A stretch of 64,000 bases of DNA from Isoptericola cucumis (GTDB lineage: Bacteria > Actinomycetota > Actinomycetes > Actinomycetales > Cellulomonadaceae): positions 124,001-188,000 of the forward strand of contig NZ_BMDG01000003.1 of assembly GCF_014635665.1 (NCBI RefSeq). Reading direction: 5' to 3'. The position numbers were made by a program, and so were the translations under genes. This document shows, piece by piece, positions 1 through 64,000 of the stretch. The notes under the pieces are model-generated. The model was not told the DNA's origin and ran no database searches. It saw nothing but the letters and a program-made list of their open reading frames with translations. The stretch's first letter is position 1; the number at the start of each line of letters is the position of its first letter.

Positions 1-96
1 GCCGCCTTGGCCGAGCGCTGCGACCGGCTGCTGGCCACGGCCGTCTTCCCGTCGCCCGAGAGGGACATGCCGGCCGTGCCCTGGCCGCTGTTCTAG
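1..96 (+). CDS. 3' end of an unidentified protein (partial)
   Basis: The first 31 codons read as the C-terminus of a protein that enters from outside the window and stops at TAG (94-96). Nearly every codon ends in G or C, as in the real genes nearby, so it is probably coding. The visible tail ends in PSPERDMPAVPWPLF and has no motif I recognise. It converges on the SRPBCC gene, 25 bases away. No function can be given. Confidence 0.5.
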   Translation, partial: AALAERCDRLLATAVFPSPERDMPAVPWPLF

Positions 97-121
97 GTGC
101 AGATTCCCCGCGCGGCGGCCG

Positions 122-565
122 TCACCTCGTGAGGTCGCCGCCCTCGGCACGCCTCTTGAGCCCCCCGGCCTCCATGGCCAGGTACTGCTCGGTGCGCTTG
201 CGGTAGAACCGTCCGACGACGCCGCCGACCGCCCCGGACATGACGACGCGCAGCCCGACACGGGTGCCACCGTCGCCCAGCGGCGCGCACTCGTGGTGCG
301 CGGCCACGGTGCTGCCGGGCTGGCGCTGCTCCCAGACGAAGGTGCTGGTCGGGTCCAGCACGGTCACGGTGTACGTGCCGGTGGGGATGCGCGGCTGGGA
401 CACTTCGACGCGGGACCCGACGGCGAGCGGCCCGTCATCGAGCGACCGGACGGCGGTGACGGAGTCGGTCCACTCCGGCCATCGCTCGACGTCGAGAAGC
501 ACCTCCCACACGCGCTCCGGCGGGGCGTCGACGTCGATGCTGGTGTGCAGGTCCACGCCGCTCAT
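122..565 (-). CDS. SRPBCC family protein (START/Bet v1-like fold)
   Basis: This 147-residue protein has the pattern of the polyketide cyclase/dehydrase SRPBCC family. It opens with an HTSIDVDAPPERVWEVLLDV strand-helix, followed by the conserved W-P-W segment (ERWPEWTDSV), and ends in a long amphipathic helix (FYRKRTEQYLAMEAGGLKRR). Family members form a hydrophobic ligand pocket, but the ligand here cannot be read from sequence. There is no signal peptide, so it should be cytoplasmic. It lies 62 bases past the stop of the membrane GH3 gene on the same strand and could be a distal passenger of that unit. The ATG at 565 is the only sensible start. Confidence 0.8.
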   Translation of the reverse strand: MSGVDLHTSIDVDAPPERVWEVLLDVERWPEWTDSVTAVRSLDDGPLAVGSRVEVSQPRIPTGTYTVTVLDPTSTFVWEQRQPGSTVAAHHECAPLGDGGTRVGLRVVMSGAVGGVVGRFYRKRTEQYLAMEAGGLKRRAEGGDLTR

Positions 566-627
566 TCTCGCAGGCGGTCGCGATCGTCGGCGAGGACGCG
601 GACCGACGGCACTCCCCGTGCGGCGTG

Positions 628-3372
628 TCAGTCGACCGCGTCGGTCTGCAGCACGGCATACAGCACGGCGTGGACGCGCTCACGCAGGCCGTGGCCGACC
701 CCGACGGGGTCCTCCTCGACCGCCGCGCGGGTGGCCTTGTCGGTCCCCGGCAGCATCGCGAGCATGAGGTCGTTGCCGTACCGGGCGGCCAGGCCGGGGT
801 CCATCCAGTCCCCGAGCACGGCGTCGGTCGACACGACGCCCTGGAAGCCCCACTCGCCGCGCAGCACGTCCTGCAGGAGCGGCTCGTTGCCGCCGGCCCA
901 CACGCCGCCGATGTTGATGAACGAGCTCATGGCGCCGGTCGGGTCGGCCTCCTTGACGGTGATCTCGAACGGCTTGAGGTAGAGCTCGCGCAGCGCCTGC
1001 TCGCTGGTGAACACGTTGACGCCGGAGCGGGCGTTGACCTCCTGCTCGTTGAGGGCGAAGTGCTTCATGAAGGTCAGGACGCCCTTGCTCTCGGCGCCCG
1101 ACACCATCGCGGCGGACATCATGCCCGACAGCAGCGGGTCCTCCGAGAAGTACTCGAAGTCGCGCCCGCCCAGCGCGGTGCGGTGCAGGTTCATCCCGGG
1201 GGCGTACCAGCCCTCGACGCCGTACGCGTTCGCCTCGGTACCGACGGCCTCGCCCAGCGCGTGGGCGAGCTCGTCGTTCCACGTCGAGGCCACGACCACC
1301 TGCGTCGGGTAGGCGGCCGCCTCCAGGGGGCTGAACAGGGAGTTCAGCCCGGCGGGGCCGTCGAGCAGGTCGACGGCGGGGATGCCGAGGCGCTCGACGG
1401 CGTGGGTGCGGTACGCGCCCTTGGCGAAGAGGTCGACCTGCTCCTCCAGCGTGAGCTGGTCGAGGAACGCGTCCCACTGCGGGTCGTCGTACTCGAGCCC
1501 CGCGAGGTCGGCGAGCTCGAGGTCGTGGTCGGCGCCGTAGGTCGGGACCTCGCCCTCGGCCGGCTCGATCTGCGGGTCCATGCGCGCGAGGAGCTCGTCG
1601 GAGGCGGTGGTGCCGGCCTCGGGCGCCTGCGGGTAGGTGCCCTCCCAGTCGTCGCGCGAGAGGTAGCTCAGGTCGCCCTCGGCGTCGGCGAAACGGTTGC
1701 CCAGCTCGTGGCCGGTGTCGGCGTCCTTGTCGTAGACGACGTCCCGGGCCACCCGGTGCTCGAACTCGTCCACCGGCGAGTGCACGTCGGTGCGCACCGA
1801 GATCCCGTAGGTGCCGGCCTCGAGCAGGTAGGCGCCGTCGCCGCCGGTGTCCCACGACGCCATGTCCCGCACGTCGAACGAGACGGTGACGGTGCCGGTC
1901 TGCCCCGGCTCGAGCGAAGGCGTCTTGGCGTAGCCGGCGAGCTCGATGGCGGACTTCTCGATCCCGCCCGGCGTGTAGGGCGCGGAGAAGTACGCCTGGA
2001 CCACGTCCTTGCCCGCGACGTCGCCGGTGTTGGTCACGGCGACGTCGAGGCTCACCTCGCCGGCGCTGACGCGCGGCTTCGCGACGTCCCACTCGAACGT
2101 GGTGTAGCTCAGGCCGTGGCCGAACGGGAACTGGACGGCCTCGGCGTAGCCCGCCTCGTCGCCCGCGTACCGCGTCTCGTAGTAGCGGTAGCCGACGTAG
2201 ATGCCCTCCTCGTAGTCGAGGAACGCGCGGTCGGCGTTGGCGTACGCGAAGTCGCCGACGTTCTCCACGCCCGGGGCGCTCGTCACGTCGTACGCATAGG
2301 TGTCGGTGAGGCGGCCCGAGGGGTTGACCTCGCCCGTCAGCACCTTCGCCAGGGACACGGCGCCGCGCGGTCCGGGCGTGCCGATCCACACGGCGCCCTT
2401 GATCTGCGGGTACTCGTCGAGGAACCCCAGCTCCATCTGGTTGCCCGAGTTCACGACCACCACGACGTCGTCGAACGTGGCGGTGACGACGTCGAGCAGC
2501 TCGCGCTGCTCGGCCGTCAGGCGCAGCTCGTCGGCGGTCATGTCGGAGCCCTCGACGCCGTCGTTGCCCACCACCACGAGCGCGGTCTCCGAGTACTGCG
2601 CGGCCTGCGCCATGACGTCGTCGGTGAGGTAGTCCGGCGCGGGCTCGCCCTCGCCGCCACCGCCGAGCAGGCTGCCGGCGATCTGCAGCAGGCCGTTGGC
2701 GCCGCCGGAGCTCGTCTCGGCCCCGGCCTCCTCCATCGCAGCCTTGAGGTCGGGGTTGGCGGCGACGCCCTGTCCCTCGAGCGCCTCGTACAGCGACACC
2801 GCCTGGGACTGGTTGCTGCCGCCGGAGCCGCCGCCGCCGAGGCGGAGGTTGAACGAAGCGAAGCTGAACACGTTGACGGTGTCGTCGGCCAGCGGGAGGA
2901 CGTCGTCGTCGTTCTCGAGCAGGACGAGGCCCTCGTCGGAGATCGACTCCGCCACGTCGGCCGCGTTCTGCCGGGCGTCCACGCCCGCGGCGGAGGACGA
3001 GTCGTACTCGATCGTCATCAGGCGGCCGAACGACATCGCGAACGGCGCGACGAGCACCCCGATCGCGAACACCGCGACGGCGGTGATGCCCCAGCCGACC
3101 GCGCGACGCGGGCGGTGCGCGACCTTGCGATCGATGCGCGCCCGGCGCTTGTCCTCCCGGCGCTCGGCGCGCGTCATGTCGGCGCGGGCCTCGGTCCGCT
3201 CCTGCTTCGCGGTCCTCTTCGCCTCGCGGGCCGCCTGCCGGTCGGTGGTCCTGGCGGCCTTGCGCTCCTCGGGCGTCATCGCCTTCAGCTCTGCTCGCCG
3301 GGTGCGCCTCGCCGTGCGCAGCTCCCGGGCTCGGGCGACCGCGTCCTGCTTGATCTCACGCCTCGTTGCCAT
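628..3372 (-). CDS. membrane-anchored GH3 glycoside hydrolase with permuted domains
   Basis: This 914-residue protein belongs to glycoside hydrolase family 3 (beta-glucosidase/beta-xylosidase class) with the usual domain order reversed. Residues 1-90 are a highly charged Arg/Lys/Glu-rich region, 91-114 a single membrane span (AVGWGITAVAVFAIGVLVAP). The GH3 C-terminal sandwich comes next (starting near SISDEGLVLLEND), then a fibronectin III-like domain (FPFGHGLSYTTFEWD onward), and the catalytic barrel is last. The expected nucleophile is Asp850 in VVSTDA near the C-terminus. A type II anchor would put the enzyme outside the cell. The start at 3372 has a GAGAGAAG ribosome site and leaves 13 bases after the upstream GH3 stop; a longer start is open to 3468 but would overlap that gene. 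Substrate is unknown; beta-glucosides or xylosides are the family norm. Confidence 0.88.
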   Translation of the reverse strand: MATRREIKQDAVARARELRTARRTRRAELKAMTPEERKAARTTDRQAAREAKRTAKQERTEARADMTRAERREDKRRARIDRKVAHRPRRAVGWGITAVAVFAIGVLVAPFAMSFGRLMTIEYDSSSAAGVDARQNAADVAESISDEGLVLLENDDDVLPLADDTVNVFSFASFNLRLGGGGSGGSNQSQAVSLYEALEGQGVAANPDLKAAMEEAGAETSSGGANGLLQIAGSLLGGGGEGEPAPDYLTDDVMAQAAQYSETALVVVGNDGVEGSDMTADELRLTAEQRELLDVVTATFDDVVVVVNSGNQMELGFLDEYPQIKGAVWIGTPGPRGAVSLAKVLTGEVNPSGRLTDTYAYDVTSAPGVENVGDFAYANADRAFLDYEEGIYVGYRYYETRYAGDEAGYAEAVQFPFGHGLSYTTFEWDVAKPRVSAGEVSLDVAVTNTGDVAGKDVVQAYFSAPYTPGGIEKSAIELAGYAKTPSLEPGQTGTVTVSFDVRDMASWDTGGDGAYLLEAGTYGISVRTDVHSPVDEFEHRVARDVVYDKDADTGHELGNRFADAEGDLSYLSRDDWEGTYPQAPEAGTTASDELLARMDPQIEPAEGEVPTYGADHDLELADLAGLEYDDPQWDAFLDQLTLEEQVDLFAKGAYRTHAVERLGIPAVDLLDGPAGLNSLFSPLEAAAYPTQVVVASTWNDELAHALGEAVGTEANAYGVEGWYAPGMNLHRTALGGRDFEYFSEDPLLSGMMSAAMVSGAESKGVLTFMKHFALNEQEVNARSGVNVFTSEQALRELYLKPFEITVKEADPTGAMSSFINIGGVWAGGNEPLLQDVLRGEWGFQGVVSTDAVLGDWMDPGLAARYGNDLMLAMLPGTDKATRAAVEEDPVGVGHGLRERVHAVLYAVLQTDAVD

Positions 3373-3385
3373 GATCCGTCTTCTC

Positions 3386-5866
3386 TCAGTCCTCGTTCTG
3401 GGCGTCGTTGTCCTGGGCGCGCGCACGCCGTCGCTGCGCGATCCATGCCGAGGCCGTCCGGCGCGCACCGCGCAGGAACTGGCCGTTGACCATGAGCAGC
3501 AGGCCGTCGAGCATGGCGTCGTCGACCTTGCCGCCGCTCATGCGCGCGACCGATCGGAACGGCAGGTCGAGCGCGAAGTGCGTGTTGTTCGCCGCGAGCG
3601 GCTTGCCGAGCCGCAGCAGCACGCGGCCGCTGAGCTCGACGAGGCCGTGGAGCAGGCCCCCGAACCCGCGGCGGCCCTTGGCCTGCGCGACGATGTCGTC
3701 GCGGGTGAGGGGTCGGTCGGTGGGCCATGCCGACGGGGGGAGCGCGCGTCCGAGCAGAGCCTCGAACTCGGGGTCGCCCACGAGCTCGACGTCGCCGGCC
3801 ACGTAGTGCGGCAGGAGGCGGGGGTCGGGGCGGAGCACGACGGGGTCCGCCGCGCGCCCGGCCGGGGCCTCGACCTCGAGCGCGGCCCGCAGCCGGATGT
3901 CGCGCGACGACGCGCCCGCGAGGACCGCGTAGGAGCCGGCTGCGGTGCGCCAGTCGTGGGCGCGGGTGTCGAAGACGTCGAAGGCGTGCTCGGCGTAGTC
4001 GATCGTGAGCGTGGCGCTCTCGCCGGGCTCGAGCGGGACGGTGGCGAAGCCGGCCAGCTCGCGCGGGGCGCGGAACTCTCCCGCGCCGCGCCCGGCGGGT
4101 TCGACGTAGAGCTGCACGGTCTCGACACCGGCGGCCTCGCCCGTGTTAGTGACGGTCACCCGGGCGGACGTGCGCCCGGCGCGCAGGTCGGCGTAGGCGA
4201 ACTCGGTGTAGCTCAGCCCGTGCCCGAAGGGGTAGCGCACCGGCATCCCGACCTTGTCGTAGTACCGGTAGCCGACGTAGATGCTCTCGCGGTGCTCGGA
4301 GGTCGCCTCGGTGCGCGCGAACGTGGCCGACGACGGCACGTCGGCGTAGCGCAGCGGGTAGGTCTCGGCGAGGCGTCCACCGGGGTTGGCGCGGCCGACC
4401 AGGACGTCGGCGATCGCCCGGCCGCCGCCCTGGCCCGCGAGGTAGCCGTGCACGACGGCGTCGACGTGCCCCGCGAAGGGCAGCTCGACGGGGGCGCCGC
4501 CGGACAGCACGACCACCACGGGCACGCCGAGGCCGACCAGCTCGCGGGTGAGCGCGAGCTGGTTGCGCGCCAGGCGCAGGTGCGACCGGTCGACCCCCTC
4601 GGCCTCGGCGGACTCGTCGAGGCCGAGGAACAGCAGGACGACGTCGGCCCGCTCGGCGAGCCGGACGGCCCGCCGGCGGCGACGCTCGGACGGGACGTCG
4701 CGGCGCGCGAAGCCCGGCTCGTACCCGACGACGTCCAGGTCGGACTCCCGCAGCGCGTCCAGGGCGGTGTCGACGCGGGTGGGGTTGACCAGCGAGCTGC
4801 CCGCCCCCTGGTAGCGCGGCGTGGCGGCGAAGTCGCCGATGACGGCGACCCGCCCGGACCGCGGCCCTAGCGGCAGGGTGCCCCGGGGGTTGTCGAGCAG
4901 GACGACCGAGCGGCGGGCGGCCTCGACGGCGAGCTCGTGGTGACGGTCGTGGTCGACGCGATGGTCGACGGTGCGAGCGTCGTCGCGCGGCGCCGTCCGG
5001 TCGACGAGCGCGAGCAGCTCGTCGACGCGGGCGTCCAGGACGGCCTCGTCGAGCTCGCCCGCCTCGACCGCGCGCACGATCTCGCGGTCGGTGACACCGT
5101 CGGTGGACGGCATCTCGAGGGCGTTGCCGGCGACCAGGCCCGCGACGCGGTCGTGGTTGCCGCCCCAGTCGGTGACGACGAGGCCGTCGAAGCCCCAGCG
5201 GCGGCGGAGGATCTCGTCGAGCAGCTCGCGGTTCTCGTTCGCGTAGGTGCCGTTGACCTTGTTGTAGGAGCTCATCACCGTCCACGGGTCGCCCTCGGTG
5301 ACGGCGATGCGGAAGCCCTCGAGGTAGACCTCGTGCAGCGCCCGCTCGTCGACGATCTCGTCGATGCTCATGCGGTGCGTCTCCTGGCTGTTCACCGCGA
5401 AGTGCTTGGCGGACGCGGCGACGCCGCGGGACTGGATGCCGCGGATCAGCGCGGCGGCGAGCTTCCCGGACAGCAGCGGGTCCTCCGAGAAGTACTCGAA
5501 GCTGCGACCCGCGAGCGGGTTGCGCTTGAGGTTCAGGCCCGGGCCGAGCAGCACGCTCACCCGCTCGGCGGCGGCCTCGGCGCCCAGCGCCTCGCCCACC
5601 CGGCGCACCAGGTCGGTGTCCCAGCTGTTCGCGAGCGTGGCCGCCGTCGGGAAGCACGTGGCGGGGAGGCTGGCGTTGAGGCCCAGGTGGTCGGCGGCGC
5701 CGCCCTGCTTGCGCAGCCCGTGCGGGCCGTCGGTGAGCATGATCGAGGGCACGCCGAGGCGGTCCACCGGCTTGGTGTTCCAGAAGTTCGCGCCCGACAT
5801 GAGCGATGCTTTCTCTGCCAGGGTCATCTGGCCGCGCACCCGCCGGCGGTCGTCATCGATCTGCAC
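3386..5866 (-). CDS. GH3 beta-glycosidase (beta-glucosidase/xylosidase type)
   Basis: This 826-residue enzyme has the standard GH3 layout: N-terminal barrel (1-300), alpha/beta sandwich (about 320-520) and FnIII-like domain (from about 540, FPFGHGLSYTEFAY-like). The nucleophile is Asp233 in VVTDWGG, and substrate-binding motifs LTDGPHG (45-50) and KHFAVN (154-159) are present. There is no signal peptide, so it probably cleaves imported oligosaccharides in the cytoplasm. A C-terminal extension of about 150 residues follows the FnIII domain. The start is GTG at 5866, with no Shine-Dalgarno but TAACCT six bases upstream, suggesting a leaderless mRNA. It is first in a unit with the membrane-anchored GH3 and faces a TetR gene across a palindromic operator. 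Confidence 0.92.
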   Translation of the reverse strand: MQIDDDRRRVRGQMTLAEKASLMSGANFWNTKPVDRLGVPSIMLTDGPHGLRKQGGAADHLGLNASLPATCFPTAATLANSWDTDLVRRVGEALGAEAAAERVSVLLGPGLNLKRNPLAGRSFEYFSEDPLLSGKLAAALIRGIQSRGVAASAKHFAVNSQETHRMSIDEIVDERALHEVYLEGFRIAVTEGDPWTVMSSYNKVNGTYANENRELLDEILRRRWGFDGLVVTDWGGNHDRVAGLVAGNALEMPSTDGVTDREIVRAVEAGELDEAVLDARVDELLALVDRTAPRDDARTVDHRVDHDRHHELAVEAARRSVVLLDNPRGTLPLGPRSGRVAVIGDFAATPRYQGAGSSLVNPTRVDTALDALRESDLDVVGYEPGFARRDVPSERRRRRAVRLAERADVVLLFLGLDESAEAEGVDRSHLRLARNQLALTRELVGLGVPVVVVLSGGAPVELPFAGHVDAVVHGYLAGQGGGRAIADVLVGRANPGGRLAETYPLRYADVPSSATFARTEATSEHRESIYVGYRYYDKVGMPVRYPFGHGLSYTEFAYADLRAGRTSARVTVTNTGEAAGVETVQLYVEPAGRGAGEFRAPRELAGFATVPLEPGESATLTIDYAEHAFDVFDTRAHDWRTAAGSYAVLAGASSRDIRLRAALEVEAPAGRAADPVVLRPDPRLLPHYVAGDVELVGDPEFEALLGRALPPSAWPTDRPLTRDDIVAQAKGRRGFGGLLHGLVELSGRVLLRLGKPLAANNTHFALDLPFRSVARMSGGKVDDAMLDGLLLMVNGQFLRGARRTASAWIAQRRRARAQDNDAQNED

Positions 5867-5872
5867 GCCCGT

Positions 5873-5878
5873 AGGTTA
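5873..5878 (-). promoter_or_regulatory. -10 box of the GH3 operon (leaderless)
   Basis: On the minus strand TAACCT is followed by exactly six bases and then the GTG of the GH3 gene, so transcription would begin at the start codon. No good -35 is visible; the region where it should lie overlaps the palindrome at 5884-5905, which fits repression by blocking RNA polymerase. Confidence 0.55.
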
Positions 5879-5883
5879 GACCA

Positions 5884-5905
5884 AGTTCCACCAAGTGGTG
5901 GAACT
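5884..5905. promoter_or_regulatory. 22-bp palindromic operator between GH3 and tetR
   Basis: The arms AGTTCCACC and GGTGGAACT are perfect reverse complements separated by AAGT. The site sits 6 bases beyond the GH3 -10 box and 27 bases before the tetR start, in the 66-base gap between the two divergent genes. It is the natural binding site for the adjacent TetR protein and would control both directions. Assignment to that regulator is inference from position and symmetry. Confidence 0.7.
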
Positions 5906-5932
5906 CTGCACGTCACACGTGGAGGAAGCCCT

Positions 5933-6565
5933 ATGCCCGACCGTCAGGACGCCGTGCCGCGGACCAAGGAGTACGCCACCGGGCGCGTGACACGACGGGC
6001 GATCATCGCCGAGGCCGCCGAGGCCTTCGCGGAGAAGGGATTCCACGGTGCGTCCCTGCGGGGCATCGCGCGCGAGGCGGGCGTGGACCATGCCACGCTG
6101 ATGCACCACTTCGGGAACAAGACCGCGCTGCTGCTGGCGGTGATCGAGTGGCACGACGCCCAGGACGCCGCCACGTCGCTGCCCGCGATGGACTTCACCG
6201 TCGAGGGGGTCGTGGACGCCTTCGTCGGCGTGGCCGAGCGCAACCGGGCGACGCCGGGGCTGGTCCAGCTTCTCTCCACGCTGTCGGCCGAGGCGGGGCG
6301 GGAGGGGCATCCCGCCCGGGCCGCCCTGCAGCAGCGTCACCAGGTCCTCGTCGACGTCTTCGCCGCGATCATCCGGCTGCGGCGCGACGAGGGGGCCGTC
6401 GACGACGACGGACTGAGCCCCGAGGTGCACGCCGCCCTCATCGTCTCGACCTGGGAGGGGCTGCAGGTCTACGACGCCCTGCACCCGGGCGACGTCGACG
6501 TCCCGGAGCTGCTGGCGCGCACCCTCCGGCGGGAGCTCGGGCTGGACGGCCCGCTCTCCGGTTAG
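5933..6565 (+). CDS. TetR/AcrR family transcriptional regulator
   Basis: The 210-residue protein has an N-terminal TetR helix-turn-helix (about residues 18-65: RRAIIAEAAEAFAEKGFHG, then GIAREAGVDHATLMHHFGNK) and a helical ligand-binding domain. The ATG at 5933 is preceded by a strong GGAGGAAG at 5921-5928. Divergent placement from the GH3 pair with a palindrome between suggests a local repressor that responds to a sugar or glycoside, although sugar-responsive TetR proteins are a minority. The last bases overlap the stop of the convergent TauE gene by four. Confidence 0.9.
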   Translation: MPDRQDAVPRTKEYATGRVTRRAIIAEAAEAFAEKGFHGASLRGIAREAGVDHATLMHHFGNKTALLLAVIEWHDAQDAATSLPAMDFTVEGVVDAFVGVAERNRATPGLVQLLSTLSAEAGREGHPARAALQQRHQVLVDVFAAIIRLRRDEGAVDDDGLSPEVHAALIVSTWEGLQVYDALHPGDVDVPELLARTLRRELGLDGPLSG

Positions 6566-7308
6566 AGCAGCAGCAGGTTCAGGGCCGCGAGCGCCACGAG
6601 CACGGTGACCAGCCGTTCGAACAGCTGCTGGTCGACGTGGCCGATGACCTTGCGCCCGATCCAGGTGCCGACCAGCACGACCGGCGCCAGCACGGCCCAC
6701 AGGGCCACCGTCTCGGTGCGGACGATCCCGACCCCGACGGCGACGGGCAGCTTGATGACGTTCACCGTGAAGAAGAACCACGCCGTCGTGCCGAGGAACC
6801 GCCACTTCTCGTAGCGGGCCGCGAGCAGGTAGAGGCTCATGGGCGGGCCGCCGGCGTTGGCCACCATGGTGGTGAACCCGGCGAGCCCGCCGTACCCGAC
6901 GGTGGCCGCGCGGGTGTCGGTGCGCAGGTGGTCGCGCCACAGGTTGAGCACCAGCAGCGCGAGCAGGATCGCGCCGATCGTGCGGCGCATGACGTCGTCG
7001 CTGACCAGCGTGAGGAACAGTGCGCCGAGCGCCACGCCCACCAGGACCGGCACGAGCAGCCGCCCGATGACGCGGAAGTCGGCGTGCTTGCGGTAGGCCC
7101 AGATCGCGACGAGGTCGCCGGTGATCAGCATCAGGAGCACGGCGCCCGTCGAGTCCTTGGCGGGGATCACCAGCGCCATGAGCGCCGCGGCGATCATGCC
7201 CAGGCCGCCCAGCGCCGTCTTGGAGAAGCCGACGAGCAGCGCGACCAGCGCGGCGACCGCCCAGCCGGTCCACGGGAGTCCTGCGATCAGCGGGGCGGGT
7301 TCGAGCAC
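6562..7308 (-). CDS. TauE/SafE family membrane transporter
   Basis: This 248-residue, almost wholly hydrophobic protein shows the two-repeat pattern of the TauE/SafE (sulfite/organosulfonate exporter) family. The glycine-rich GFSKTALGGLG motif near residue 28 and its partner GGPPMSLYLL near 150 are the family signatures, and about eight membrane helices can be drawn. Family members carry sulfite, sulfoacetate, taurine or other small anions; the substrate here is unknown. The GTG start at 7308 has TACGCT six bases upstream and no Shine-Dalgarno, so a leaderless transcript is likely. Its stop overlaps that of tetR on the opposite strand. Confidence 0.88.
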   Translation of the reverse strand: MLEPAPLIAGLPWTGWAVAALVALLVGFSKTALGGLGMIAAALMALVIPAKDSTGAVLLMLITGDLVAIWAYRKHADFRVIGRLLVPVLVGVALGALFLTLVSDDVMRRTIGAILLALLVLNLWRDHLRTDTRAATVGYGGLAGFTTMVANAGGPPMSLYLLAARYEKWRFLGTTAWFFFTVNVIKLPVAVGVGIVRTETVALWAVLAPVVLVGTWIGRKVIGHVDQQLFERLVTVLVALAALNLLLL

Positions 7309-7314
7309 CGGGGA

Positions 7315-7320
7315 AGCGTA
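7315..7320 (-). promoter_or_regulatory. -10 box of the TauE gene (leaderless)
   Basis: TACGCT on the minus strand lies exactly six bases before the GTG at 7308, matching the TANNNT-N6-start arrangement of leaderless actinobacterial genes. No separate -35 was identified. Confidence 0.45.
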
Positions 7321-7348
7321 ACGGTCGTTCCGCGTGATGCACCGAGCG

Positions 7349-8758
7349 CTACGCGGACCGGACGGCCTGCCCGACGACGTGCGCGGCGTGGTCGAAGCGG
7401 TCGACGTCGGGCCCGGAGTAGTTGAGCCGCAGGTAGGGGCCGGCGGGCTCGGCCGGGAACCACTCGTCGCCCGGGGCCACGACGACGCCGCGCGCCTCGC
7501 ACTCGCGGGCGACCCGGGCGGGATCGGCGCCGTCGGGCAGCCGGGCCCAGAGGTTGAGCCCGCCGGCCGGGACGTGCTCGACGTGCAGGCACGGCGCGTG
7601 GGTGCGCAGTGCCTGCAGGAGCGCGTCGCGACGGGCGCGCAGCGCCGGCCGGAGATGGCGGCGCAGGTGGGTGCGCCACGCGGGCTGGGTGACGACGTCC
7701 AGCGCCGCGGCCTGCAGCAGCCCGCTGACGTACATGGACTCGGCCGCCCGGTCGGCGACGATCCGGTCGCGCGCGGGCCCGCGGGCGACGAGCGCCGCGA
7801 CGCGCAGGGCGGGGGAGACGCTCTTGGTCAGCGAGCGCAGGTAGATGACGTGCCCGTCGCGGTCGTGCGCGGCGAGGGGGTGAGGGTCGGTGTCGATGGC
7901 GAGGTCGTGCGCCCAGTCGTCCTCGACGAGGAACGCGCCGTGCTCGCGGACGACGTCGAGGACCGCCCGGCCGCGGGCGGCCGACCACTGCGCGCCGGTG
8001 GGGTTGGCGTACGTGGGCTGGGCGTAGAGCACGCGCGCGCCGGTCCGCGCGAAGGCGCGGGCGACGTCGTCGGGGTCCGGGCCGGCGGGCCCCGTGGGGA
8101 CGGGCACGAGCGTGACCCCGGCCTGCGCGGCGGCCAGGATCGCGCCCCAGTACGTCGGCGACTCGACGAGCAGCGGCTGCCCGGGCCCGACGAGGGCGCG
8201 GAAGATCGAGCTGAGCCCGCTCTGGCTGCCGGACAGGACGACGACGTCGCGCGCGGACGGCGGGGACGTGTCCGCCGGCGCGGTCTGCGCGAGCTCGGAC
8301 GCGAACCATTGCCGCAGCTCGGGCAGGCCCGTCGCGGGGGAGCGGGTGGTCGCGGCCGTGGTGCGCGCCGCGCGCGCGAGAGCCGCGCGCACCAGCCGCT
8401 CGGGCAGCAGGTCCGCGGCCGGGTACCCGGAGTGGAGGGTGACGGCGTCGGGCGCGACGCCGCGCTGCGTGGAGGAGAGCGCGGGCACCCGTGCGGGCTG
8501 CGCGCCGAGCGCCGCCGTCTGCCAGCCGAGGTCGACGGGCCACGAGGACCGGGGCGCCAGGACGAACGTGCCGACGCCCGGCCGGCTCTCGACCAGGCCC
8601 TCGTCCGCCAGCCGGCGCACCGCCCGCTGCACCGTGACCGGGCTCGCCGCGTGCTCGGCCGTGAGCGCGCGGCTGGACGGGAGCCGCGCGCCCGGGGGAG
8701 CGGCGGCCACCCAGGCCCGGAGCGCGGCCACGATCCGCCCGGTGCTATCGTCATCCAT
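7349..8758 (-). CDS. MocR-type GntR/aminotransferase transcriptional regulator
   Basis: The 469-residue protein joins a GntR winged helix (about residues 5-70, ARLPSSRALTAEHAASPVTV then LVESRPGVGTFV) to a fold type I aminotransferase domain (from about 105). Lys312 in RSLTKSVSP is the expected PLP Schiff-base lysine, and Asp280-281 precede the usual DDW segment. MocR proteins use PLP or its adducts as effectors and bind direct repeats near their own promoter. The ATG at 8758 follows TACTCT by eight bases with no ribosome site. It is divergent from, and its start codon overlaps that of, an EamA transporter that is probably its target. Confidence 0.9.
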   Translation of the reverse strand: MDDDSTGRIVAALRAWVAAAPPGARLPSSRALTAEHAASPVTVQRAVRRLADEGLVESRPGVGTFVLAPRSSWPVDLGWQTAALGAQPARVPALSSTQRGVAPDAVTLHSGYPAADLLPERLVRAALARAARTTAATTRSPATGLPELRQWFASELAQTAPADTSPPSARDVVVLSGSQSGLSSIFRALVGPGQPLLVESPTYWGAILAAAQAGVTLVPVPTGPAGPDPDDVARAFARTGARVLYAQPTYANPTGAQWSAARGRAVLDVVREHGAFLVEDDWAHDLAIDTDPHPLAAHDRDGHVIYLRSLTKSVSPALRVAALVARGPARDRIVADRAAESMYVSGLLQAAALDVVTQPAWRTHLRRHLRPALRARRDALLQALRTHAPCLHVEHVPAGGLNLWARLPDGADPARVARECEARGVVVAPGDEWFPAEPAGPYLRLNYSGPDVDRFDHAAHVVGQAVRSA

Positions 8759-8781
8759 GAGAGTTGAGAGTAGCGCTATCG
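8744..8781. promoter_or_regulatory. paired GCTATCG direct repeats, mocR-eamA promoter region
   Basis: GCTATCG occurs at 8744-8750 and again at 8775-8781, 31 bases apart or about three helical turns, in the same orientation. The first copy overlaps TATCGT (8746-8751), a possible -10 for the EamA gene; the second lies just upstream of TACTCT (8772-8767), a possible -10 for the mocR gene. MocR regulators characteristically bind spaced direct repeats, so this is a plausible operator. Function is inferred from position. Confidence 0.55.
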
Positions 8782-9704
8782 CCGGTCCGCGTCAGCCGTT
8801 ATCCGCTCGTCCGATGCTGCCCCGGGCCCGCGCCGGGCTCCTGTGGGGCCTCGTCGGGGTCGCCGCCTTCTCCTTCACCGTCCCGTTCACGCGGGTCGCG
8901 GTCGCGGGTCTCTCGCCCCTCTTCGTCGGGTCCGGGCGCGCCGCCGTGGCCGCCGCCGTCGCGGCCCTCGCGCTCGTCCTCACCCGACAGCCTGGGCCGC
9001 GCGGGGCGCAGTGGTGGCGGCTGGGCGTCGTCGCGGGGGGCGTCGTGGTGGGCTTCCCGTTCCTCACCTCGTTCGCGCTGCAGTCGGCGCCTGCGAGCCA
9101 CGGGGCGGTCGTCATCGGGCTGCTTCCCGCCGCGACGGCGGTGGTGGCCGTGCTGCGCGTGGGGGAGCGCCCGGCCCGCTCCTTCTGGGTCTTCGCGGCC
9201 CTCGGGGCGCTGGCGGCGGTCGGCTTCGCCACCCTCCAGGGCGGCGCCCTGGGCGAGCTGCACCGGTCCGACCTGTTGCTGCTGGGTGCCGTCGTCGCGG
9301 CCGCCGTCGGGTACGCCGAGGGCGGCGTGCTGTCGCGCGAGCTCGGCTCCTGGCAGACGATCTCCTGGGCGCTGGTGGTCGCCGCGCCCGTGACGGTCGC
9401 GCTGACCGCCTGGTCCGTCGCCGGGCAGCCGCCGCAGGCGACCGGGAGCCAGTGGCTGGCCTTCGCCTATCTGGCCCTCGTGAGCATGTACCTGGGCTTC
9501 TTCGCCTGGTACCGGGGCCTCGCGCTCGGGCCGATGGCGCAGGTCAGCCAGGTCCAACTCGTCCAGCCGGTGCTGACCATCGGGTGGGCGGCGGTGCTGC
9601 TGCACGAACCGATCACCTGGCCGACCGTCCTCGGTGGCCTCGCCGTCGTCGCGTGCGCCACCCTGGCAGTGCGCACCCGTCTCGCCCGGAAGGACCCCGC
9701 CTGA
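8757..9704 (+). CDS. EamA (DMT superfamily) transporter
   Basis: The protein is hydrophobic throughout, with two EamA repeats and about ten membrane helices (first GLLWGLVGVAAFSFTVPFTR, last LGGLAVVACATLAV). DMT carriers export amino acids or other metabolites; the substrate here is not evident. The ATG at 8757 follows TATCGT by five bases, giving 315 residues, and would make the start codon overlap that of mocR. A second ATG at 8814 gives 296 residues and begins just before the first helix, so the exact start is open. The stop overlaps the next gene's ATG in TGATG. Confidence 0.87.
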   Translation: MRVESSAIAGPRQPLSARPMLPRARAGLLWGLVGVAAFSFTVPFTRVAVAGLSPLFVGSGRAAVAAAVAALALVLTRQPGPRGAQWWRLGVVAGGVVVGFPFLTSFALQSAPASHGAVVIGLLPAATAVVAVLRVGERPARSFWVFAALGALAAVGFATLQGGALGELHRSDLLLLGAVVAAAVGYAEGGVLSRELGSWQTISWALVVAAPVTVALTAWSVAGQPPQATGSQWLAFAYLALVSMYLGFFAWYRGLALGPMAQVSQVQLVQPVLTIGWAAVLLHEPITWPTVLGGLAVVACATLAVRTRLARKDPA

Positions 9705-10387
9705 TGCGTCACACCCCGCACTACGTCGTCGACGACCCCGCCGAGGTCAGGCGGCTCGTCCGCGCGCACCCGTGGGCGACGTTCGTGTCGCCCACGAGCC
9801 ACGGCCTGGTGGCGTCGCACTACCCGGTGCTGCTCGACCCGGGGCCGACCGACGCAGGCCCGTCCGACGCAGGCCAGTCCGACGCACGCGGGTCCGACGC
9901 GGGTGACGCCGTTACGATCGTCAGCCACTTCGGCCGCCCCGACGACGAGCTGCACGAGCTGGGCGAGCACGAGGTCCTCGTCATCGTCCAGGGCCCGCAC
10001 GACTACGTGTCCCCGAGCTGGTACGCCCCGGGCGAGCTGGTCCCGACGTGGAACCACGTCACCGCGCACCTCTACGGCACGCCCGAGCTGCTCTCCGACG
10101 AGGAGAACTACGCGATGCTCGGCCGGCTCACCGACCACTTCGAGGCCGGTCGCCCGGGCGGGCGCAGCCTGTCCGAGGACGAGGCCGGCACGCGGCGCGT
10201 CGCCCGCGGGACGGTGGGACTGCGGGTGCGGGTCGAGCGGTTCGACGCCCGCGCGAAGCTCAGCCAGAACAAGGCGCCGGACGTCGTCGCGCACGTCATC
10301 GACCAGCTCGAGGGGACCAACCCCGCGCTGGCGCGGGAGATGCGCCGCGTGCGGGGTGACGACGCGGCCGACGACGCCGGCGCCTGA
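9704..10387 (+). CDS. PaiB-like FMN-binding protein
   Basis: The 227-residue protein matches the PaiB/FMN-binding split-barrel family: MRHTPHYVVDDPAEVRRLVR at the N-terminus, the core SHFGRPDDEL and PSWYAPGELVPTWNHVTAHLYG, and the C-terminal LSQNKAPDVVAHVIDQLE. PaiB of Bacillus was described as a negative regulator of sporulation and protease genes, but most relatives are undefined flavin proteins. It overlaps the EamA stop by one base (TGATG) and should be coupled to it. Four 5-residue repeats (PTDAG type) interrupt the barrel at about residues 48-67, where relatives are shorter. Confidence 0.85.
   Translation: MRHTPHYVVDDPAEVRRLVRAHPWATFVSPTSHGLVASHYPVLLDPGPTDAGPSDAGQSDARGSDAGDAVTIVSHFGRPDDELHELGEHEVLVIVQGPHDYVSPSWYAPGELVPTWNHVTAHLYGTPELLSDEENYAMLGRLTDHFEAGRPGGRSLSEDEAGTRRVARGTVGLRVRVERFDARAKLSQNKAPDVVAHVIDQLEGTNPALAREMRRVRGDDAADDAGA
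9845..9904 (+). repeat. 15-bp in-frame tandem repeat in the PaiB-like gene
   Basis: Four 15-base units encode PTDAG, PSDAG, QSDAR and GSDAG. The units keep the reading frame and share the core CCGACGCA. The insert falls in a surface-loop position between barrel strands. Confidence 0.8.
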
Positions 10388-10390
10388 GGG

Positions 10391-11257
10391 TCAGCCCGCG
10401 AACGGCAGCGCCGGCAGGCCGCGCACCCCGGCGTCCACGCGGAACACGGACCCGGCCTCTGGCTCGTCGTCGTCGGCGAGGTCCTGCCGGGATGTGGTGA
10501 CGTAGAGCGCGTCGAGCCCGTCGTCCCCGAAGGTGCACGCCGTGACCTGCGACGCGGGGAACCGGATCTCGGCGTCGAGCGTGCCGTCGGGGGAGTAGCG
10601 ACGCACGGCGGAGCCGCCCCAGAGCGCGACCCAGACCCCGCCCTCGGCGTCCACGGCGAGGCCGTCGGGTGCGCCGTCGGCGGGGTCGATCGTCACGAAC
10701 GGGCGCCGGCCGACGAGCCCGCGCGGGTCCTCGGACGCGGGCACGACGTCGAGCACGTCGACGCGGTGCGTGACGGTGTCCGCGTAGTACGCGCGGGCGC
10801 CGTCGGGGGAGAAGCCGAGGCCGTTGGAGCACCCGATCCCGTCGAGCACGACGCGGGCCGTGCCGTCGGGCTCGACGCGGTGGAGGGACGCGGCGCCGCC
10901 GGGGCCGGTGACCATCCCGCCCGCGTAGAACGCGCCGTCCGGCGCGGCGGCGCCCTCGTTGAGCCGCACCGCCGGGCCGTCGACGAGCCGGACCAGCTGC
11001 CGCAGCGGCTCGTCGTCGGTGTCGGCCACCGCGACGTCGCGCTCGAGCGCCACGACGAAGCCGCTGCCCGCCCGCGGCCGCACGATCGCGGCGACGTCGC
11101 CCACGTGCCGGCGGTCGACCCCGCCGTCCGGTCGCAGCGTCAGGAGGTCGCCCGCGAGCATGTCGACGTAGCGCAGCCCTCCCCAGCCGGGCCACCAGAC
11201 CGGGCCCTCCGCGTGGTGGGCGACGGGTCCGGTGACGTTCAGCGGGGTCGAGGGCAC
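10391..11257 (-). CDS. SMP-30/gluconolactonase family protein
   Basis: The 288-residue protein has the six-bladed SMP-30/Gnl/LRE fold signatures: HAEGPVWWPGWGGLRYVD at the start, RLNEGAAAPDGAFYAG in the middle, GIGCSNGLGFSPDG, and DGLAVDAEGGVWVALWGG near the end. These supply the metal-binding Glu, Asn and Asp of lactonases such as gluconolactonase or xylonolactonase. It starts with GTG at 11257 behind GGAAGGA. It lies directly downstream of the lacI gene and beside a xylosidase operon, so a role in opening a sugar acid lactone is plausible. It ends three bases from the convergent PaiB-like gene. Confidence 0.85.
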   Translation of the reverse strand: MPSTPLNVTGPVAHHAEGPVWWPGWGGLRYVDMLAGDLLTLRPDGGVDRRHVGDVAAIVRPRAGSGFVVALERDVAVADTDDEPLRQLVRLVDGPAVRLNEGAAAPDGAFYAGGMVTGPGGAASLHRVEPDGTARVVLDGIGCSNGLGFSPDGARAYYADTVTHRVDVLDVVPASEDPRGLVGRRPFVTIDPADGAPDGLAVDAEGGVWVALWGGSAVRRYSPDGTLDAEIRFPASQVTACTFGDDGLDALYVTTSRQDLADDDEPEAGSVFRVDAGVRGLPALPFAG

Positions 11258-11298
11258 GGTCGGGCGTCCTTCCGGTCGGGGTCGGGGTCAGCTGATCA

Positions 11299-11328
11299 GG
11301 TCTGGTCTGGTCCGGTCTGGTTCTGGTC
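11299..11328. repeat. GGTCT pentamer repeats between lacI and the SMP-30 gene
   Basis: Six units of GGTCT or a close variant (GGTCC, GGTTCT, GGTC) run from 11299 into the lacI stop codon. The run is upstream of the SMP-30 ribosome site and is not translated in either gene apart from the stop. Confidence 0.6.
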
Positions 11329-12364
11329 AGCCCGCGTCGACGGCGGCCGTGGACTCGCGCACGACGAGCCGGGTGGCGAGCTGGACGTGGTGGGAGTCGG
11401 GGCGCTCGCCGCGGGCCTGCTGGAGCACGGTGCGCAGCGCGACGCGCCCGATGTCGATGATCGGCTGGTGCACCGTCGTCAGCGGCGGCGCGGTCGAGAG
11501 CGCGGTGTACGTGTCGTCGAAGCCGACGACGGACAGGTCCTGGGGGACGCGCAGCCCGCTCCGGCGGGCGGCCTCCAGCACCCCGAGGGCGGAGGCGTCC
11601 GAGCCGGCGAAGATCGCCGTCGGCGGCGTCGACGCGGCCAGGAACCGGGTGGCCATCTCCAGCCCGGCCGGGAAGTTGAAGCCCTGCTCGAGGATCAGCG
11701 CCGGGTCGGCCTCGGCGCCCGCCGAGCTCATGGCGCTGAGGAAGCCCTGGAGGCGCTCGCGGGAGGCGACCGAGATCGGCAGCCCGCCGGCGAACGCGAT
11801 GCGGCGGTGGCCGAGGTCGAGCAGGTGCCGGGTCGCCTGCAGGCCGCCGGTGAAGTTGGCCGAGCCCACGGACACGATCTCGTCGTCGAGCGGGTTGAGC
11901 GGGTCGATCGCCACGACGCTGATCCCGAGCTCCCGCAGCAGGCTGCGCTGCTCGGCGGCGAGCTCCGACGTCACGACGATCAGCCGGTGGTGGCCCCGCG
12001 CGCCCAGCTGGCGGATCCACGCCGTCGACAGCGGGCCGTCGGCGCGGTGGTCGGGGTCGACCACCTCGACCAGCACCTCGACCCCGTGGGCGCGGGCGGC
12101 GGTGACGATGCCGTCCAGCACCTGCAGGGAGTAGACGTTGACGAGGGAGTCGAAGACGACGGCCACCGCGTGGGGGCGGTCGGCCTCGCGGGGCCCGGTC
12201 GACGGGACGTAGCCGAGCGAGGAGATCGCCTCCTCGACGCGCCGCCGGGTGTCGGCCGAGATGTGGGGGCGGCGGTTGAGCACCTTGGACGCCGTGGCCT
12301 TCGAGACCCCGGCGACGCGGGCCACCTGCTCCAGCGTCGGTCGCGACGCGTGCGTGCCGTCCAC
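11327..12364 (-). CDS. LacI family repressor of the xylo-oligosaccharide locus
   Basis: The 345-residue protein opens with a LacI helix-turn-helix and hinge (PTLEQVARVAGVSKATASKV, then LNRRPHISADTRRRVEEAI) followed by a periplasmic-binding-protein-like effector domain ending in HHVQLATRLVVRES. The GTG at 12364 has a strong AAGGAGG six or seven bases upstream; reading further upstream would take the start past the promoter region. It is divergent from the solute-binding protein gene with operator-like palindromes between, and cotranscribed with the SMP-30 gene. It is expected to repress both directions until a xylo-oligosaccharide or similar sugar binds. Confidence 0.93.
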   Translation of the reverse strand: MDGTHASRPTLEQVARVAGVSKATASKVLNRRPHISADTRRRVEEAISSLGYVPSTGPREADRPHAVAVVFDSLVNVYSLQVLDGIVTAARAHGVEVLVEVVDPDHRADGPLSTAWIRQLGARGHHRLIVVTSELAAEQRSLLRELGISVVAIDPLNPLDDEIVSVGSANFTGGLQATRHLLDLGHRRIAFAGGLPISVASRERLQGFLSAMSSAGAEADPALILEQGFNFPAGLEMATRFLAASTPPTAIFAGSDASALGVLEAARRSGLRVPQDLSVVGFDDTYTALSTAPPLTTVHQPIIDIGRVALRTVLQQARGERPDSHHVQLATRLVVRESTAAVDAG

Positions 12365-12399
12365 GGCCCACCTCCTTCGGCTGATGCCCGGAAGCCTAC

Positions 12400-12420
12400 C
12401 GGCAAGAAAATGTTTCGCCG
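12400..12420. promoter_or_regulatory. imperfect LacI-type operator, upstream copy
   Basis: The 21-base element from CGGC to GCCG is an imperfect palindrome with seven of ten positions paired about a central A, including the outer CGGC/GCCG and an A/T-rich core around AAAATGTTT. It lies 36 bases before the lacI start and 30 bases upstream of the -35 of the ABC promoter. It resembles the LacI/CcpA operator class. Confidence 0.5.
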
Positions 12421-12450
12421 TCCAGATCCTCGCGATGGCTGTCCGGATGG

Positions 12451-12480
12451 TTGACACCGGATCCGTCGCGTCCCTAGCGT
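12451..12480 (+). promoter_or_regulatory. promoter of the ABC transporter/GH120 operon
   Basis: A perfect -35 TTGACA (12451-12456) is followed after 18 bases by TAGCGT (12475-12480). The start of transcription would be near 12487, about 70 bases before the solute-binding protein gene, leaving room for the operator and stem described next. Confidence 0.75.
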
Positions 12481-12500
12481 CGCATCGCTGAGGAAACACC

Positions 12501-12515
12501 CGGAAACTATTTCCG
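12501..12515. promoter_or_regulatory. LacI-type operator downstream of the promoter
   Basis: CGGAAA and TTTCCG are perfect inverted arms around CTA. The palindrome sits just after the expected transcription start, the classical place for a roadblock operator. Together with 12400-12420 it could allow looping by the adjacent LacI protein. Confidence 0.65.
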
Positions 12516-12516
12516 T

Positions 12517-12538
12517 GAGTCGACAGTGCTGTCGACTC
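12517..12538. promoter_or_regulatory. 22-bp inverted repeat in the 5' leader of the ABC operon
   Basis: GAGTCGACA and TGTCGACTC are perfect arms around GTGC. In mRNA this makes a 9-bp stem that ends two bases before the GAGAGGA ribosome site (12541-12547). It may be a second protein site or a structure that tunes initiation or mRNA stability. Confidence 0.55.
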
Positions 12539-12555
12539 CAGAGAGGACTCAGACG

Positions 12556-13863
12556 ATGAGGCTGAGGATCGGACGACGCACGGGCGCGGTCGTCGCCACG
12601 GTGACCGCGGCGGCCCTGCTGGCCGCCTGCGGCGGCGGGAAGCAGCCGGGCGGAGCCGCCGCCGGCGGCGACGGGCCCAGCGCGTGGGCGCTGACAGGTG
12701 GCACCGAGGAGGTGTTCCGCGCGCAGTTCGACGCCTGGGACGCCGAGCACCCGGACCAGGAGTTCTCCGTCGAGTGGTTCGCCAACGACGCCTACAAGGA
12801 GAAGATCCGCACCGCGGTCGGCGCGGGGAACTCCCCGACGCTCATCTACGGATGGTCCGGCGGCACGCTGGCGGACTACGCCGCCAACGGCAAGGTCGTC
12901 GACCTGGGCGACAGCGTGACCGAGCTGAACGAGCGGCTCATCCCGTCGGTGGCCGCGAACGGCGAGGTCGACGGCACCACCTACGCCGTGCCGAACACGC
13001 ACACCCAGCCGGTGGTCATGTACCACAACAAGGAGGTCCTGGACGCGGCCGGCGTCGACGTCCCCACCACCTACGACGAGCTGCTCGACGCCGTGGGCAC
13101 GCTCCAGGACGAGGGCGTCACCCCGATCGCGCTCGCCGGCCAGAGCGTGTGGCCCGAGCTGATGTGGATCCAGTACCTCACCGACCGCATCGGCGGCCCC
13201 GAGGTCTTCCAGGCCGTGCTCGACGGCGAGGAGGGTGCATGGTCCGACCCGGCGATCGTCGAGGCCACCACCAAGATCCGCGAGCTGGTGGACGCGGGCG
13301 CCTTCGGCGACAGCTTCGGGTCGGTCAACGCCGACCAGAACGCCGACACCGCGCTCGTGCACACCGGCAAGGCGGCGTTCGTCCTGCAGGGCTCGTGGGT
13401 CTACCCGAACTTCCTGGAGGCGGCGCCCGAGCTCGTGGAGTCGGGCGGCCTGGGCTACACCACCTTCCCCGCCGTCGAGGGCGGCGCCGGCGACCCGGCG
13501 AACATCGTCGGCAACCCGTCGAACTTCTGGTCGGTGTCCGCGGACGCGTCCGAGGACGCCCAGACGGCGGCGAAGGAGTTCATCTCGACCGAGGTGCTCA
13601 GCGACGACGTCGTCGACGACCTGCTCGAGATCGGCGCCGTCCCGCCCATCACCGGCCTCGAGGACAAGATCGCCGCGCAGGCGGACTCCGACCACCCGTC
13701 GTTCGTCTACGGGCTCGTGCGCGACGCCCCGCACTTCCAGCTCTCCTGGGACCAGGCGCTGCCGCCCGCGCAGGCCCAGGAGCTCCTGGACAACCTGAGC
13801 CAGCTCTTCCTCGGGCAGATCGACCCGCAGCAGTTCTCCGACGCGATGGACGCGACGCTGTGA
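12556..13863 (+). CDS. sugar ABC transporter substrate-binding lipoprotein
   Basis: The 435-residue protein has a lipoprotein signal peptide: Arg-rich start, hydrophobic stretch and lipobox LLAAC with Cys25 as the lipidated residue. The rest has the bacterial extracellular solute-binding protein family 1 pattern (FSVEWFANDAYKEKIRTAVG, then ALVHTGKAAFVLQGSWVYP). It should capture an oligosaccharide outside the membrane and pass it to the two permeases encoded next. The GH120 gene in the same operon points to xylo-oligosaccharides. No ATPase gene is present; such systems commonly share an MsiK-type ATPase encoded elsewhere. GAGAGGA precedes the ATG. Confidence 0.94.
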   Translation: MRLRIGRRTGAVVATVTAAALLAACGGGKQPGGAAAGGDGPSAWALTGGTEEVFRAQFDAWDAEHPDQEFSVEWFANDAYKEKIRTAVGAGNSPTLIYGWSGGTLADYAANGKVVDLGDSVTELNERLIPSVAANGEVDGTTYAVPNTHTQPVVMYHNKEVLDAAGVDVPTTYDELLDAVGTLQDEGVTPIALAGQSVWPELMWIQYLTDRIGGPEVFQAVLDGEEGAWSDPAIVEATTKIRELVDAGAFGDSFGSVNADQNADTALVHTGKAAFVLQGSWVYPNFLEAAPELVESGGLGYTTFPAVEGGAGDPANIVGNPSNFWSVSADASEDAQTAAKEFISTEVLSDDVVDDLLEIGAVPPITGLEDKIAAQADSDHPSFVYGLVRDAPHFQLSWDQALPPAQAQELLDNLSQLFLGQIDPQQFSDAMDATL

Positions 13864-14798
13864 GTGTCGCCGTCGCACCTCGGGAGGCCCCGGCGCGCGA
13901 GCGCCGGGGCCCCCGGCCCACCGCACGGCGCCACCACGGCCCGTCGATCTGGATGGCGGGCCCGGCCCTGGCGCTGTTCGGCGTCTTCGCCGTGGTCCCG
14001 CTGCTGGGCGTGGTGGTGCTGTCGTTCATGAGCTGGGACGGCCTGGGCGACCCCGTCTGGGCCGGCATCGACAACTGGGGCCGCACGCTGGCGGACCCGG
14101 TCACGCAGAACGCGATGCGGCTGACGGTCGTCGTCACGGTCGTGTCCTGGCTGTTCCAGGCGCCGGTGTCCCTGCTGCTCGGCGTCTTCATGGCGGGCCG
14201 CCAGCGCTACCGCGCGGTGCTGTCGGTGCTGTACTTCCTGCCGCTGCTGTTCTCCGCGGCGGCCGTCGCCATCGCCTACCGCGCGCTGCTCGACCCGAAC
14301 TTCGGGCTCGGCACGGCGCTCGGCATCCCGTGGCTGTCGCAGGACTGGATCGGCGACCCCGACCTGGCCCTGTGGGTGGTGCTGTTCGTCATCGGCTGGT
14401 GCTTCGTGCCGTTCCACTCCCTGCTCTACCAGGGCGGCGTGCGGCAGATCCCGCGGTCGATGTACGAGGCGGCGCTGCTGGACGGCGCCGGCCGGGTGCA
14501 GCAGTTCCTGCACATCACCCTGCCGCAGCTGAAGTACACGATCATCACGTCCTCGACCCTCATGATCGTCGGCTCGCTGACCTACTTCGACCTGATCTTC
14601 GTGCTGACCAACGGGGGCCCGGGGAACGCCACCCGCATCCTGCCGCTGGACATGTACCTCACCGGGTTCCGCAGCTACGACATGGGCAAGGCCAGCGTCA
14701 TCGCCGTCGTCCTCGTCGTCGTCGGGCTGACGGTCTCGCTGCTGCTCAACCGCCTCTCCGGGGCGAACAAGATGGAATCGCAGATGGAGGGCCTCTGA
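13860..14798 (+). CDS. sugar ABC transporter permease (MalF type)
   Basis: The 312-residue protein has six membrane helices, and the EAA loop that contacts the ATPase is seen at YEAALLDGAGRVQQFLHITL. It is the MalF-like partner, with a basic N-terminus before the first helix. The GTG start at 13860 overlaps the solute-binding protein stop in GTGA, so translation is coupled. It forms a heterodimer with the following permease. Confidence 0.94.
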   Translation: MSVAVAPREAPARERRGPRPTARRHHGPSIWMAGPALALFGVFAVVPLLGVVVLSFMSWDGLGDPVWAGIDNWGRTLADPVTQNAMRLTVVVTVVSWLFQAPVSLLLGVFMAGRQRYRAVLSVLYFLPLLFSAAAVAIAYRALLDPNFGLGTALGIPWLSQDWIGDPDLALWVVLFVIGWCFVPFHSLLYQGGVRQIPRSMYEAALLDGAGRVQQFLHITLPQLKYTIITSSTLMIVGSLTYFDLIFVLTNGGPGNATRILPLDMYLTGFRSYDMGKASVIAVVLVVVGLTVSLLLNRLSGANKMESQMEGL

Positions 14799-15640
14799 TG
14801 TCCGCCCACGCCCCGCGCACCGCACGGACCGCCCCCAACGTCCTCGGCGGCCTGGCCGGCTGGGCCTGGCTGGCGATCATCATCGTGCCGATCTACTACA
14901 TCCTGGTCACCAGCCTGCGCCCGCAGGCGGACTACTACGCGGAGAACCCGCTGTCCTGGCCCGCCCGCCCCACGCTCGCGGCGTACGGCGAGGTCCTGGC
15001 CAACGACTTCCTGCGGTACTTCGGCAACTCCGTGTTCGTCACCGTGGTGTCGGTCGCGGCGGTCCTGGTGGTCGCGCTCATGGCGTCGTACGTCGTGGTG
15101 CGCTCGGCGCGCCGGTCCGCGACGCGGCTGTTCCAGGTCTTCCTGCTGGGGATCGCGATCCCCCTCCAGGCGACGATCATCCCCGTCTACTACCTGATCA
15201 TCCAGCTCGGCCTGTACGACACGTTGTGGGCGCTGATCCTGCCGTCGATCGCCTTCGCGATCCCGCTGTCGGTGCTCATCCTCACCAACTTCATGCGCGA
15301 CGTGCCCGGCGAGCTGTTCGAGTCGATGACGGTCGACGGCGCGGGGGAGTGGCGCACCCTGTGGAGCCTGGCCCTGCCGCTGACGCGGCCCGCGATCGTC
15401 ACCGTCGGGGTCTACAACGCGCTGCAGGTGTGGAACGGGTTCCTGTTCCCCCTGGTGCTCACCCAGAGCGCCGAGACCCGCGTGCTGCCCCTGTCCCTGT
15501 GGGCGTTCCAGGGCGAGTTCTCCGTCAACGTGCCCGCCGTGCTCGCCGCGGTGGTGCTGTCCGTCCTGCCCGTCCTCACCGCCTACGTCGTCGGCCGCCG
15601 CCAGCTCGTGTCCGGGCTGACCGCCGGCCTCGGCAAGTAG
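14798..15640 (+). CDS. sugar ABC transporter permease (MalG type)
   Basis: The 280-residue MalG-like permease has six helices and the EAA loop in FESMTVDGAGEWRTLWSLAL, close to the canonical EAA---G---------I-LP form. Its ATG overlaps the preceding stop in TGATG. With the partner permease it forms the membrane channel for the oligosaccharide delivered by the lipoprotein. The GH120 gene follows after a 30-base gap. Confidence 0.94.
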   Translation: MSAHAPRTARTAPNVLGGLAGWAWLAIIIVPIYYILVTSLRPQADYYAENPLSWPARPTLAAYGEVLANDFLRYFGNSVFVTVVSVAAVLVVALMASYVVVRSARRSATRLFQVFLLGIAIPLQATIIPVYYLIIQLGLYDTLWALILPSIAFAIPLSVLILTNFMRDVPGELFESMTVDGAGEWRTLWSLALPLTRPAIVTVGVYNALQVWNGFLFPLVLTQSAETRVLPLSLWAFQGEFSVNVPAVLAAVVLSVLPVLTAYVVGRRQLVSGLTAGLGK

Positions 15641-15670
15641 CCCCCACCCCACTGCGAAAGGCACCACTCG

Positions 15671-17635
15671 ATGTCCGTCTACCACGTCGCCGTCACCGGA
15701 TCCGATGCCGCTGACGGCTCTGCGGCCACCCCGCTGCGCACCATCAACCGGGCCGCCGCCCTGGCCCGCCCCGGCGACACCGTCCGGGTCCACGAGGGCG
15801 AGTACCGCGAGTGGGTCCGCCCCGCCCGCGGCGGTCTCGGCGACCGGCGCCGCATCACCTACGAGGCGGCCGCGGGCGAGCGCGTCGTCATCAAGGGGTC
15901 CGAGCGCGTCACGACGTGGGAGCGCGAGGACGGCGACGTCTGGCGCGCCGAGATCCCGAACGCCCTGTTCGGCGACTTCAACCCGTTCGCCCACGAGGTC
16001 GAGGGCGACTGGCTCGTGCCGCCGGCGACGGGGGAGCGCACCCACCTGGGCGAGGTGTACCTGAACGGGCGGAGCTTCTACGAGGTCCACGACCGTGCGG
16101 CCGTCACCGACCCGCCGGTGCGCACCGAGGCGGTCGACGGGTGGACCGGCACCCCCGAGCCGCTGCCCGACCCGGACCAGACCCGGTTCGTCTGGTACGC
16201 CGAGGTCGGCGCGGACGTCACGACCGTGTGGGCCGCCTTCCCGGGCGCCGACCCCAACGCCGAGCTCGTCGAGATCAACGTGCGCCGCTCCGTCTTCTAC
16301 CCCACGGAGCACCACCTGGACTACATCACCGTGCGCGGCTTCGAGCTGGCGCAGGCGGCCACGCCCTGGGCGCCGCCGACGGCCGACCAGCCCGGCCTCG
16401 TCGGGCCCAACTGGGCCAAGGGCTGGATCATCGAGGACAACGTGATCCACGACGCGAAGGCCTCGGCCGTCTCGCTCGGCAAGGAGATCTCCACCGGGCA
16501 CAACTTCTCGACCCTGCGCGGCGACAAGCCCGGGTACCAGTACCAGCTCGAGTCGGTCTTCGCCGCGCGGCAAATCGGCTGGGACCGGGAGCACGTCGGC
16601 TCGCACGTCGTGCGCCGCAACACCATCTTCGACTGCGGCCAGAACGGCATCGTCGGGCACCTCGGCGCGGTCTTCTCGCGCATCGAGGACAACCACATCC
16701 ACCACATCGCGACCAAGCGCGAGTACTACGGCTACGAGATCGCCGGCATCAAGCTGCACGCGGCCGTCGACGTGCAGATCGTGCACAACCGCATCCACGA
16801 CTGCACCCTGGGCACCTGGCTCGACTGGCAGACCCAGGGCACGCGCGTGGCCCGCAACCTCTTCTACGCCAACACGCGCGACCTGTTCGTCGAGGTCAGC
16901 CACGGCCCGTACGTGGTGGACCACAACGTGCTCGCCTCGCGGGTCGCGCTCGAGGTCTTCAGCCAGGGCGGAGCGTTCGTCAACAACCTCGTCGGCGGCG
17001 CCGTGCGCCTCGAGCAGGTCCTCGACCGCGCCACGCCCTACCACCGCCCGCACAGCACGCAGGTGTCCGGCTACGCGGTGGTGTACGGCGGCGACGACCG
17101 CTACGTCGGCAACCTGTTCCTCGGCGGGGACGCCGACCGCGCCTTCCGGCCCGGCAGCCTGGGGCACCGGCTGGCCACCTTCGGCACCCACGGCTACGAC
17201 GGCTGCCCGCCCACGTTCGACGACTACCTCGCGAGCGTCGAGCGGACCGGCGGCGACCACCAGCGCTTCCACGGCCTGCGCCAGCCGGCCTACGTCCACC
17301 ACAACACGTACGCGAACGGCGCCGCCCCCTACGAGCGCGAGAAGGACGCGCTGGTCGTCGACGACGCGGTGACCTTCGTCGTCGTCGACGAGGGCGACGA
17401 GGTCTACGTCGAGGCCACCGTGCCCGAGGCCGTCGCCGGACCCCGCGTGGGCCCGGTCACGGGCGCGGACCTGCCGCCCGTACGGTTCGCGGACGCCGAC
17501 TTCGAGGAGCCCGACGGCAGCCCTGTCGACGTGCGCACCGACCTGCTCGGCCGCGACAAGGAGCCCGGCACGTCGTACCCGGTCGGGCCGCTGGCCGCGC
17601 TGGCGACGGGGACGTCGCGCACCCGCGTCTGGTGA
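15671..17635 (+). CDS. GH120 beta-xylosidase (right-handed parallel beta-helix)
   Basis: The 654-residue protein closely resembles the GH120 beta-xylosidase XylC of Thermoanaerobacterium as I recall that sequence: matching N-terminus (YHVAVTGSDAADG), the segment ATPWAPPTADQPGL, and the active-site region. By that comparison the nucleophile is Asp385 (GTWLDWQTQG) and the acid/base Glu408 (DLFVEVSHGP), 23 residues apart as in XylC. It lacks a signal peptide, so it should release xylose from imported xylo-oligosaccharides in the cytoplasm. A GAAAGG ribosome site lies nine bases before the ATG. It is last in the LacI-controlled transport operon. The family call rests on remembered similarity and deserves a CAZy search. 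Confidence 0.88.
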   Translation: MSVYHVAVTGSDAADGSAATPLRTINRAAALARPGDTVRVHEGEYREWVRPARGGLGDRRRITYEAAAGERVVIKGSERVTTWEREDGDVWRAEIPNALFGDFNPFAHEVEGDWLVPPATGERTHLGEVYLNGRSFYEVHDRAAVTDPPVRTEAVDGWTGTPEPLPDPDQTRFVWYAEVGADVTTVWAAFPGADPNAELVEINVRRSVFYPTEHHLDYITVRGFELAQAATPWAPPTADQPGLVGPNWAKGWIIEDNVIHDAKASAVSLGKEISTGHNFSTLRGDKPGYQYQLESVFAARQIGWDREHVGSHVVRRNTIFDCGQNGIVGHLGAVFSRIEDNHIHHIATKREYYGYEIAGIKLHAAVDVQIVHNRIHDCTLGTWLDWQTQGTRVARNLFYANTRDLFVEVSHGPYVVDHNVLASRVALEVFSQGGAFVNNLVGGAVRLEQVLDRATPYHRPHSTQVSGYAVVYGGDDRYVGNLFLGGDADRAFRPGSLGHRLATFGTHGYDGCPPTFDDYLASVERTGGDHQRFHGLRQPAYVHHNTYANGAAPYEREKDALVVDDAVTFVVVDEGDEVYVEATVPEAVAGPRVGPVTGADLPPVRFADADFEEPDGSPVDVRTDLLGRDKEPGTSYPVGPLAALATGTSRTRVW

Positions 17636-17641
17636 GACGGC

Positions 17642-17678
17642 CCCGGCCCCGCCGCGTCACGGAGGCGGCGGGGCCGGG
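17642..17678. terminator. bidirectional hairpin after the GH120 gene
   Basis: CCCGGCCCCGCCG (17642-17654) pairs perfectly with 17666-17678 around an 11-base loop. It starts 7 bases after the GH120 stop, and its right arm encodes the Pro-rich C-terminus of the convergent histidine kinase. There is no U-tract, as is common in GC-rich actinobacteria. Confidence 0.65.
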
Positions 17679-18776
17679 TGCGGCGCGGCGGGCAGCCGCA
17701 CCGTGACCCGCAGACCGCCGCCGGGCCGCGGCGCGAGGTCGAGCGCGCCGTCGTGGGCACGCGTGATGCTGTCGACGATCGCCAGCCCGAGGCCGACGCC
17801 CGCGTGCTCGCCCGCCACAGGGGGACGCACGCGCCCGGTGCCGCGCCGGAACGGCTCGGTCAGCGTCGGGACCAGGTCGGGCGCGAGCGCCTCACCGGTG
17901 TTCTCGACCGTGAGCACGGCCCACCCGGGGCGTGTCGTGGTGGCGACCCGCACGGTGCCGCCGCCGGGGAGGTTGTGGACGATCGCGTTGTGCACGAGAT
18001 TCGTGGTCAGCTGCTGCAGCAGCGGCTCCGAGCCGACGACGGGGGTGACGTCGCCCACGGCCTCTAGCGTGGTCCCGCGTCGCTCCGCGAGCGGGAGGAG
18101 CGTCTCGGCGGCCTGCTCCGCGAGGAGGGACAGGTCGACGCGCTCGCGGGCGAAGGACCGCCGGTCCGCCCGGCTGAGCAGGAGCAGCGCCTCGGTGAGG
18201 TCGATCGCCCGGGCGTTGACGGCGGTGAGCCGCTCGAGCAGCTCACCGGTGTCGCGGTCCGGGTCGTCGCGGGCGACGTCGAGGAGCGCCTGGGTGGTCG
18301 CCAGCGGCGTGCGCAGCTCGTGCGAGGCGTTGGCGGCGAACCGCTGCTGCTCGGCGACGTGCGCCTCGAGGCGGGCGAGCATGCCGTCGAAGGCGTCGGC
18401 GAGCTCGCGGAACTCGTCCTGGTTGCCCGGGAGGCCGATGCGGTGGGAGAGCGACCCGGTCGCGGCCACCCGGGTGGCCGCCGTGATCCGGTCCAGGGGA
18501 GCGAGCATCCGGCCTGCGAGGAGCCACCCGCCCACCAGGCCGAACACCAGCAGGGCCGCCAGCGCCCACGTCGCCCGGGGGACGAACGCGCGCTCGAGGT
18601 CGGACCGGTTGGGCACGAACTGCCCCGGGCCGGGGCGGTCGATCGAGATCGTCACGGACTCGGGCACGTACCGCAGCAGGAACACCCACACGACGGCGAG
18701 CAGCAGGACGCCGGCGACCATGAGGAACCCCACGTAGCTGAGCGTGAGCTTGAGGCGGACGCTCGTCCCCGGTTCC

Positions 18777-18784
<8 letters not shown>
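17657..18784 (-). CDS. sensor histidine kinase (HAMP/HisKA/HATPase)
   Basis: The protein has two membrane helices flanking a short extracellular loop of about 45 residues. A HAMP domain follows (LAPLDRITAATRVAATG), then the phospho-acceptor H box ASHELRTPLA and ATPase motifs (N box NLVHNAIVHN, G box GVGLGLAIVDS). The GTG at 18784 has GGAGGGG just upstream and gives 375 residues, overlapping the response regulator stop by eight bases; another GTG at 18799 has no ribosome site. With the OmpR-type regulator it forms a two-component system beside a VanY-type gene, so sensing of cell-wall stress is likely but inferred. Confidence 0.92.
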
Positions 18785-19499
<715 letters not shown>

Positions 19500-19505
19500 G
19501 CCTCG

Positions 19506-19555
19506 ATGCTACGAGCCGCCACCTGTCGCGGGCGTATCGAAAACCCCATACGCCC
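19506..19555. promoter_or_regulatory. divergent control region of the two-component system and vanY-like gene
   Basis: GGGCGTAT (19530-19537) and ATACGCCC (19548-19555) are perfect inverted arms around ten bases. The centre of symmetry is about 43 bases from both start codons (GTG 19499 on minus, ATG 19586 on plus), an activator-type position if both mRNAs are leaderless. TAGCAT (19511-19506, minus) is a likely -10 for the regulator; TGGGCT (19574-19579) is a weaker candidate for the peptidase gene. The response regulator is the obvious binder. Confidence 0.6.
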
Positions 19556-19585
19556 CGGCAACACCCGCCCACGTGGGCTGGGGGC

Positions 19586-20155
19586 ATGTCCAGCACACGA
19601 ACGCGGGCCCGGTCCCGCCGGACCCGGCCCGTCGTCCTCACCCTCCTCGTGGTCGCCCTCGTCGCGGTCGCCGCCTGGTTCCTCGACGCCCTCGGCGACC
19701 GGCCCTGGGCCGACGGCGAGGTCTCCGACGACGTGACGGTCTTCGACGACGAGTTCCCGGCCGTGGCGAACCTCGACCCGGACCTGCTCGCCGCCCTCCG
19801 CGAGGCGGCGACCGACGCGGCCGACGACGGCATCACCTTCTCCGTCACCAGCGGCTGGCGTTCCCCGGAGTACCAGGACCGGCTGCTGAGCGACGCCGTC
19901 TCCGAGTACGGCTCGGCCGCCGAGGCGGCCCGCTGGGTGGCGACCGCGGAGACCTCCCCGCACGTGCAGGGGGACGCCCTCGACGTCGGGCCGTGGGACG
20001 CCATGGACTGGCTGTCCACCAGCGGCGCCCGGTACGGGCTGTGCCAGGTCTACGCCAACGAGCCCTGGCACTACGAGCTGCGCCCGGACGCCGCCCACGT
20101 CGGCTGCCCGCCGATGTACGACGACCCCACCCAGGACCCGAGGATGCAGCAGTGA
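19586..20155 (+). CDS. VanY-type D-alanyl-D-alanine carboxypeptidase (M15B)
   Basis: The 189-residue protein has one N-terminal membrane anchor (about 15-33) and an M15 peptidase domain. Zinc ligands and catalytic residues fit the family: His126 and Asp133 in SPHVQGDALD, Glu159 and His162 in EPWHYE. Such enzymes remove the terminal D-Ala from peptidoglycan stem peptides outside the membrane. It is divergent from a VanR/VanS-like pair, but there is no vanH, vanA or vanX nearby, so this is a cell-wall trimming module rather than a full glycopeptide resistance cluster. The single start is ATG 19586. Confidence 0.9.
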   Translation: MSSTRTRARSRRTRPVVLTLLVVALVAVAAWFLDALGDRPWADGEVSDDVTVFDDEFPAVANLDPDLLAALREAATDAADDGITFSVTSGWRSPEYQDRLLSDAVSEYGSAAEAARWVATAETSPHVQGDALDVGPWDAMDWLSTSGARYGLCQVYANEPWHYELRPDAAHVGCPPMYDDPTQDPRMQQ

Positions 20156-20192
20156 CCGGCGTTCCCGCCCTGGTCCGTGCCACGATCGTCGG

Positions 20193-20777
20193 ATGGAGCT
20201 GCAGGAATTCCTGGACCACGTGAACCGCGGCGCGACCGTCGAGGGCGGCTCGCCCGCGCACGAGTTCATGCACCACGCGGCGCAGGACGCGCTGCGGGTC
20301 GTCGCCGAGCTGAACACCGGCTACCGCACGCCCGGCGAGGTGCGCGCCCTGCTGTCCCGGCTGACGGGCCGGACGGTCGACGAGTCGGTGGCGCTCTTCC
20401 CGCCGTTCTACTCCGAGTTCGGCAAGAACCTCACCCTCGGCGCCGGCGTCTTCATCAACATGGGATGCCGGTTCCAGGACACCGGCGGGATCACCGTCGG
20501 CGACGGGGCGCTCATCGGGCACGGCACCACGGTGACCACCCTCAACCACGGGATGGACCCGGCCCGACGGGCGGACATGACGCCGGCGCCGGTCGTGATC
20601 GGCCGCCGGGCGTGGCTCGGCGCCTCGGTGACGGTCGTGCCCGGCGTGACCATCGGCGACGGGGCGGTGGTCGGCGCCGGCGCGGTCGTGACCCGGGACG
20701 TGCCGGCCGACACCGTCGTCGCGGGCGTGCCGGCCCGGGTGGTCCGCGCGACCGGCTTCACGACCGTCCCGGGATGA
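20193..20777 (+). CDS. hexapeptide-repeat acetyltransferase (LacA/Maa-like)
   Basis: The 194-residue protein shows the left-handed beta-helix pattern (GGITVGDGALIGHGTTVTT, then GVTIGDGAVVGAGAVVTRDV) and the catalytic region TLNHGMDPARR used by maltose/galactoside O-acetyltransferases. The N-terminal part is an acceptor-binding domain. It would transfer acetyl from acetyl-CoA to a sugar hydroxyl as a trimer. It follows the vanY-like gene by 37 bases and may be cotranscribed. No clear ribosome site precedes the ATG at 20193. Confidence 0.86.
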   Translation: MELQEFLDHVNRGATVEGGSPAHEFMHHAAQDALRVVAELNTGYRTPGEVRALLSRLTGRTVDESVALFPPFYSEFGKNLTLGAGVFINMGCRFQDTGGITVGDGALIGHGTTVTTLNHGMDPARRADMTPAPVVIGRRAWLGASVTVVPGVTIGDGAVVGAGAVVTRDVPADTVVAGVPARVVRATGFTTVPG

Positions 20778-20810
20778 GCGCCCGACCGAGCGGCGGCTGA
20801 GCGCCGGCGT

Positions 20811-20846
20811 CAGGCCCGCGCTCAGGCCCGCGCTCAGGCCCGCAGC
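20811..20846. repeat. 12-bp tandem repeat over the stop of the VOC gene
   Basis: CAGGCCCGCGCT is present twice in tandem, followed by CAGGCCCGCAGC. On the minus strand each unit carries an in-frame TGA, so the gene ends with three stops spaced 12 bases apart. Confidence 0.75.
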
Positions 20847-21244
20847 GAGGCGAGCACCTCGGCGTAGTGCGCGTTCTCCATCACGCCCAGCACGTTGCCG
20901 AAGGGGTCGACGACGGACGCCGTGACGAAGCCGGGGCCGCGCTCGAGCGGCGGGGCGTGGTCGACGGCGCCGAGGTCGAGCAGCCGCTGGTGGGCGGCGC
21001 GGACGTCGTCGACGGCCCAGTAGGCGAAGGCGCCGCCGGGCTCGGCCGGCTGCGGGGGAGCGAAGCGCCGGTCCATGATCCCCAGCTCGTGCTGGTAGTC
21101 GCCGATGCGGAACTCGGTGTAGGCGAGCGCGCCGTTCGCGTCCCGGTTGAAGTACGCCTCGGTGCCGAGCACCTCGGCGTACCAGTCGCGGGCGGCCGCG
21201 ACGTCGTCGGCGAGGTAGGTGATGGTGGTCAGTCCGCGCAGCAT
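20834..21244 (-). CDS. VOC family protein (glyoxalase/bleomycin resistance fold)
   Basis: The 136-residue protein has paired beta-alpha-beta-beta-beta modules of the vicinal oxygen chelate fold: TTITYLADDVAAARDWYAEV, then AYWAVDDVRAAHQRLLDLGA and VVDPFGNVLGVMEN. Function within the family cannot be told. The ATG at 21244 has CTGGAG upstream; an in-frame extension to 21319 would run into the divergent promoter. It is divergent from a WYL regulator, a frequent pairing in actinobacteria where the regulator controls the VOC gene. Confidence 0.87.
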   Translation of the reverse strand: MLRGLTTITYLADDVAAARDWYAEVLGTEAYFNRDANGALAYTEFRIGDYQHELGIMDRRFAPPQPAEPGGAFAYWAVDDVRAAHQRLLDLGAVDHAPPLERGPGFVTASVVDPFGNVLGVMENAHYAEVLASLRA

Positions 21245-21303
21245 GTCTGCTCCAGGTGTCCCTGCGGCGCCCGGTGACGCCGTCCGATCACCACTCTCGT
21301 CGT

Positions 21304-21330
21304 CAAAGTGCTCACCCACTGACTACTTTG
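21304..21330. promoter_or_regulatory. CAAAGT/ACTTTG inverted repeat between the VOC and WYL genes
   Basis: CAAAGT (21304-21309) and ACTTTG (21325-21330) are inverted around 15 bases in the 103-base divergent gap. TACTTT (21324-21329) could be a -10 for the WYL gene. The A/T-rich hexamers stand out in this sequence. Confidence 0.45.
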
Positions 21331-21347
21331 TGTGCCAGTCTCGGAGC

Positions 21348-22337
21348 ATGCGCGCCGACCGGCTCATCCAGGTCCTGCTCCACCTGCAGTCGCGCCCGCG
21401 CGTCACCGCGGCCCAGCTCGCCGCCGACCTCGAGGTGTCGGTCGCGACCGCCCGCCGCGACCTGGAGGCGCTGTCGGCCGCGGGCGTGCCCGTGTACCCG
21501 CAGCCCGGCCGGGGCGGTGGCTGGTCGCTGCTGGGCGGCTCGCGCACGGACCTGTCGGGCCTCACGGCCCCGGAAGCGCGCGCCCTGTTCCTGCTCGCCG
21601 GGCCGGGAGCGGCCTCGTCCGACGACGCGCGGGCGGCGCTGCGCAAGCTCGTGCGCGCCCTGCCCGCCACCTTCCGGGCCGAGGCCGAGGCGGCCGCGTC
21701 GGCCGTCGTCGTCGATCGCGAGCGCTGGAGCGCTGTCGGGCGGGAGCGGCCGGCGGAGGTCGACGTGCTGCAGCGGGCGGTCGTCGAGCGCCGCCGGGTC
21801 CGGATCGACTACACGGGCGCGACGGGGTACTCCTCCCGGCGGGACGTCGACCCGTGGGGGCTCGTCGACAAGGACGGCGTCTGGTATCTCGTCGCCGGCA
21901 CGCCGCGCGGCGCGCGCACCTTCCGGGTGGACCGCGTGCGCGGGCTGGAGGTCACCGCCACGCCGTCCGACGTCCCGGAGGGCCTCGACCTGGCCGCCGA
22001 GTGGGAGCGGGTCGTGGGCGAGGTGGAGGAACGACGGTCTACGACGTGGGCCACCGTCCTCGTGCGCGCGGAGCACGTCGGCGTGCTGCGCGCCCAGTTC
22101 GGGCGGCACACGCACGTGGAGGAGGCCGCCGACGGTGCCGGCCGAAGCGCCCGCGACGACGGCCGGGCCCGGGTGCGCGTGGCCGCGCCCACACCGCTCG
22201 ACGTCGCCCGGCACCTGGCCGGCTGGGGCGCGCAGGCCGAGGTCGAGGGCCCGCCCGAGGTGCGGGCGGAGCTCGCTCGGCTGGGTGCCGAGCTGGTCGC
22301 CCGCTACGGCACAGGCAGGAGCTCCGGGCACCAGTAA
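21348..22337 (+). CDS. WYL domain-containing transcriptional regulator
   Basis: The 329-residue protein has an N-terminal DeoR-like winged helix (RADRLIQVLLHLQSRPRVTA, then LEVSVATARRDLEALSAAGV) and a central WYL domain (VRIDYTGATGYSSRRDVDPW, DGVWYLVAGTPRGARTFRVD) with a C-terminal WCX extension. WYL domains sense ligands such as oligonucleotides or metabolites. The conserved N-terminus (MRADRLIQVL) fixes the start at ATG 21348. Its likely target is the divergent VOC gene. Confidence 0.91.
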   Translation: MRADRLIQVLLHLQSRPRVTAAQLAADLEVSVATARRDLEALSAAGVPVYPQPGRGGGWSLLGGSRTDLSGLTAPEARALFLLAGPGAASSDDARAALRKLVRALPATFRAEAEAAASAVVVDRERWSAVGRERPAEVDVLQRAVVERRRVRIDYTGATGYSSRRDVDPWGLVDKDGVWYLVAGTPRGARTFRVDRVRGLEVTATPSDVPEGLDLAAEWERVVGEVEERRSTTWATVLVRAEHVGVLRAQFGRHTHVEEAADGAGRSARDDGRARVRVAAPTPLDVARHLAGWGAQAEVEGPPEVRAELARLGAELVARYGTGRSSGHQ

Positions 22338-22398
22338 TGCCTCGGTAACGGCGGCTCCGTAGCGTCCCGGGAGCCCCCACGACCCGAGGAGCATCCTG

Positions 22399-24960
22399 AT
22401 GCACCTGTTCCATCCGTCCCGCCGCAGGCGGTTCGCGCCGGTGGCGCTCGCGGCCACCGCCGCGGCCGCGCTGCTGGCCGGCCCGGCGCTCGCCGCCACG
22501 GCGACGGCCGCGCCTGCCGTCGCCGCGAGTGCGGCCGGCAAGATCGACCCGGCCCTCGAGAGGGCGGTGGACGGCGGCGACGAGGCCACGTTCTTCGTCG
22601 TCCTCCAGGGCAGTGCCGACCTGGTGCAGGCCCGCGCGAAGCAGAGCAAGCGGGCCAAGGCGAAGGCGACCTACGGCGCGCTGCGCTCCGAGGCGAACCG
22701 CGCCCAGAGGTCTCTCACTGCCTGGCTCGACGCCGAGAAGATCGGGCACGAGGACTTCTGGATCACCAGCTCGGTGCTCGTGACGGGTGACGAGGCCCTC
22801 GTCGACGAGCTCGCGCAGCGCAGCGACGTCGCCGAGCTGGTCCAGGAGAAGCACTACGCGATCGACGCCGGCGAGACCACGACGGAGACCGCCGCGGACG
22901 AGGCCGGCGGCACCGGCACGACCGCGACACCCGAGTGGGGCGTCACCGACATCAGGGCCGACCAGGTGTGGTCGCAGTACGCCGACCGCGGCGAGGGCGT
23001 CGTCATCGCCAACATCGACTCCGGCGTGCAGTTCGACCACCCGGCGCTCGTGGACTCCTACGCCGGCAACGACGGCGACGGCTCGTTCACGCACGACTAC
23101 CACTGGTTCAACCCGACCGGCGAGTGCGACGACGCCGCCGTTCCGTGCGACAACAACGGCCACGGCTCCCACACGATGGGCACGATGGTCGGCGCGGACG
23201 GCATCGGCGTGGCCCCGGGCGCCACGTGGATCGCGGCCAAGGGCTGCGAGTCCCGCTCGTGCTCGGACAGCTCGCTGCTGGCCGCCGGCCAGTGGGTCCT
23301 GGCGCCCACGGACGCGAACGGCGAGAACCCGCGCCCCGAGCTGGCGCCCGACATCGTCAACAACTCCTGGGGCGGCGGGTTCACCACGTTCTACGAGGAC
23401 ACGATCGCGGCGTGGACGGCGGCCGGCATCTTCGCCCCGTTCTCGGCGGGCAACGGCGGCAACGGCGTGAGCTGCTCGACGGCGGAGTCCCCGGGCGCCC
23501 AGGCGACGACCTACGCCGTCGGCGCGTACGACGTGAACGGCACGATCGCGAACTTCTCCGGGTTCGGCCCCTCCCTGGTCGACGGGTCCGCCGTCCCGAG
23601 CATCGCGGCGCCGGGCGTCGACGTCCGCTCGGCCGCGCCGGGCTCCGAGTACGCCACGCTGTCCGGCACCTCGATGGCGGCGCCGCACGTCGCGGGCGCG
23701 GCCGCCCTGGTGATGGCCGCGGCGCCGACGCTCGTCGGTGACGTCGCCGGCACGCGCGCCGTCCTGGACGACGCCGCGCGCGACGTCGACGACACGCACT
23801 GCGGCGGCACCGTCGACGCGAACAACGTGTGGGGCGAGGGCAAGCTCGACGCCCTGGCCGCGGTCGTGGCCGCCCCGAAGGAGGCGGCGACCGTCACCGG
23901 CACCGTCACCGACGAGGCGACGGGCGCCGCGCTGCCCGACGTCTCCGTCGAGCTCACCGGCACCGGCTCCCGCACCGTGAAGACCGGCTCCGACGGCACC
24001 TTCTCCGTCCACCTGCTCCCCGGCACGTACGACGTCACCCTGAGCGGCTACGGCTACGCCACCCGCACGCTGGCGGGCGTCGCGCTCGTCGACGACCAGG
24101 AGCTGGTGCAGGCCGTCGCCCTCGCGCCCGTCCCGGCGCACGCCGTGTCGGGCACCGTGCTCGACGTGGCGGGCGACCCGCTCGGCGGGGCGACGGTCGC
24201 GGTCGCCGGCACCCCGGTGCCCGCGGTCACCACGGCCGCCGACGGCACGTACACGCTGCCGCAGGTCGCCGAGGGCGACTACACGCTCACGGTGACGCCG
24301 TCCGCGCCGGTGCTGTGCAACGGCGAGCACGCCGGGGCGCTGACCGTCGACGGCGACGAGACCGCCGACGTGCAGGTCCCGGCCCGCACCGACCGCTCGG
24401 GCCACTCCTGCGCCCCGGCGTCGTACGGGTGGGTCGCGGGCAAGACCCGCGTCGCCCTGAGCGGCGACGAGGACGCGGCGACCGTCGCGCTCCCGTTCGG
24501 CGTCGACTTCTACGGCGTCACCTACGACGAGGTCGCGGTGACCACCAACGGCCTGCTCAACTTCCTCGCGCCGCGCGTCGGCGACTACGCCAACGAGGTG
24601 CTGCCGAGCAACGCCGCGCCCAACGGGATCGTCGCGGCCTACTGGGACGACCTGACCGTCGACAAGAAGTCGAAGGTCACCACGGGCACCGTCGGCAGCG
24701 CGGGCGACCGCCGGTTCGCCGTGGTGTGGACCGACGTGCTCGTCGCGGACGGCTCGGGCGACCGGGTCACCTTCGAGGCCGTGCTCCACGAGGCCGACGG
24801 CGCCGTGACGCTGCAGTACCAGTCCGTGCCCGACGGCGGCGCGCACGCCACCGTGGGCATCGAGAACCAGGCCGGTTCCGACGCCCTCCAGTACTCCTTC
24901 GACCAGCCGGTGCTCACCGCCGGCTCGGCGATCCGCTTCGCACAGGGAGACCAGCGATGA
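22399..24960 (+). CDS. secreted S8 serine peptidase (subtilase) with Ig-like domains
   Basis: The 853-residue protein has a signal peptide (about 1-38), an I9-type propeptide (about 62-153), then a subtilisin domain with catalytic Asp207 (NIDSGV), His255 (NGHGSH), oxyanion Asn322 (NNSWGG) and Ser425 (GTSMAAPH). Two carboxypeptidase-regulatory-like beta domains follow (about 494-570 and 578-655), and a C-terminal beta domain (about 675-853). It should be an extracellular endopeptidase activated by loss of the propeptide. GAGGAGC precedes the ATG; TAGCGT (22360-22365) is a possible -10. Its stop overlaps the start of the next gene in ATGA, linking the two products. Confidence 0.93.
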   Translation: MHLFHPSRRRRFAPVALAATAAAALLAGPALAATATAAPAVAASAAGKIDPALERAVDGGDEATFFVVLQGSADLVQARAKQSKRAKAKATYGALRSEANRAQRSLTAWLDAEKIGHEDFWITSSVLVTGDEALVDELAQRSDVAELVQEKHYAIDAGETTTETAADEAGGTGTTATPEWGVTDIRADQVWSQYADRGEGVVIANIDSGVQFDHPALVDSYAGNDGDGSFTHDYHWFNPTGECDDAAVPCDNNGHGSHTMGTMVGADGIGVAPGATWIAAKGCESRSCSDSSLLAAGQWVLAPTDANGENPRPELAPDIVNNSWGGGFTTFYEDTIAAWTAAGIFAPFSAGNGGNGVSCSTAESPGAQATTYAVGAYDVNGTIANFSGFGPSLVDGSAVPSIAAPGVDVRSAAPGSEYATLSGTSMAAPHVAGAAALVMAAAPTLVGDVAGTRAVLDDAARDVDDTHCGGTVDANNVWGEGKLDALAAVVAAPKEAATVTGTVTDEATGAALPDVSVELTGTGSRTVKTGSDGTFSVHLLPGTYDVTLSGYGYATRTLAGVALVDDQELVQAVALAPVPAHAVSGTVLDVAGDPLGGATVAVAGTPVPAVTTAADGTYTLPQVAEGDYTLTVTPSAPVLCNGEHAGALTVDGDETADVQVPARTDRSGHSCAPASYGWVAGKTRVALSGDEDAATVALPFGVDFYGVTYDEVAVTTNGLLNFLAPRVGDYANEVLPSNAAPNGIVAAYWDDLTVDKKSKVTTGTVGSAGDRRFAVVWTDVLVADGSGDRVTFEAVLHEADGAVTLQYQSVPDGGAHATVGIENQAGSDALQYSFDQPVLTAGSAIRFAQGDQR

Positions 24961-27863
24961 ACCTCCGGACCACGCGGCAGACCCCACGGCGCGGCACGCG
25001 CCTCGCCGCCACGCTGACGGCCGCCGGCCTCGCGCTGGCCGCCGCGCCCCAGGCGGTCGCCGCCGGCGCCGACGCCGCGGACGGGGCGATGACCCTGACC
25101 AACGCCGAGGCCACCGAGCTGACCGCGCGGGCCCACGTCGACGTCTACGGCGACGACACGGCAGAGCAGCCCGCCGAGCGGGACGACGCCGCCGACGCGC
25201 CGGAGGACGGCGCCGCCGAGGAGCCGGTCGACCCCGACACCCCGGTCAGCTTCACCGAGGAGTCGACGCTCGAGGCCGTGCAGGGCATGGGCGTGACGGC
25301 CGACGCTGGTGGCGGCGGCGACTACTTCACGCTGCACAGCCTCGGCAACGTGCAGCGGCACGCGGCCGACGGCGCCACCGCGTGGACGCGCACCACGGAC
25401 TCGCTGTACGCCGAGTGGGGCGTGCGCAGCTTCCGGCCGTGGGAGACGGCGGCCTACCAGCCGCACCTCGTGCTCGGGTACAACGCGGTGAGCCCCTTCA
25501 CCGCCGCGTCCGACCAGGGGTACGCCACGGGCGACCTGTCCGGCGACGGCGTCGACGACCTGGCCTTCTCCACCTCCGTCGGCTCGGTGCCGCCCGGGTG
25601 GTCGGCCGAGGTGGGCACCTACGTCACGGTGCTGGACGGCCGCACCGGCGAGACCCTCTGGTGGCAGCTGTACGACTACGCGGCCCAGCTGAAGGTCGTG
25701 GACGGCACCCTCCTGCTCGCCGACTCGCCGAGCCTCAACAACCGCGGCGGCGGCGGCACGGCCACGCTGACGGGCCTGACGTTCGCTACCGACGGAGAGG
25801 CCGCCGACGGCACGCTGACGCCGGCGTCGACCTGGACGTACGACACCGAGGAGAGCGGGCCCGCGGCGTGGGCCGCGATCGCCGACCTCGGCGACGGCAC
25901 GGTCGCCGCCGCGTGGAACCGTGACACGACCGACCAGGCTGCGGGCCGCGGGCGAACCCTCGTGCTCGGCGTCTCCGACGGCACCGTCCGGTGGCAGTCC
26001 GACAGTGACCTGTACGTACGCCAGCTCCACCTGGACTCGGGCCGCGGCCGCCTGGCCGCGATCGAGCAGTCCGACCCGTCGGACGGCGTGCGCTACCAGG
26101 TCGCGTCGTACGCCCTCGCCGACGGCGCGCGCACCGTGCACTCCACCCGCGTGAACGCGGTCCCGACCGCGATGACGGTCGGCGACGTCGCCTCCGGCGG
26201 CGGCGGCGAGTACGCGGTCGCCGAGTCGACCCTGTCGCCGAACCTTTACCTCAACGCCTCCACGGTCCGCGTGCTCGACGGCGCCGAACCGGGCACGGCG
26301 CTGTGGTCGCACACCACGAAGCCCTCGGCGGGCAGCACGAGCGACGCGCCCAGCACCTGGGAGCTGTCGGTCGTGGACGGCACCCTGATCGCCTCCGCGC
26401 AGGACGACACCGACAGCGACCAAGGGGTCAACCTCGCCGGCCTGCAGTACGGGTCGCTGACCGCCTTCTCCGGCGGCGGCAAGGTCCGCTGGGAGCAGGA
26501 CGGCGTCGGGGTGTCGCCGCTGGACCACGAGGTCGTCCGCTCGGGCGGGAGCACGGTGGTGCGCACGATCGACCAGCAGCAGAACATCTACACGTACAAC
26601 CTCGGTAACGGCAAGGAGATGTCGCTGACGCCGATGCGCGGCGACCTCGCGTATGCACAGGACGTGGACGTGGACGGCGACGGCCTGCAGGACGTCGTCG
26701 CCGGCGGCACGTCGCGCGGCGTCTGGGCCTGGTCCGGCACGTCGCTGAAGGACGGCGAGCCGCGGCAGCTGTGGGAGGCCACGGTGCCCGGCCAGGTGCA
26801 CGGCATCGAGACCGGGGACGTGGACGGCGACGGCGACGCGGAGGTCGTGGTCGCCGCCGACACGGCGACGACGGTGCTCGACGCCGGCACCGGCGCGGTC
26901 GAGGCGACGATCGACGGCGGCGGGCAGTACGTCCGCTCGGTCACCGTGGCCGACGTGGCCGGTGACGACGCGGCCGAGATCCTCGTGCCCACCGACGCGC
27001 TGCGCGCCTACCGCGGCGACGGCACCGCGCTGTGGACGTACGCGGCGCCGGCGACCGCGGGCGACGTGGCCTTCTCCGACACGGTGGTGTCGGGCGGCCG
27101 GGTGCACACCCAGTACGGCAGCGTCGACGGGCTCCGGCGGACGGACGCCACTCAGCAGGCCGTCGCGCTCGACGGCGCCGGCACGGAGCTCTGGGCCGTG
27201 GTGCCCGACGCGCCGGAGATCGCCGACGGCGGGCTGATGCACGGCGCGCTGCTCGACGCGGCGGTCTTCGCCTCGCCGGAGATCCCGTACGCCGACGGGC
27301 ACGCCGTCGTGCACACCTGGCTCATCCGGAGCGTGGTGCCGGGGAACCCCGGCACGGCCGTGACGCCGCACGTGGTCGTCGAGATCCGCGACGGTCGCAC
27401 GGGCGAGCTGCTGCACCAGTACGTGAGCGGCAGCCCCTGGTCGCACGGGGACTACTTCACGGACTCCGGCGTGCTGTACCAGCTGAGCTTCGGCACCCTG
27501 CACGGCTTCGCCGCCGACGGCGTCGAGACGTACAGCTCGGTGGTCGCGCCGCTGCGCTCCGTCGAGATGGGGACGGGCCCGGCCGGGCGCCGGCTCCTGC
27601 TGGGCGGCACGGACGGCGGGGTGGGTGCCTGGGACCCGTCGGTGCTGACCTCCGGCTGGTCGTTCCAGTACGGCGTGGGCAGCGGCTCGCAGCCCGGCGG
27701 CCGCAACTACCTTGCCGCGGACCTGGACGGCGACGGCGTCGACGAGATGGTCTCGCTCAACTACGACGACTTCGGGGTCAACCGGACCGCGGAGCTCGTC
27801 GGCGGCGGTGTCTTCTCGCAGGACCGGGTCATCCACCGGATGGCCACGTACTCGCTGTCCTGA
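24957..27863 (+). CDS. secreted VCBS/FG-GAP repeat protein, partner of the subtilase
   Basis: The 968-residue protein has a signal peptide (about 1-36), an acidic linker (about 60-90), and a long propeller-like region. Ca-binding loops of FG-GAP/VCBS type recur: DLSGDGVDDLAF, DVDVDGDGLQDVV, DVDGDGDAEVVV and DLDGDGVDEMV. Between them are PQQ-like blades (VLDGRTGETLWWQLYDY, GTALWSHTT, GTALWTYAAP). No catalytic motif is seen. The ATG overlaps the subtilase stop, so the two secreted proteins are made together; this one could be a scaffold, substrate or adhesion partner. A very strong hairpin ends the operon. Confidence 0.85.
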   Translation: MNLRTTRQTPRRGTRLAATLTAAGLALAAAPQAVAAGADAADGAMTLTNAEATELTARAHVDVYGDDTAEQPAERDDAADAPEDGAAEEPVDPDTPVSFTEESTLEAVQGMGVTADAGGGGDYFTLHSLGNVQRHAADGATAWTRTTDSLYAEWGVRSFRPWETAAYQPHLVLGYNAVSPFTAASDQGYATGDLSGDGVDDLAFSTSVGSVPPGWSAEVGTYVTVLDGRTGETLWWQLYDYAAQLKVVDGTLLLADSPSLNNRGGGGTATLTGLTFATDGEAADGTLTPASTWTYDTEESGPAAWAAIADLGDGTVAAAWNRDTTDQAAGRGRTLVLGVSDGTVRWQSDSDLYVRQLHLDSGRGRLAAIEQSDPSDGVRYQVASYALADGARTVHSTRVNAVPTAMTVGDVASGGGGEYAVAESTLSPNLYLNASTVRVLDGAEPGTALWSHTTKPSAGSTSDAPSTWELSVVDGTLIASAQDDTDSDQGVNLAGLQYGSLTAFSGGGKVRWEQDGVGVSPLDHEVVRSGGSTVVRTIDQQQNIYTYNLGNGKEMSLTPMRGDLAYAQDVDVDGDGLQDVVAGGTSRGVWAWSGTSLKDGEPRQLWEATVPGQVHGIETGDVDGDGDAEVVVAADTATTVLDAGTGAVEATIDGGGQYVRSVTVADVAGDDAAEILVPTDALRAYRGDGTALWTYAAPATAGDVAFSDTVVSGGRVHTQYGSVDGLRRTDATQQAVALDGAGTELWAVVPDAPEIADGGLMHGALLDAAVFASPEIPYADGHAVVHTWLIRSVVPGNPGTAVTPHVVVEIRDGRTGELLHQYVSGSPWSHGDYFTDSGVLYQLSFGTLHGFAADGVETYSSVVAPLRSVEMGTGPAGRRLLLGGTDGGVGAWDPSVLTSGWSFQYGVGSGSQPGGRNYLAADLDGDGVDEMVSLNYDDFGVNRTAELVGGGVFSQDRVIHRMATYSLS

Positions 27864-27868
27864 CAGGC

Positions 27869-27916
27869 CCCGGCGGCGTCCCGCCCCGCAACGGCGCGGG
27901 GCGGGGCGCCGCCGGG
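27869..27916 (+). terminator. 21-bp stem terminator-like hairpin
   Basis: 27869-27889 pairs with 27896-27916 over 21 positions with one G-T wobble and a six-base loop. It lies five bases after the VCBS gene stop and 52 before the SARP gene. No U-tract follows. Confidence 0.75.
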
Positions 27917-27967
27917 TTCACCCTGTCGTGACTGGGCTGCTCGCCGCGGGGCTACAGTGGCGACCCG

Positions 27968-30900
27968 ATGGACGAGCGGCACCCCAACCCGGCACCCCTG
28001 CTGCGGCTCCACCTCCTCGACGGGTTCCGGGTCACGCGTGACGGCGGCCCCGACCTCCCCGAGAAGTGGCCGCGGCCGAGCGCGCGCGGCCTCGTCAAGC
28101 TGTTGGCGGTGACGCCGGAGCACCGGCTGCACCGGGAGCAGGTCATGGAGACCTGCTGGCCCGGCACCGACCCGCAGGCCGCCCTCGGCAGCCTGCGGGT
28201 CGCGCTGCACGCCGCCCGCCACGCCCTCGAGCCCGAGCTGGCGCCCCGGGCGGCGTCGTCGTACCTGGTGGCGGAGGGGCCGATGCTCGCGCTCGACCCG
28301 GCGACCGTGCGGGTCGACGCCGACGAGGCCGAGGCGGCCGCCCGGGCCGCGCTCGACGCGTCCGACGGCGACGGGTACGACGGGGCCGACGACACCGCCG
28401 CGCTCGCCCGCGCGCTGGCGCTGTTCACCGGGGACCTGCTGCCCGAGGACTGCTACGAGCCGTGGGCCGAGGCGCGGCGCGCCGGGGTCGGTGAGCTCCG
28501 CGACCGGCTCCGCCTTCGCCTGGGCGCCGCCCGGCTGGCTGGCGGCGCGCCCCGCGAGGCGGTGGCCCTGGCCGAGCAGGTGCTGGCCGGCAGCCCCGCC
28601 GACGAGCGGGCACACCGGCTCGTCATGGAGGCGGCGTTGCGCCAGGGGCTCCGCCGGCGCGCCGTCGCGCAGTACCACCGGTGCCGCCGCGTCCTCGACC
28701 AGGAGCTCGGCGTGCGGCCGGGCCCGGTGATCGAGCGGCTGCACCGCGAGGCCCTGTCCGCGGCGCCGGCCCGCGTCCCGGCCCCGCCCGCCCTGCCCGC
28801 GCCCGTGCGTGCCGCTGCGGCCGCCCCGTTGCGCGGCCGAGACGACGCGCTGGGCAGGCTGGCCGGACGGGGCGCCGCGCCCGTTGTCCTGCTCACCGGC
28901 GAGGCCGGGGTGGGCAAGACCCGGCTGGCTGCCGAGGCCGCGGCACGGGCGGCGGCAGGCGGCGCCGCGGTCCTGTGGGGTGCGGGGCAGGACCCGGACG
29001 GGCGCACGCCCTACGGGATGTTCGCCGAGGCGCTCGACCGGTGGTTCGCCGGATGCGACGCGGCCGAGCGGGCCGAAATCGGGGCGGAGTACCCGGAGCT
29101 CGCGGTGCTGCTGCCCTCGCTGGGGCAGGTGCCGGGGGCGGGCGAGCACACGCCCGAGGAGGAGAGGGACCGGCTGTTCCGCGCCGGCGCCCTGGTGCTC
29201 GGCGCCCTGGCGGTCGAGCAGCCCGTGCTCGTCGTCCTCGACGACCTGCAGGCGGGCGACCTCGGCACCTTCCGGCTGCTCGGCCACCTGGCCCGGCACG
29301 CCGCCGAGCTGAGGACCGACCTGCGCTTCCTCGCCACCTACCGCGCCGAGGAGCTGCACGACGCCGACCCCCGCCGAGCCGTCGTCGCGTCGCTGGCCCG
29401 CCAGGGCCTGTGCGCGACCGAGAGGCTCGACGGTCTCGACGAGGAGGCGTGCCTGGCCATGGTGCGCGACGCGATGCCGCCGGCCGAGCGCGCGGAGGGC
29501 GCCCACCGGCGGGCGTGGCGGCTCTCCCGGGGCAACCCGCTGTTCGCGCTCGAGCTGGCCCGCGGGCCGCTAGGCGACGGCGGCGCCGGCGACGGAGCCG
29601 ACGGCGGCGCGGCGGCGCCGGACGGGGTCGCCCAGGCCGTGGCTGCCCGGCTCGACCGGCTCGACCCGGACGCCCGGCGGGTGGTCGAGGCGCTCGCCGT
29701 CGTGGGCGGGGAGGCGGCGCTGACCGAGCTGCTCGACGTCGCGCGGCACGGGCTCGAGCCGCCCGTGGCGGGCGCCGCGGCCGCGGACGCGGTCGAGCGC
29801 GCGATCGCCGCGTCGCTCGTGGAGGAGCGGCAGGTGGTGGTGTCCGGCCGCGGGGAGGACGGGCTGGCGTTCCGCCACCCCGTGGTGCGGCTGACCTGCT
29901 ACGAGCGGCTCAGCGCCGTCCGCCGGCGGCAGTTGCACGCCGCCGTCGCGGGGGCGGTGCTGCGTCGTCGGCCCGACGCCGTCGACACGCTGGCCTCCCA
30001 CCTCGCCCGCGCCGACGACCCGCGGGCGGCCGAGTACCTGCGTCGCGCCGCCGAGCGTGCGGCGGCCCTGTACGCGAACGACGCCGCGGACCGCTATTAC
30101 CGCGACCTCGTGAACCGCCTCGACGTCGACGCCGCCCGGGCGCGGCTCGCGCACAGCGGGGTGCTGTTCCGCATGGGGCAGTTCGCCGCCGCCAGCGCGA
30201 CGTTGCGCACCGCGCTCGCCGAGTTCGTCCGGCGGGACGAGGCGGCCGAGTCGGTGCTGGTGGCCGGGCGCCTGGCCCAGTGCCTGCTGCGCACAGGCGA
30301 GGTCGACGAGGCCGCGCGCGTGCTGCGGGCGCACCCCGTGACGGCGCGGACGCCGCCGGAGGCCGAGGCACAGCACCGCCTCGCCCTGTCCGGGGTGCGG
30401 CGCGCGCAGGGTCGGCACGACGAGGGGCACGACGCCGCCCGCCGGGCGCTCGCCGCGGCGCGGGAGGTCCCCGGGGCGGAGCGGCACGGCCTGGTCGCCC
30501 GCGCGTACGCGGGTCAGGCGAGCAACCTCGGCCTGGCCGGGCGGTTCGCCGAGTCGAGGGAGGCCGCGGACCGGGCACTGGCCCCGGCGGAGGCCTACGG
30601 CGACCCGACGCTGCTCGGCGCCGTGCTCTCGACGCTCCGGGAGAACGCGCGGCGGAGCGGGCGGCTGGCGCGAGCCGTGGAGTTCGGGGAGCGTGCACTG
30701 GAGCTCGCGCTGCGGTCCGGCGACCAGACCTCCGCCGCCTTCGAGCGCGCGAACCTGGCCGAGCTCCGGCTGCTGCTGGACGAGCCCGACGCCGCGCGGG
30801 ACCTCGCCGAGCAGGCCTTCGCCGCCGCCGAGTGGGAGCGCACCTGGTGCCTGCCGTACGCGCTGGCGGCGCTCGCGTCCGTGCGCGGGCGGGCCGGCGA

Positions 30901-31372
30901 GCACGACGACGCCGCCGCGCTGCTGGACCGCGCCGAGACCGTCGTCGCCACCGCGGGCGACCGTCAGGCGCGGCTGGTGGTGCGCCTGGCCCGGGCCGAG
31001 CACCACCTGGCCGCGGCGGACCCGGCGGCGGCGCTCGAGATCCTGGGCGACGGGTCGGACGGCGTGACCGGTGCTGTGCTCGTGGCGTGGGCACACCTCG
31101 CCGCGGGGCGGCCGGAGGAGGCACGACGGGTCGCCGCCGCCGAGGCCGAGCGGGCGCGGGCGGCGGGGGAGCACCTCGACGAGGTCGACGCGGTCGTCGT
31201 GCTCGCCACGGCGACGCGGCGGCTGGGGCGGGCCGGCGAGGCCGAGGGGCTGCTCGCCGCCGCCGGGCGTCTCGCCGACGAGCTGCCGTACCCCGCCGGG
31301 CGGCGCCGCGTCGCCGACGCGCGCCGGGCGGGTCAGGACGCGGCCAGCGCCTCCAGCCACTCGCCCCAGTAG
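27968..31372 (+). CDS. SARP/AfsR-type ATP-binding transcriptional regulator
   Basis: This 1134-residue protein has an OmpR-like DNA-binding domain (1-100: LRLHLLDGFRVTRDGG, KLLAVTPEHRLHREQVMETC) and a bacterial transcriptional activator domain (about 115-260). An AAA/NB-ARC-like ATPase comes next with Walker A GEAGVGKT near 314 and Walker B VLVVLDD near 420, and then a long TPR-like helical region to the C-terminus. There is no LuxR helix-turn-helix at the end. Such proteins are pathway activators or global regulators of secondary metabolism and secreted products. No biosynthetic cluster is nearby, so its target is unknown. TACAGT (27953-27958) lies nine bases before the ATG. The 3' end overlaps the convergent gene by 40 bases. 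Confidence 0.9.
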   Translation: MDERHPNPAPLLRLHLLDGFRVTRDGGPDLPEKWPRPSARGLVKLLAVTPEHRLHREQVMETCWPGTDPQAALGSLRVALHAARHALEPELAPRAASSYLVAEGPMLALDPATVRVDADEAEAAARAALDASDGDGYDGADDTAALARALALFTGDLLPEDCYEPWAEARRAGVGELRDRLRLRLGAARLAGGAPREAVALAEQVLAGSPADERAHRLVMEAALRQGLRRRAVAQYHRCRRVLDQELGVRPGPVIERLHREALSAAPARVPAPPALPAPVRAAAAAPLRGRDDALGRLAGRGAAPVVLLTGEAGVGKTRLAAEAAARAAAGGAAVLWGAGQDPDGRTPYGMFAEALDRWFAGCDAAERAEIGAEYPELAVLLPSLGQVPGAGEHTPEEERDRLFRAGALVLGALAVEQPVLVVLDDLQAGDLGTFRLLGHLARHAAELRTDLRFLATYRAEELHDADPRRAVVASLARQGLCATERLDGLDEEACLAMVRDAMPPAERAEGAHRRAWRLSRGNPLFALELARGPLGDGGAGDGADGGAAAPDGVAQAVAARLDRLDPDARRVVEALAVVGGEAALTELLDVARHGLEPPVAGAAAADAVERAIAASLVEERQVVVSGRGEDGLAFRHPVVRLTCYERLSAVRRRQLHAAVAGAVLRRRPDAVDTLASHLARADDPRAAEYLRRAAERAAALYANDAADRYYRDLVNRLDVDAARARLAHSGVLFRMGQFAAASATLRTALAEFVRRDEAAESVLVAGRLAQCLLRTGEVDEAARVLRAHPVTARTPPEAEAQHRLALSGVRRAQGRHDEGHDAARRALAAAREVPGAERHGLVARAYAGQASNLGLAGRFAESREAADRALAPAEAYGDPTLLGAVLSTLRENARRSGRLARAVEFGERALELALRSGDQTSAAFERANLAELRLLLDEPDAARDLAEQAFAAAEWERTWCLPYALAALASVRGRAGEHDDAAALLDRAETVVATAGDRQARLVVRLARAEHHLAAADPAAALEILGDGSDGVTGAVLVAWAHLAAGRPEEARRVAAAEAERARAAGEHLDEVDAVVVLATATRRLGRAGEAEGLLAAAGRLADELPYPAGRRRVADARRAGQDAASASSHSPQ

Positions 31373-32007
31373 GCCTTCCACTGCTCGGCCTCGGCGGCCG
31401 ACGCGAGCTTCTCGTGGGTGGCGGTCAGGCGCACCCGCGGCCCCGCGGCGTCCATCGACACGAGCAGGACGCCGTGCTGGCCGTCGTCGTCGGACACCCC
31501 GAACCGTGGGCTCTTCACCCCGGGGCGCGACCGCGGGGTCAGGGTGAGGCCGGGCACCAGGTCGGTGCGGTCGGCGTCGTCGTCCAGCAGCTTGCGCAGG
31601 ACGTCGGGGTCGAGGTCGACCAGCTTCGACCGGCTGACGGAGAACGTGCCGTCCGGGCGCTGGCCGGGGACGCGCAGTCCCGTGATCCGCTCGTACCCGA
31701 CGGCGACGGACTGCGCCCACCACCCGGGGACGTCGTGCTGCTCGCCCACCCAGGCCGCGATCGCGGTGTGGCCGGCCGCCCGGCCCGGGCCGGCGTCGAT
31801 CAGCGCGACCCACTCGTCCCAGCCGTGGCCGGTGTTGCTGCGGATCGCGTCGTCGGAGACGTCGGGCGGGGACACCCAGCCGGGGTCGGCCCCGTCCGTG
31901 GGGCTGCTCGCTCGGGCGAGGAGAGCCCGGCGCGCGGCGCCGTACTTCTCGCCGGTGCGGGCCATGCGCTCGCGCACCCGCTTCTTGAAGGTCTCGTGCT
32001 TCGTCAT
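31333..32007 (-). CDS. DUF4287-like/SRPBCC two-domain protein
   Basis: The 224-residue protein has an N-terminal basic helix (KHETFKKRVRERMARTG), a small helical segment (GHGWDEWVALIDAGPGRAAG, then AAWVGEQHDVPGWWAQSVAVGYE) like DUF4287. Its C-terminal half resembles the activator of Hsp90 ATPase/SRPBCC fold, ending in LASAAEAEQWKAYWGEWLEAL. Function is not known. The ATG at 32007 has AGGAGT upstream; longer in-frame reading has no support. It overlaps the SARP gene tail to tail by 40 bases. Confidence 0.78.
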   Translation of the reverse strand: MTKHETFKKRVRERMARTGEKYGAARRALLARASSPTDGADPGWVSPPDVSDDAIRSNTGHGWDEWVALIDAGPGRAAGHTAIAAWVGEQHDVPGWWAQSVAVGYERITGLRVPGQRPDGTFSVSRSKLVDLDPDVLRKLLDDDADRTDLVPGLTLTPRSRPGVKSPRFGVSDDDGQHGVLLVSMDAAGPRVRLTATHEKLASAAEAEQWKAYWGEWLEALAAS

Positions 32008-32230
32008 GACGGACTCCTGTGCTCGCGCGGCGCTCCGCCCGCGGCTCGCGCCCGCCGGCAGGGCACCTCGGAACACGGTGTCCATGCCACGCCGAGCACT
32101 CGAGGTCCCCTCTGCCCCCACCGCTCGCGCGGTCCCGGTGGCGCGAGCACCGGTCGGGGGTCGGGCGGGACGCGCCGCCCTGCCGACCAGCATAGGGCGG
32201 GCACCCGGCGGGCGCATTCCTCCGACGTCG
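32008..32230. other. 223-base gap with one small stem
   Basis: No gene is supported here. GCTCGCGC (32123-32130) and GCGCGAGC (32141-32148) form an 8-bp stem with a 10-base loop. TATGCT on the minus strand (32194-32189) could be a -10 for the DUF4287-like gene, which would leave a leader of about 175 bases. Confidence 0.35.
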
Positions 32231-32890
32231 TCAGCCGGCGGGCGCGACGAGCGCGCGCAGCTCGTCGTGGGGCAGGTTCGCGCCGAAGGCCGGCATCCCC
32301 GGCTGCAGGCGCGCCCCGCTGGACAGGCGGCCGGCGACGACGGGGTCGAAGCCGATCCGGTCGACGAGGTCGGCGACCAGCCGCACGTCGTCGGGGTCGT
32401 CCCCGGCGACGGCGATCGCCTTGCGGCCAGGGGAGCCGGAACGCCGCGCCCCGGCGTCGAGGTCGTGGTAGCCCATGTGGTTGAACGCCTTGACCACGCG
32501 CGACGCCGGGAGGAACTCCTGCACGAGCTCGCTCGTCGAGGTGGCCGGGTCGCTCAGGTCCGTCCGGTGCCCGTCGACCTCCCACCAGTAGTTCATGGCG
32601 TCGACGACGAGCTTGCCGGCCAGGGCGTCCGCGGGGACGGTGCGGTACCGGCCGAGCGGGAGCGCGAGGACGACGAGGTCGGCCTTCGCCGCGGCCTCCT
32701 GGGCCGTGACGGCCTGCGCCCCGGGGGCGAGGACGTCGACGGTGAGCGCGATCTTCGCCGGGTCGCCGGAGCCCGCGACGAGCACGCGGTACCCCGCGGC
32801 GACGGCGAGCCGCGCCAGGACGGTCCCGACCTTCCCCGCCCCGAGGACGCCGAGCGTGGCGGCCCCGCCGGGCGGCGAGACGGCGGTCAT
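32231..32890 (-). CDS. NADPH-dependent F420 reductase-like protein
   Basis: The 219-residue protein opens with a Rossmann motif ([20 protein letters not shown]) and follows the F420_oxidored family: [46 protein letters not shown]. Family members pass hydride between NADP and coenzyme F420 or act as related NAD(P)-binding enzymes. The ATG at 32890 overlaps the LLM monooxygenase stop in ATGA, so the two are coupled and may form a cofactor-recycling and oxidation pair. Use of F420 is inferred; no F420 biosynthesis gene is visible here. Confidence 0.83.
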
Positions 32891-33942
32891 GCGGCGTCAC
32901 CACGCGCGGCGCCCTCCGCGACCAGCTCGCGGACCCGCGGGATCACGCGGGTGCCGTACAGCTCGACGTTGCGCAGCCGGGCCTCGGCAGGCTGCGCGCC
33001 GGTGGTGTAGATCATGTCGAAGCGCCCGACGCCGAGCGTGGTGACGGCGGCTGCGACCTTGCGCGCCACGGTCTCGGGCGAGCCGACGTACAGCGAGCCG
33101 TGCGCCACCTCGGCGTCGAACTCCTCACGGCGGATCGGCGGCCAGCCTCGCAGGGCGCCGATGCGGTCGCGCTGCTTGCGGTAGTGCGGCCAGAAGATCT
33201 CGACGGCCTCGTCGTCGGTGTCGGCGACGAACCCGGGGGAGTGCATGCCGACGGGGTGCGCATTCGTGCCGAGCTGGTCCGTCGCGCGTCGGTACAGGTC
33301 GACGTACGGGGCGAACCGTGCCGGCTCGCCGCCGATGATCGCGAGCATGAGGGGCAGGCCGTAGTGCGCCGCGCGGACCACGGACTGCGGGGAACCGCCC
33401 ACGCCGACCCACGTCGACAGGCGGCCGGACTCGGTCTTGGGGAAGACGTCGGCGTCCCGCAGCGGAGGCCGGGTGGCCCCGTTCCACGTGACGGGCTTCT
33501 CGGTGAGCAGCTCGGTGAAGAGGTGGATCTTCTCCTCGAACAGCACGTCGTAGTCGGCCAGGTCGTAGCCGAACAGCGGGAAGGACTCGGTGAACGAGCC
33601 GCGCCCCAGGATGACCTCCGCTCGCCCGCTCGACAGCGCGTCGAGGGTCGCGAAGCGCTGGAACACCCGGACCGGGTCGTCGGAGGAGAGCACCGTGACG
33701 CCCGAGGCGAGCCGAATCCGCTCGGTCCGGGACGCGATCGCGGCGAGCACCGTCTCCGGCGTCGAGACGGCGTACTCCGGCCGGTGGTGCTCGCCGAGGG
33801 CGAGGACGTCGACTCCGACCTGGTCGGCGAGCGCCGCCTCTTCGACAACCTGGCGGATGGCGGCGGCGTGCGAGACGAGCTCGCCGTCGGCGCCGACCGG
33901 ACGGTCGCCGAACGAGTCGAGCCCGAGCTGGAGCGTGGTCAT
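32887..33942 (-). CDS. LLM class flavin-dependent monooxygenase
   Basis: The 351-residue protein is a luciferase-like TIM-barrel enzyme: [39 protein letters not shown], then [20 protein letters not shown] and the C-terminal [14 protein letters not shown]. The EHH motif is typical of the subgroup close to Atu2307/alkanal monooxygenase-like enzymes. It would use reduced flavin (or F420) to oxidise an unknown substrate. The ATG at 33942 has GGGAGG seven bases upstream. It is divergent from a MarR gene with a perfect operator between, and next to an efflux pump, suggesting a xenobiotic-response role. Confidence 0.9.
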
Positions 33943-34013
33943 GGTGGCCCTCCCGTGTCGCAGGCCGGTCCCGGCCTGCTCGAGCGACGAATCGTGGTCG
34001 CCGGGGTAACGTC

Positions 34014-34033
34014 GGAATTGACGTGTCAATTCC
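34014..34033. promoter_or_regulatory. 20-bp palindromic MarR operator
   Basis: GGAATTGAC and GTCAATTCC are perfect inverted arms with only GT between. The core TTGACGTGTCAA is typical of MarR sites. It lies 17 bases before the marR ATG and 71 bases upstream of the LLM gene, so it can control both. Confidence 0.75.
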
Positions 34034-34050
34034 CGGAGAGGGGTGTCGAG

Positions 34051-34518
34051 ATGGACCAGCCCGGTCCCGGCCCGAGGCGGACGACCACGAGCGAGCAGCT
34101 GCGCGTCTGGCGCGACTTCGTCGAGACCACCGAGGCGCTGCGGTCGCGGCTGTCGTCCCGCCTGCAGGCGGAGTCGTCGCTGTCGTCGTCCGACTATGCC
34201 GTCCTGCTCGCGCTGCACGACGCCGACGGCCACTGTCTGCGCTCGTCGACGCTCGCCGACGCCGTCGGCTGGGAGCGCAGCCGCCTCTCGCACCAGGTGG
34301 GCCGCATGGAGCGGCGCGGCCTGGTCGCGCGGAAGGGGGGCCGGTCGGCCGGCGTCGCGCTCACGGACGACGGAGCGGCGACGTTCCGCCGTGCGTCGGT
34401 CGCGCACCTGCGCGCCGTCCGGCAGCTCTTCGTCGACGCGCTCACCGACGACCAGCTCGCCGCGGCCGGCGAGATCGCCGCCGCGCTGCGGTCCGCGCTG
34501 GACCGTCCGGAGAGCTGA
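34051..34518 (+). CDS. MarR family transcriptional regulator
   Basis: The 155-residue protein has the MarR winged helix: SSDYAVLLALHDADGHCLRS, STLADAVGWERSRLSHQVGR, MERRGLVARKGGRSAGVALT with the wing. GGAGAGGGG precedes the ATG at 34051. It should repress its own transcript, the divergent LLM/F420-reductase pair and probably the downstream DHA2 pump until a small molecule binds. A perfect palindrome lies in front of it. Confidence 0.92.
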   Translation: MDQPGPGPRRTTTSEQLRVWRDFVETTEALRSRLSSRLQAESSLSSSDYAVLLALHDADGHCLRSSTLADAVGWERSRLSHQVGRMERRGLVARKGGRSAGVALTDDGAATFRRASVAHLRAVRQLFVDALTDDQLAAAGEIAAALRSALDRPES

Positions 34519-34589
34519 ACCGGGCGCTCGGCCGGGCACTCCACCGGGCCGGCGGGGCGCGCGTCGGTGGGCCGTGTCACGCTCGTCGC

Positions 34590-36230
34590 ATGTCCACCAC
34601 CTCCGGGCGCGGCCCGGTGATCCCGCTCGTCGACCTGCACGGGCGGTCGGCGTGGAGCGTGCTGCCGCCGCTCATCCTCGGCTTCTTCATGATCATGGTC
34701 GACACCACGATCGTGAACATCGCGATCCCGACGCTCACCGACCAGTTCTCGGCGTCGCTCATCGAGGTCGGCTGGGTGAACAGCGCCTATCTGCTGTCCT
34801 ACGCGGTGCTGATGCTGCTCGCCGGGCGGCTGGGGGACCGGTACGGGCAGAAGGCCGTGTTCGTGACCGGCCTGGTCGTGTTCACCACGTTCTCGTTCCT
34901 GTGCGGCTTCTCCGGGAACATCGGCTCCGCCCCGGAGATCGCGTGGCTCATCGCCTTCCGCGTCCTGCAGGGCGTCGGCGCGGCGCTCATGACGCCGCAG
35001 ACGATGTCGATGATCACGCGGGTCTTCCCGCCGCGGCAGCGGGGCGCAGCGATGGGTCTGTGGGGCGCGACGGCGGGCGTCGCGACCATCGCCGGGCCGC
35101 TGCTGGGCGGCGTCTTCGTCGAGACGATCGGCTGGGAGTGGATCTTCTACGTGAACATCCCGGTGGGGGTCGCCGCGCTGTGGTTCTCGTTCGCCCGGCT
35201 GCCGCACCTGCCGTCGCACGGCACGTCGCTGGACCCGCTCGGGGTGGTGCTGTCGGTGCTGGGCGTCGGCGCCGTCGTCTTCGGCCTGCAGGAGGGGGAG
35301 AACTTCGACTGGGGGCAGATCTGGGGGCCCGTCTCCGTGTGGAGCCTGGTCGGGCTCGGCGTCGTCCTCCTCGTGGTCTTCGTGTGGTGGCAGCACCGGC
35401 AGGGGCCGCGCGCCCTGCTGCCGCTGCGGCTGTTCCGGTCCCGCAACTTCTCGTTGGCGAACGTCGACGGCATGGTCGTGACGTTCGCGATGATCGGCAT
35501 CTTCTTCCCGCTGACGATCTTCCTGCAGTCGATCCTCGGCCTGACGCCGATCGACGCGGCGCTGGTCATGGTGCCGGGCTCGCTGGTGTCGGGCGTGGTG
35601 GCGCCGTTCGCGGGCCGGCTGTCCGACCGGGTGCCGGCCAAGTGGGTGGTGGCCGCCGGGTTCGCCGCCATCGCCGGGGCCGTGGTGTGGATCGCGGCCG
35701 TGCTCGACCCCGACCTCTCCCCGTGGGTGCTGCTGTGGCCGATGGCGCTGTTCGGCGTCGGCACGGGGCTGACGTTCTCGCCGCTGTCCAACCTCGCGAC
35801 GTCGGGGCTCGACGCCCGGACGGCCGGCGCGGGCGCCGGGGCGTTCAACACGAACCGTCAGGTGGGCGGCGTGATCGGGTCGGCGGTGGTCGTGGCGACG
35901 CTGTCGGCGCGGCTGGGCGTCACGGTCCCCGCCGCCGCGCAGGACGTGGCCGCCGGGCTGCCCGAGCAGTACCGCCAGGCGTTCGTCGACGGGATCGCGC
36001 GGTCCAGCGGCGAGCTCGGCAGCACGTCCGTCGGCTCCGTGCAGCTGCCCGACGGCGTCCCGGCCGAGGCAGCCCGGCAGATCGGCGCGGCCGCGCAGCA
36101 GGCGTTCTTCGCGGGCTTCGCGGACGCCGCCGCGCAGACGCTGCTGGTCGTCGGCGTCGTCCTCGTGGTGGGTGTCGTGTGCGCGGCGTCCATGTCGCCG
36201 GTGCAGCACCACGAGGAAGCCGCGGGCTGA
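34590..36230 (+). CDS. DHA2 family MFS multidrug efflux transporter
   Basis: The 546-residue protein has about 14 membrane helices and DHA2 signatures: LGFFMIMVDTTIVNIAIPTL (motif D1), LAGRLGDRYGQKAVFV (motif A), and the helix-5 antiporter motif around WGATAGVATIAGPLLGGVF. It should export drugs or metabolites using protons. It follows marR by 71 bases on the same strand and is probably under its control. No strong ribosome site precedes the ATG at 34590. A long C-terminal loop (about 450-510) lies before the final helix. Confidence 0.92.
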   Translation: MSTTSGRGPVIPLVDLHGRSAWSVLPPLILGFFMIMVDTTIVNIAIPTLTDQFSASLIEVGWVNSAYLLSYAVLMLLAGRLGDRYGQKAVFVTGLVVFTTFSFLCGFSGNIGSAPEIAWLIAFRVLQGVGAALMTPQTMSMITRVFPPRQRGAAMGLWGATAGVATIAGPLLGGVFVETIGWEWIFYVNIPVGVAALWFSFARLPHLPSHGTSLDPLGVVLSVLGVGAVVFGLQEGENFDWGQIWGPVSVWSLVGLGVVLLVVFVWWQHRQGPRALLPLRLFRSRNFSLANVDGMVVTFAMIGIFFPLTIFLQSILGLTPIDAALVMVPGSLVSGVVAPFAGRLSDRVPAKWVVAAGFAAIAGAVVWIAAVLDPDLSPWVLLWPMALFGVGTGLTFSPLSNLATSGLDARTAGAGAGAFNTNRQVGGVIGSAVVVATLSARLGVTVPAAAQDVAAGLPEQYRQAFVDGIARSSGELGSTSVGSVQLPDGVPAEAARQIGAAAQQAFFAGFADAAAQTLLVVGVVLVVGVVCAASMSPVQHHEEAAG

Positions 36231-36274
36231 CGCCGGCCGGGCCTGTCGAGAGGTCCCGACAGGCCCGGCCGGCG
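36231..36274. terminator. 18-bp perfect-stem bidirectional terminator
   Basis: 36231-36248 and 36257-36274 are perfect reverse complements (CGCCGGCCGGGCCTGTCG as left arm) around eight bases. The stem begins at the base after the MFS stop and ends four bases before the stop of the convergent M64 peptidase gene, so it can serve both. Confidence 0.8.
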
Positions 36275-36278
36275 CTGG

Positions 36279-38858
36279 TCAGAGGCCGGCGCAGCCGCCG
36301 GAGGCCGAACCCGTCACCTCGTTGGGCGCCCCGAAGTCCCGCGGCGCCGCACTGTTGCCGGAGCAGGCGAGGGAGCCGGAGATCCGGTTGCCCACGAGCA
36401 CCGGCCCGTACGCGCCCTCGTGCGTGCTGTAGCGCTCGTTCGCCTGCCGCTGCGTGTTGCCGGTGAGCGCCACCGACCCGCGCAGCGTCGACCCGACGAC
36501 GGTGACGTCCGCCGTCGTGCCCGTGACGCTCACGGAGCCCGCCACCGTGCTGCCGAACAGCTGCACGGCCTCGGCCCCGGTGGCCGACAGCGACCCGCTG
36601 ACGGTCGAGCCGACCACCTTGAGCGACGCGCCGGCCGCGACGCTCACGCCGCCGCGCACGGTCGCCCCGTCGAGGCACGTGGTGCCCGAGCGGACGGCGA
36701 GCCGCCCGGCGACCGCGCCCGAGACGGTCCGGTCGCACTCGAGCTCGGCGCCCGGGATCACCGTCGCGTCGAAGGCATCGGCCTCGCCGACGTTGCCGGC
36801 GGGGTCGATGGCGCGGTGCTCGACGGTGTGCGTGCCGAAGCCGGGCACGAACGGGCCGCCCGGGTCGCCGGCGTCGTACTCCTGCTCGAACGCGGCCTTG
36901 GACATGCCGCCCGAGCCCAGCGACCCGTACACCAGCGACTTCACGACCTTGCCGGAGTGCGAGAACGTGAACGGGGCGTCCTCCTGCTCGGGGAACCCGA
37001 AGTAGTTGAACCACCCGTCGCCGTCGAGCCGGAACTCGCCCACCACGTACGGGTCGCCGTCGTACCCGGTGGGGTCGTCGGTCGGCTCGAGCGTCATGTC
37101 GAACTCGTCGAACCAGACCCCGTGGTCGGGGTCCGACGCGACGGAGGCCAGCGAGGGGGACAGCGTGCGCGGCGCCGTCGGCGGCACCGCGTCCACCGCC
37201 CAGGTCAGGGTCTGCGGGTCGCCCCCGGCAGGGTCGGTGACGGTGGCCACCAGCTCGTGGGTGCCGCCGGCCAGGTCGAGCGATCCCAGGTCGAGCGTCC
37301 GGTCCGTGGTGCCGTCCACCGCCCGGCCGTCGAGCTCCCAGGCGACCTCGATCACGCGGTCGGCCGGGTGGGCGGTCTGCACGGAGGCGACCTCGTCGGC
37401 CGCCAGCGGCCGGTCGGTGGGGGAGCCGGCGACGACGGGGTCGGTCGGCGGTGTCGCGGGCGCCGTCGCCTCGCCGACGGTCCACTGCCGCGTCTGCACG
37501 AACCGCGGACCGTTGTAGCCGGAGTCCGTCGTCGTGTTGTTCGTCGACGGGTTGCGCACCCAGTCGAGCCCGTCCGGGCCGACGGGGTCGCGGGCCTCGA
37601 CGTGCAGCACCGTGCCGGGCTCCAGGTCCAGGCCGGCCAGGTCGAGGCTGCGGGCGCCACCGGTGTCGAGCACGCGCCCGTCGGGGCCGCCCACCCGCCA
37701 CGTCACGTCGAGCTCGTGGAACCGCGGCTGCGTCGTGTCGACCCACACGACGCCGTCGCGCGGCACCTCGCCCTCGGGCGTGGACGGCAGCGACATCTGC
37801 CCGGCGTTCCGCTGGCCGGTCAGGCGGGCCACCATGTGCTCGCGGCCCACCTGGTCCCAGTGGAAGCCCAGCCAGCGCATGATCGAGTGCTCGCTCGGCC
37901 GCCAGACGTCCGAGCCGCGCGTGGCCCCGGACTCGTGCCCGTCGGGGTCCGCCGCCCGGATCGTGCCGCCGGACAGGCTCTCTTCGCCCAGCCACCGGAA
38001 CCACTTGGACTGCGAGTCCGTCATCTGCTGCGACGTCATGCGCGTGTGGTGGAACGAGCCCGGCTCGCGGTCCGGGTGCGGGTCGCCCGGCGTCGGGCGC
38101 AGGGAGTACGGGTACTCGTCGGCCATCTGGCCCAGCGAGTGCCCCAGCTCGTGCAGCGACACCAGCGGGCCCTGCGGGCTGCCGCCCGACGTCGTCGCCT
38201 GGGTCCCGCCGATCCCGCCGTACGTGAACGAGTTGAAGACGGCGAGCGTCTGCAGGTTCTGGGCGCCTGCGTCGATCCCCAGCTCCGGCGCGACGTAGTT
38301 CTCGAGGTAGAAGTCGTGCTGCTGCCGTCCGGTCGGGGTGGCGCCTGCGTCGTCGCCGCCGCCCTGGCCGTTCGCGTTGTTGTAGACGACGCCGCGCGCC
38401 AGCGGGTCGTCGCAGCCCGGCGAGAAGACGAGCCGCAGCGGTGTGACCTTGTCCGGGTCGGGGCCGCCCTCCTCGTCGGGGTCGCAGCGGATGCCCGACC
38501 CACCGGACACGATGTCGAGCCGGTACACGTTGACGTAGTGCCGGTAGCTGCGGAACGGCTCCACGCTCCACTGCACGTTCTGGTTGCGCTCGACGTCGGC
38601 GGCGCACGCGTCCTGCTCGGCGGCGGTGTAGCCGTCGCACATCACGACGATGTTCAGCCGCTCGGACGGGTCGCCCGTCTCCTGCAGCGGCACGAGGCGG
38701 GCGCTGTCGACCTCGCCCCACTCCGGGAGGTCGTCGGCCGCCTGCTGCGCCGTCGTCGTCGACGTCGCTGCGGCGGCCCCCGTCGCGGTCGCCAGCGCCG
38801 TGGCCACGGCCACGACGGCGGCGGCCGCTCGGCGTCTTCTCCTGCTCGCGGTGCTCAT
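36279..38858 (-). CDS. secreted M64 family zinc metallopeptidase
   Basis: The 859-residue protein has a signal peptide (about 1-31), then an M64 (IgA peptidase-like) catalytic domain starting RLNIVVMCDGYTAAEQ with zinc motif HELGHSLGQMADEY (His236, His240, downstream Asp/Glu). Two or more Ig-like beta domains follow (about 370-640). A C-terminal repeat region (about 740-840) shows SGSLSATG, AGSVSVTG and RGSVALTG turns, suggesting a small beta-helix. The ATG at 38858 has GAGGGG upstream. It should act outside the cell; the peptide target is unknown. Confidence 0.9.
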   Translation of the reverse strand: MSTASRRRRRAAAAVVAVATALATATGAAAATSTTTAQQAADDLPEWGEVDSARLVPLQETGDPSERLNIVVMCDGYTAAEQDACAADVERNQNVQWSVEPFRSYRHYVNVYRLDIVSGGSGIRCDPDEEGGPDPDKVTPLRLVFSPGCDDPLARGVVYNNANGQGGGDDAGATPTGRQQHDFYLENYVAPELGIDAGAQNLQTLAVFNSFTYGGIGGTQATTSGGSPQGPLVSLHELGHSLGQMADEYPYSLRPTPGDPHPDREPGSFHHTRMTSQQMTDSQSKWFRWLGEESLSGGTIRAADPDGHESGATRGSDVWRPSEHSIMRWLGFHWDQVGREHMVARLTGQRNAGQMSLPSTPEGEVPRDGVVWVDTTQPRFHELDVTWRVGGPDGRVLDTGGARSLDLAGLDLEPGTVLHVEARDPVGPDGLDWVRNPSTNNTTTDSGYNGPRFVQTRQWTVGEATAPATPPTDPVVAGSPTDRPLAADEVASVQTAHPADRVIEVAWELDGRAVDGTTDRTLDLGSLDLAGGTHELVATVTDPAGGDPQTLTWAVDAVPPTAPRTLSPSLASVASDPDHGVWFDEFDMTLEPTDDPTGYDGDPYVVGEFRLDGDGWFNYFGFPEQEDAPFTFSHSGKVVKSLVYGSLGSGGMSKAAFEQEYDAGDPGGPFVPGFGTHTVEHRAIDPAGNVGEADAFDATVIPGAELECDRTVSGAVAGRLAVRSGTTCLDGATVRGGVSVAAGASLKVVGSTVSGSLSATGAEAVQLFGSTVAGSVSVTGTTADVTVVGSTLRGSVALTGNTQRQANERYSTHEGAYGPVLVGNRISGSLACSGNSAAPRDFGAPNEVTGSASGGCAGL

Positions 38859-38955
38859 GTGAGATCCCCTCTCTCCGGCGGGCGCCGGACGGCGCCAGCC
38901 TGCCGGGTCCAGAGGAAGACCGCCCGCGCAGGGACCGGGGAACCGGGTGCGGACG

Positions 38956-38995
38956 CGACGGAGCCCCGGCCGCGGCGGCGACCGGGGCTCCGTCG
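38956..38995 (-). terminator. 14-bp hairpin after the MHS transporter gene
   Basis: 38956-38969 pairs perfectly with 38982-38995 around a 12-base loop (arm CGACGGAGCCCCGG). It begins 12 bases past the transporter stop in the direction of transcription, before the M64 gene on the same strand. Confidence 0.7.
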
Positions 38996-39006
38996 GCAGG
39001 CGTCGG

Positions 39007-40359
39007 TCAGCGACCGATGTCGTCGTCGAAGTCGACGTCCTTCGTCTCGCGCTCGAAGAGCAGGGCGACGAAGGTGATGGCGGCCATGGCCGCGAGGTAG
39101 ACACCGACGAGCACCGGCGAGTCGGCGGCGTCCCACAGCCAGACCGCGATGAAGGGCGCGACGGCGGCGCCGAGGATCGACGACAGGTTGTAGGCGATCG
39201 CCGACCCCGTGTACCGCACGTTCGCGGGGAAGAGCTCGGGCAGCATCGCCGCCATCGGGCCGAAGGTCAGGCCCATGAGCGTGAAGCCCAGGATCAGCAG
39301 GGTCATCACGCCGACCGTCCCCGAGGCGAACAGGGGCACGAACAGCAGGCCGAACACCGCGATCGCGGCCGTGACCACCATGAGGTGCGCCCGGCGCCCG
39401 AAGCGCTCGGCCAGCGGGCCGGAGACCAGGGTGAAGATGCCGAAGAAGACGACGCCCACGATGAGCATCCACAGGAAGTCGATCTTCTCGTAGCCGAGCC
39501 CCGCCGGCGCCGCGTCCGTCGGCGCGATGCCGTAGTTCAGGGTGAACGTCGTCATCAGGTAGAACAGCGCGTACGTGGCGAGCATGATGAACGTGCCCGA
39601 GACGATCTTGCGCCACGACGTGCGGAACACGCGGGCCACCGGCACCTTGGCGACGGCCTCGGCCTCGACCACCTTGGTGAACGCGGGCGTCTCGATGAGC
39701 TTGAGGCGCACCCACAGCCCGACGATGACGAGGACGGCGCTGGCCAGGAACGGCACCCGCCAGCCCCAGGACTGGAACTGCTCGGCGGTCAGGCTGCTCG
39801 ACAGCCCGATGAAGACCAGGTTCGCGAGGATGAAGCCGATGGGCGCACCGAGCTGCGGGAAGGTGCCCCAGATCGCGCGCTTGCCGGCGGGGGCGTTCTC
39901 CGTGGCGAGGAGCGCGGCGCCGCTCCACTCGCCGCCGAGGCCCAGGCCCTGGCAGAACCGGCACAGGACGAGGACGAGCGGCGCGAGGACGGCCCACCCG
40001 GGCGTCGAGGCGGCCGGGATGACACCGATGACCACGGTGGCGATCCCCATCGTGAGCAGCGACGCGACGAGCGTCGCCTTGCGGCCGACCCGGTCGCCGA
40101 AGTGACCGAACAGCACGGAGCCGAGGGGGCGTGCGACGAACGCCACACCGAAGGCGGCGAACGACGCGAGCAGCGCGGTCGTGCCGTCCTGGTTCGGGAA
40201 GAACAGGGCGGGGAAGACGAGCGAGGCGGCGGTGGCGTACGCGTAGAAGTCGTAGAACTCGATCGAGGTGCCGATGAGGGACGCGACGATCACGCGGCCG
40301 CGGGAGTTCGCGGCGGGGGCGCCGGGTGCGGCGGTGCCGGCGGAGACTGCGTTGGTCAT
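39007..40359 (-). CDS. MHS family MFS metabolite:proton symporter
   Basis: The 450-residue protein has 12 membrane helices and metabolite:H+ symporter signatures: SLIGTSIEFYDFYAYATAAS in helix 1, the RPLGSVLFGHFGDRVGRK loop, and RFCQGLGLGGEWSGAALLAT in helix 4. Relatives (ShiA, KgtP, ProP) import dicarboxylates, shikimate or osmolytes; the substrate here is unclear. The ATG at 40359 follows TAACCT by eight bases with no ribosome site. Confidence 0.93.
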   Translation of the reverse strand: MTNAVSAGTAAPGAPAANSRGRVIVASLIGTSIEFYDFYAYATAASLVFPALFFPNQDGTTALLASFAAFGVAFVARPLGSVLFGHFGDRVGRKATLVASLLTMGIATVVIGVIPAASTPGWAVLAPLVLVLCRFCQGLGLGGEWSGAALLATENAPAGKRAIWGTFPQLGAPIGFILANLVFIGLSSSLTAEQFQSWGWRVPFLASAVLVIVGLWVRLKLIETPAFTKVVEAEAVAKVPVARVFRTSWRKIVSGTFIMLATYALFYLMTTFTLNYGIAPTDAAPAGLGYEKIDFLWMLIVGVVFFGIFTLVSGPLAERFGRRAHLMVVTAAIAVFGLLFVPLFASGTVGVMTLLILGFTLMGLTFGPMAAMLPELFPANVRYTGSAIAYNLSSILGAAVAPFIAVWLWDAADSPVLVGVYLAAMAAITFVALLFERETKDVDFDDDIGR

Positions 40360-40367
40360 GGCCGCAG

Positions 40368-40373
40368 AGGTTA
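40368..40373 (-). promoter_or_regulatory. -10 box of the MHS transporter gene
   Basis: TAACCT on the minus strand lies eight bases before the ATG at 40359. The same hexamer serves the GH3 operon at 5878-5873. A leaderless or near-leaderless start is likely. Confidence 0.45.
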
Positions 40374-40586
40374 CGGCGACCGTCCCGCATGGTGGGCGAA
40401 CGTCTCAAGATGTGATCGCGAGGCGCGCTTGTCCCGGGGTGCGTGGGGCGTGAAGGTGTGGTGAACGTGAATACCTGGGCGGCAAGGCGTGTTGGCACCG
40501 GCGGGTCGCGCGGGGCAGGATCGACGGCGCCGCGACGGTCCGGGGCGCAGCGCGCTCTCGACGAACCACGCAACCGACGCATCCGT

Positions 40587-41924
40587 ATGACGGGACGACA
40601 CAAAGACATGAACGATCTGCTGTACGTCAATGGCGGGACACCGCTCGAGGGCGCCATCACGGTGCGCGGGGCGAAGAACTTCGTCTCCAAGGCGATGGTG
40701 GCCTCCCTGCTGGGGGAGTCGGCCAGCGTGCTGCGGAACGTGCCGCAGATCCGGGACGTCGGAGTCGTGACCGGGCTGCTGGAGCTCCACGGCGTCACCG
40801 TGAAGTCGGACCCGGACGCGGGCATCCTCGACCTCGACCCGTCGAACGTCGAGTCCGCGCACGTCGCGGACATCGACGCGCACGCCGGGTCGAGCCGCAT
40901 CCCGATCCTGTTCTGCGGCCCGCTGCTGCACCGTCTGGGCGAGGCCTTCATCCCCGACCTGGGCGGCTGCCGCATCGGCGACCGGCCGATCAACTACCAC
41001 CTGGACATCCTGCGCCAGTTCGGCGCCGTCGTGGACAAGATGCCCAACGGCATCCAGCTGAGCGCCCCGCGCCGCCTGCAGGGCACCAAGATCGCGCTGC
41101 CCTACCCGTCGGTCGGCGCGACCGAGCAGCTGCTGCTCACGGCCGTCCGCGCCGAGGGCATTACGGAGCTCACGGGCGCCGCGATCGAGCCCGAGATCAT
41201 GGACCTCATCGCCGTCCTGCAGAAGATGGGCGCGATCATCTCCGTCGACACCGACCGCGTGATCCGGATCGAGGGCGTCGACCGCCTCGAGGGCTACTCG
41301 CACACCGCGCTCGGCGACCGGATCGAGACCGCGTCGTGGGCGTCGGCCGCGCTCGCCACCGGCGGCGACGTGACCATCAAGGGCGCCACGCAGCCCGAGA
41401 TGATGACGTTCCTGAACACCTTCCGCAAGGTCGGCGGCCAGTTCGACGTCCAGGAGGACGGGATCCGGTTCTGGCACCCGGGCGGCGACCTGAGCTCGAT
41501 CGTGCTGGAGACGGACGTGCACCCCGGCTTCATGACGGACTGGCAGCAGCCGCTCGTCGTCGCGCTCACGCAGGCGACCGGGGTGTCGATCGTGCACGAG
41601 ACGGTGTACGAGAACCGGTTCGGCTTCACGGACGCGCTGCGCAAGATGGGCGCCACCATCCAGGTGTACAAGGAGTGCCTGGGCGGGCGCGCGTGCCGCT
41701 TCGGGCAGCGCAACTTCCACCACTCGGCGGTCGTTTCCGGCCCGACGCCGCTGTCCGCGGCCGACATCGTGGTGCCGGACCTGCGCGGCGGGTTCTCGCA
41801 CCTCATCGCGGCGCTGGCGGCCAAGGGCACCTCCACGGTGCGCGGCATCAGCCTGATCGACCGCGGCTACGAGGCGTTCCAGGACAAGCTCGTCGCGCTC
41901 GGCGCCGACGTCTCCCGCGACTGA
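40587..41924 (+). CDS. murA: UDP-N-acetylglucosamine 1-carboxyvinyltransferase (MurA)
   Basis: The protein is an EPSP synthase-fold enzyme that adds enolpyruvate to UDP-GlcNAc, the first committed step of peptidoglycan precursor synthesis in the cytoplasm. The N-terminal LLYVNGGTPLEGAITVRGAK (Lys30 of the conserved GAKN), AHVADIDAHAGSSRIPILFC, and the active-site loop LGGCRIGDRP with Cys128 are present, so the fosfomycin target cysteine is kept. PSVGATEQLLL and the C-terminal DLRGGFSHLIAALAAKG also match. Start is ATG 40587 (445 residues); ATG 40608 (MNDLL, 438 residues) fits the conserved N-terminus equally well. Followed by plsC and gpsA. Confidence 0.94.
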   Translation: MTGRHKDMNDLLYVNGGTPLEGAITVRGAKNFVSKAMVASLLGESASVLRNVPQIRDVGVVTGLLELHGVTVKSDPDAGILDLDPSNVESAHVADIDAHAGSSRIPILFCGPLLHRLGEAFIPDLGGCRIGDRPINYHLDILRQFGAVVDKMPNGIQLSAPRRLQGTKIALPYPSVGATEQLLLTAVRAEGITELTGAAIEPEIMDLIAVLQKMGAIISVDTDRVIRIEGVDRLEGYSHTALGDRIETASWASAALATGGDVTIKGATQPEMMTFLNTFRKVGGQFDVQEDGIRFWHPGGDLSSIVLETDVHPGFMTDWQQPLVVALTQATGVSIVHETVYENRFGFTDALRKMGATIQVYKECLGGRACRFGQRNFHHSAVVSGPTPLSAADIVVPDLRGGFSHLIAALAAKGTSTVRGISLIDRGYEAFQDKLVALGADVSRD

Positions 41925-41944
41925 CCGAGGGCCCCGGGTCACGG

Positions 41945-41984
41945 GCCTGAGCCTCCTGCCGTCGCACGGGAGGTAGGCTCAGGC
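41945..41984 (+). terminator. hairpin after murA overlapping the plsC promoter
   Basis: GCCTGAGCCT (41945-41954) and AGGCTCAGGC (41975-41984) are perfect inverted arms with extra pairing inside (CCT/AGG). It begins 20 bases after the murA stop. The right arm contains TAGGCT (41974-41979), which lies eight bases before the plsC GTG and is a likely -10. The element may end murA mRNA and set plsC expression at once. Confidence 0.6.
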
Positions 41985-41987
41985 TCC

Positions 41988-42743
41988 GTGCCGATCGCCC
42001 GACCCGATTCCCGCGCCTACCGTGCCGTCGCACGGGTGGTGCGGCCGCTGATGTTCGCGATGGTCCGCTACGACTGGCGGAACGTCGAGAACCTGCCGCC
42101 GGAGGGCGGCTTCATCGCGGCCGCCAACCACGTGACCGAGCTGGACGCGGTGACGTTCGCCCACTTCCTCTTCGACCAGGGGTACGAGCCGCGCATCCTC
42201 GCCAAGCGCGGCCTGTTCACCACCCCCCTGGTGGGGTCCGTCCTGCGGGCCACCCGCATGATCCCCGTCGACCGCGGCACCACCGCCGCGGCCAAGTCCC
42301 TCGAGGACGCCGCCGCCCAGCTCGGCGGCGGCGCCTGCGTCGCGATCCTGCCGGAGGGCACCCTGACGCGGGACCCCGACCTGTGGCCCATGGAGGCCAA
42401 GACCGGCCTGGCGCGGATGGCGCTCGCAAGCCGCCTGCCCGTCGTCCCGATCGCCCAGTGGGGGGCGCACCGTGTCCTGGCGCGCTACGGCCGCCTCCCG
42501 CGGCTGTTCCCCCGCAAGACGGTCACCGTGTCCGTCGGCCCGCCCGTCGACCTGTCCGACCTGTACGACCGCCCCCTGGACTCCCAGGTGCTGCGCGCGG
42601 CCACGAACCGCGTCATGGACGCGATCACGGCGCAGCTCGCCGAGATCCGCGAGGAGCCGGCCCCCGCCGCGCGCTTCGACCTGCGCAAGCACCCCGAGTA
42701 CGAGACCAAGCGCACGACCTACCCTCCCGTGGAGCGCCCTTGA
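41988..42743 (+). CDS. plsC: 1-acyl-sn-glycerol-3-phosphate acyltransferase (PlsC family)
   Basis: The 251-residue protein has the acyltransferase HX4D motif (NHVTELD, His48 to Asp53), the acceptor-binding segment ILPEGTLTRDPDLWPMEAKTG and the VPIAQWGAH block. It would acylate lysophosphatidate to phosphatidate at the membrane. It starts with GTG at 41988, which follows TAGGCT by eight bases with no ribosome site. The stop overlaps the gpsA start by three bases, and pairing of an acyltransferase with glycerol-3-phosphate dehydrogenase makes sense for phospholipid synthesis. Confidence 0.92.
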   Translation: MPIARPDSRAYRAVARVVRPLMFAMVRYDWRNVENLPPEGGFIAAANHVTELDAVTFAHFLFDQGYEPRILAKRGLFTTPLVGSVLRATRMIPVDRGTTAAAKSLEDAAAQLGGGACVAILPEGTLTRDPDLWPMEAKTGLARMALASRLPVVPIAQWGAHRVLARYGRLPRLFPRKTVTVSVGPPVDLSDLYDRPLDSQVLRAATNRVMDAITAQLAEIREEPAPAARFDLRKHPEYETKRTTYPPVERP

Positions 42744-43798
42744 GCACCGACCCGACCGTCGAGACCGCCGCCGGCGCCGAGGAGCGGGTGCACCCCGTGC
42801 GCGTCGCCGTCCTCGGCTCCGGCTCGTGGGGGACCACCTTCGCGATGGTCCTCGCGGACGCCGGCTGCGAGGTGCGGCTGTGGGGTCGTGACGCCGACGT
42901 GGCGCGCGAGGTGAGCACGGCCCGCACCAACGAGAAGTACCTGCCGGGCATCGCCCTGCCCCCGATGACGGGCACCACCGACGCCGCCGCCGCGCTCGCC
43001 GGCGCGCAGATCGTCGTCGTGGCCGTGCCGTCGCAGGTGGCCCGCGCCACGCTGACCGGCCTGCGGGAGCTGGTCGAGCCCGACGCCGTGATCGTGTCGC
43101 TGATGAAGGGCGTGGAGCTCGGCACCGACGAGCGCATGAGCCAGGTCATCGTCGAGGCGCTCGACGTGCCGCTGTCGCGCGTCGCCGTCGTCTCCGGGCC
43201 GAACCTCGCACCGGAGATCGCGGAGCGCCAGCCCACCGCGACCGTGGTCGCCTGCGCCGACCCCGACGCGGCCCGCCTCGTCGCGGACGCGTGCGCCAGC
43301 TCCTACTTCCGCCCCTACACGAACTCCGACGTCGTGGGCGTCGAGCTGTGCGGCGCCGTGAAGAACGTCATCGCGCTGTGCGTCGGGATGGCGCAGGGGC
43401 GCGGCTTCGGGTCGAACACGACGGCGACCGTCATCACGCGCGGCCTCGTGGAGATCACCCGGCTCGGCCTCGCCCTCGGCGCCGACGCCGAGACGTTCGC
43501 CGGCCTCGCCGGCATGGGCGACCTCGTCGCCACGTGCACGTCGCCGCTCTCGCGCAACCACACGCTGGGCCGCCACATCGGCGAGGGGATGACTCTCGAG
43601 GAGGCGGTCGCGGCCACGGGCACGACCGCGGAGGGCGCGAAGTCGTGCCGGTCGGTGCTCGACCTCGCGCAGAAGCACGGGGTGGACATGCCGATCACCC
43701 AGGGCGTCGTCTCCGTGCTCTACGACGGGCTGCCGGTCGAGGACATGGCACGCGCGCTGCTGGCCCGTCCGCAGAAGGCCGAGGGCGTCGGCGCCTGA
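42740..43798 (+). CDS. gpsA: glycerol-3-phosphate dehydrogenase [NAD(P)+]
   Basis: The 352-residue protein has the Rossmann motif VAVLGSGSWGTTFAMVLADA, the substrate region SGPNLAPEIAERQPTATVVA, the catalytic lysine in VELCGAVKNVIALCVGMAQG and the C-terminal GLAGMGDLVATCTSPLSRNH. It reduces dihydroxyacetone phosphate to sn-glycerol-3-phosphate for phospholipids. The start is a rare TTG at 42740 overlapping the plsC stop in TTGA, supported by GGAG (42731-42734) five bases upstream. Coupled translation with plsC is expected. Confidence 0.95.
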   Translation: MSTDPTVETAAGAEERVHPVRVAVLGSGSWGTTFAMVLADAGCEVRLWGRDADVAREVSTARTNEKYLPGIALPPMTGTTDAAAALAGAQIVVVAVPSQVARATLTGLRELVEPDAVIVSLMKGVELGTDERMSQVIVEALDVPLSRVAVVSGPNLAPEIAERQPTATVVACADPDAARLVADACASSYFRPYTNSDVVGVELCGAVKNVIALCVGMAQGRGFGSNTTATVITRGLVEITRLGLALGADAETFAGLAGMGDLVATCTSPLSRNHTLGRHIGEGMTLEEAVAATGTTAEGAKSCRSVLDLAQKHGVDMPITQGVVSVLYDGLPVEDMARALLARPQKAEGVGA

Positions 43799-43823
43799 GC
43801 GCCGCGCCCCGGCCGCGGCTCAG
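43795..43823. terminator. bidirectional hairpin after gpsA
   Basis: CTGAG (43795-43799) and CCGCG (43802-43806) pair with CGCGG (43814-43818) and CTCAG (43819-43823), with a two-base bulge and a seven-base loop. It includes the gpsA stop and the first stop bases of the convergent trans-sulfuration gene. Confidence 0.6.
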
Positions 43824-44965
43824 ACCGCGCGCAGGGCCTGGTCGAGGTCGGCCCAGAGGTCCTCGACGTCCTCGACCCCCGCGGACAGCCGCAGCAGGTC
43901 CTCCGGCACGGTCACCGACTCGGTGGCGAACCGCCGGCGCCGCTCGAGGGTGGACTCGACGCCGCCCAGCGACGTCGCGGGCACCCAGAGCCGTACGGCG
44001 GCGACCACGGCGTCGGCCGCCGCCGCGCCGCCGTGCGGCCGCACCCCGAGGATCGCGCCGAAGCCGTGCATGAGGCGGGCCGCGCGCTCGTGTCCCGGGT
44101 CGGCGGGCAGGGACGGGTGGCGCACCTCGGCCACGGCCGGGTGCTCGGCGAGCCGGCGGGCCAGCTCGGCGGCGTTGGCGTTCGCGCGCTCCACCCGCAG
44201 GTGCAGCGTCCGCAGCCCGCGCAGGGCCAGCCAGACCTCCATCGGGCCCGGGATGGCGCCGTGCATGGTGCGGTACGCGCGCACGTCGGCCGCCAGCTGC
44301 GGGTCGTCGGTCACCACGGCGCCCAGGACGACGTCCGAGTGCCCGGCGAGGTACTTGGTGACCGAGTGCACGACCACGTCCGCGCCGAGCGCCAGCGGCT
44401 GCTGCCCGAGCGGCGTCGCGAAGGTGTTGTCGACCACGCTGCGCACCCCGCGCTCGCGCGCCGCGGCGAGGATCGCGGGCAGGTCCGCGACCTCGAGCAT
44501 CGGGTTGGTCGGCGACTCGGCGAGCACCACGTGCGCCCCGTCGAGGGCCGCCACCACCTGCGCCGTGTCGGCGACGTCCACACGTCGCACCTCGACGCCC
44601 TGCCGCTTCGCGAGGTCGTCGAGGTATCCGAGCGAGACCTGGTACGCGTGCCGCGGCACGACCACCGCCCCGCCGGCGGGCACGTGCCCCACCGCGGCGA
44701 CGACGGCGGCCATGCCGGAGCCGAAGACGACGCCGTGCTCGCCCCCCTCGAGCGCGGCGAGCGCCTCCTCGAACGGGTGCCACGTCTCCGTGTCCATGCG
44801 CGTGTACAGCAGCTCGCCGGGTGCGGAGACGCCCTGGTTCACGTAGGTGGAGCTGAAGACGACCGGCGGGTTCACCGGCCCGCCCTGCTGCCTCGGGGGC
44901 CGGCCCGCGCTGACGGCGACGGTGGCGGGGGACAGGCTGCTCGGGCGGTTCCGGTCGTGCGTCAT
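43820..44965 (-). CDS. trans-sulfuration PLP enzyme (cystathionine gamma-synthase/lyase type)
   Basis: The 381-residue protein belongs to the Cys/Met metabolism PLP family: NPPVVFSSTYV at the start, FGSGMAAVVAAV, ESPTNPMLEVADLP, VDNTFATPLGQQPLALGADV and the PLP lysine Lys204 in HSVTKYLAGHSD. The reaction could be cystathionine gamma-synthase, gamma-lyase or methionine gamma-lyase; sequence inspection alone does not decide. The ATG at 44965 follows TATCCT by exactly six bases, so a leaderless mRNA is likely. Its end shares a hairpin with gpsA. Confidence 0.88.
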   Translation of the reverse strand: MTHDRNRPSSLSPATVAVSAGRPPRQQGGPVNPPVVFSSTYVNQGVSAPGELLYTRMDTETWHPFEEALAALEGGEHGVVFGSGMAAVVAAVGHVPAGGAVVVPRHAYQVSLGYLDDLAKRQGVEVRRVDVADTAQVVAALDGAHVVLAESPTNPMLEVADLPAILAAARERGVRSVVDNTFATPLGQQPLALGADVVVHSVTKYLAGHSDVVLGAVVTDDPQLAADVRAYRTMHGAIPGPMEVWLALRGLRTLHLRVERANANAAELARRLAEHPAVAEVRHPSLPADPGHERAARLMHGFGAILGVRPHGGAAAADAVVAAVRLWVPATSLGGVESTLERRRRFATESVTVPEDLLRLSAGVEDVEDLWADLDQALRAV

Positions 44966-44971
44966 GCGCGC

Positions 44972-44977
44972 AGGATA
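44972..44977 (-). promoter_or_regulatory. -10 box of the trans-sulfuration gene (leaderless)
   Basis: TATCCT on the minus strand is six bases from the ATG at 44965. No ribosome site is present between. Confidence 0.5.
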
Positions 44978-45027
44978 CGGCCGCGCCCGCGAGCGTCGCG
45001 GCGGGGTCTCAGCACCTCCGCTGCGCG

Positions 45028-45136
45028 CCGGTTCAGTCCTCGAGCCTGAAGTCGGACCGAGCCTGCGCTCCGTTGCGGGCGAGTGCCTCGTTCCTCGGCC
45101 CGCACCCTCCACGGCGCTCCGGCTCAGTCCTCGAGC
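45028..45136. repeat. duplicated 3' end of the acyl-CoA dehydrogenase-like gene
   Basis: An 18-base stretch (45028-45045) recurs with one mismatch at 45119-45136, 91 bases away. The second copy covers the gene's last codons and stop (LED then TGA); the first is an untranslated copy beyond the stop. Weaker similarity continues leftward (ACCTCC..GCGC). Confidence 0.6.
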
Positions 45137-46311
45137 GGGCCGAGGATCGCCTGCGCCACCGTCGAGTGCGCCGACTCGTCGTCGGACGGGTGGAAGATCC
45201 CCGCGAGCACGTCGCGGTACAGGCGCCCGAGCTCGGAGCGGTTGAAGTACGTGGAGCCGCCCGAGCAGCGGATCGCCTCGTCGACGACGTCGCGCGCGGT
45301 CTCGGTGACGCGGACCTTGAGCCCCGCGGTCGAGCGGAAGAACCCGGCCCCGTTGCCCTTCTGCACGTCGACCTGCGCGTCCACCTCGCCGGCCACCATG
45401 TCGAGCTGCGGCCACAGGCCGTCGAGCGCGAGCCCGGCGGTGGCGATCCGCCACCGGATGTCCGGGTCCTGCGAGTACGCCTTGCCGGACTTCATCGACT
45501 GGCGCTTGTTCACGGTCTCGACGGCGAGGGCGAGCGCCCGGTCGGCGATCCCCAGGTACACCGACGCGAGCAGGATCTCGAACGAGGTGAAGATGCCCAG
45601 CACGTACGGGTCGAGGCTCGGGCCCGGCGTGATGCGTCGCGGCACGCGGTCCGCCGGGGCGTGCGCGCCGTCGAGCACGGTGGTGCACGACTGCGACGCC
45701 CGCATGCCCAGGGTGTCCCAGTCGTCCTTGATCTCGAAGCCGCCGCCGTCGCGCGTGACGAAGGCGTGCACGATGCGCGGGTCGTCGGGGTCGGACGTCT
45801 CGTCCAGGCCCATGACGCCCAGGCGCGTCCAGCCGGGGGAGTTGGAGGTGAAGATCTTCGTGCCGTGGAAGGAGTACCCGCCGTCGCCGTCGGGCCGGGC
45901 CTCGGTGCGCGAGCCCAGCAGGACCAGGTCGTTGCCGGCCTCCGAGTACCCGAAGCCGAAGACCTCGCCGCGGGCGGTCTCGTCCAGCAGCCAGTCGAGC
46001 GAGTCGTCGCCACGCTCGTGCAGGTACCGGGCGACGCCGACCCACACGTGGTGCATGTTGACGGCCAGCGCCGTCGCGGGCGCCGCGCCGGCGAGACGCG
46101 CCTGCTCCCGCGCCGTCTCGCGGAGCGTGAGGCCGGCACCCCCGAGGTGCTCGGGCACCATCGCCTGCAGGTACCCGGCCGCCCGGAGGTCGGCCAGGTC
46201 GTCCGCGAAGAACGCGTTCTCGCGGTCGTAACCGGCGGCCCGGCCGCGGATCGTGGTGAGCAGGTCGTCGGTGAGGATCTGGCGGGGCACGGCGAACGGC
46301 GAGGGCGACAT
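45124..46311 (-). CDS. acyl-CoA dehydrogenase family protein
   Basis: The 395-residue protein has the acyl-CoA dehydrogenase plan: N-terminal helices (YLQAMVPEHLGGAGLTLRET), a beta middle domain (GFGYSEAGNDLVLLGSRTEA, YSFHGTKIFTSNSPGWTRLG) and a C-terminal helical domain (TARDVVDEAIRCSGGSTYFN). The usual catalytic Glu is not obvious, and the protein is closer to the DszC/flavin monooxygenase-like branch than to fatty-acid enzymes, so the substrate is open. The ATG at 46311 follows TACGGT by six bases, suggesting a leaderless mRNA. Confidence 0.86.
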   Translation of the reverse strand: MSPSPFAVPRQILTDDLLTTIRGRAAGYDRENAFFADDLADLRAAGYLQAMVPEHLGGAGLTLRETAREQARLAGAAPATALAVNMHHVWVGVARYLHERGDDSLDWLLDETARGEVFGFGYSEAGNDLVLLGSRTEARPDGDGGYSFHGTKIFTSNSPGWTRLGVMGLDETSDPDDPRIVHAFVTRDGGGFEIKDDWDTLGMRASQSCTTVLDGAHAPADRVPRRITPGPSLDPYVLGIFTSFEILLASVYLGIADRALALAVETVNKRQSMKSGKAYSQDPDIRWRIATAGLALDGLWPQLDMVAGEVDAQVDVQKGNGAGFFRSTAGLKVRVTETARDVVDEAIRCSGGSTYFNRSELGRLYRDVLAGIFHPSDDESAHSTVAQAILGPLED

Positions 46312-46317
46312 GCCCTC

Positions 46318-46323
46318 ACCGTA
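46318..46323 (-). promoter_or_regulatory. -10 box of the acyl-CoA dehydrogenase-like gene (leaderless)
   Basis: TACGGT on the minus strand lies six bases before the ATG at 46311. The intervening GAGGGC is too close to act as a ribosome site. Confidence 0.45.
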
Positions 46324-46377
46324 CGCCGCGCTCCCACCGCCTGCCCCGCACGGTCGTCGCAGGTCAGGCTGCTGCGC

Positions 46378-47424
46378 TCAGTCGGCGGCCGCCCCGGCCG
46401 GGGCCTCGTCGGCGGGCCGCGGCAGCAGCCTCCGCAGCACGTCGGCCAGGGTCACGACGCCCAGCATCCTGTCCCCGTCGCGCACCAGCGCGAGCTGCTC
46501 CCCGGCCTCCCGCATGCGGGCCAGGGCGGCGTGCACCGTCGTGCCGGCGTCCAGCACGAACGGCCGGCGTGCCACGTCGGCCACCGGGGCGTCGTCGTCG
46601 AGCAACAGGGTGTCGCGCACGTGCACGACGCCCGTCACCTGGCCCTGCACGTGGTCGCCGGTGCCGAGCAGGATCCGCAGGTGTCCCGACGTGACCGACG
46701 CGGCCCGCACGTCGGCGGCGGTGGCCCCGGCCGCCACGGCGGTCGGCGCGGACCCCTGCGGGACGAGCGCCTCGACGGTGAGCGTCTCCAGCTCCAGCGC
46801 GCCGGCGATCTGCGACGAGTACGACGCGTCGAGCGCGCCGACGTTCGCCGAGTGCTCCACCAGGTGGCGCAGCGTGGCCGGGTCGTGACCGACCTCGACG
46901 TGGTCCACCGGCTCGACCCCGACCGCCCGCAGGCACCGGTTCGCGAGCGCGTTGAGCCAGCGCAGCACGGGGCGGGTGAGCCACATGAAGCCGCGCATCG
47001 GCAGCGCGAGCAGCGTGGCGGACGTCTCCGGGTGGGCGATGGCCCACGACTTGGGCGCCATCTCGCCCACCACGAGGTGCAGGAACGTGACGATGATCAG
47101 GGCCAGCACGAAGCCTGCGACGTCGGCGACCCAGTACGGGGCGCCCCAGGTGGCGAACACCGGCGTGAGCCAGTGGTGGACGGCGGGCTTGGTCACGGCG
47201 CCGAGCGCCAGCGTGCACGCGGTGATCCCGAGCTGCGAGCCCGCGAGCAGCAGCGTCAGCTCGGAGGAGCTGCGCAGCGCGGCACGGGCGGAGCGGCTGC
47301 TCGGCGCCGCGTCCTCGAGACGGTGGCGCCGGGCGCCCAGCAGGGCGAACTCGACGGCCACGAAGAAGGCGCTGAGGGCGATGATCGCCACCGTCGCGCC
47401 CAGCACGACCCAGGGGTTGCTCAT
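46378..47424 (-). CDS. CNNM/CBS-domain membrane protein, second of pair
   Basis: The 348-residue protein has a CNNM (DUF21) membrane domain of three to four helices (VVLGATVAIIALSAFFVAVE, then SQLGITACTLALGAVTKPAV) and two CBS repeats (about 210-335). It lacks a full CorC_HlyC C-terminal domain. CNNM proteins are linked to Mg2+ or Co2+ transport, although the old name is hemolysin. The ATG overlaps the stop of the longer paralogue in ATGA, so the two are made together and may form a heterodimer. Confidence 0.9.
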   Translation of the reverse strand: MSNPWVVLGATVAIIALSAFFVAVEFALLGARRHRLEDAAPSSRSARAALRSSSELTLLLAGSQLGITACTLALGAVTKPAVHHWLTPVFATWGAPYWVADVAGFVLALIIVTFLHLVVGEMAPKSWAIAHPETSATLLALPMRGFMWLTRPVLRWLNALANRCLRAVGVEPVDHVEVGHDPATLRHLVEHSANVGALDASYSSQIAGALELETLTVEALVPQGSAPTAVAAGATAADVRAASVTSGHLRILLGTGDHVQGQVTGVVHVRDTLLLDDDAPVADVARRPFVLDAGTTVHAALARMREAGEQLALVRDGDRMLGVVTLADVLRRLLPRPADEAPAGAAAD

Positions 47425-48821
47425 CGCTGCTCCTCCTCGCTCGACGTGCCGTCGCCGGCGTCCGCCGGTGCGCCCTCGGCCTCCACCAGCCGGACCCGCA
47501 CCAGGTGCGGGACGTGCCGCTCGACCGAGAGCACGTCCACCTCCAGGCGCCGGACGACGGGCTCGTCGTGGACGAGGTCCGCCGGGTCGGGCGGCAGCTC
47601 GACCGTGATCGTGTCGCCGGCGTGGGGCAGCGCGCCGCGGGCCGCGATGAGCAGCCCCGCGACGGTCTCCTGGTCGGCGCGGGGCAGGTCGTGCCCGATC
47701 GCGCGCTCGGCCTCGTCCAGGTGGACGTCGCCGCCCATCACCCAGGCGCCGTCCTCCTCCGCCGTCACCGTGACGGGCAGCCCGGGGTCGTGCTCGTCGG
47801 TGATCTCGCCGACGAGCTCCTCCGCCAGGTCCTCGACGGTCAGCACGCCCGTGAAGCCGCCGTACTCGTCGACGACGACGGCGAGCTGGTTGCGCGAGCG
47901 CGTCAGCTCGGCCAGCGCGTCGGGCAGGGCCATGACGGTGGGCAGCACCGTGACGGGCCGCATGAGGTCGGTGACCGGCGCGCCGTCGGGCAGGCCGGTG
48001 CGCAGCAGGTCGGCGAGCTGGACGACGCCGAGCGCCTGGTCCGCGTCGTCGACCACGGGGTAGCGCGAATGGCCGCCCGCCATGAGGCGGCGCAGCTCGC
48101 CGACGGTGACGCCGGGCTCGACGGTGCCGACGCGCGAGCGCGGGATCATCGCGTGCTCGACGTCCTGCTGCGGGAAGTCGAGGATCCGGTCGAGCAGCAC
48201 CGACAGCTCGTCGGGCAGGTCGCCGCTGGACCGGGACTCGGCCACGATGTGCTCGAGGTCACGGGCGGTCGCGGAGTGCTCGACGTCGTGCACCGGCTCG
48301 ATGCGCAGCACGCGCAGCAGGGCGTTCGACGCCTTGTCGAAGACGGCGATGAGCCAGCCGGTGATCGTGAGGTAGACGGTCGTCGACCCTGCGAGGCGCA
48401 GGGCCGTGGGCTCGGGCCGGGCGATCGCGAGGTTCTTCGGGAACAGCTCGCCGAACAGCATCTGCACCAGCGTCGAGACGACCAGGGCGGCCACCGTGCC
48501 GACGGCGACGCCGACCCCGGTCGGGACGCCCACGCCGCCGAGCAGCGTGCCCAGGGAGCTGCCGACGAGCGGCTCGGCCACGTACCCGACCAGCAGGCCG
48601 GTGACGGTGATGCCGAGCTGGGCGCCGGACAGCATGAAGGACGTGCGACGGGTCACGGCGAGCGCCCGGCCGGCAGCGGCGTCGCCCGCCTCGGCCCGGG
48701 CGGCCAGCCGGGACCGGTCCACCGTCATGTAGGCGAACTCCTGGGCGACGAAGTAGGCCGTCGCGGCGGTGATCACACCGATCACGAGGAGTCCGAGGAG
48801 GAGGGTCAGGGCAGCGGTCAC
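47421..48821 (-). CDS. CNNM/CBS/CorC_HlyC membrane protein, first of pair
   Basis: The 466-residue protein has the CNNM domain (ITAATAYFVAQEFAYMTVDR, SGAQLGITVTGLLVGYVAEP, QMLFGELFPKNLAIARPE), two CBS domains (about 215-340; IPRSRVGTVEPGVTVGELRR, VDEYGGFTGVLTVEDLAEEL) and a C-terminal CorC_HlyC domain (about 355-440). It is probably a divalent-cation carrier or regulator in the membrane. It begins with GTG at 48821 and is translationally coupled to the shorter paralogue. Confidence 0.91.
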   Translation of the reverse strand: MTAALTLLLGLLVIGVITAATAYFVAQEFAYMTVDRSRLAARAEAGDAAAGRALAVTRRTSFMLSGAQLGITVTGLLVGYVAEPLVGSSLGTLLGGVGVPTGVGVAVGTVAALVVSTLVQMLFGELFPKNLAIARPEPTALRLAGSTTVYLTITGWLIAVFDKASNALLRVLRIEPVHDVEHSATARDLEHIVAESRSSGDLPDELSVLLDRILDFPQQDVEHAMIPRSRVGTVEPGVTVGELRRLMAGGHSRYPVVDDADQALGVVQLADLLRTGLPDGAPVTDLMRPVTVLPTVMALPDALAELTRSRNQLAVVVDEYGGFTGVLTVEDLAEELVGEITDEHDPGLPVTVTAEEDGAWVMGGDVHLDEAERAIGHDLPRADQETVAGLLIAARGALPHAGDTITVELPPDPADLVHDEPVVRRLEVDVLSVERHVPHLVRVRLVEAEGAPADAGDGTSSEEEQR

Positions 48822-48849
48822 CGGTGGTGCACCGCCCTGCGCCGGAGGG

Positions 48850-48889
48850 CCGGCGACGCTGCTCGTCCCGAACGGGGGAGCGTCGCCGG
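48850..48889. other. 11-bp stem in the CNNM-acyl-CoA ligase divergent gap
   Basis: CCGGCGACGCT (48850-48860) and 48879-48889 are perfect inverted arms around 18 bases, with further pairing possible inside. It lies upstream of both genes, so it is not an ordinary terminator; it may be a leader structure of the CNNM mRNA. CATAGT on the minus strand (48902-48897) is a possible -10 beyond it. Confidence 0.4.
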
Positions 48890-49064
48890 GCCGGGACTAT
48901 GACTGGGGTCGTCGGGCGCGGGCGGCTCGTCCGCCGCGGCGACCGGGATCTCGATCGTGGTTTCCACGGACCCATTAACGCACGCCCCGCGCGACGGGTT
49001 CCCGGCGCTACGCTCCGGTGGCACACGGTCGACGAGGACCGTGCACCGCACGAGAGGGGCCCTC

Positions 49065-50669
49065 ATGTCCGACAGCAGCGCCGACGCCAGCGTCATCCGC
49101 AGCCCGCACCCCGACGTCGAGATCCCGGACGTCAGCCTGTACGACTTCCTCTTCGCCCCGCTCGCCGGCGCCGACCTGGACCGGGTCGCCGTCGTCGACG
49201 GCCCGAGCGGCGAGCAGACGACGTATCGCGCGCTGCGCGACCAGGTCGACGCGATCGCCGGCGCGTTCGCGGCCCGCGGCCTCGGCGTCGGCGACGTGGT
49301 GGCCCTGCACAGCCCCAACGTGCCGGCGTTCGTGAGCGTGTTCCACGGGCTCCTGCGCGCCGGGGTGACGGTGACCACCGTCAACGCGCTGGCCACGGGG
49401 GCGGAGGTCGGCAAGCAGCTGCGGGCCTCGGGAGCCCGGGCGCTCGTCACCGTCTCGCCGCTGCTGGCCGCCGCCGAGGCCGGCGCGGACGCGGCCGGGA
49501 TCGGGCCCCACGACGTCGTCGTCCTGGACGGCGCCGACGGGCACCCCTCGCTCGGCGAGCTGCTCGCGGGCGGGCACCCGGCCCCCGACGTCGCGTTCGA
49601 CCCGGCCACGCACCTCGCCGTGCTGCCGTACTCGTCCGGCACCACGGGCCTGCCGAAGGGCGTGATGCTCACGCACCGCAACCTCGTGGCCAACGTGCTG
49701 CAGACCGAGGCGTACATCCCCCTCACCCCCGACGACGTGATCCCGGCGGTGCTGCCGTTCTTCCACATCTACGGCATGACGGTGCTGATGAACGGCGCGG
49801 TGTACCAGCGCTCGACGCTCGTGACGCTGCCGCGGTTCGACCTCGCCGAGTACCTGCGCGTCGTGGAGCAGCACCGGTCCACGGTGCTGTTCGTCGCCCC
49901 GCCGATCGCGCTCGCGCTGGCGAAGCACCCGGCGGCGGCGCAGCGCGACCTGTCGAGCGTGCGGATCCTCATGTCGGGCGCGGCCCCGTTCGACGAGCAC
50001 CTCGCCGGTGCCGTCGCGGCCCGGCTGCCCGGGGCGCGGGTGATGCAGGGCTACGGCATGTCGGAGATGTCGCCGGTCTCGCACGTCATCCCGGTCGACC
50101 GCACGGACGTCTCGTCGGGCTCGGTGGGCATGCTCGTGCCCAACATGACCGCGAAGATCGTCGACCCGGCGACGGGCGCCCCGGTCCCGCTCCCCGCCGA
50201 GGGCGTCAGCGCCCCGGGAGAGCTGCTGTGCGCGGGCCCCAACGTCATGGTCGGCTACCTGGCGGACGAGGCGTCCACCCGCGACACCCTCGAGCCCGAC
50301 GGGTACCTGCACACGGGCGACATCGTGACGGTGGACGCGGACGGCGCGTTCTTCGTCGTCGACCGGCTCAAGGAGCTCATCAAGCACAAGGGCTACCAGG
50401 TGGCGCCCGCCGAGCTGGAGGCGCTCCTGCTGACCCACCCGGAGATCGCCGACGCCGCCGTGATCGGGGTGCCCGACCCGGAGTCGGGGGAGGTGCCGAA
50501 GGCGTTCGTCGTGCGCGCCGACGGCAGCGCGCTCACGGCCGACGACGTGCAGTCGTTCGTCGCGGAGCAGGTCGCGCCCTACAAGAAGGTGCGTGCCGTC
50601 GAGTTCGTCGACGCCGTCCCCAAGTCGGCCGCGGGGAAGATCCTGCGCAAGGAGCTGCGCCAGCGCTGA
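49065..50669 (+). CDS. acyl-CoA/4-coumarate-CoA ligase-like AMP-binding enzyme
   Basis: The 534-residue protein is an adenylate-forming ligase. The ATP-binding loop YSSGTTGLPKGVMLTHRN, GYGMSEMSPVSHVI, YLHTGDIVTVDADGAFFVVD and the C-terminal lysine region VPKSAAGKILRKELRQR are all intact. It activates a carboxylic acid as an AMP ester and then forms the CoA thioester; the fatty versus aromatic acid choice cannot be read directly, though the layout is 4CL-like. The ATG at 49065 has GAGAGGGG upstream. It stands alone between the CNNM pair and ddl. Confidence 0.91.
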   Translation: MSDSSADASVIRSPHPDVEIPDVSLYDFLFAPLAGADLDRVAVVDGPSGEQTTYRALRDQVDAIAGAFAARGLGVGDVVALHSPNVPAFVSVFHGLLRAGVTVTTVNALATGAEVGKQLRASGARALVTVSPLLAAAEAGADAAGIGPHDVVVLDGADGHPSLGELLAGGHPAPDVAFDPATHLAVLPYSSGTTGLPKGVMLTHRNLVANVLQTEAYIPLTPDDVIPAVLPFFHIYGMTVLMNGAVYQRSTLVTLPRFDLAEYLRVVEQHRSTVLFVAPPIALALAKHPAAAQRDLSSVRILMSGAAPFDEHLAGAVAARLPGARVMQGYGMSEMSPVSHVIPVDRTDVSSGSVGMLVPNMTAKIVDPATGAPVPLPAEGVSAPGELLCAGPNVMVGYLADEASTRDTLEPDGYLHTGDIVTVDADGAFFVVDRLKELIKHKGYQVAPAELEALLLTHPEIADAAVIGVPDPESGEVPKAFVVRADGSALTADDVQSFVAEQVAPYKKVRAVEFVDAVPKSAAGKILRKELRQR

Positions 50670-50698
50670 GCCCGACCGGCGAGGGGTCGATCCTCCGG

Positions 50699-50704
50699 TA
50701 GGTT
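50699..50704 (+). promoter_or_regulatory. -10 box of ddl
   Basis: TAGGTT lies eight bases before the ddl ATG, separated by GGGCGGCG. The gap after the ligase gene is only 43 bases, so ddl appears to have its own promoter. Confidence 0.4.
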
Positions 50705-50712
50705 GGGCGGCG

Positions 50713-51894
<1,182 letters not shown>

Positions 51895-51940
51895 CCGCGC
51901 GGCAGTCCCGGTCGCGCCGAGGTCGCGGTCGAGGTCGCGG

Positions 51941-52354
51941 CTACGGCAGCACGCTCGCGCCGATCTCGCCCGGGTTGTACGCGACCTCCCAGCGGAAGCC
52001 GTCCGGGTCCGCGAAGTAGCCCGAGTAGCCGCCCCAGTCGCGCCGGACGGCGTCGTGGACCTTCGGCGCGCCGGCGCGCCGGGCGTCGTCGAGGACCTCG
52101 TCGACCTCCGCCGTCGTCGCGACGTTGTGCGCGAGCGTCACCGGCGGGGTCCCGCCGCGCGTGACAGGGCCGATCTCCTGCGTGGCCTCCGCCTCGTCCC
52201 ACAGGGACAGGACCACGTGCTCGCCCACGCGGAACATCAGCACCTCGCCGGACGCCTCCAGGGCCGGTACCCAGCCGAGGCCGTCCAGGTAGAAGCGCCG
52301 GGTGGCCGCGAGGTCGGCGACGACGAGGGTCACGAAGCTCAGCCGTTGATCCAT
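51941..52354 (-). CDS. VOC family protein
   Basis: The 137-residue protein has two beta-alpha-beta-beta-beta modules: LSFVTLVVADLAATRRFYLD and LAHNVATTAEVDEVLDDARR with FADPDGFRWEVAYNP at the end. It matches uncharacterised glyoxalase-like VOC proteins. The ATG at 52354 is preferred over one at 52375 because the fold starts immediately after it. It converges on ddl. No function is assigned. Confidence 0.84.
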   Translation of the reverse strand: MDQRLSFVTLVVADLAATRRFYLDGLGWVPALEASGEVLMFRVGEHVVLSLWDEAEATQEIGPVTRGGTPPVTLAHNVATTAEVDEVLDDARRAGAPKVHDAVRRDWGGYSGYFADPDGFRWEVAYNPGEIGASVLP

Positions 52355-52400
52355 GGGACGACCCTGCCACGGCACGGCCGCGGCGACCTCGGGAAGCGGG

Positions 52401-52883
52401 TCAGGTGCACTCGGCGGTGGGCTCGACGTTGCCGACCGCCTGCGCGAGGTCGCCGATGAACGACGTCGAGTGACCGGCGGTGACGGCAGGCGGCACGACG
52501 ACCTCGACGGCGGGCTCGCGCCCGTAGGTGGTGAAGCGCCAGGTGCCGTCGTCGGAGGCCTCGACGATCCAGTCCACGGTGCCGGTGGGCGACTCCACGC
52601 GCTGGCAGTCGGGCGACGGGCCGGGCGGGGTGACGCCGCAGCGCAGCGTCACGGCGGCGCCGGGGTCGCCCCAGGCGGTGGTCGCCTGGGCGTTGGTGTC
52701 CCGCTGGGGCAGGTCGCCGGCCAGGGTCTCCGGCAGGGCGAGCATCACCGGGGCGCAGGCGGGGTTCGCGGCGTCGTCGGCCGGGACGGCGCCGATCGAC
52801 GGGGCGCACGCTGCCAGTCCGGCGACGGCGAGCGCGGCGAGGGAGGCGGTCGCGACACGACGCGACGTGGGGCGGCGGAGCAC
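52401..52883 (-). CDS. DUF3515 family lipoprotein
   Basis: The 160-residue protein has a lipoprotein signal (LRRPTSRRVATASLAALAVA, then GLAAC with Cys26) and the DUF3515 body: NPACAPVMLALPETLAG, ATTAWGDPGAAVTLRCGV and VDWIVEASDDGTWRFTTYGR. DUF3515 genes regularly stand next to thiL or ddl in actinobacteria, as here, but their role is unknown. The GTG at 52883 follows TACCGT by six bases, so the mRNA is probably leaderless. It should sit on the outer face of the membrane. Confidence 0.88.
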   Translation of the reverse strand: MLRRPTSRRVATASLAALAVAGLAACAPSIGAVPADDAANPACAPVMLALPETLAGDLPQRDTNAQATTAWGDPGAAVTLRCGVTPPGPSPDCQRVESPTGTVDWIVEASDDGTWRFTTYGREPAVEVVVPPAVTAGHSTSFIGDLAQAVGNVEPTAECT

Positions 52884-52889
52884 GCGCCC

Positions 52890-52938
52890 ACGGTACCCGG
52901 CCGACGAGGGTCGGCGAGGTGCTCGGACCGCCTACAGT
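52890..52938. promoter_or_regulatory. divergent leaderless promoters of the DUF3515 gene and thiL
   Basis: TACCGT on the minus strand (52895-52890) lies six bases before the GTG at 52883. TACAGT on the plus strand (52933-52938) lies seven bases before the GTG at 52946. The two -10 boxes are 37 bases apart in a 62-base gap. Confidence 0.5.
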
Positions 52939-52945
52939 CGTCCTC

Positions 52946-54076
52946 GTGACCGACGCCACGGACCCCGCCGCCGAGCCGACAGCAGCCGACCCGACAGCAG
53001 CCGGCCCGACAGCAGCCGACCCGACAGCAGCCGGCCCGAGCCGGATCCGCGTGTGCGACCTGTCCGAGACCGAGCTCCTGGACAGGATCTTCCCCCTCCT
53101 GCCCCCGGGCCGGGCGACCCTGCTCGGCCCCGGCGACGACGCGGCGGTGGTCGCGGCGCCGGACGGGCGCTTCGTCGTCACGACCGACGTCCTCGTGGAG
53201 GACCGGCACTTCCGGCGGCGCTGGTCGTCCGGGTACGACGTCGGCGTGCGCGCGGCCGTGCAGAACCTCGCGGACGTGGCAGCGATGGGCGCGGTGCCGA
53301 CCGCGCTGGTGGTGTCCCTGGTCGTGCCGGGGACGGCGGAGCTCTCCTGGGTGACGGGCCTCGCCCGAGGGCTGGCCGAGGCGTGCGCGCCGGTCGGCGC
53401 GACGGTCGTCGGCGGGGACCTGTCCGGCGGCGACTCGCTCGTCGTGGCGGTCACGGCGCACGGCGACCTGGAGGGTCGCGACCCGGTGACGCGGTCCGGC
53501 GCGCGGGCGGGGGACGTCGTCGCGCACGCGGGGGTGCTGGGGGTCTCGGCCGCCGGGCTGGCGCTGCTCGACGCGGGGGCCGCCGCGCCCGGCGCCGGCG
53601 CGCCGGGGGCGGGCGGCCCGACGGCGTCGTTCGTGGCGGGCTACCTGCGGCCGGGCTCGCCGCTGGCGGCCGGGCCGGCAGCGGCGAGCGCCGGGGCCAC
53701 CGCCATGCTCGACGTCTCCGACGGGCTGCTCCGCGACGCCGGCCGGCTGGCCCGCGCGAGCGGCGTGGTCCTCGACCTGCGGGCCGCGGCGCTGGGCCCG
53801 GACCTCGCGGCGCTCGCGCCCGCGGCGCGCGCGCTGGGTGCCGGGGCCGACGGCGGGGGCGACGCCTGGACCGGCATGGAGCGGGCCTGGGTGCTGTCCG
53901 GGGGAGAGGACCACGGCCTGCTCGCCACGTTCCCGCCCGACGCCCCGCTCCCGGCGGGGTTCCGGCCGATCGGCACCGTGCGCGCGCCCGACGGCAGCCC
54001 GCACGACGACGTGCGGGTCACCGTGGACGGCGCGGCGCCGTCGACCGGGCCGGGCTGGGACCACTTCGGCGGATAG
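52946..54076 (+). CDS. thiL: thiamine-phosphate kinase
   Basis: The 376-residue protein is a PurM-like kinase that phosphorylates thiamine monophosphate to the diphosphate. LLGPGDDAAVVAAPDGRFVV, TTDVLVEDRHFRRRW, NLADVAAMGAVPTAL, VVGGDLSGGDSLVVAVTAHG and SGGEDHGLLATF match ThiL. The start is GTG 52946, which follows TACAGT by seven bases. The first 30 residues contain four PTAA(D/G) repeats absent from ordinary ThiL, and the mid-region has an Ala/Gly/Pro-rich insert (about 207-225). Confidence 0.93.
   Translation: MTDATDPAAEPTAADPTAAGPTAADPTAAGPSRIRVCDLSETELLDRIFPLLPPGRATLLGPGDDAAVVAAPDGRFVVTTDVLVEDRHFRRRWSSGYDVGVRAAVQNLADVAAMGAVPTALVVSLVVPGTAELSWVTGLARGLAEACAPVGATVVGGDLSGGDSLVVAVTAHGDLEGRDPVTRSGARAGDVVAHAGVLGVSAAGLALLDAGAAAPGAGAPGAGGPTASFVAGYLRPGSPLAAGPAAASAGATAMLDVSDGLLRDAGRLARASGVVLDLRAAALGPDLAALAPAARALGAGADGGGDAWTGMERAWVLSGGEDHGLLATFPPDAPLPAGFRPIGTVRAPDGSPHDDVRVTVDGAAPSTGPGWDHFGG
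52976..53035 (+). repeat. 15-bp in-frame tandem repeat in thiL
   Basis: Four nearly identical 15-base units encode PTAAD, PTAAG, PTAAD and PTAAG near the N-terminus. Codons ACA and GCA, unusual in this GC-rich DNA, are kept in every copy, pointing to recent duplication by slippage. Confidence 0.85.
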
Positions 54077-54130
54077 CCGACGAGGCCCGCCGGAACCGGA
54101 CGCGCCGGGACCTGCCCGAGGGGCCCGCGC

Positions 54131-54649
54131 TCAGTCGCGCCGGAAGCGCACCTCGGTCACGGGGGTGTCCGCGATGTCGTCCATGCGCTCCACGCCGTCG
54201 AGCTGGAACCCGTGACGGCGGTAGAAGTGGTGGGCGTGCTCGTTGTTCGCGAGCACCCACAGCGACATCGGGACGCCCGCGGGCACCTCGGCGAGCACGG
54301 TCCGCATCAGGTCGCGGGCCACCCCGCGGCCCCAGGCTTCGGGGTCGAGGTAGATGGCGTACAGCTCGAGGTCGCCGTCCTCGGCGTCCTCGTCGCGCGA
54401 GGGCCCGTAGCTCGCGAAGCCCAGCACGCGCTCGTCACCTTCGGCGACGAGCGTGGTGCCGCGGCCGGAGGCGAGGATCTGCTGCCACTGGCTGGTGCGT
54501 TCGCCGACGTCGAGGGAGTCGAGATACTCGGCGGGGAGGATGCTCGTGTAGGCGCTCTTCCACGAGATGAGGTGCACCCGAGCGATGCTCGCCGCGTCCG
54601 AGACATCGGCGGAACGGATCACCACGTCGTTGTCGGTCTGCACCATCAT
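54131..54649 (-). CDS. GNAT family N-acetyltransferase
   Basis: The 172-residue protein has the GNAT core: IRSADVSDAASIARVHLISW, then ELYAIYLDPEAWGRGVARDL with the acetyl-CoA pyrophosphate loop (WGRGVA) and LWVLANNEHAHHFYRRHGFQ near the end. The acceptor is unknown. Two adjacent ATG codons (54649 and 54646) follow GAGG; the first is used here. It converges on thiL. Confidence 0.88.
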   Translation of the reverse strand: MMVQTDNDVVIRSADVSDAASIARVHLISWKSAYTSILPAEYLDSLDVGERTSQWQQILASGRGTTLVAEGDERVLGFASYGPSRDEDAEDGDLELYAIYLDPEAWGRGVARDLMRTVLAEVPAGVPMSLWVLANNEHAHHFYRRHGFQLDGVERMDDIADTPVTEVRFRRD

Positions 54650-54763
54650 GGCCTCAGCGTGCCACGGCCGAGGCCGCTCGGCCAAGGTGAATTGGTGAAT
54701 GCTTCACGAACTCTTTGCGTTTGCCGTCCCTGCGGCCGTGACCCGGGTCGACCCCGGACAGCG

Positions 54764-54827
54764 CGACGCCCGCCGGGCGGACCCGACGGGCGTCGTCGAC
54801 TGCGGTGGCACCGGTCGGTCCGGTGCC
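54764..54827 (-). terminator. two tandem hairpins after rpmB
   Basis: GGCACCGG (54807-54814) pairs with CCGGTGCC (54820-54827), and CGACGCCCG (54764-54772) pairs with CGGGCGTCG (54787-54795). The first stem lies seven bases past the rpmB stop in its direction of transcription. Confidence 0.65.
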
Positions 54828-54834
54828 GGGAGGC

Positions 54835-55026
54835 TCACGCCTGGCGCGTGACCTTGCCGGCCTTGAGGCACGAGGTGCACACGTTGACACGCTTCGGGGT
54901 GCCCGCGACCACGGCACGGACGCGCTGGATGTTCGGGTTCCAGCGGCGCTTCGTGCGGATGTGGGAGTGCGAGATGCTGTGCCCGAAGCTCGGGCCCTTG
55001 CCGCAGACGTCGCAGTTGGCAGCCAC
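54835..55026 (-). CDS. rpmB: 50S ribosomal protein L28
   Basis: The 63-residue protein is L28: CDVCGKGPSFGHSISHSHIR, TKRRWNPNIQRVRAVV and KRVNVCTSCLKAGKVTR. Cys5/Cys8 and Cys50/Cys53 form a zinc ribbon, so this is the zinc-containing form. The GTG at 55026 has AGGAGA five bases upstream. It is a single-gene unit divergent from the DAK2-domain gene. Confidence 0.97.
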   Translation of the reverse strand: MAANCDVCGKGPSFGHSISHSHIRTKRRWNPNIQRVRAVVAGTPKRVNVCTSCLKAGKVTRQA

Positions 55027-55219
55027 GGTGTCTCCTGATCGTCGAGCACGTCCCGCGCTTGGGCAGCAGAACGTGGAGGGGTGGTCGGGGGGAGCCCGGA
55101 GATTATCCGGGCAACCACACGAGGATAGCCGATCTTCGAGGTGCGCCTCAACGTGTGCCGGGTCACCGCTACCGTGGAGCCCGACCGGCCTGCTGATGGA
55201 CCCGCGAGATGGAGGTGAC

Positions 55220-56971
55220 GTGGCGCACGACGTGCCCCCCGGCGAGCTGCTCGAGGCCGAGGTGGTGCGCGCGTGGGTGCCGCTCGCCGTCGACGCTCTC
55301 GGGGGAGCCCGACAGGCGCTCGACAGCGCGAACGTCTTCCCGGTCCCGGACGGGGACACGGGCACCAACATGTACCTCACCCTCCGCGAGGGAGCCCACG
55401 CGGTGCGGGGCGAGCACGAGGGGGCCGACGGCGCGCGGCTGCTGCGCCTGCTCGCGCGCGGCGCGCTGCTGGGGGCGCGGGGCAACTCGGGCGTCATCCT
55501 GAGCGAGTGGCTGCGCGGGCTCGCGGCCGCCGCCACCCGGCGCGAGACGCTCGCCGCGGGCCTGGGCACGGCGGCGCGCACCGCCCACCGCGCCGTCGCC
55601 AGCCCGGCACCGGGCACGATCCTCACGGCGGCGCAGGCCGCGGCGGACGCGGCCGGTTCGGTGGCCGCCCCGCCCGGCGCCGTCCGCCCGGGCCCGCGCG
55701 GTGGTGACCGGCAGAAGGTGCTCGACGCCGCGCGGCGGGGCGCCCGGCAGGCGGCCCTGGACAGCGCCGGGTCGCTGGCGGCCCTGCGCGACGCGGGGGT
55801 CCTCGACTCGGGCGCCGGCGGGCTGGTGCTCGTGCTGCAGACGCTGGGCGTCGCGCACCGCGAGGTCACCTCGCGCCGCGCGCGGCCGCCGCTCGCGGGC
55901 GCGATGTCGGAGGGGCCGGGCACCATGGCGGCCGTGACGCTGGACATCGACCTGCGCGGCCCGGGCGCCCGCGGCGCCCTCGTCGCGGGCGCGGCCGAGC
56001 ACGCCGCCCACCGCGCCGGCGACCCCGCGGGCCCCGCCGCCGACGAGCTCGAGCTCATGTTCGTGCTGCACCGTCCGGCGACCGCCGCCGACTACTCGCC
56101 GGGCGAGGTCGCGGACGCGCTGCGGCGCGACCTCGCGACCGTCGGCGGGTCGGTGGTGGTCGTGGGCGGGTCGGGCACCGGCGACGAGGACGGCGCGGCC
56201 GGCGGCGACCCCGACTCCCTGTGGCAGGCGCACGTGCACACCGCCGACCTCGGCGCCGCGCTCGACGTCCCGCGGAGGTGGGCGGCCCGCGCCCGCGTCT
56301 CGCACGTGCACGTGCGGCACCTCGCCACGCACGACGTGGCGGGCTGCTCCTGGGGCGCGGTCGTGGCCACCACGTCCCCCGGTCTCGCGGCCGAGCTCGC
56401 CCGTGGCGGGGCCACGGTGCTGGTGGGTCTCGACCGCCCCGTGACGGCCGAGGACCTGGCCGCCGCGGCCGTCGGCGACGCGCACGGCCGGGTCATGGTG
56501 CTGCCGGGAGAGGTCGCACGGCGCGAGGTCGAGGCCGCGGTCGACGCGTACCGCGCCGCGGACCCGGACCCTGCGGCCGCCGAGCCGTCGATCGTGGTGC
56601 TCGACGCGCCCACCGACGCGCACCTGGTGGTCGCGCTCGGGGTGCTGGCCGAGTCGGCCGGGGCCGGTGCGGACGACGTCCTGGAGGGCGTACGGGCGGT
56701 GCTGGGCGCGCTGCGGGTCGCGCGGCACCCGGCGGACCGGGCGTCGGCGGCCCTGGGGTCGCTGCTCGGCCCGGGGCGGGGTGCCGGGGTCGTGACCGTG
56801 CTCGCGGACGACGGCGTGGACGCCGCGGTGACCCACGCGCTCGTCGGCGCGGGGGAGGCGGCGGGGTCCGACGTGCTCGTGCTGCCGACGGGCCGGCCCG
56901 GGGACGGCGTCGTGCTCGCGGTCGAGCACGAGGCGGGGACGACGGAGGGCGGACCGGAGGTCGAGGGATGA
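55220..56971 (+). CDS. DAK2 (DhaL/FakA-like) domain protein
   Basis: The 583-residue protein has an N-terminal DhaL-like nucleotide-binding domain (FPVPDGDTGTNMYLTLREGA with Mg-binding Asp residues, LLGARGNSGVILSEWLRGLA, VLDSGAGGLVLVL) and a C-terminal FakA-like region (about 300-580). Such proteins, regularly next to recG and rpmB in Gram-positives, are related to the fatty-acid kinase FakA, but the substrate here is not shown. GTG 55220 has GGAGG immediately upstream; ATG 55196 would add eight residues. Its stop overlaps recG in ATGA. Confidence 0.88.
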   Translation: MAHDVPPGELLEAEVVRAWVPLAVDALGGARQALDSANVFPVPDGDTGTNMYLTLREGAHAVRGEHEGADGARLLRLLARGALLGARGNSGVILSEWLRGLAAAATRRETLAAGLGTAARTAHRAVASPAPGTILTAAQAAADAAGSVAAPPGAVRPGPRGGDRQKVLDAARRGARQAALDSAGSLAALRDAGVLDSGAGGLVLVLQTLGVAHREVTSRRARPPLAGAMSEGPGTMAAVTLDIDLRGPGARGALVAGAAEHAAHRAGDPAGPAADELELMFVLHRPATAADYSPGEVADALRRDLATVGGSVVVVGGSGTGDEDGAAGGDPDSLWQAHVHTADLGAALDVPRRWAARARVSHVHVRHLATHDVAGCSWGAVVATTSPGLAAELARGGATVLVGLDRPVTAEDLAAAAVGDAHGRVMVLPGEVARREVEAAVDAYRAADPDPAAAEPSIVVLDAPTDAHLVVALGVLAESAGAGADDVLEGVRAVLGALRVARHPADRASAALGSLLGPGRGAGVVTVLADDGVDAAVTHALVGAGEAAGSDVLVLPTGRPGDGVVLAVEHEAGTTEGGPEVEG

Positions 56972-59238
56972 GCACACGGACGGATGCGGCGCCGGGGCGG
57001 GAGAGCGAGCTGCTGACCAAGGTGCTGGGCACCCGGAGCGCCACCCCGCTCGCCAAGCTCGGCCTGGAGACGGTGGGCGACCTGCTGCGGCACTACCCGC
57101 GCCGGTACGGCGACCCGGGCACGCTGACGGACATGGACCGTCTCGCGCTCGGCGAGCACGTCACGGTGATGGCGCGGGTGTCCCGCGCGACGGTGCGCTC
57201 GATGCGCGCCCGCAGCGGGGCGATGCTGCAGGCGGTCGTGACGGACGGCCACCACGAGCTCGCGCTGACGTTCTTCGCCAAGCGCCCCGGCGCGCTGCGG
57301 CCCCACGAGGACAAGCTCCGCCCGGGGCGGGTCGGGCTCTTCACCGGGGTGGTCAGCGAGTACCGGGGCACGCGCCAGCTCACGCACCCCGACTACATCA
57401 TGGTGGGCCTCGACGCGGACGACGCCGAGGAGGCGATGGTCGAGGCGAGCCGTCCGATCCCGATCTACCCGGCGTCGTCCGCGGTGCCGAGCTGGCGCAT
57501 CCAGCGCGCCGTGCGGACCGTCCTCGACCCGTTGGCGGAGGACGACGTCGTGGACCCCGTGCCCCTCGAGGTGCGGGCCCGGCTCGGGCTGGCGGGGCGC
57601 CTCGACACGCTGCGGTCCGTGCACCGGCCCGCCGACGCGCGCGAGTGGCAGCGGGCGCGGGACCGGCTGCGCTTCGAGGAGGCCTTCGTGCTCCAGGCGG
57701 CGCTCGCGCAGCGCCGGGCCCGCGCGGCCGAGCAGGAGGCGACCGCACGCCCGCCGGTGGCCGACGGCCGGGCGAGCGTCCTTGCCGACTTCGACGCGGC
57801 GCTGCCGTTCACCCTTACCGAGGGCCAGCGCGCGGTGGGCGAGGACATCGCCGCCGAGCTCGCCGAGGCCCGGCCCATGCAGCGCCTGCTGCAGGGCGAG
57901 GTCGGCTCGGGCAAGACGGTCGTGGCGCTGCGCGCGATGCTGCAGGTGGTCGACGCCGGCGGGCAGGCCGCGCTGCTCGCGCCCACCGAGGTGCTCGCCG
58001 CGCAGCACGCCCGCACGCTGCGCCAGCTCCTCGGGCCGCTCGCCGAGGGCGGCCTGCTCGGCGGGGCGGAGCACGGCACCCGCGTGGCGCTGCTCACCGG
58101 CTCGCTGGGGGCGGCGGCGCGCAAGGAGGCGATGCTGCAGGCCGCGAGCGGCGAGGCGGGCATCGTCGTCGGGACGCACGCGCTGCTGTCCGAACGGGTG
58201 CAGTTCGCGGACCTCGGCCTCGTCGTCGTCGACGAGCAGCACCGGTTCGGCGTCGAGCAGCGCGACGCGCTGCGGGCCAAGGGACGCGCCGCGCCGCACC
58301 TGCTCGTCATGACGGCCACCCCGATCCCGCGCACGGTCGCGATGACCGTCTTCGGCGACCTCGAGACGTCGTCCCTCACCGAGGTGCCGGCCGGGCGCGC
58401 GGGCATCACGTCGCACGTCGTGCCGGCCGACAACCCGCGCTGGATGGACCGCACCTGGACCCGCGTGCGCGAGGAGGTCGACGCCGGCCACCGGGTGTAC
58501 GTCGTGTGCCCGCGGATCCACCCCGACGCCGACCTGCCGTCCGGCGGCGCGGCCGCTAAGGACTTCGACGACGTGCCGGACCTGCTCGAGCTCGTCGACG
58601 CGGACGGCGCCGGGGACAAGCCGCCGCTGCGGGCGGTGCTCGAGGTCGCGGAGATGCTGCGCGAGACGCCGCAGCTCGACGGGCTCGAGGTCGCCGTGCT
58701 GCACGGCCAGATGGCCCCGGCGGACAAGGAGTCGGCGATGGCCCGCTTCGCGTCCGGCGAGGTGCAGGTGCTCGTCTCGACGACGGTGATCGAGGTCGGG
58801 GTCGACGTGCCCGAGGCCACCGTGATGGTCGTCTTCGACGCCGACCGGTTCGGGCTCTCGCAGCTGCACCAGCTGCGGGGGCGCGTGGGGCGCGGCAGCG
58901 CGCCGGGGCTGTGCCTGCTGGTCTCCACCGCGCAGCCGGGCTCCCCGGCGGCGACCCGCGTCGAGGCGCTCGCCGAGACGACCGACGGCTTCCGGCTGGC
59001 CACGCTCGACCTCGAGCTGCGGTCCGAGGGCGACGTGCTCGGTGCGGCGCAGTCGGGCCGGTCGAGCTCGCTGCGGCTGCTGCGGGTCGTGCAGGACGCC
59101 GACGTCATCGCCCAGGCCCGGAAGGAGGCGACGGACGTCGTGGCGTCCGACCCGGGCCTCGACGACCAGCCCGGCCTGCAGGCCGCCATCGCCGCCCAGC
59201 TCGACGACGAGCAGGAGGAGTTCCTCGAGCGGGCCTGA
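56968..59238 (+). CDS. recG: ATP-dependent DNA helicase RecG
   Basis: The 756-residue helicase has the wedge/OB domain (about 60-145), then superfamily 2 motifs: Walker A GEVGSGKT (310-317), DEQH (422-425), MTATPIPRT and the C-terminal HQLRGRVGRG. It reverses stalled replication forks and branch-migrates Holliday junctions. The ATG overlaps the DAK2 gene stop. A GC-rich tandem repeat follows the stop before rsmD. Confidence 0.97.
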   Translation: MSTRTDAAPGRESELLTKVLGTRSATPLAKLGLETVGDLLRHYPRRYGDPGTLTDMDRLALGEHVTVMARVSRATVRSMRARSGAMLQAVVTDGHHELALTFFAKRPGALRPHEDKLRPGRVGLFTGVVSEYRGTRQLTHPDYIMVGLDADDAEEAMVEASRPIPIYPASSAVPSWRIQRAVRTVLDPLAEDDVVDPVPLEVRARLGLAGRLDTLRSVHRPADAREWQRARDRLRFEEAFVLQAALAQRRARAAEQEATARPPVADGRASVLADFDAALPFTLTEGQRAVGEDIAAELAEARPMQRLLQGEVGSGKTVVALRAMLQVVDAGGQAALLAPTEVLAAQHARTLRQLLGPLAEGGLLGGAEHGTRVALLTGSLGAAARKEAMLQAASGEAGIVVGTHALLSERVQFADLGLVVVDEQHRFGVEQRDALRAKGRAAPHLLVMTATPIPRTVAMTVFGDLETSSLTEVPAGRAGITSHVVPADNPRWMDRTWTRVREEVDAGHRVYVVCPRIHPDADLPSGGAAAKDFDDVPDLLELVDADGAGDKPPLRAVLEVAEMLRETPQLDGLEVAVLHGQMAPADKESAMARFASGEVQVLVSTTVIEVGVDVPEATVMVVFDADRFGLSQLHQLRGRVGRGSAPGLCLLVSTAQPGSPAATRVEALAETTDGFRLATLDLELRSEGDVLGAAQSGRSSSLRLLRVVQDADVIAQARKEATDVVASDPGLDDQPGLQAAIAAQLDDEQEEFLERA

Positions 59239-59261
59239 GCCACGGCCGGGTCGCCGCCTGC

Positions 59262-59320
59262 CCGGCCGCCCGGCCGCCCGGCCGCCCGCCCGGCCGCCCG
59301 CCCGGCCGCCCGCCCGGCGC
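59262..59320. repeat. CCGGCCGC tandem repeats between recG and rsmD
   Basis: Three 8-base units CCGGCCGC (59262-59285) are followed by two 12-base units CCGCCCGGCCGC and a partial third (59286-59320). The run has no A or T. It fills half of the 111-base gap. Confidence 0.85.
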
Positions 59321-59336
59321 CCACCGGAGCAGCGGA

Positions 59337-59342
59337 TACGCT
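59337..59342 (+). promoter_or_regulatory. -10 box of rsmD
   Basis: TACGCT lies seven bases before the rsmD ATG with no ribosome site between. The GC repeat occupies the place of any -35. Confidence 0.45.
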
Positions 59343-59349
59343 CGGCCGC

Positions 59350-59919
59350 ATGACGAGGATCGTGGCCGGGACCGTCGGCGGGCGCACCCTCGCGGTCCCG
59401 CCCCGGGGCACGCGACCGACGAGCGAGCGGGTGCGGGAGGCGATCTTCTCCCGGCTCGAGCACCTGGACGTCCTCGAGGGCGCGCGCGTGCTCGACCTGT
59501 ACGCGGGGTCCGGCGCGCTCGGCCTCGAGGCGGCGAGCCGCGGCGCGACGGAGGTCGTGCTGGTGGACTCGTCGCGCAGGGCGGCCGACGTCGCACGCAA
59601 GAACGTCGCGGCGCTCGGCATGGGGCGCACGGTGCGCGTCGTCGCCGACGCGGCCGAGCGGTTCGCGGCGCAGGCCGGCGGCGGGCCGTGGGACCTCGTC
59701 CTCCTCGACCCGCCGTACGACCTGACGGACGCGCAGCTCGCCACGGTGCTCGAGAGCCTCGCCGCGCCGGGGGTGCTGGGCGCCGACGCGGTGGTCGTCG
59801 TGGAGCGCTCGACGCGCAGCCCGGAGCCCGGATGGCCCGCGGGCCTGGCCGCGTTCGCCCGCAAGGACTACGGCGAGACGGCCGTGCACTACGCCGAGCC
59901 GGCCGACCCCGGGGCGTAG
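59350..59919 (+). CDS. rsmD: 16S rRNA (guanine(966)-N(2))-methyltransferase RsmD
   Basis: The 189-residue protein has the RsmD N-terminus (RIVAGTVGGRTLAVPPRGTR, PTSERVREAIFSRLEHLD), the SAM-binding VLDLYAGSGALGLEAASRGA and the catalytic LLDPPYD (Asp120-Tyr123). It methylates G966 of 16S rRNA. The ATG at 59350 is the only plausible start. The end overlaps the convergent GNAT gene by 31 bases. Confidence 0.95.
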   Translation: MTRIVAGTVGGRTLAVPPRGTRPTSERVREAIFSRLEHLDVLEGARVLDLYAGSGALGLEAASRGATEVVLVDSSRRAADVARKNVAALGMGRTVRVVADAAERFAAQAGGGPWDLVLLDPPYDLTDAQLATVLESLAAPGVLGADAVVVVERSTRSPEPGWPAGLAAFARKDYGETAVHYAEPADPGA

Positions 59920-60662
59920 CGCTCCGCACCCTCCAGCACCCCGGCCGGCACGGTGCCGAACGCCTCGGCGTCGGCAGGGTCGACGAGGCGGACGGTGTCG
60001 CGCGACGCCGCGGCGAGCAGGCGGCGGGTCGCGCCGTCGTCGGCGAGCGTGCCCTCGCACGCCACCAGGTGGTCCGTGAGGAACGCGCGCACCGGCGCCG
60101 CCGGGACACGGTCCGCGCCCGCGCCGGCGGTCTGCGCGGCGAGGGCGACCAGCAGGAGGGCGGGGACGCGCGGCGAGCCGGGGCCCGTCATGCCGGGCTG
60201 GAAGTAGGGCAGGTCCAGCACGCGCCCGCCGTGGCGGGCGTAGAAGCGCAGCCGCGCCGCCGGGTCGCCGTGCCGCTCGCTCGCCTCGTGGTGGGCGGGA
60301 TGCTCGACCTCGGCGACGACGAGCGCGGGGTCGAGCCCGTCGCCCCACCGGCGGACGGCCTCGGTCAGCAGCCGGCCGCCGGTGCCGCCGCCGCGGCCGC
60401 CGGGCGCGATCGCGAGGTAGTCGACGAGCAGCACCCGGCTCGCCGGCGACCACGACCCGACGATGCCGGCGACGACCCGGCCGTCGCGCACCACCCCGAG
60501 GGCCGCGTGCCGTCCGTCGCTCCCGTCCGCCAGGAGGACGTCGAGGGGCACCAGCTCCGCCGGTGGGAACGACGGGGCGAGGACGTCGTGCCACAACGAC
60601 GTGAGCAGCGCGGGCGTGTCCAGCGGGACGACGGCCGTCTGCTCGGTGCTCGGGTCGGCCAT
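59889..60662 (-). CDS. GNAT family acetyltransferase
   Basis: The 257-residue protein has a GNAT core with the acetyl-CoA loop in VDYLAIAPGGRGGGTGGRLL and a later VAEVEHPAHHEASERHGDPA, FYARHGGRVLDLPYFQPGM. It is longer than a minimal GNAT, with about 60 residues after the core. The acceptor is unknown. It starts at ATG 60662 and lies between rsmD and coaD on the opposite strand, interrupting the usual run. Confidence 0.82.
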   Translation of the reverse strand: MADPSTEQTAVVPLDTPALLTSLWHDVLAPSFPPAELVPLDVLLADGSDGRHAALGVVRDGRVVAGIVGSWSPASRVLLVDYLAIAPGGRGGGTGGRLLTEAVRRWGDGLDPALVVAEVEHPAHHEASERHGDPAARLRFYARHGGRVLDLPYFQPGMTGPGSPRVPALLLVALAAQTAGAGADRVPAAPVRAFLTDHLVACEGTLADDGATRRLLAAASRDTVRLVDPADAEAFGTVPAGVLEGAERYAPGSAGSA

Positions 60663-60743
60663 GGCCCCATCGTCCCGCGGGGTCGGCGGTGCGGCACCCG
60701 CGACGGGCCGGGCCAAATCCCCGGCGCCGGCGACCCGGCGTCC

Positions 60744-60749
60744 TACGGT
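60744..60749 (+). promoter_or_regulatory. -10 box of coaD
   Basis: TACGGT lies seven bases before the coaD GTG, with GGGGCCC between. The layout suggests a leaderless mRNA. Confidence 0.45.
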
Positions 60750-60756
60750 GGGGCCC

Positions 60757-61254
60757 GTGAGCATCGCCGTCTGCCCCGGGTCGTTCGACCCGATCACCCT
60801 CGGCCACCTCGACATCGTCCGGCGTGCGCGCCGGATGTTCGACGTCGTGGTGGTCGGCGTCGCCCGCAACGCGTCCAAGAACGCGCTGCTGACGCCCGCG
60901 GAGCGGGTCGAGCTGGCCCGGACCGCGCTCGCCGAGGACCCCGCGACGGCGGACGTGCAGGTGGCGGAGGTCCCGGGGCTGCTCGTGGACTTCTGCCGGC
61001 AGGTGCGCGCCGTCGCCGTGGTCAAGGGGCTGCGCGGCGGTGCGGACTTCGACTCCGAGCTGCCGATGGCGCTGATGAACCGGCACCTGACCGGCGGCTC
61101 GACGGGGATCGAGACGGTCTTCGTCCCCGGGGACCCCGCCTACGCGCACGTGGCGTCGTCGCTGGTCAAGGACGTGGCCCGCTTCGGCGGGCCGATCGAC
61201 GACCTCGTGCCGCCCGGGGTCGCGGACGCGGTGCACGCGGCACTGGCACGCTGA
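60757..61254 (+). CDS. coaD: phosphopantetheine adenylyltransferase
   Basis: The 165-residue protein has the nucleotidyltransferase motif CPGSFDPITLGHLDIVRRA (TLGH near residue 15), VVKGLRGGADFDSELPMALM and the C-terminal VASSLVKDVARFGG. It makes dephospho-CoA from phosphopantetheine and ATP. The start is GTG 60757. The SepIVA-like gene follows after 11 bases, as in mycobacteria. Confidence 0.97.
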   Translation: MSIAVCPGSFDPITLGHLDIVRRARRMFDVVVVGVARNASKNALLTPAERVELARTALAEDPATADVQVAEVPGLLVDFCRQVRAVAVVKGLRGGADFDSELPMALMNRHLTGGSTGIETVFVPGDPAYAHVASSLVKDVARFGGPIDDLVPPGVADAVHAALAR

Positions 61255-61265
61255 AGGAGCGAACG

Positions 61266-61850
61266 ATGAGCGAGACGACTGCCCACCACCCCCAGGCAGG
61301 AGCGTCCGTGGGGGAGAACCCGACGGCGGGGCTGCTGGAGATCCTCGACGACCTGGCGGCCCTCGTGGAGAACGCGCGGTCCACGCCGCTGTCCACGAAC
61401 GTCAAGGTCGACCGGGACCAGGCGCTCGGGCTGGTGGACGAGCTGCGCGACGCGCTGCCCACCCAGGTGGCCCGCGCCGACGAGGTGCTCGCCGAGGCGC
61501 AGGAGTCGCTGGAGGCGGCGCACCGCCGGTCGGAGGAGATCGTCGCGTCCGCGCGGGCGCGGGCGATCGAGCTGGTGCAGGCGGAGCAGGTGGTGGTGCA
61601 GGCCGAGTCCCGTGCCGCCGAGATCGTGGCGGAGGCGGAGCAGAAGGCCGCCGCGCTGCGCAACGACGCCGACGAGTACTGCGACCGGCGGCTCGCGGAC
61701 TTCGGCCAGGACCTCGAGGCGCTGGGCGCCCAGGTGCAGGCCGGGCGCGACAAGCTCGCCGAGCGCCTCGACCGCGCCGCGCCGCGCGTGCGGTGGGACG
61801 CGGTGCAGGACCCGGCCTGGCCGCAGCAGGAGCCGCAGCAGGCGCGCTGA
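61266..61850 (+). CDS. SepIVA-like coiled-coil protein (DivIVA-related)
   Basis: The 194-residue protein is a mostly helical, charged coiled coil (about 85-170: VARADEVLAEAQESLEAAHR, VVVQAESRAAEIVAEAEQKA) without membrane segments. Its place between coaD and the DUF177 gene matches mycobacterial sepIVA, a DivIVA-family protein for septum and envelope assembly. The N-terminal GLLEILDDLAALVENARSTP fits that group. The role is inferred from synteny and helix pattern. ATG 61266 is preceded by GGAGCGA. Confidence 0.8.
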   Translation: MSETTAHHPQAGASVGENPTAGLLEILDDLAALVENARSTPLSTNVKVDRDQALGLVDELRDALPTQVARADEVLAEAQESLEAAHRRSEEIVASARARAIELVQAEQVVVQAESRAAEIVAEAEQKAAALRNDADEYCDRRLADFGQDLEALGAQVQAGRDKLAERLDRAAPRVRWDAVQDPAWPQQEPQQAR

Positions 61851-62061
61851 GACCACCGCGGGCGCCCTCGGCCGGACGCCGTCCCGGGGCGGGCCGGTGT
61901 AGCCGGGGTGCGACGGATGAGAGACGGGTCACTGTGCGGTGTCGTGCGCACGGCCCTGGCGATGGCCTAGACTGGACCGCTGGCCCCGAGTCCGGGCCGC
62001 CACCCCTTAGCACCGTTCAGACCTGGAGCCTGCCATCAGTACCGAGAAGCGTTCGCCGCTC

Positions 62062-62613
62062 GTGCTCGACACGCACGAGCTCACGCGGCGACCCGGCACG
62101 ATGGCGGAGGTCGCGCGAGTGGTCCCCGCCCCGGCGGACCTGGGCACCGTCGTCATCGGCATCCCCGAGGGCGCCGACCTCACGCTGGGCCTGCGTCTGG
62201 AGTCCGTGCTCGAGGGCGTGCTCGTGACGGGCGTCGTGCGCGGCACGGCGGTCGGCGAGTGCGTCCGTTGCCTCGACGAGGTCTCGGAGCAGGTGACGGT
62301 GCGGATCCAGGAGCTCTTCGCGTATCCTGAGCGCGCCCAGGCGGCCGAGGAGTCCGGTGACGAGGACGCCGAGGACGAGTCGGTGCTGGTCGACGACCAG
62401 GCCGACATCGAGCCGGCGGTTCGGGATTCGCTGGTCACTGCACTACCATTTCAACCGCTGTGCCGTCCGGACTGCCCCGGCCTGTGCTCCGTCTGCGGGG
62501 CGCGGCTGGCGGACGACCCGGACCACCATCATGACGTTGTCGACCCTCGTTGGTCGGCGCTGCAGACCATGCTCGAGCAGTCGAGCGTGTCCGACGAGAC
62601 GAAAGAGAGCTAG
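62062..62613 (+). CDS. DUF177/YceD family protein
   Basis: The protein has the DUF177 pattern: LDTHELTRRPGTMAEVAR, ECVRCLDEVSEQV, and the cysteine cluster CRPDCPGLCSVCGARLADDP followed by ALQTML. YceD proteins are linked to rRNA metabolism and always precede rpmF, as here. GTG 62062 is the first conventional start (183 residues), but conserved N-terminal residues (about EKRSPLV) lie upstream in frame, where the only candidate with a good GGAG is ATC at 62035. TAGACT (61968-61973) may be the -10. rpmF follows two bases after the stop. Confidence 0.9.
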   Translation: MLDTHELTRRPGTMAEVARVVPAPADLGTVVIGIPEGADLTLGLRLESVLEGVLVTGVVRGTAVGECVRCLDEVSEQVTVRIQELFAYPERAQAAEESGDEDAEDESVLVDDQADIEPAVRDSLVTALPFQPLCRPDCPGLCSVCGARLADDPDHHHDVVDPRWSALQTMLEQSSVSDETKES

Positions 62614-62615
62614 CC

Positions 62616-62810
62616 GTGGCTGTTCCGAAGCGCAAGATGTCGCGCAGCAACACCCGTGCGCGCCGTTCGCAGTGGAAGACCTCCGCGGCGACCCTCACGA
62701 CGTGCCCCAGCTGCAAGGGACAGAAGCTGTCCCACGCCGCGTGCCCCACCTGCGGCGCGTACAAGGGCCGCCAGTACGCCGAGGCGCTGCGCACCGAGCA
62801 CGCGGGCTGA
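62616..62810 (+). CDS. rpmF: 50S ribosomal protein L32
   Basis: The 64-residue protein is L32: [20 protein letters not shown], then a zinc ribbon with Cys30, Cys33, Cys43 and Cys46 (CPSC, CPTC). The GTG at 62616 follows AAAGAGAG. It lies between the DUF177 gene and rnc, the common actinobacterial order, and all three are probably cotranscribed. Confidence 0.97.
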
Positions 62811-62811
62811 C

Positions 62812-63591
62812 ATGTCCGCACGCGGCACCCGGGAACGCCCGGAGCCGACGGCTCTACTCGAGAAGCTCGGGGTCCACCTGGACCCCGAGCTTCTCGTGCT
62901 AGCGCTGACGCACCGCTCGTTCGCCCACGAGGCCGGCGGGATCCCCACCAACGAGCGGCTCGAGTTCCTCGGCGACACCGTCCTGGGGCTGGTCGTGACG
63001 GAGGCGCTGTACCGGCGTCATCCCGACCAGCCGGAGGGCGAGCTGGCGAAGATGCGCGCCGCGACCGTGTCGCAGCGCGCCCTCGCCGCGATCGCGCGCC
63101 GCCTCGAGCTCGGCGGCTACGTCCTGCTCGGCAAGGGGGAGCTGCGGACGCGGGGGTTCGAGAAGGACTCGATCCTGTCGGACACCGTGGAGGCGCTGAT
63201 CGGCGCCACCTACCTGTCGCACGGTCTGGAGCCCGCCCGCGAGCTGGTGCACCGTCTCGTCGACACCACGCTCGAGGCCGCGGCGGGCCTCGGCGCCGGC
63301 CTCGACTGGAAGACGTCGCTCCAGGAGGCGGCGGCCGAGCGGGGCTTCGGCGCGCCCGTCTACGAGGTCACCGGCGAGGGCCCGGAGCACGCCCGCGTCT
63401 TCCACGCCCAGGTGCACGTCGGCCCGGTGCTGGGGATCGGCACGGGCTCGGCGAAGAAGCACGCGGAGCAGGCCGCGGCCGAGGAGGCCTACCGGGCGCT
63501 GCAGTCGCTGCCCGGCACGACCTCGGCGGACGAGGCGGTCGAGTCGCCGGCAGACGGGCGGCCCACGGCCGACGACGTCGCCGATGCCTGA
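62812..63591 (+). CDS. rnc: ribonuclease III
   Basis: The 259-residue enzyme has the RNase III domain (signature [12 protein letters not shown], residues 47-58, with catalytic Glu51 and Asp55; later [12 protein letters not shown]) and a C-terminal double-stranded RNA-binding domain (about 165-240, [34 protein letters not shown]). It processes rRNA precursors and structured mRNAs. The ATG at 62812 is one base after the rpmF stop. A 38-bp palindrome lies in codons 16-29. The end overlaps mutM by eight bases. Confidence 0.96.
62859..62896 (+). promoter_or_regulatory. 38-bp palindrome in rnc, candidate RNase III site
   Basis: CGAGAAGCTCGGGGTCCA (62859-62876) and 62879-62896 are perfect reverse complements with only CC between. 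In mRNA this gives a 17-bp stem with a four-base loop, 47 bases after the rnc start. Perfect double-stranded RNA is the substrate of the encoded enzyme, so autocleavage is plausible. It encodes roughly [13 protein letters not shown], which leaves the protein normal. Confidence 0.65.
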
Positions 63592-64000
63592 GCTGCCCGA
63601 GGTCGAGACCGTCCGGGACGGTCTCGAGAGGCTCGTCGTGGGCGCCGTCGTGCGCGAGGTCGAGGTCTTCCGCGACTACTCGGTGCGCCGGCACGAGGGC
63701 GGTCCGGCAGGGTTCGCCGACCAGCTGCGCGGCCGGCGGCTGGTCGCCGCCGCCCGCCGGGGCAAGTACCTGTGGCTCCCGCTCGCCGGCGAGCGCGCCG
63801 GCGTCGAGGACGCGGCGCTGCTCGCCCACCTGGGCATGTCGGGACAGCTGCTGGTGCGCGACCCGGCGGTCGCGGGGGACTGGGCGCACCCGCACCTGCG
63901 CGTGCGCCTGCATCTCGACGACGCCCCCAGCGGAGCGCGGTACCTCGACTTCGTCGACCAGCGCACGTTCGGGCACCTGTCGGTCACCGACCTCGTCCCG
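63584..64000 (+). CDS. mutM: formamidopyrimidine-DNA glycosylase (5' part)
   Basis: The 139 residues present begin [20 protein letters not shown], whose Pro1 and Glu2 after Met removal are the catalytic residues of Fpg/Mut[10 protein letters not shown] (catalytic Lys), [13 protein letters not shown] and [16 protein letters not shown] follow. The enzyme excises 8-oxoguanine and formamidopyrimidines. The ATG overlaps the rnc stop by eight bases. The gene runs off the window end. Confidence 0.95.

Follow-up and report, generated by a model that had tools for sequence, protein, structure and literature searches.

A conserved RNA hairpin inside the RNase III gene of Isoptericola cucumis and related actinomycetes as a candidate site of RNase III self-cleavage

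Here, we report that codons 16-29 of the RNase III gene (rnc) of Isoptericola cucumis encode, in addition to a stretch of protein, a hairpin that comparative sequence evidence identifies as a conserved and selected RNA structure: the complementarity of its arms is kept within the genus and the arms covary across the family. That the fold is functional is near certain. We suggest that the hairpin is probably an in-frame site at which RNase III cuts its own message. Self-cleavage appears the most likely function because the RNA structure is under selection and because the literature describes autoregulation through the rnc coding sequence in S. aureus and, as cited there, in S. coelicolor.

Results

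Position and fold of the hairpin

An earlier note on this DNA had described two perfect 18-base arms with a 2-base spacer in codons 16-29 of the RNase III gene, and the same arrangement was re-derived here: the arms are exact reverse complements of 18 nt each, separated by 2 nt. The hairpin starts 47 nt 3' of the first base of the rnc start codon and spans +48 to +85 (Table 1). The RNA fold agrees with the 17-bp perfect stem and four-base loop that had been proposed for the mRNA, in that the arms are predicted to form an unbroken stem of 17 bp closed by a loop of 4 nt. Folded alone, positions 62826-62929 give a single long, interrupted hairpin with a z of -7.17, and none of 200 shuffles was equally stable. 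In longer sequence context, the unbranched arm is 17 bp; thus, the note's remark that the stem is slightly short is true for this window (the window being the whole 64-kb stretch of DNA that was analysed), while unbranched arms of 20-27 pairs were found in five of 20 chosen loci, all five from other lineages. Taken together, the arms, the fold and the protein domains place a stable double-stranded stem inside the rnc coding sequence. Because a single nucleotide separates rpmF from rnc and mutM overlaps the end of rnc, the gene order suggests that yceD, rpmF, rnc and mutM are likely to lie on one transcript.

Table 1. Features in and around the rnc hairpin (positions in the window)
Feature	Position	Strand	Basis
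yceD, upstream gene of probable operon	62062..62613	+	Pfam search
rpmF, ribosomal protein L32	62616..62810	+	1 nt between rpmF stop codon and rnc ATG
rnc, RNase III, 259 aa	62812..63591	+	translation; Pfam Ribonuclease_3 (1.9e-25), Ribonucleas_3_3, dsrm
possible outer helix, 5' side (A1 columns 24-25)	62850..62851	+	weak: covariation scan
5' arm of hairpin, codons 16-22 of rnc	62859..62876	+	perfect complement, fold, covariation
apical tetraloop ACCU in folded RNA	62876..62879	+	RNA fold
3' arm of hairpin, codons 23-29 of rnc	62879..62896	+	perfect complement, fold, covariation
codon 27 of rnc: CTT, a rare Leu codon; stem partner AAG (codon 18)	62890..62892	+	codon counts in relatives
possible outer helix, 3' side (A1 columns 75-76)	62901..62902	+	weak: covariation scan
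mutM, overlaps rnc 3' end	63584..64000	+	cut by window end

Two perfect stems of 18 bp occur in the window when loops are restricted to 2-10 nt; the rnc hairpin is the coding one, and the longest perfect stem in 20 first-order Markov copies of the window was 15 bp. When the 14 amino acids were held fixed and codons were drawn according to local usage, as taken from nearby genes with the rest of rnc among them, 18/18 Watson-Crick pairs arose in 11 of 400,000 draws, which bears out the claim that the pairing lies far above chance in coding DNA, although these draws pair on average at ~13 of 18 positions and part of the complementarity therefore comes free with the peptide.

Conservation in the genus and the family

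The rnc gene was present in 18/18 genomes of the genus and in 121/121 family genomes searched. In the genus, 17 of the 18 loci were readable at the site, and of these 16 pair at 18 positions and one at 17 (G.U allowed); hence, the arm complementarity, whose loss in close relatives would by the note's own test have refuted its reading, is kept. For the family and its near relatives, 132 loci were selected with the help of fetched stretches and of the species collection, from which named loci were taken among the best 80 of 571 relatives; 131 of the 132 were readable. L020 was dropped because its contig ends too early. One of the six peptide search patterns (EKLGVHLD) lies inside the hairpin and favours loci with that peptide; the genome draws are without such bias. 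The 131 loci, which are partly redundant, pair at 18/18 positions in 91 cases, at 17 or more in 104 and at 16 or more in 115. At the level of distinct 42-mers, 57 of 71 versions pair at 16 or more of the 18 positions; these 71 omit Demequina, Georgenia and three other loci, which were counted apart in the double-criterion survey described below. Five MAG loci of uncertain family are included in the pairing counts and form a separate class in that survey. Two loci (L170 and L211) have no gap-free alignment at the hairpin and were kept in the pairing counts but left out of the covariation, codon and tree analyses, while L164, which contains Ns, was dropped from the codon counts, the outer-helix covariation scan and the tree analyses. 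L211 (G065) is an observation in its own right: it has a quite different peptide in the hairpin region (REAGGAPRPPPLLV), yet a long self-complementary run in a shifted register, and may reflect faulty sequencing of a GC-rich hairpin or else a fold that has outlived its peptide.

Covariation of the arms

The arms also covary across the family, as the note had proposed to check. In the covariation set of 69 of the 71 versions, 93.0% of cells are paired and 7.0% unpaired, while controls with slid partners give 26-51% paired cells. Changes on both sides were found at 7 of 18 pairs, compared to an average of 4.0 in shuffles (2/500 reach 7), and the number of cells with a both-side change was 36 vs 7.9 in shuffles (0/500 reach 36). 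A tree control was run on 109 rows, with a quick tree derived from the remainder of rnc. In the pooled count, the 3' side followed independent 5'-side changes in the same way 14.2 times and went the opposite way 1.0 times, and slid partners gave 1.3-5.1 same-way vs 0.2-2.5 opposite. Among the pairs listed, none was significant alone in a single-pair sign test on the tree, the numbers being too small; only the pooled count together with its slid controls is informative here. RNAalifold on the 69-sequence alignment returned only 8 pairs, near the loop, and the per-pair counts were used instead.

The coupling is visible in individual codons. Among the 71 distinct versions, all 50 with AAG at codon 18 have CTT at codon 27. 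Where codon 18 is CAG, codon 27 is CTG twice (L045/L046, L035) and CTT once, and GAG at codon 18 occurs with CTC at codon 27 twice (L040, L156/L159). Similarly, GGC at codon 20 is found with GCC (P25A) twice (L209, L212) and with CCG once. Changes of E17 to N, D or S accompany L28V once each (L204, L207 and L206, respectively), while L28 is kept despite E17D twice and E17S three times. Where codon 21 has changed from Val to Ile, codon 24 is GAT in some loci (L030, L171), and an A.C mismatch results in others (L035, L204).

An outer helix beyond the 18-bp stem is possible. Its pairs 24-76 and 25-75, which were picked from overlapping data, are paired in 70.6% of cells, and their tree control is thin (2.6:0.3 and 2.1:0.5); no pair of this helix reaches a mean pairing probability of 0.25, and in the covariation scan from which the pairs came, column pairs that are not part of any structure (21-75 and 1-75 among them) score equal or higher.

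Codon choice and strand bias

Synonymous choice in the stem is close to invariant. Among 115 distinct sequences, L19 is CTC in 113/113, V21 GTC in 102/102, E26 GAG in 113/113, G20 GGG in 109/114 and L27 CTT in 100/113 of the relatives with Leu at that position; CTT accounts for 2 of 165 Leu codons in nearby genes, including the rest of rnc. Mean codon identity is 0.825 at codons 16-29 vs 0.613 at codons 31-90 (Mann-Whitney p 0.0005). As a separate observation, CTT is also common in the family just outside the stem, with 52/115 at each of codons 15 and 30, compared to 0-3 at the Leu codons listed between 32 and 78; in the rnc gene studied here, codons 15 (62854-62856) and 30 (62899-62901) are both CTA.

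Mismatches in the arms are strand-biased. G.U outnumbers A.C by 38 vs 17 in all 71 versions, by 29:6 where a version has no more than one transversion-type mismatch and by 28:4 in the 57 versions with 16 or more pairs, a criterion that counts G.U as paired and so leans towards G.U. This excess favours the sense RNA as the functional form, as support rather than proof, since it is partly set by which third positions can change silently.

Distribution across actinomycete lineages

With codons shuffled within the gene, the scan window covering the hairpin has a mean z of -2.43 over 222 of 223 distinct actinomycete sequences, many of them from the own family, and 65% of the 222 lie below -2; the 16 other scan windows in rnc, one of which overlaps the hairpin, have mean z values from -0.97 to +0.07. 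Over 22 operon loci scanned with dinucleotide shuffles, the hairpin is the strongest of 142 scan windows (mean z -6.5, 21 loci), and the next non-overlapping one has a mean z of -1.3. Hairpins of other sequence occupy the same codons in Streptomyces, Yinghuangia, three Demequina, Nocardioides, Enemella, Pseudokineococcus and several further families.

For a survey of distinct sequences, a positive was defined by a double criterion, i.e. a z below -2 together with a helix of 12 or more. In the class draw, 295/296 genomes had rnc, and the loci read were the better-scoring ones. By this measure, 134 of 275 sequences are positive, 81/99 in the own family and 53/176 outside it. Positives are frequent in named Streptomycetaceae (13/15), family f23 (4/5), the Nocardioides group (4/6), Enemella (2/2), Kineosporia/Pseudokineococcus (2/2) and the MAGs of uncertain family (3/5). 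They are also found in Demequina (3/7), f32 (2/4), f30 (1/2), f6 (1/2), the Jiangella group (1/2), Georgenia (1/3), other MAGs (1/3), Actinomyces (1/6) and loci that are single in their family (4/19). The element is nearly absent from f10 (2/30) and f24 (1/13), f5 has 7/30, f4, f19, f21, f22, f36 and f39 (17 in all) gave no positive, and two Propionibacteriales-like loci and L091 were negative. In other classes of the phylum, where 40 of the 64 genomes drawn were read, the 40 loci have a mean z of -0.13 with 2/40 below -2, which is the chance level. From these lineage counts and the chance level in other classes, sequence comparison assigns the hairpin element to some lineages within a single class. 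That the peptide does not impose the fold is seen in L253 of f10, which has a similar peptide with a z of 0.09 and no fold. Because only 53/176 sequences outside the own family are positive, feedback in the hairpin-negative lineages, if there is any, works otherwise. In f5, where the element is patchy, L302 carries a strong hairpin of different layout before its ALTHRS codons (z -4.0), possibly an independent version.

Discussion

Selection keeps the rnc hairpin double-stranded by constraining synonymous codons and probably also some amino acids. Based on these data, we suggest a model in which RNase III would bind the hairpin in its own mRNA and cut it; the cut would destroy the reading frame and leave the 3' part of the message open to decay, and RNase III would thereby limit its own synthesis. 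The product of rnc belongs by its Pfam domains to a family that cuts such duplexes, and where a strong duplex is kept in the message of a duplex-cutting enzyme, feedback is the simplest role. Several observations count against the model: compensation is imperfect, with the unpaired cells noted above and the one case in which CAG at codon 18 meets CTT rather than CTG, the stem alone is 17 bp, positives outside the own family are limited to 53/176, and the S. coelicolor cuts are placed in loop regions by a review. The earlier proposal of self-cleavage is partly supported: the RNA structure stands as a selected one, and cleavage is its most likely function.

Feedback by RNase III on its own synthesis has precedents in three species. 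In S. coelicolor, RNase III is reported to cut the polycistronic transcript of its own gene, absB (rnc), twice, once in the rnc cistron and once upstream, with stem-loops involved and both cuts placed in loop regions (PMC10126417); the autoregulation itself (Xu et al. 2008) is cited here as reported in PMC10126417 and PMC3386247. Loss of RNase III impairs antibiotic production in Streptomyces, again according to PMC10126417. In S. venezuelae, the 3' half of the rnc mRNA rises without RNase J. The system described here resembles that of S. coelicolor in that it is found in an actinomycete and has its stem within the rnc cistron; codons 16-29 also harbour a strong hairpin in other Streptomyces. 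It differs in that the S. coelicolor cuts are, according to that account, in loop regions with the second site upstream of rnc, and the Streptomyces hairpin differs in sequence from that of the Isoptericola family. According to PMC3386247, RNase III of S. aureus cuts a stem-loop in the rnc coding sequence and so lowers its own synthesis, and this stem-loop is said to be conserved among staphylococci. The stem-loop within the coding sequence is a shared feature; however, the S. aureus cut is described there at +296 in a long irregular helix, whereas the hairpin reported here lies at +48 to +85, is near-perfect and belongs to another phylum; the two sites are not the same. In E. coli, RNase III exerts feedback on its own operon by cutting a stem-loop (rncO), as cited in the S. 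aureus study, and this stem-loop is 5'-terminal in the mRNA; by contrast, the Isoptericola hairpin is inside codons 16-29 and is not of the leader type. The portions of PMC2936110, PMC4681348, PMC3328962 and PMC7509114 consulted name no site within rnc.

Conservation of the fold fits any function of the RNA. The hairpin lies past the initiation region, with its start 47 nt from the A of the AUG, and might act on translation or mRNA stability without being cut, either by slowing early elongation or because bound RNase III or another protein blocks ribosomes. We consider this unlikely, as it gives no account of why several families have the fold at a single position in a gene that encodes a dsRNA-specific nuclease, and the published cases of rnc feedback involve cutting. 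Cleavage might also serve to part yceD-rpmF from rnc-mutM, yielding much L32 and little RNase III with feedback as an incidental effect. The tight spacing of rpmF, rnc and mutM, which makes one transcript likely, agrees with this idea, but the cut would fall inside rnc and not between genes, and there is only a slim chance that segmentation of the operon is the purpose of the hairpin.

If the palindrome worked in DNA, as the site of a dimeric regulator or as a cruciform, the perfect symmetry of the arms around a 2-nt spacer would be understandable. A DNA site would, however, be expected to keep its sequence, while relatives show single-base bulges, loops of varied size and differing sequences at this position, and G.U outnumbers A.C both overall and in the well-paired versions; a function in DNA is therefore very improbable. 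Finally, a product of codon bias and a conserved peptide could account for the pairing that the peptide alone provides, but not for a probability of about 3e-5 in this genome alone, for family-wide conservation with compensation or for the absence of the fold from L253 despite its similar peptide, and we give chance next to no weight. Self-cleavage thus remains the reading that we prefer.

RNase III feedback as a kind of regulation is already known, in a few model species and with different sites. What is new is that the hairpin keeps its position and its fold while its sequence turns over among families of a single class, and that pairing is coupled to codons and to some amino acids. No paper on a conserved hairpin at this place in rnc was found among the abstract starts searched in the open literature, subscription papers being mostly outside that scope, and Rfam has no family that attains its gathering score in 61000-64000. 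We speculate, with somewhat less than even confidence, that in much of the class Actinomycetia RNase III is under the control of an "in-frame operator", a hairpin at one fixed coding place that retains its fold while each family has a sequence of its own there. Such an operator would freeze rare codons and steer amino acids near the N-terminus, coupling K18 to the codon used for L27, G20 to P25 and, in a few lineages, E17 to L28; the enzyme protein would thus coevolve with its own substrate. Most of f10 and f24 and the other classes sampled would have lost the operator or never acquired it. Our confidence in this wider idea, which had been closer to even, was lowered slightly because E17D occurs twice without L28V.

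A fold kept at one position in several families, with compensatory changes and clearly negative lineages, amounts to a testable evolutionary system: the same enzyme can be compared between lineages that have the element and lineages that lack it, and natural stem variants number in the dozens. It is also a clean case of RNA structure shaping protein-coding sequence, and the position of the hairpin predicts where the rnc cut should be sought in Streptomyces.

Other candidate elements in the window

Other identities for the rnc palindrome were considered and rejected. No T run follows it, as an intrinsic terminator would have. Four Rfam matches in 61000-64000 all remain below gathering scores. 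Two of them fall at the hairpin; they are to microRNA precursor families, and any long hairpin may look like a member of these. A repeat or mobile palindrome is not indicated either, as matches in the own genome (40 scored of 125 candidates) are the site itself and its own reverse complement.

Elsewhere in the operon, scan windows at -255 (rpmF) and -453 (yceD) from codon 31 show a weak excess of structure over the 22 loci (mean z -1.29 and -1.12, respectively), and we rejected them as a second conserved structure; because the second S. coelicolor cut in the review lies upstream of rnc, they are candidate regions for a second cut. An 11-bp perfect palindrome near the mutM start (63603-63627) was likewise rejected as a conserved element, the scan windows there being outside the 14 most structured in 22 relatives. 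The other 18-bp perfect hairpin of the window (36231-36274, 8-nt loop) is flanked by the 3' ends of two convergent ORFs, one of which matches an MFS transporter and the other Peptidase_M64 in Pfam, and looks like a bidirectional terminator-type structure.
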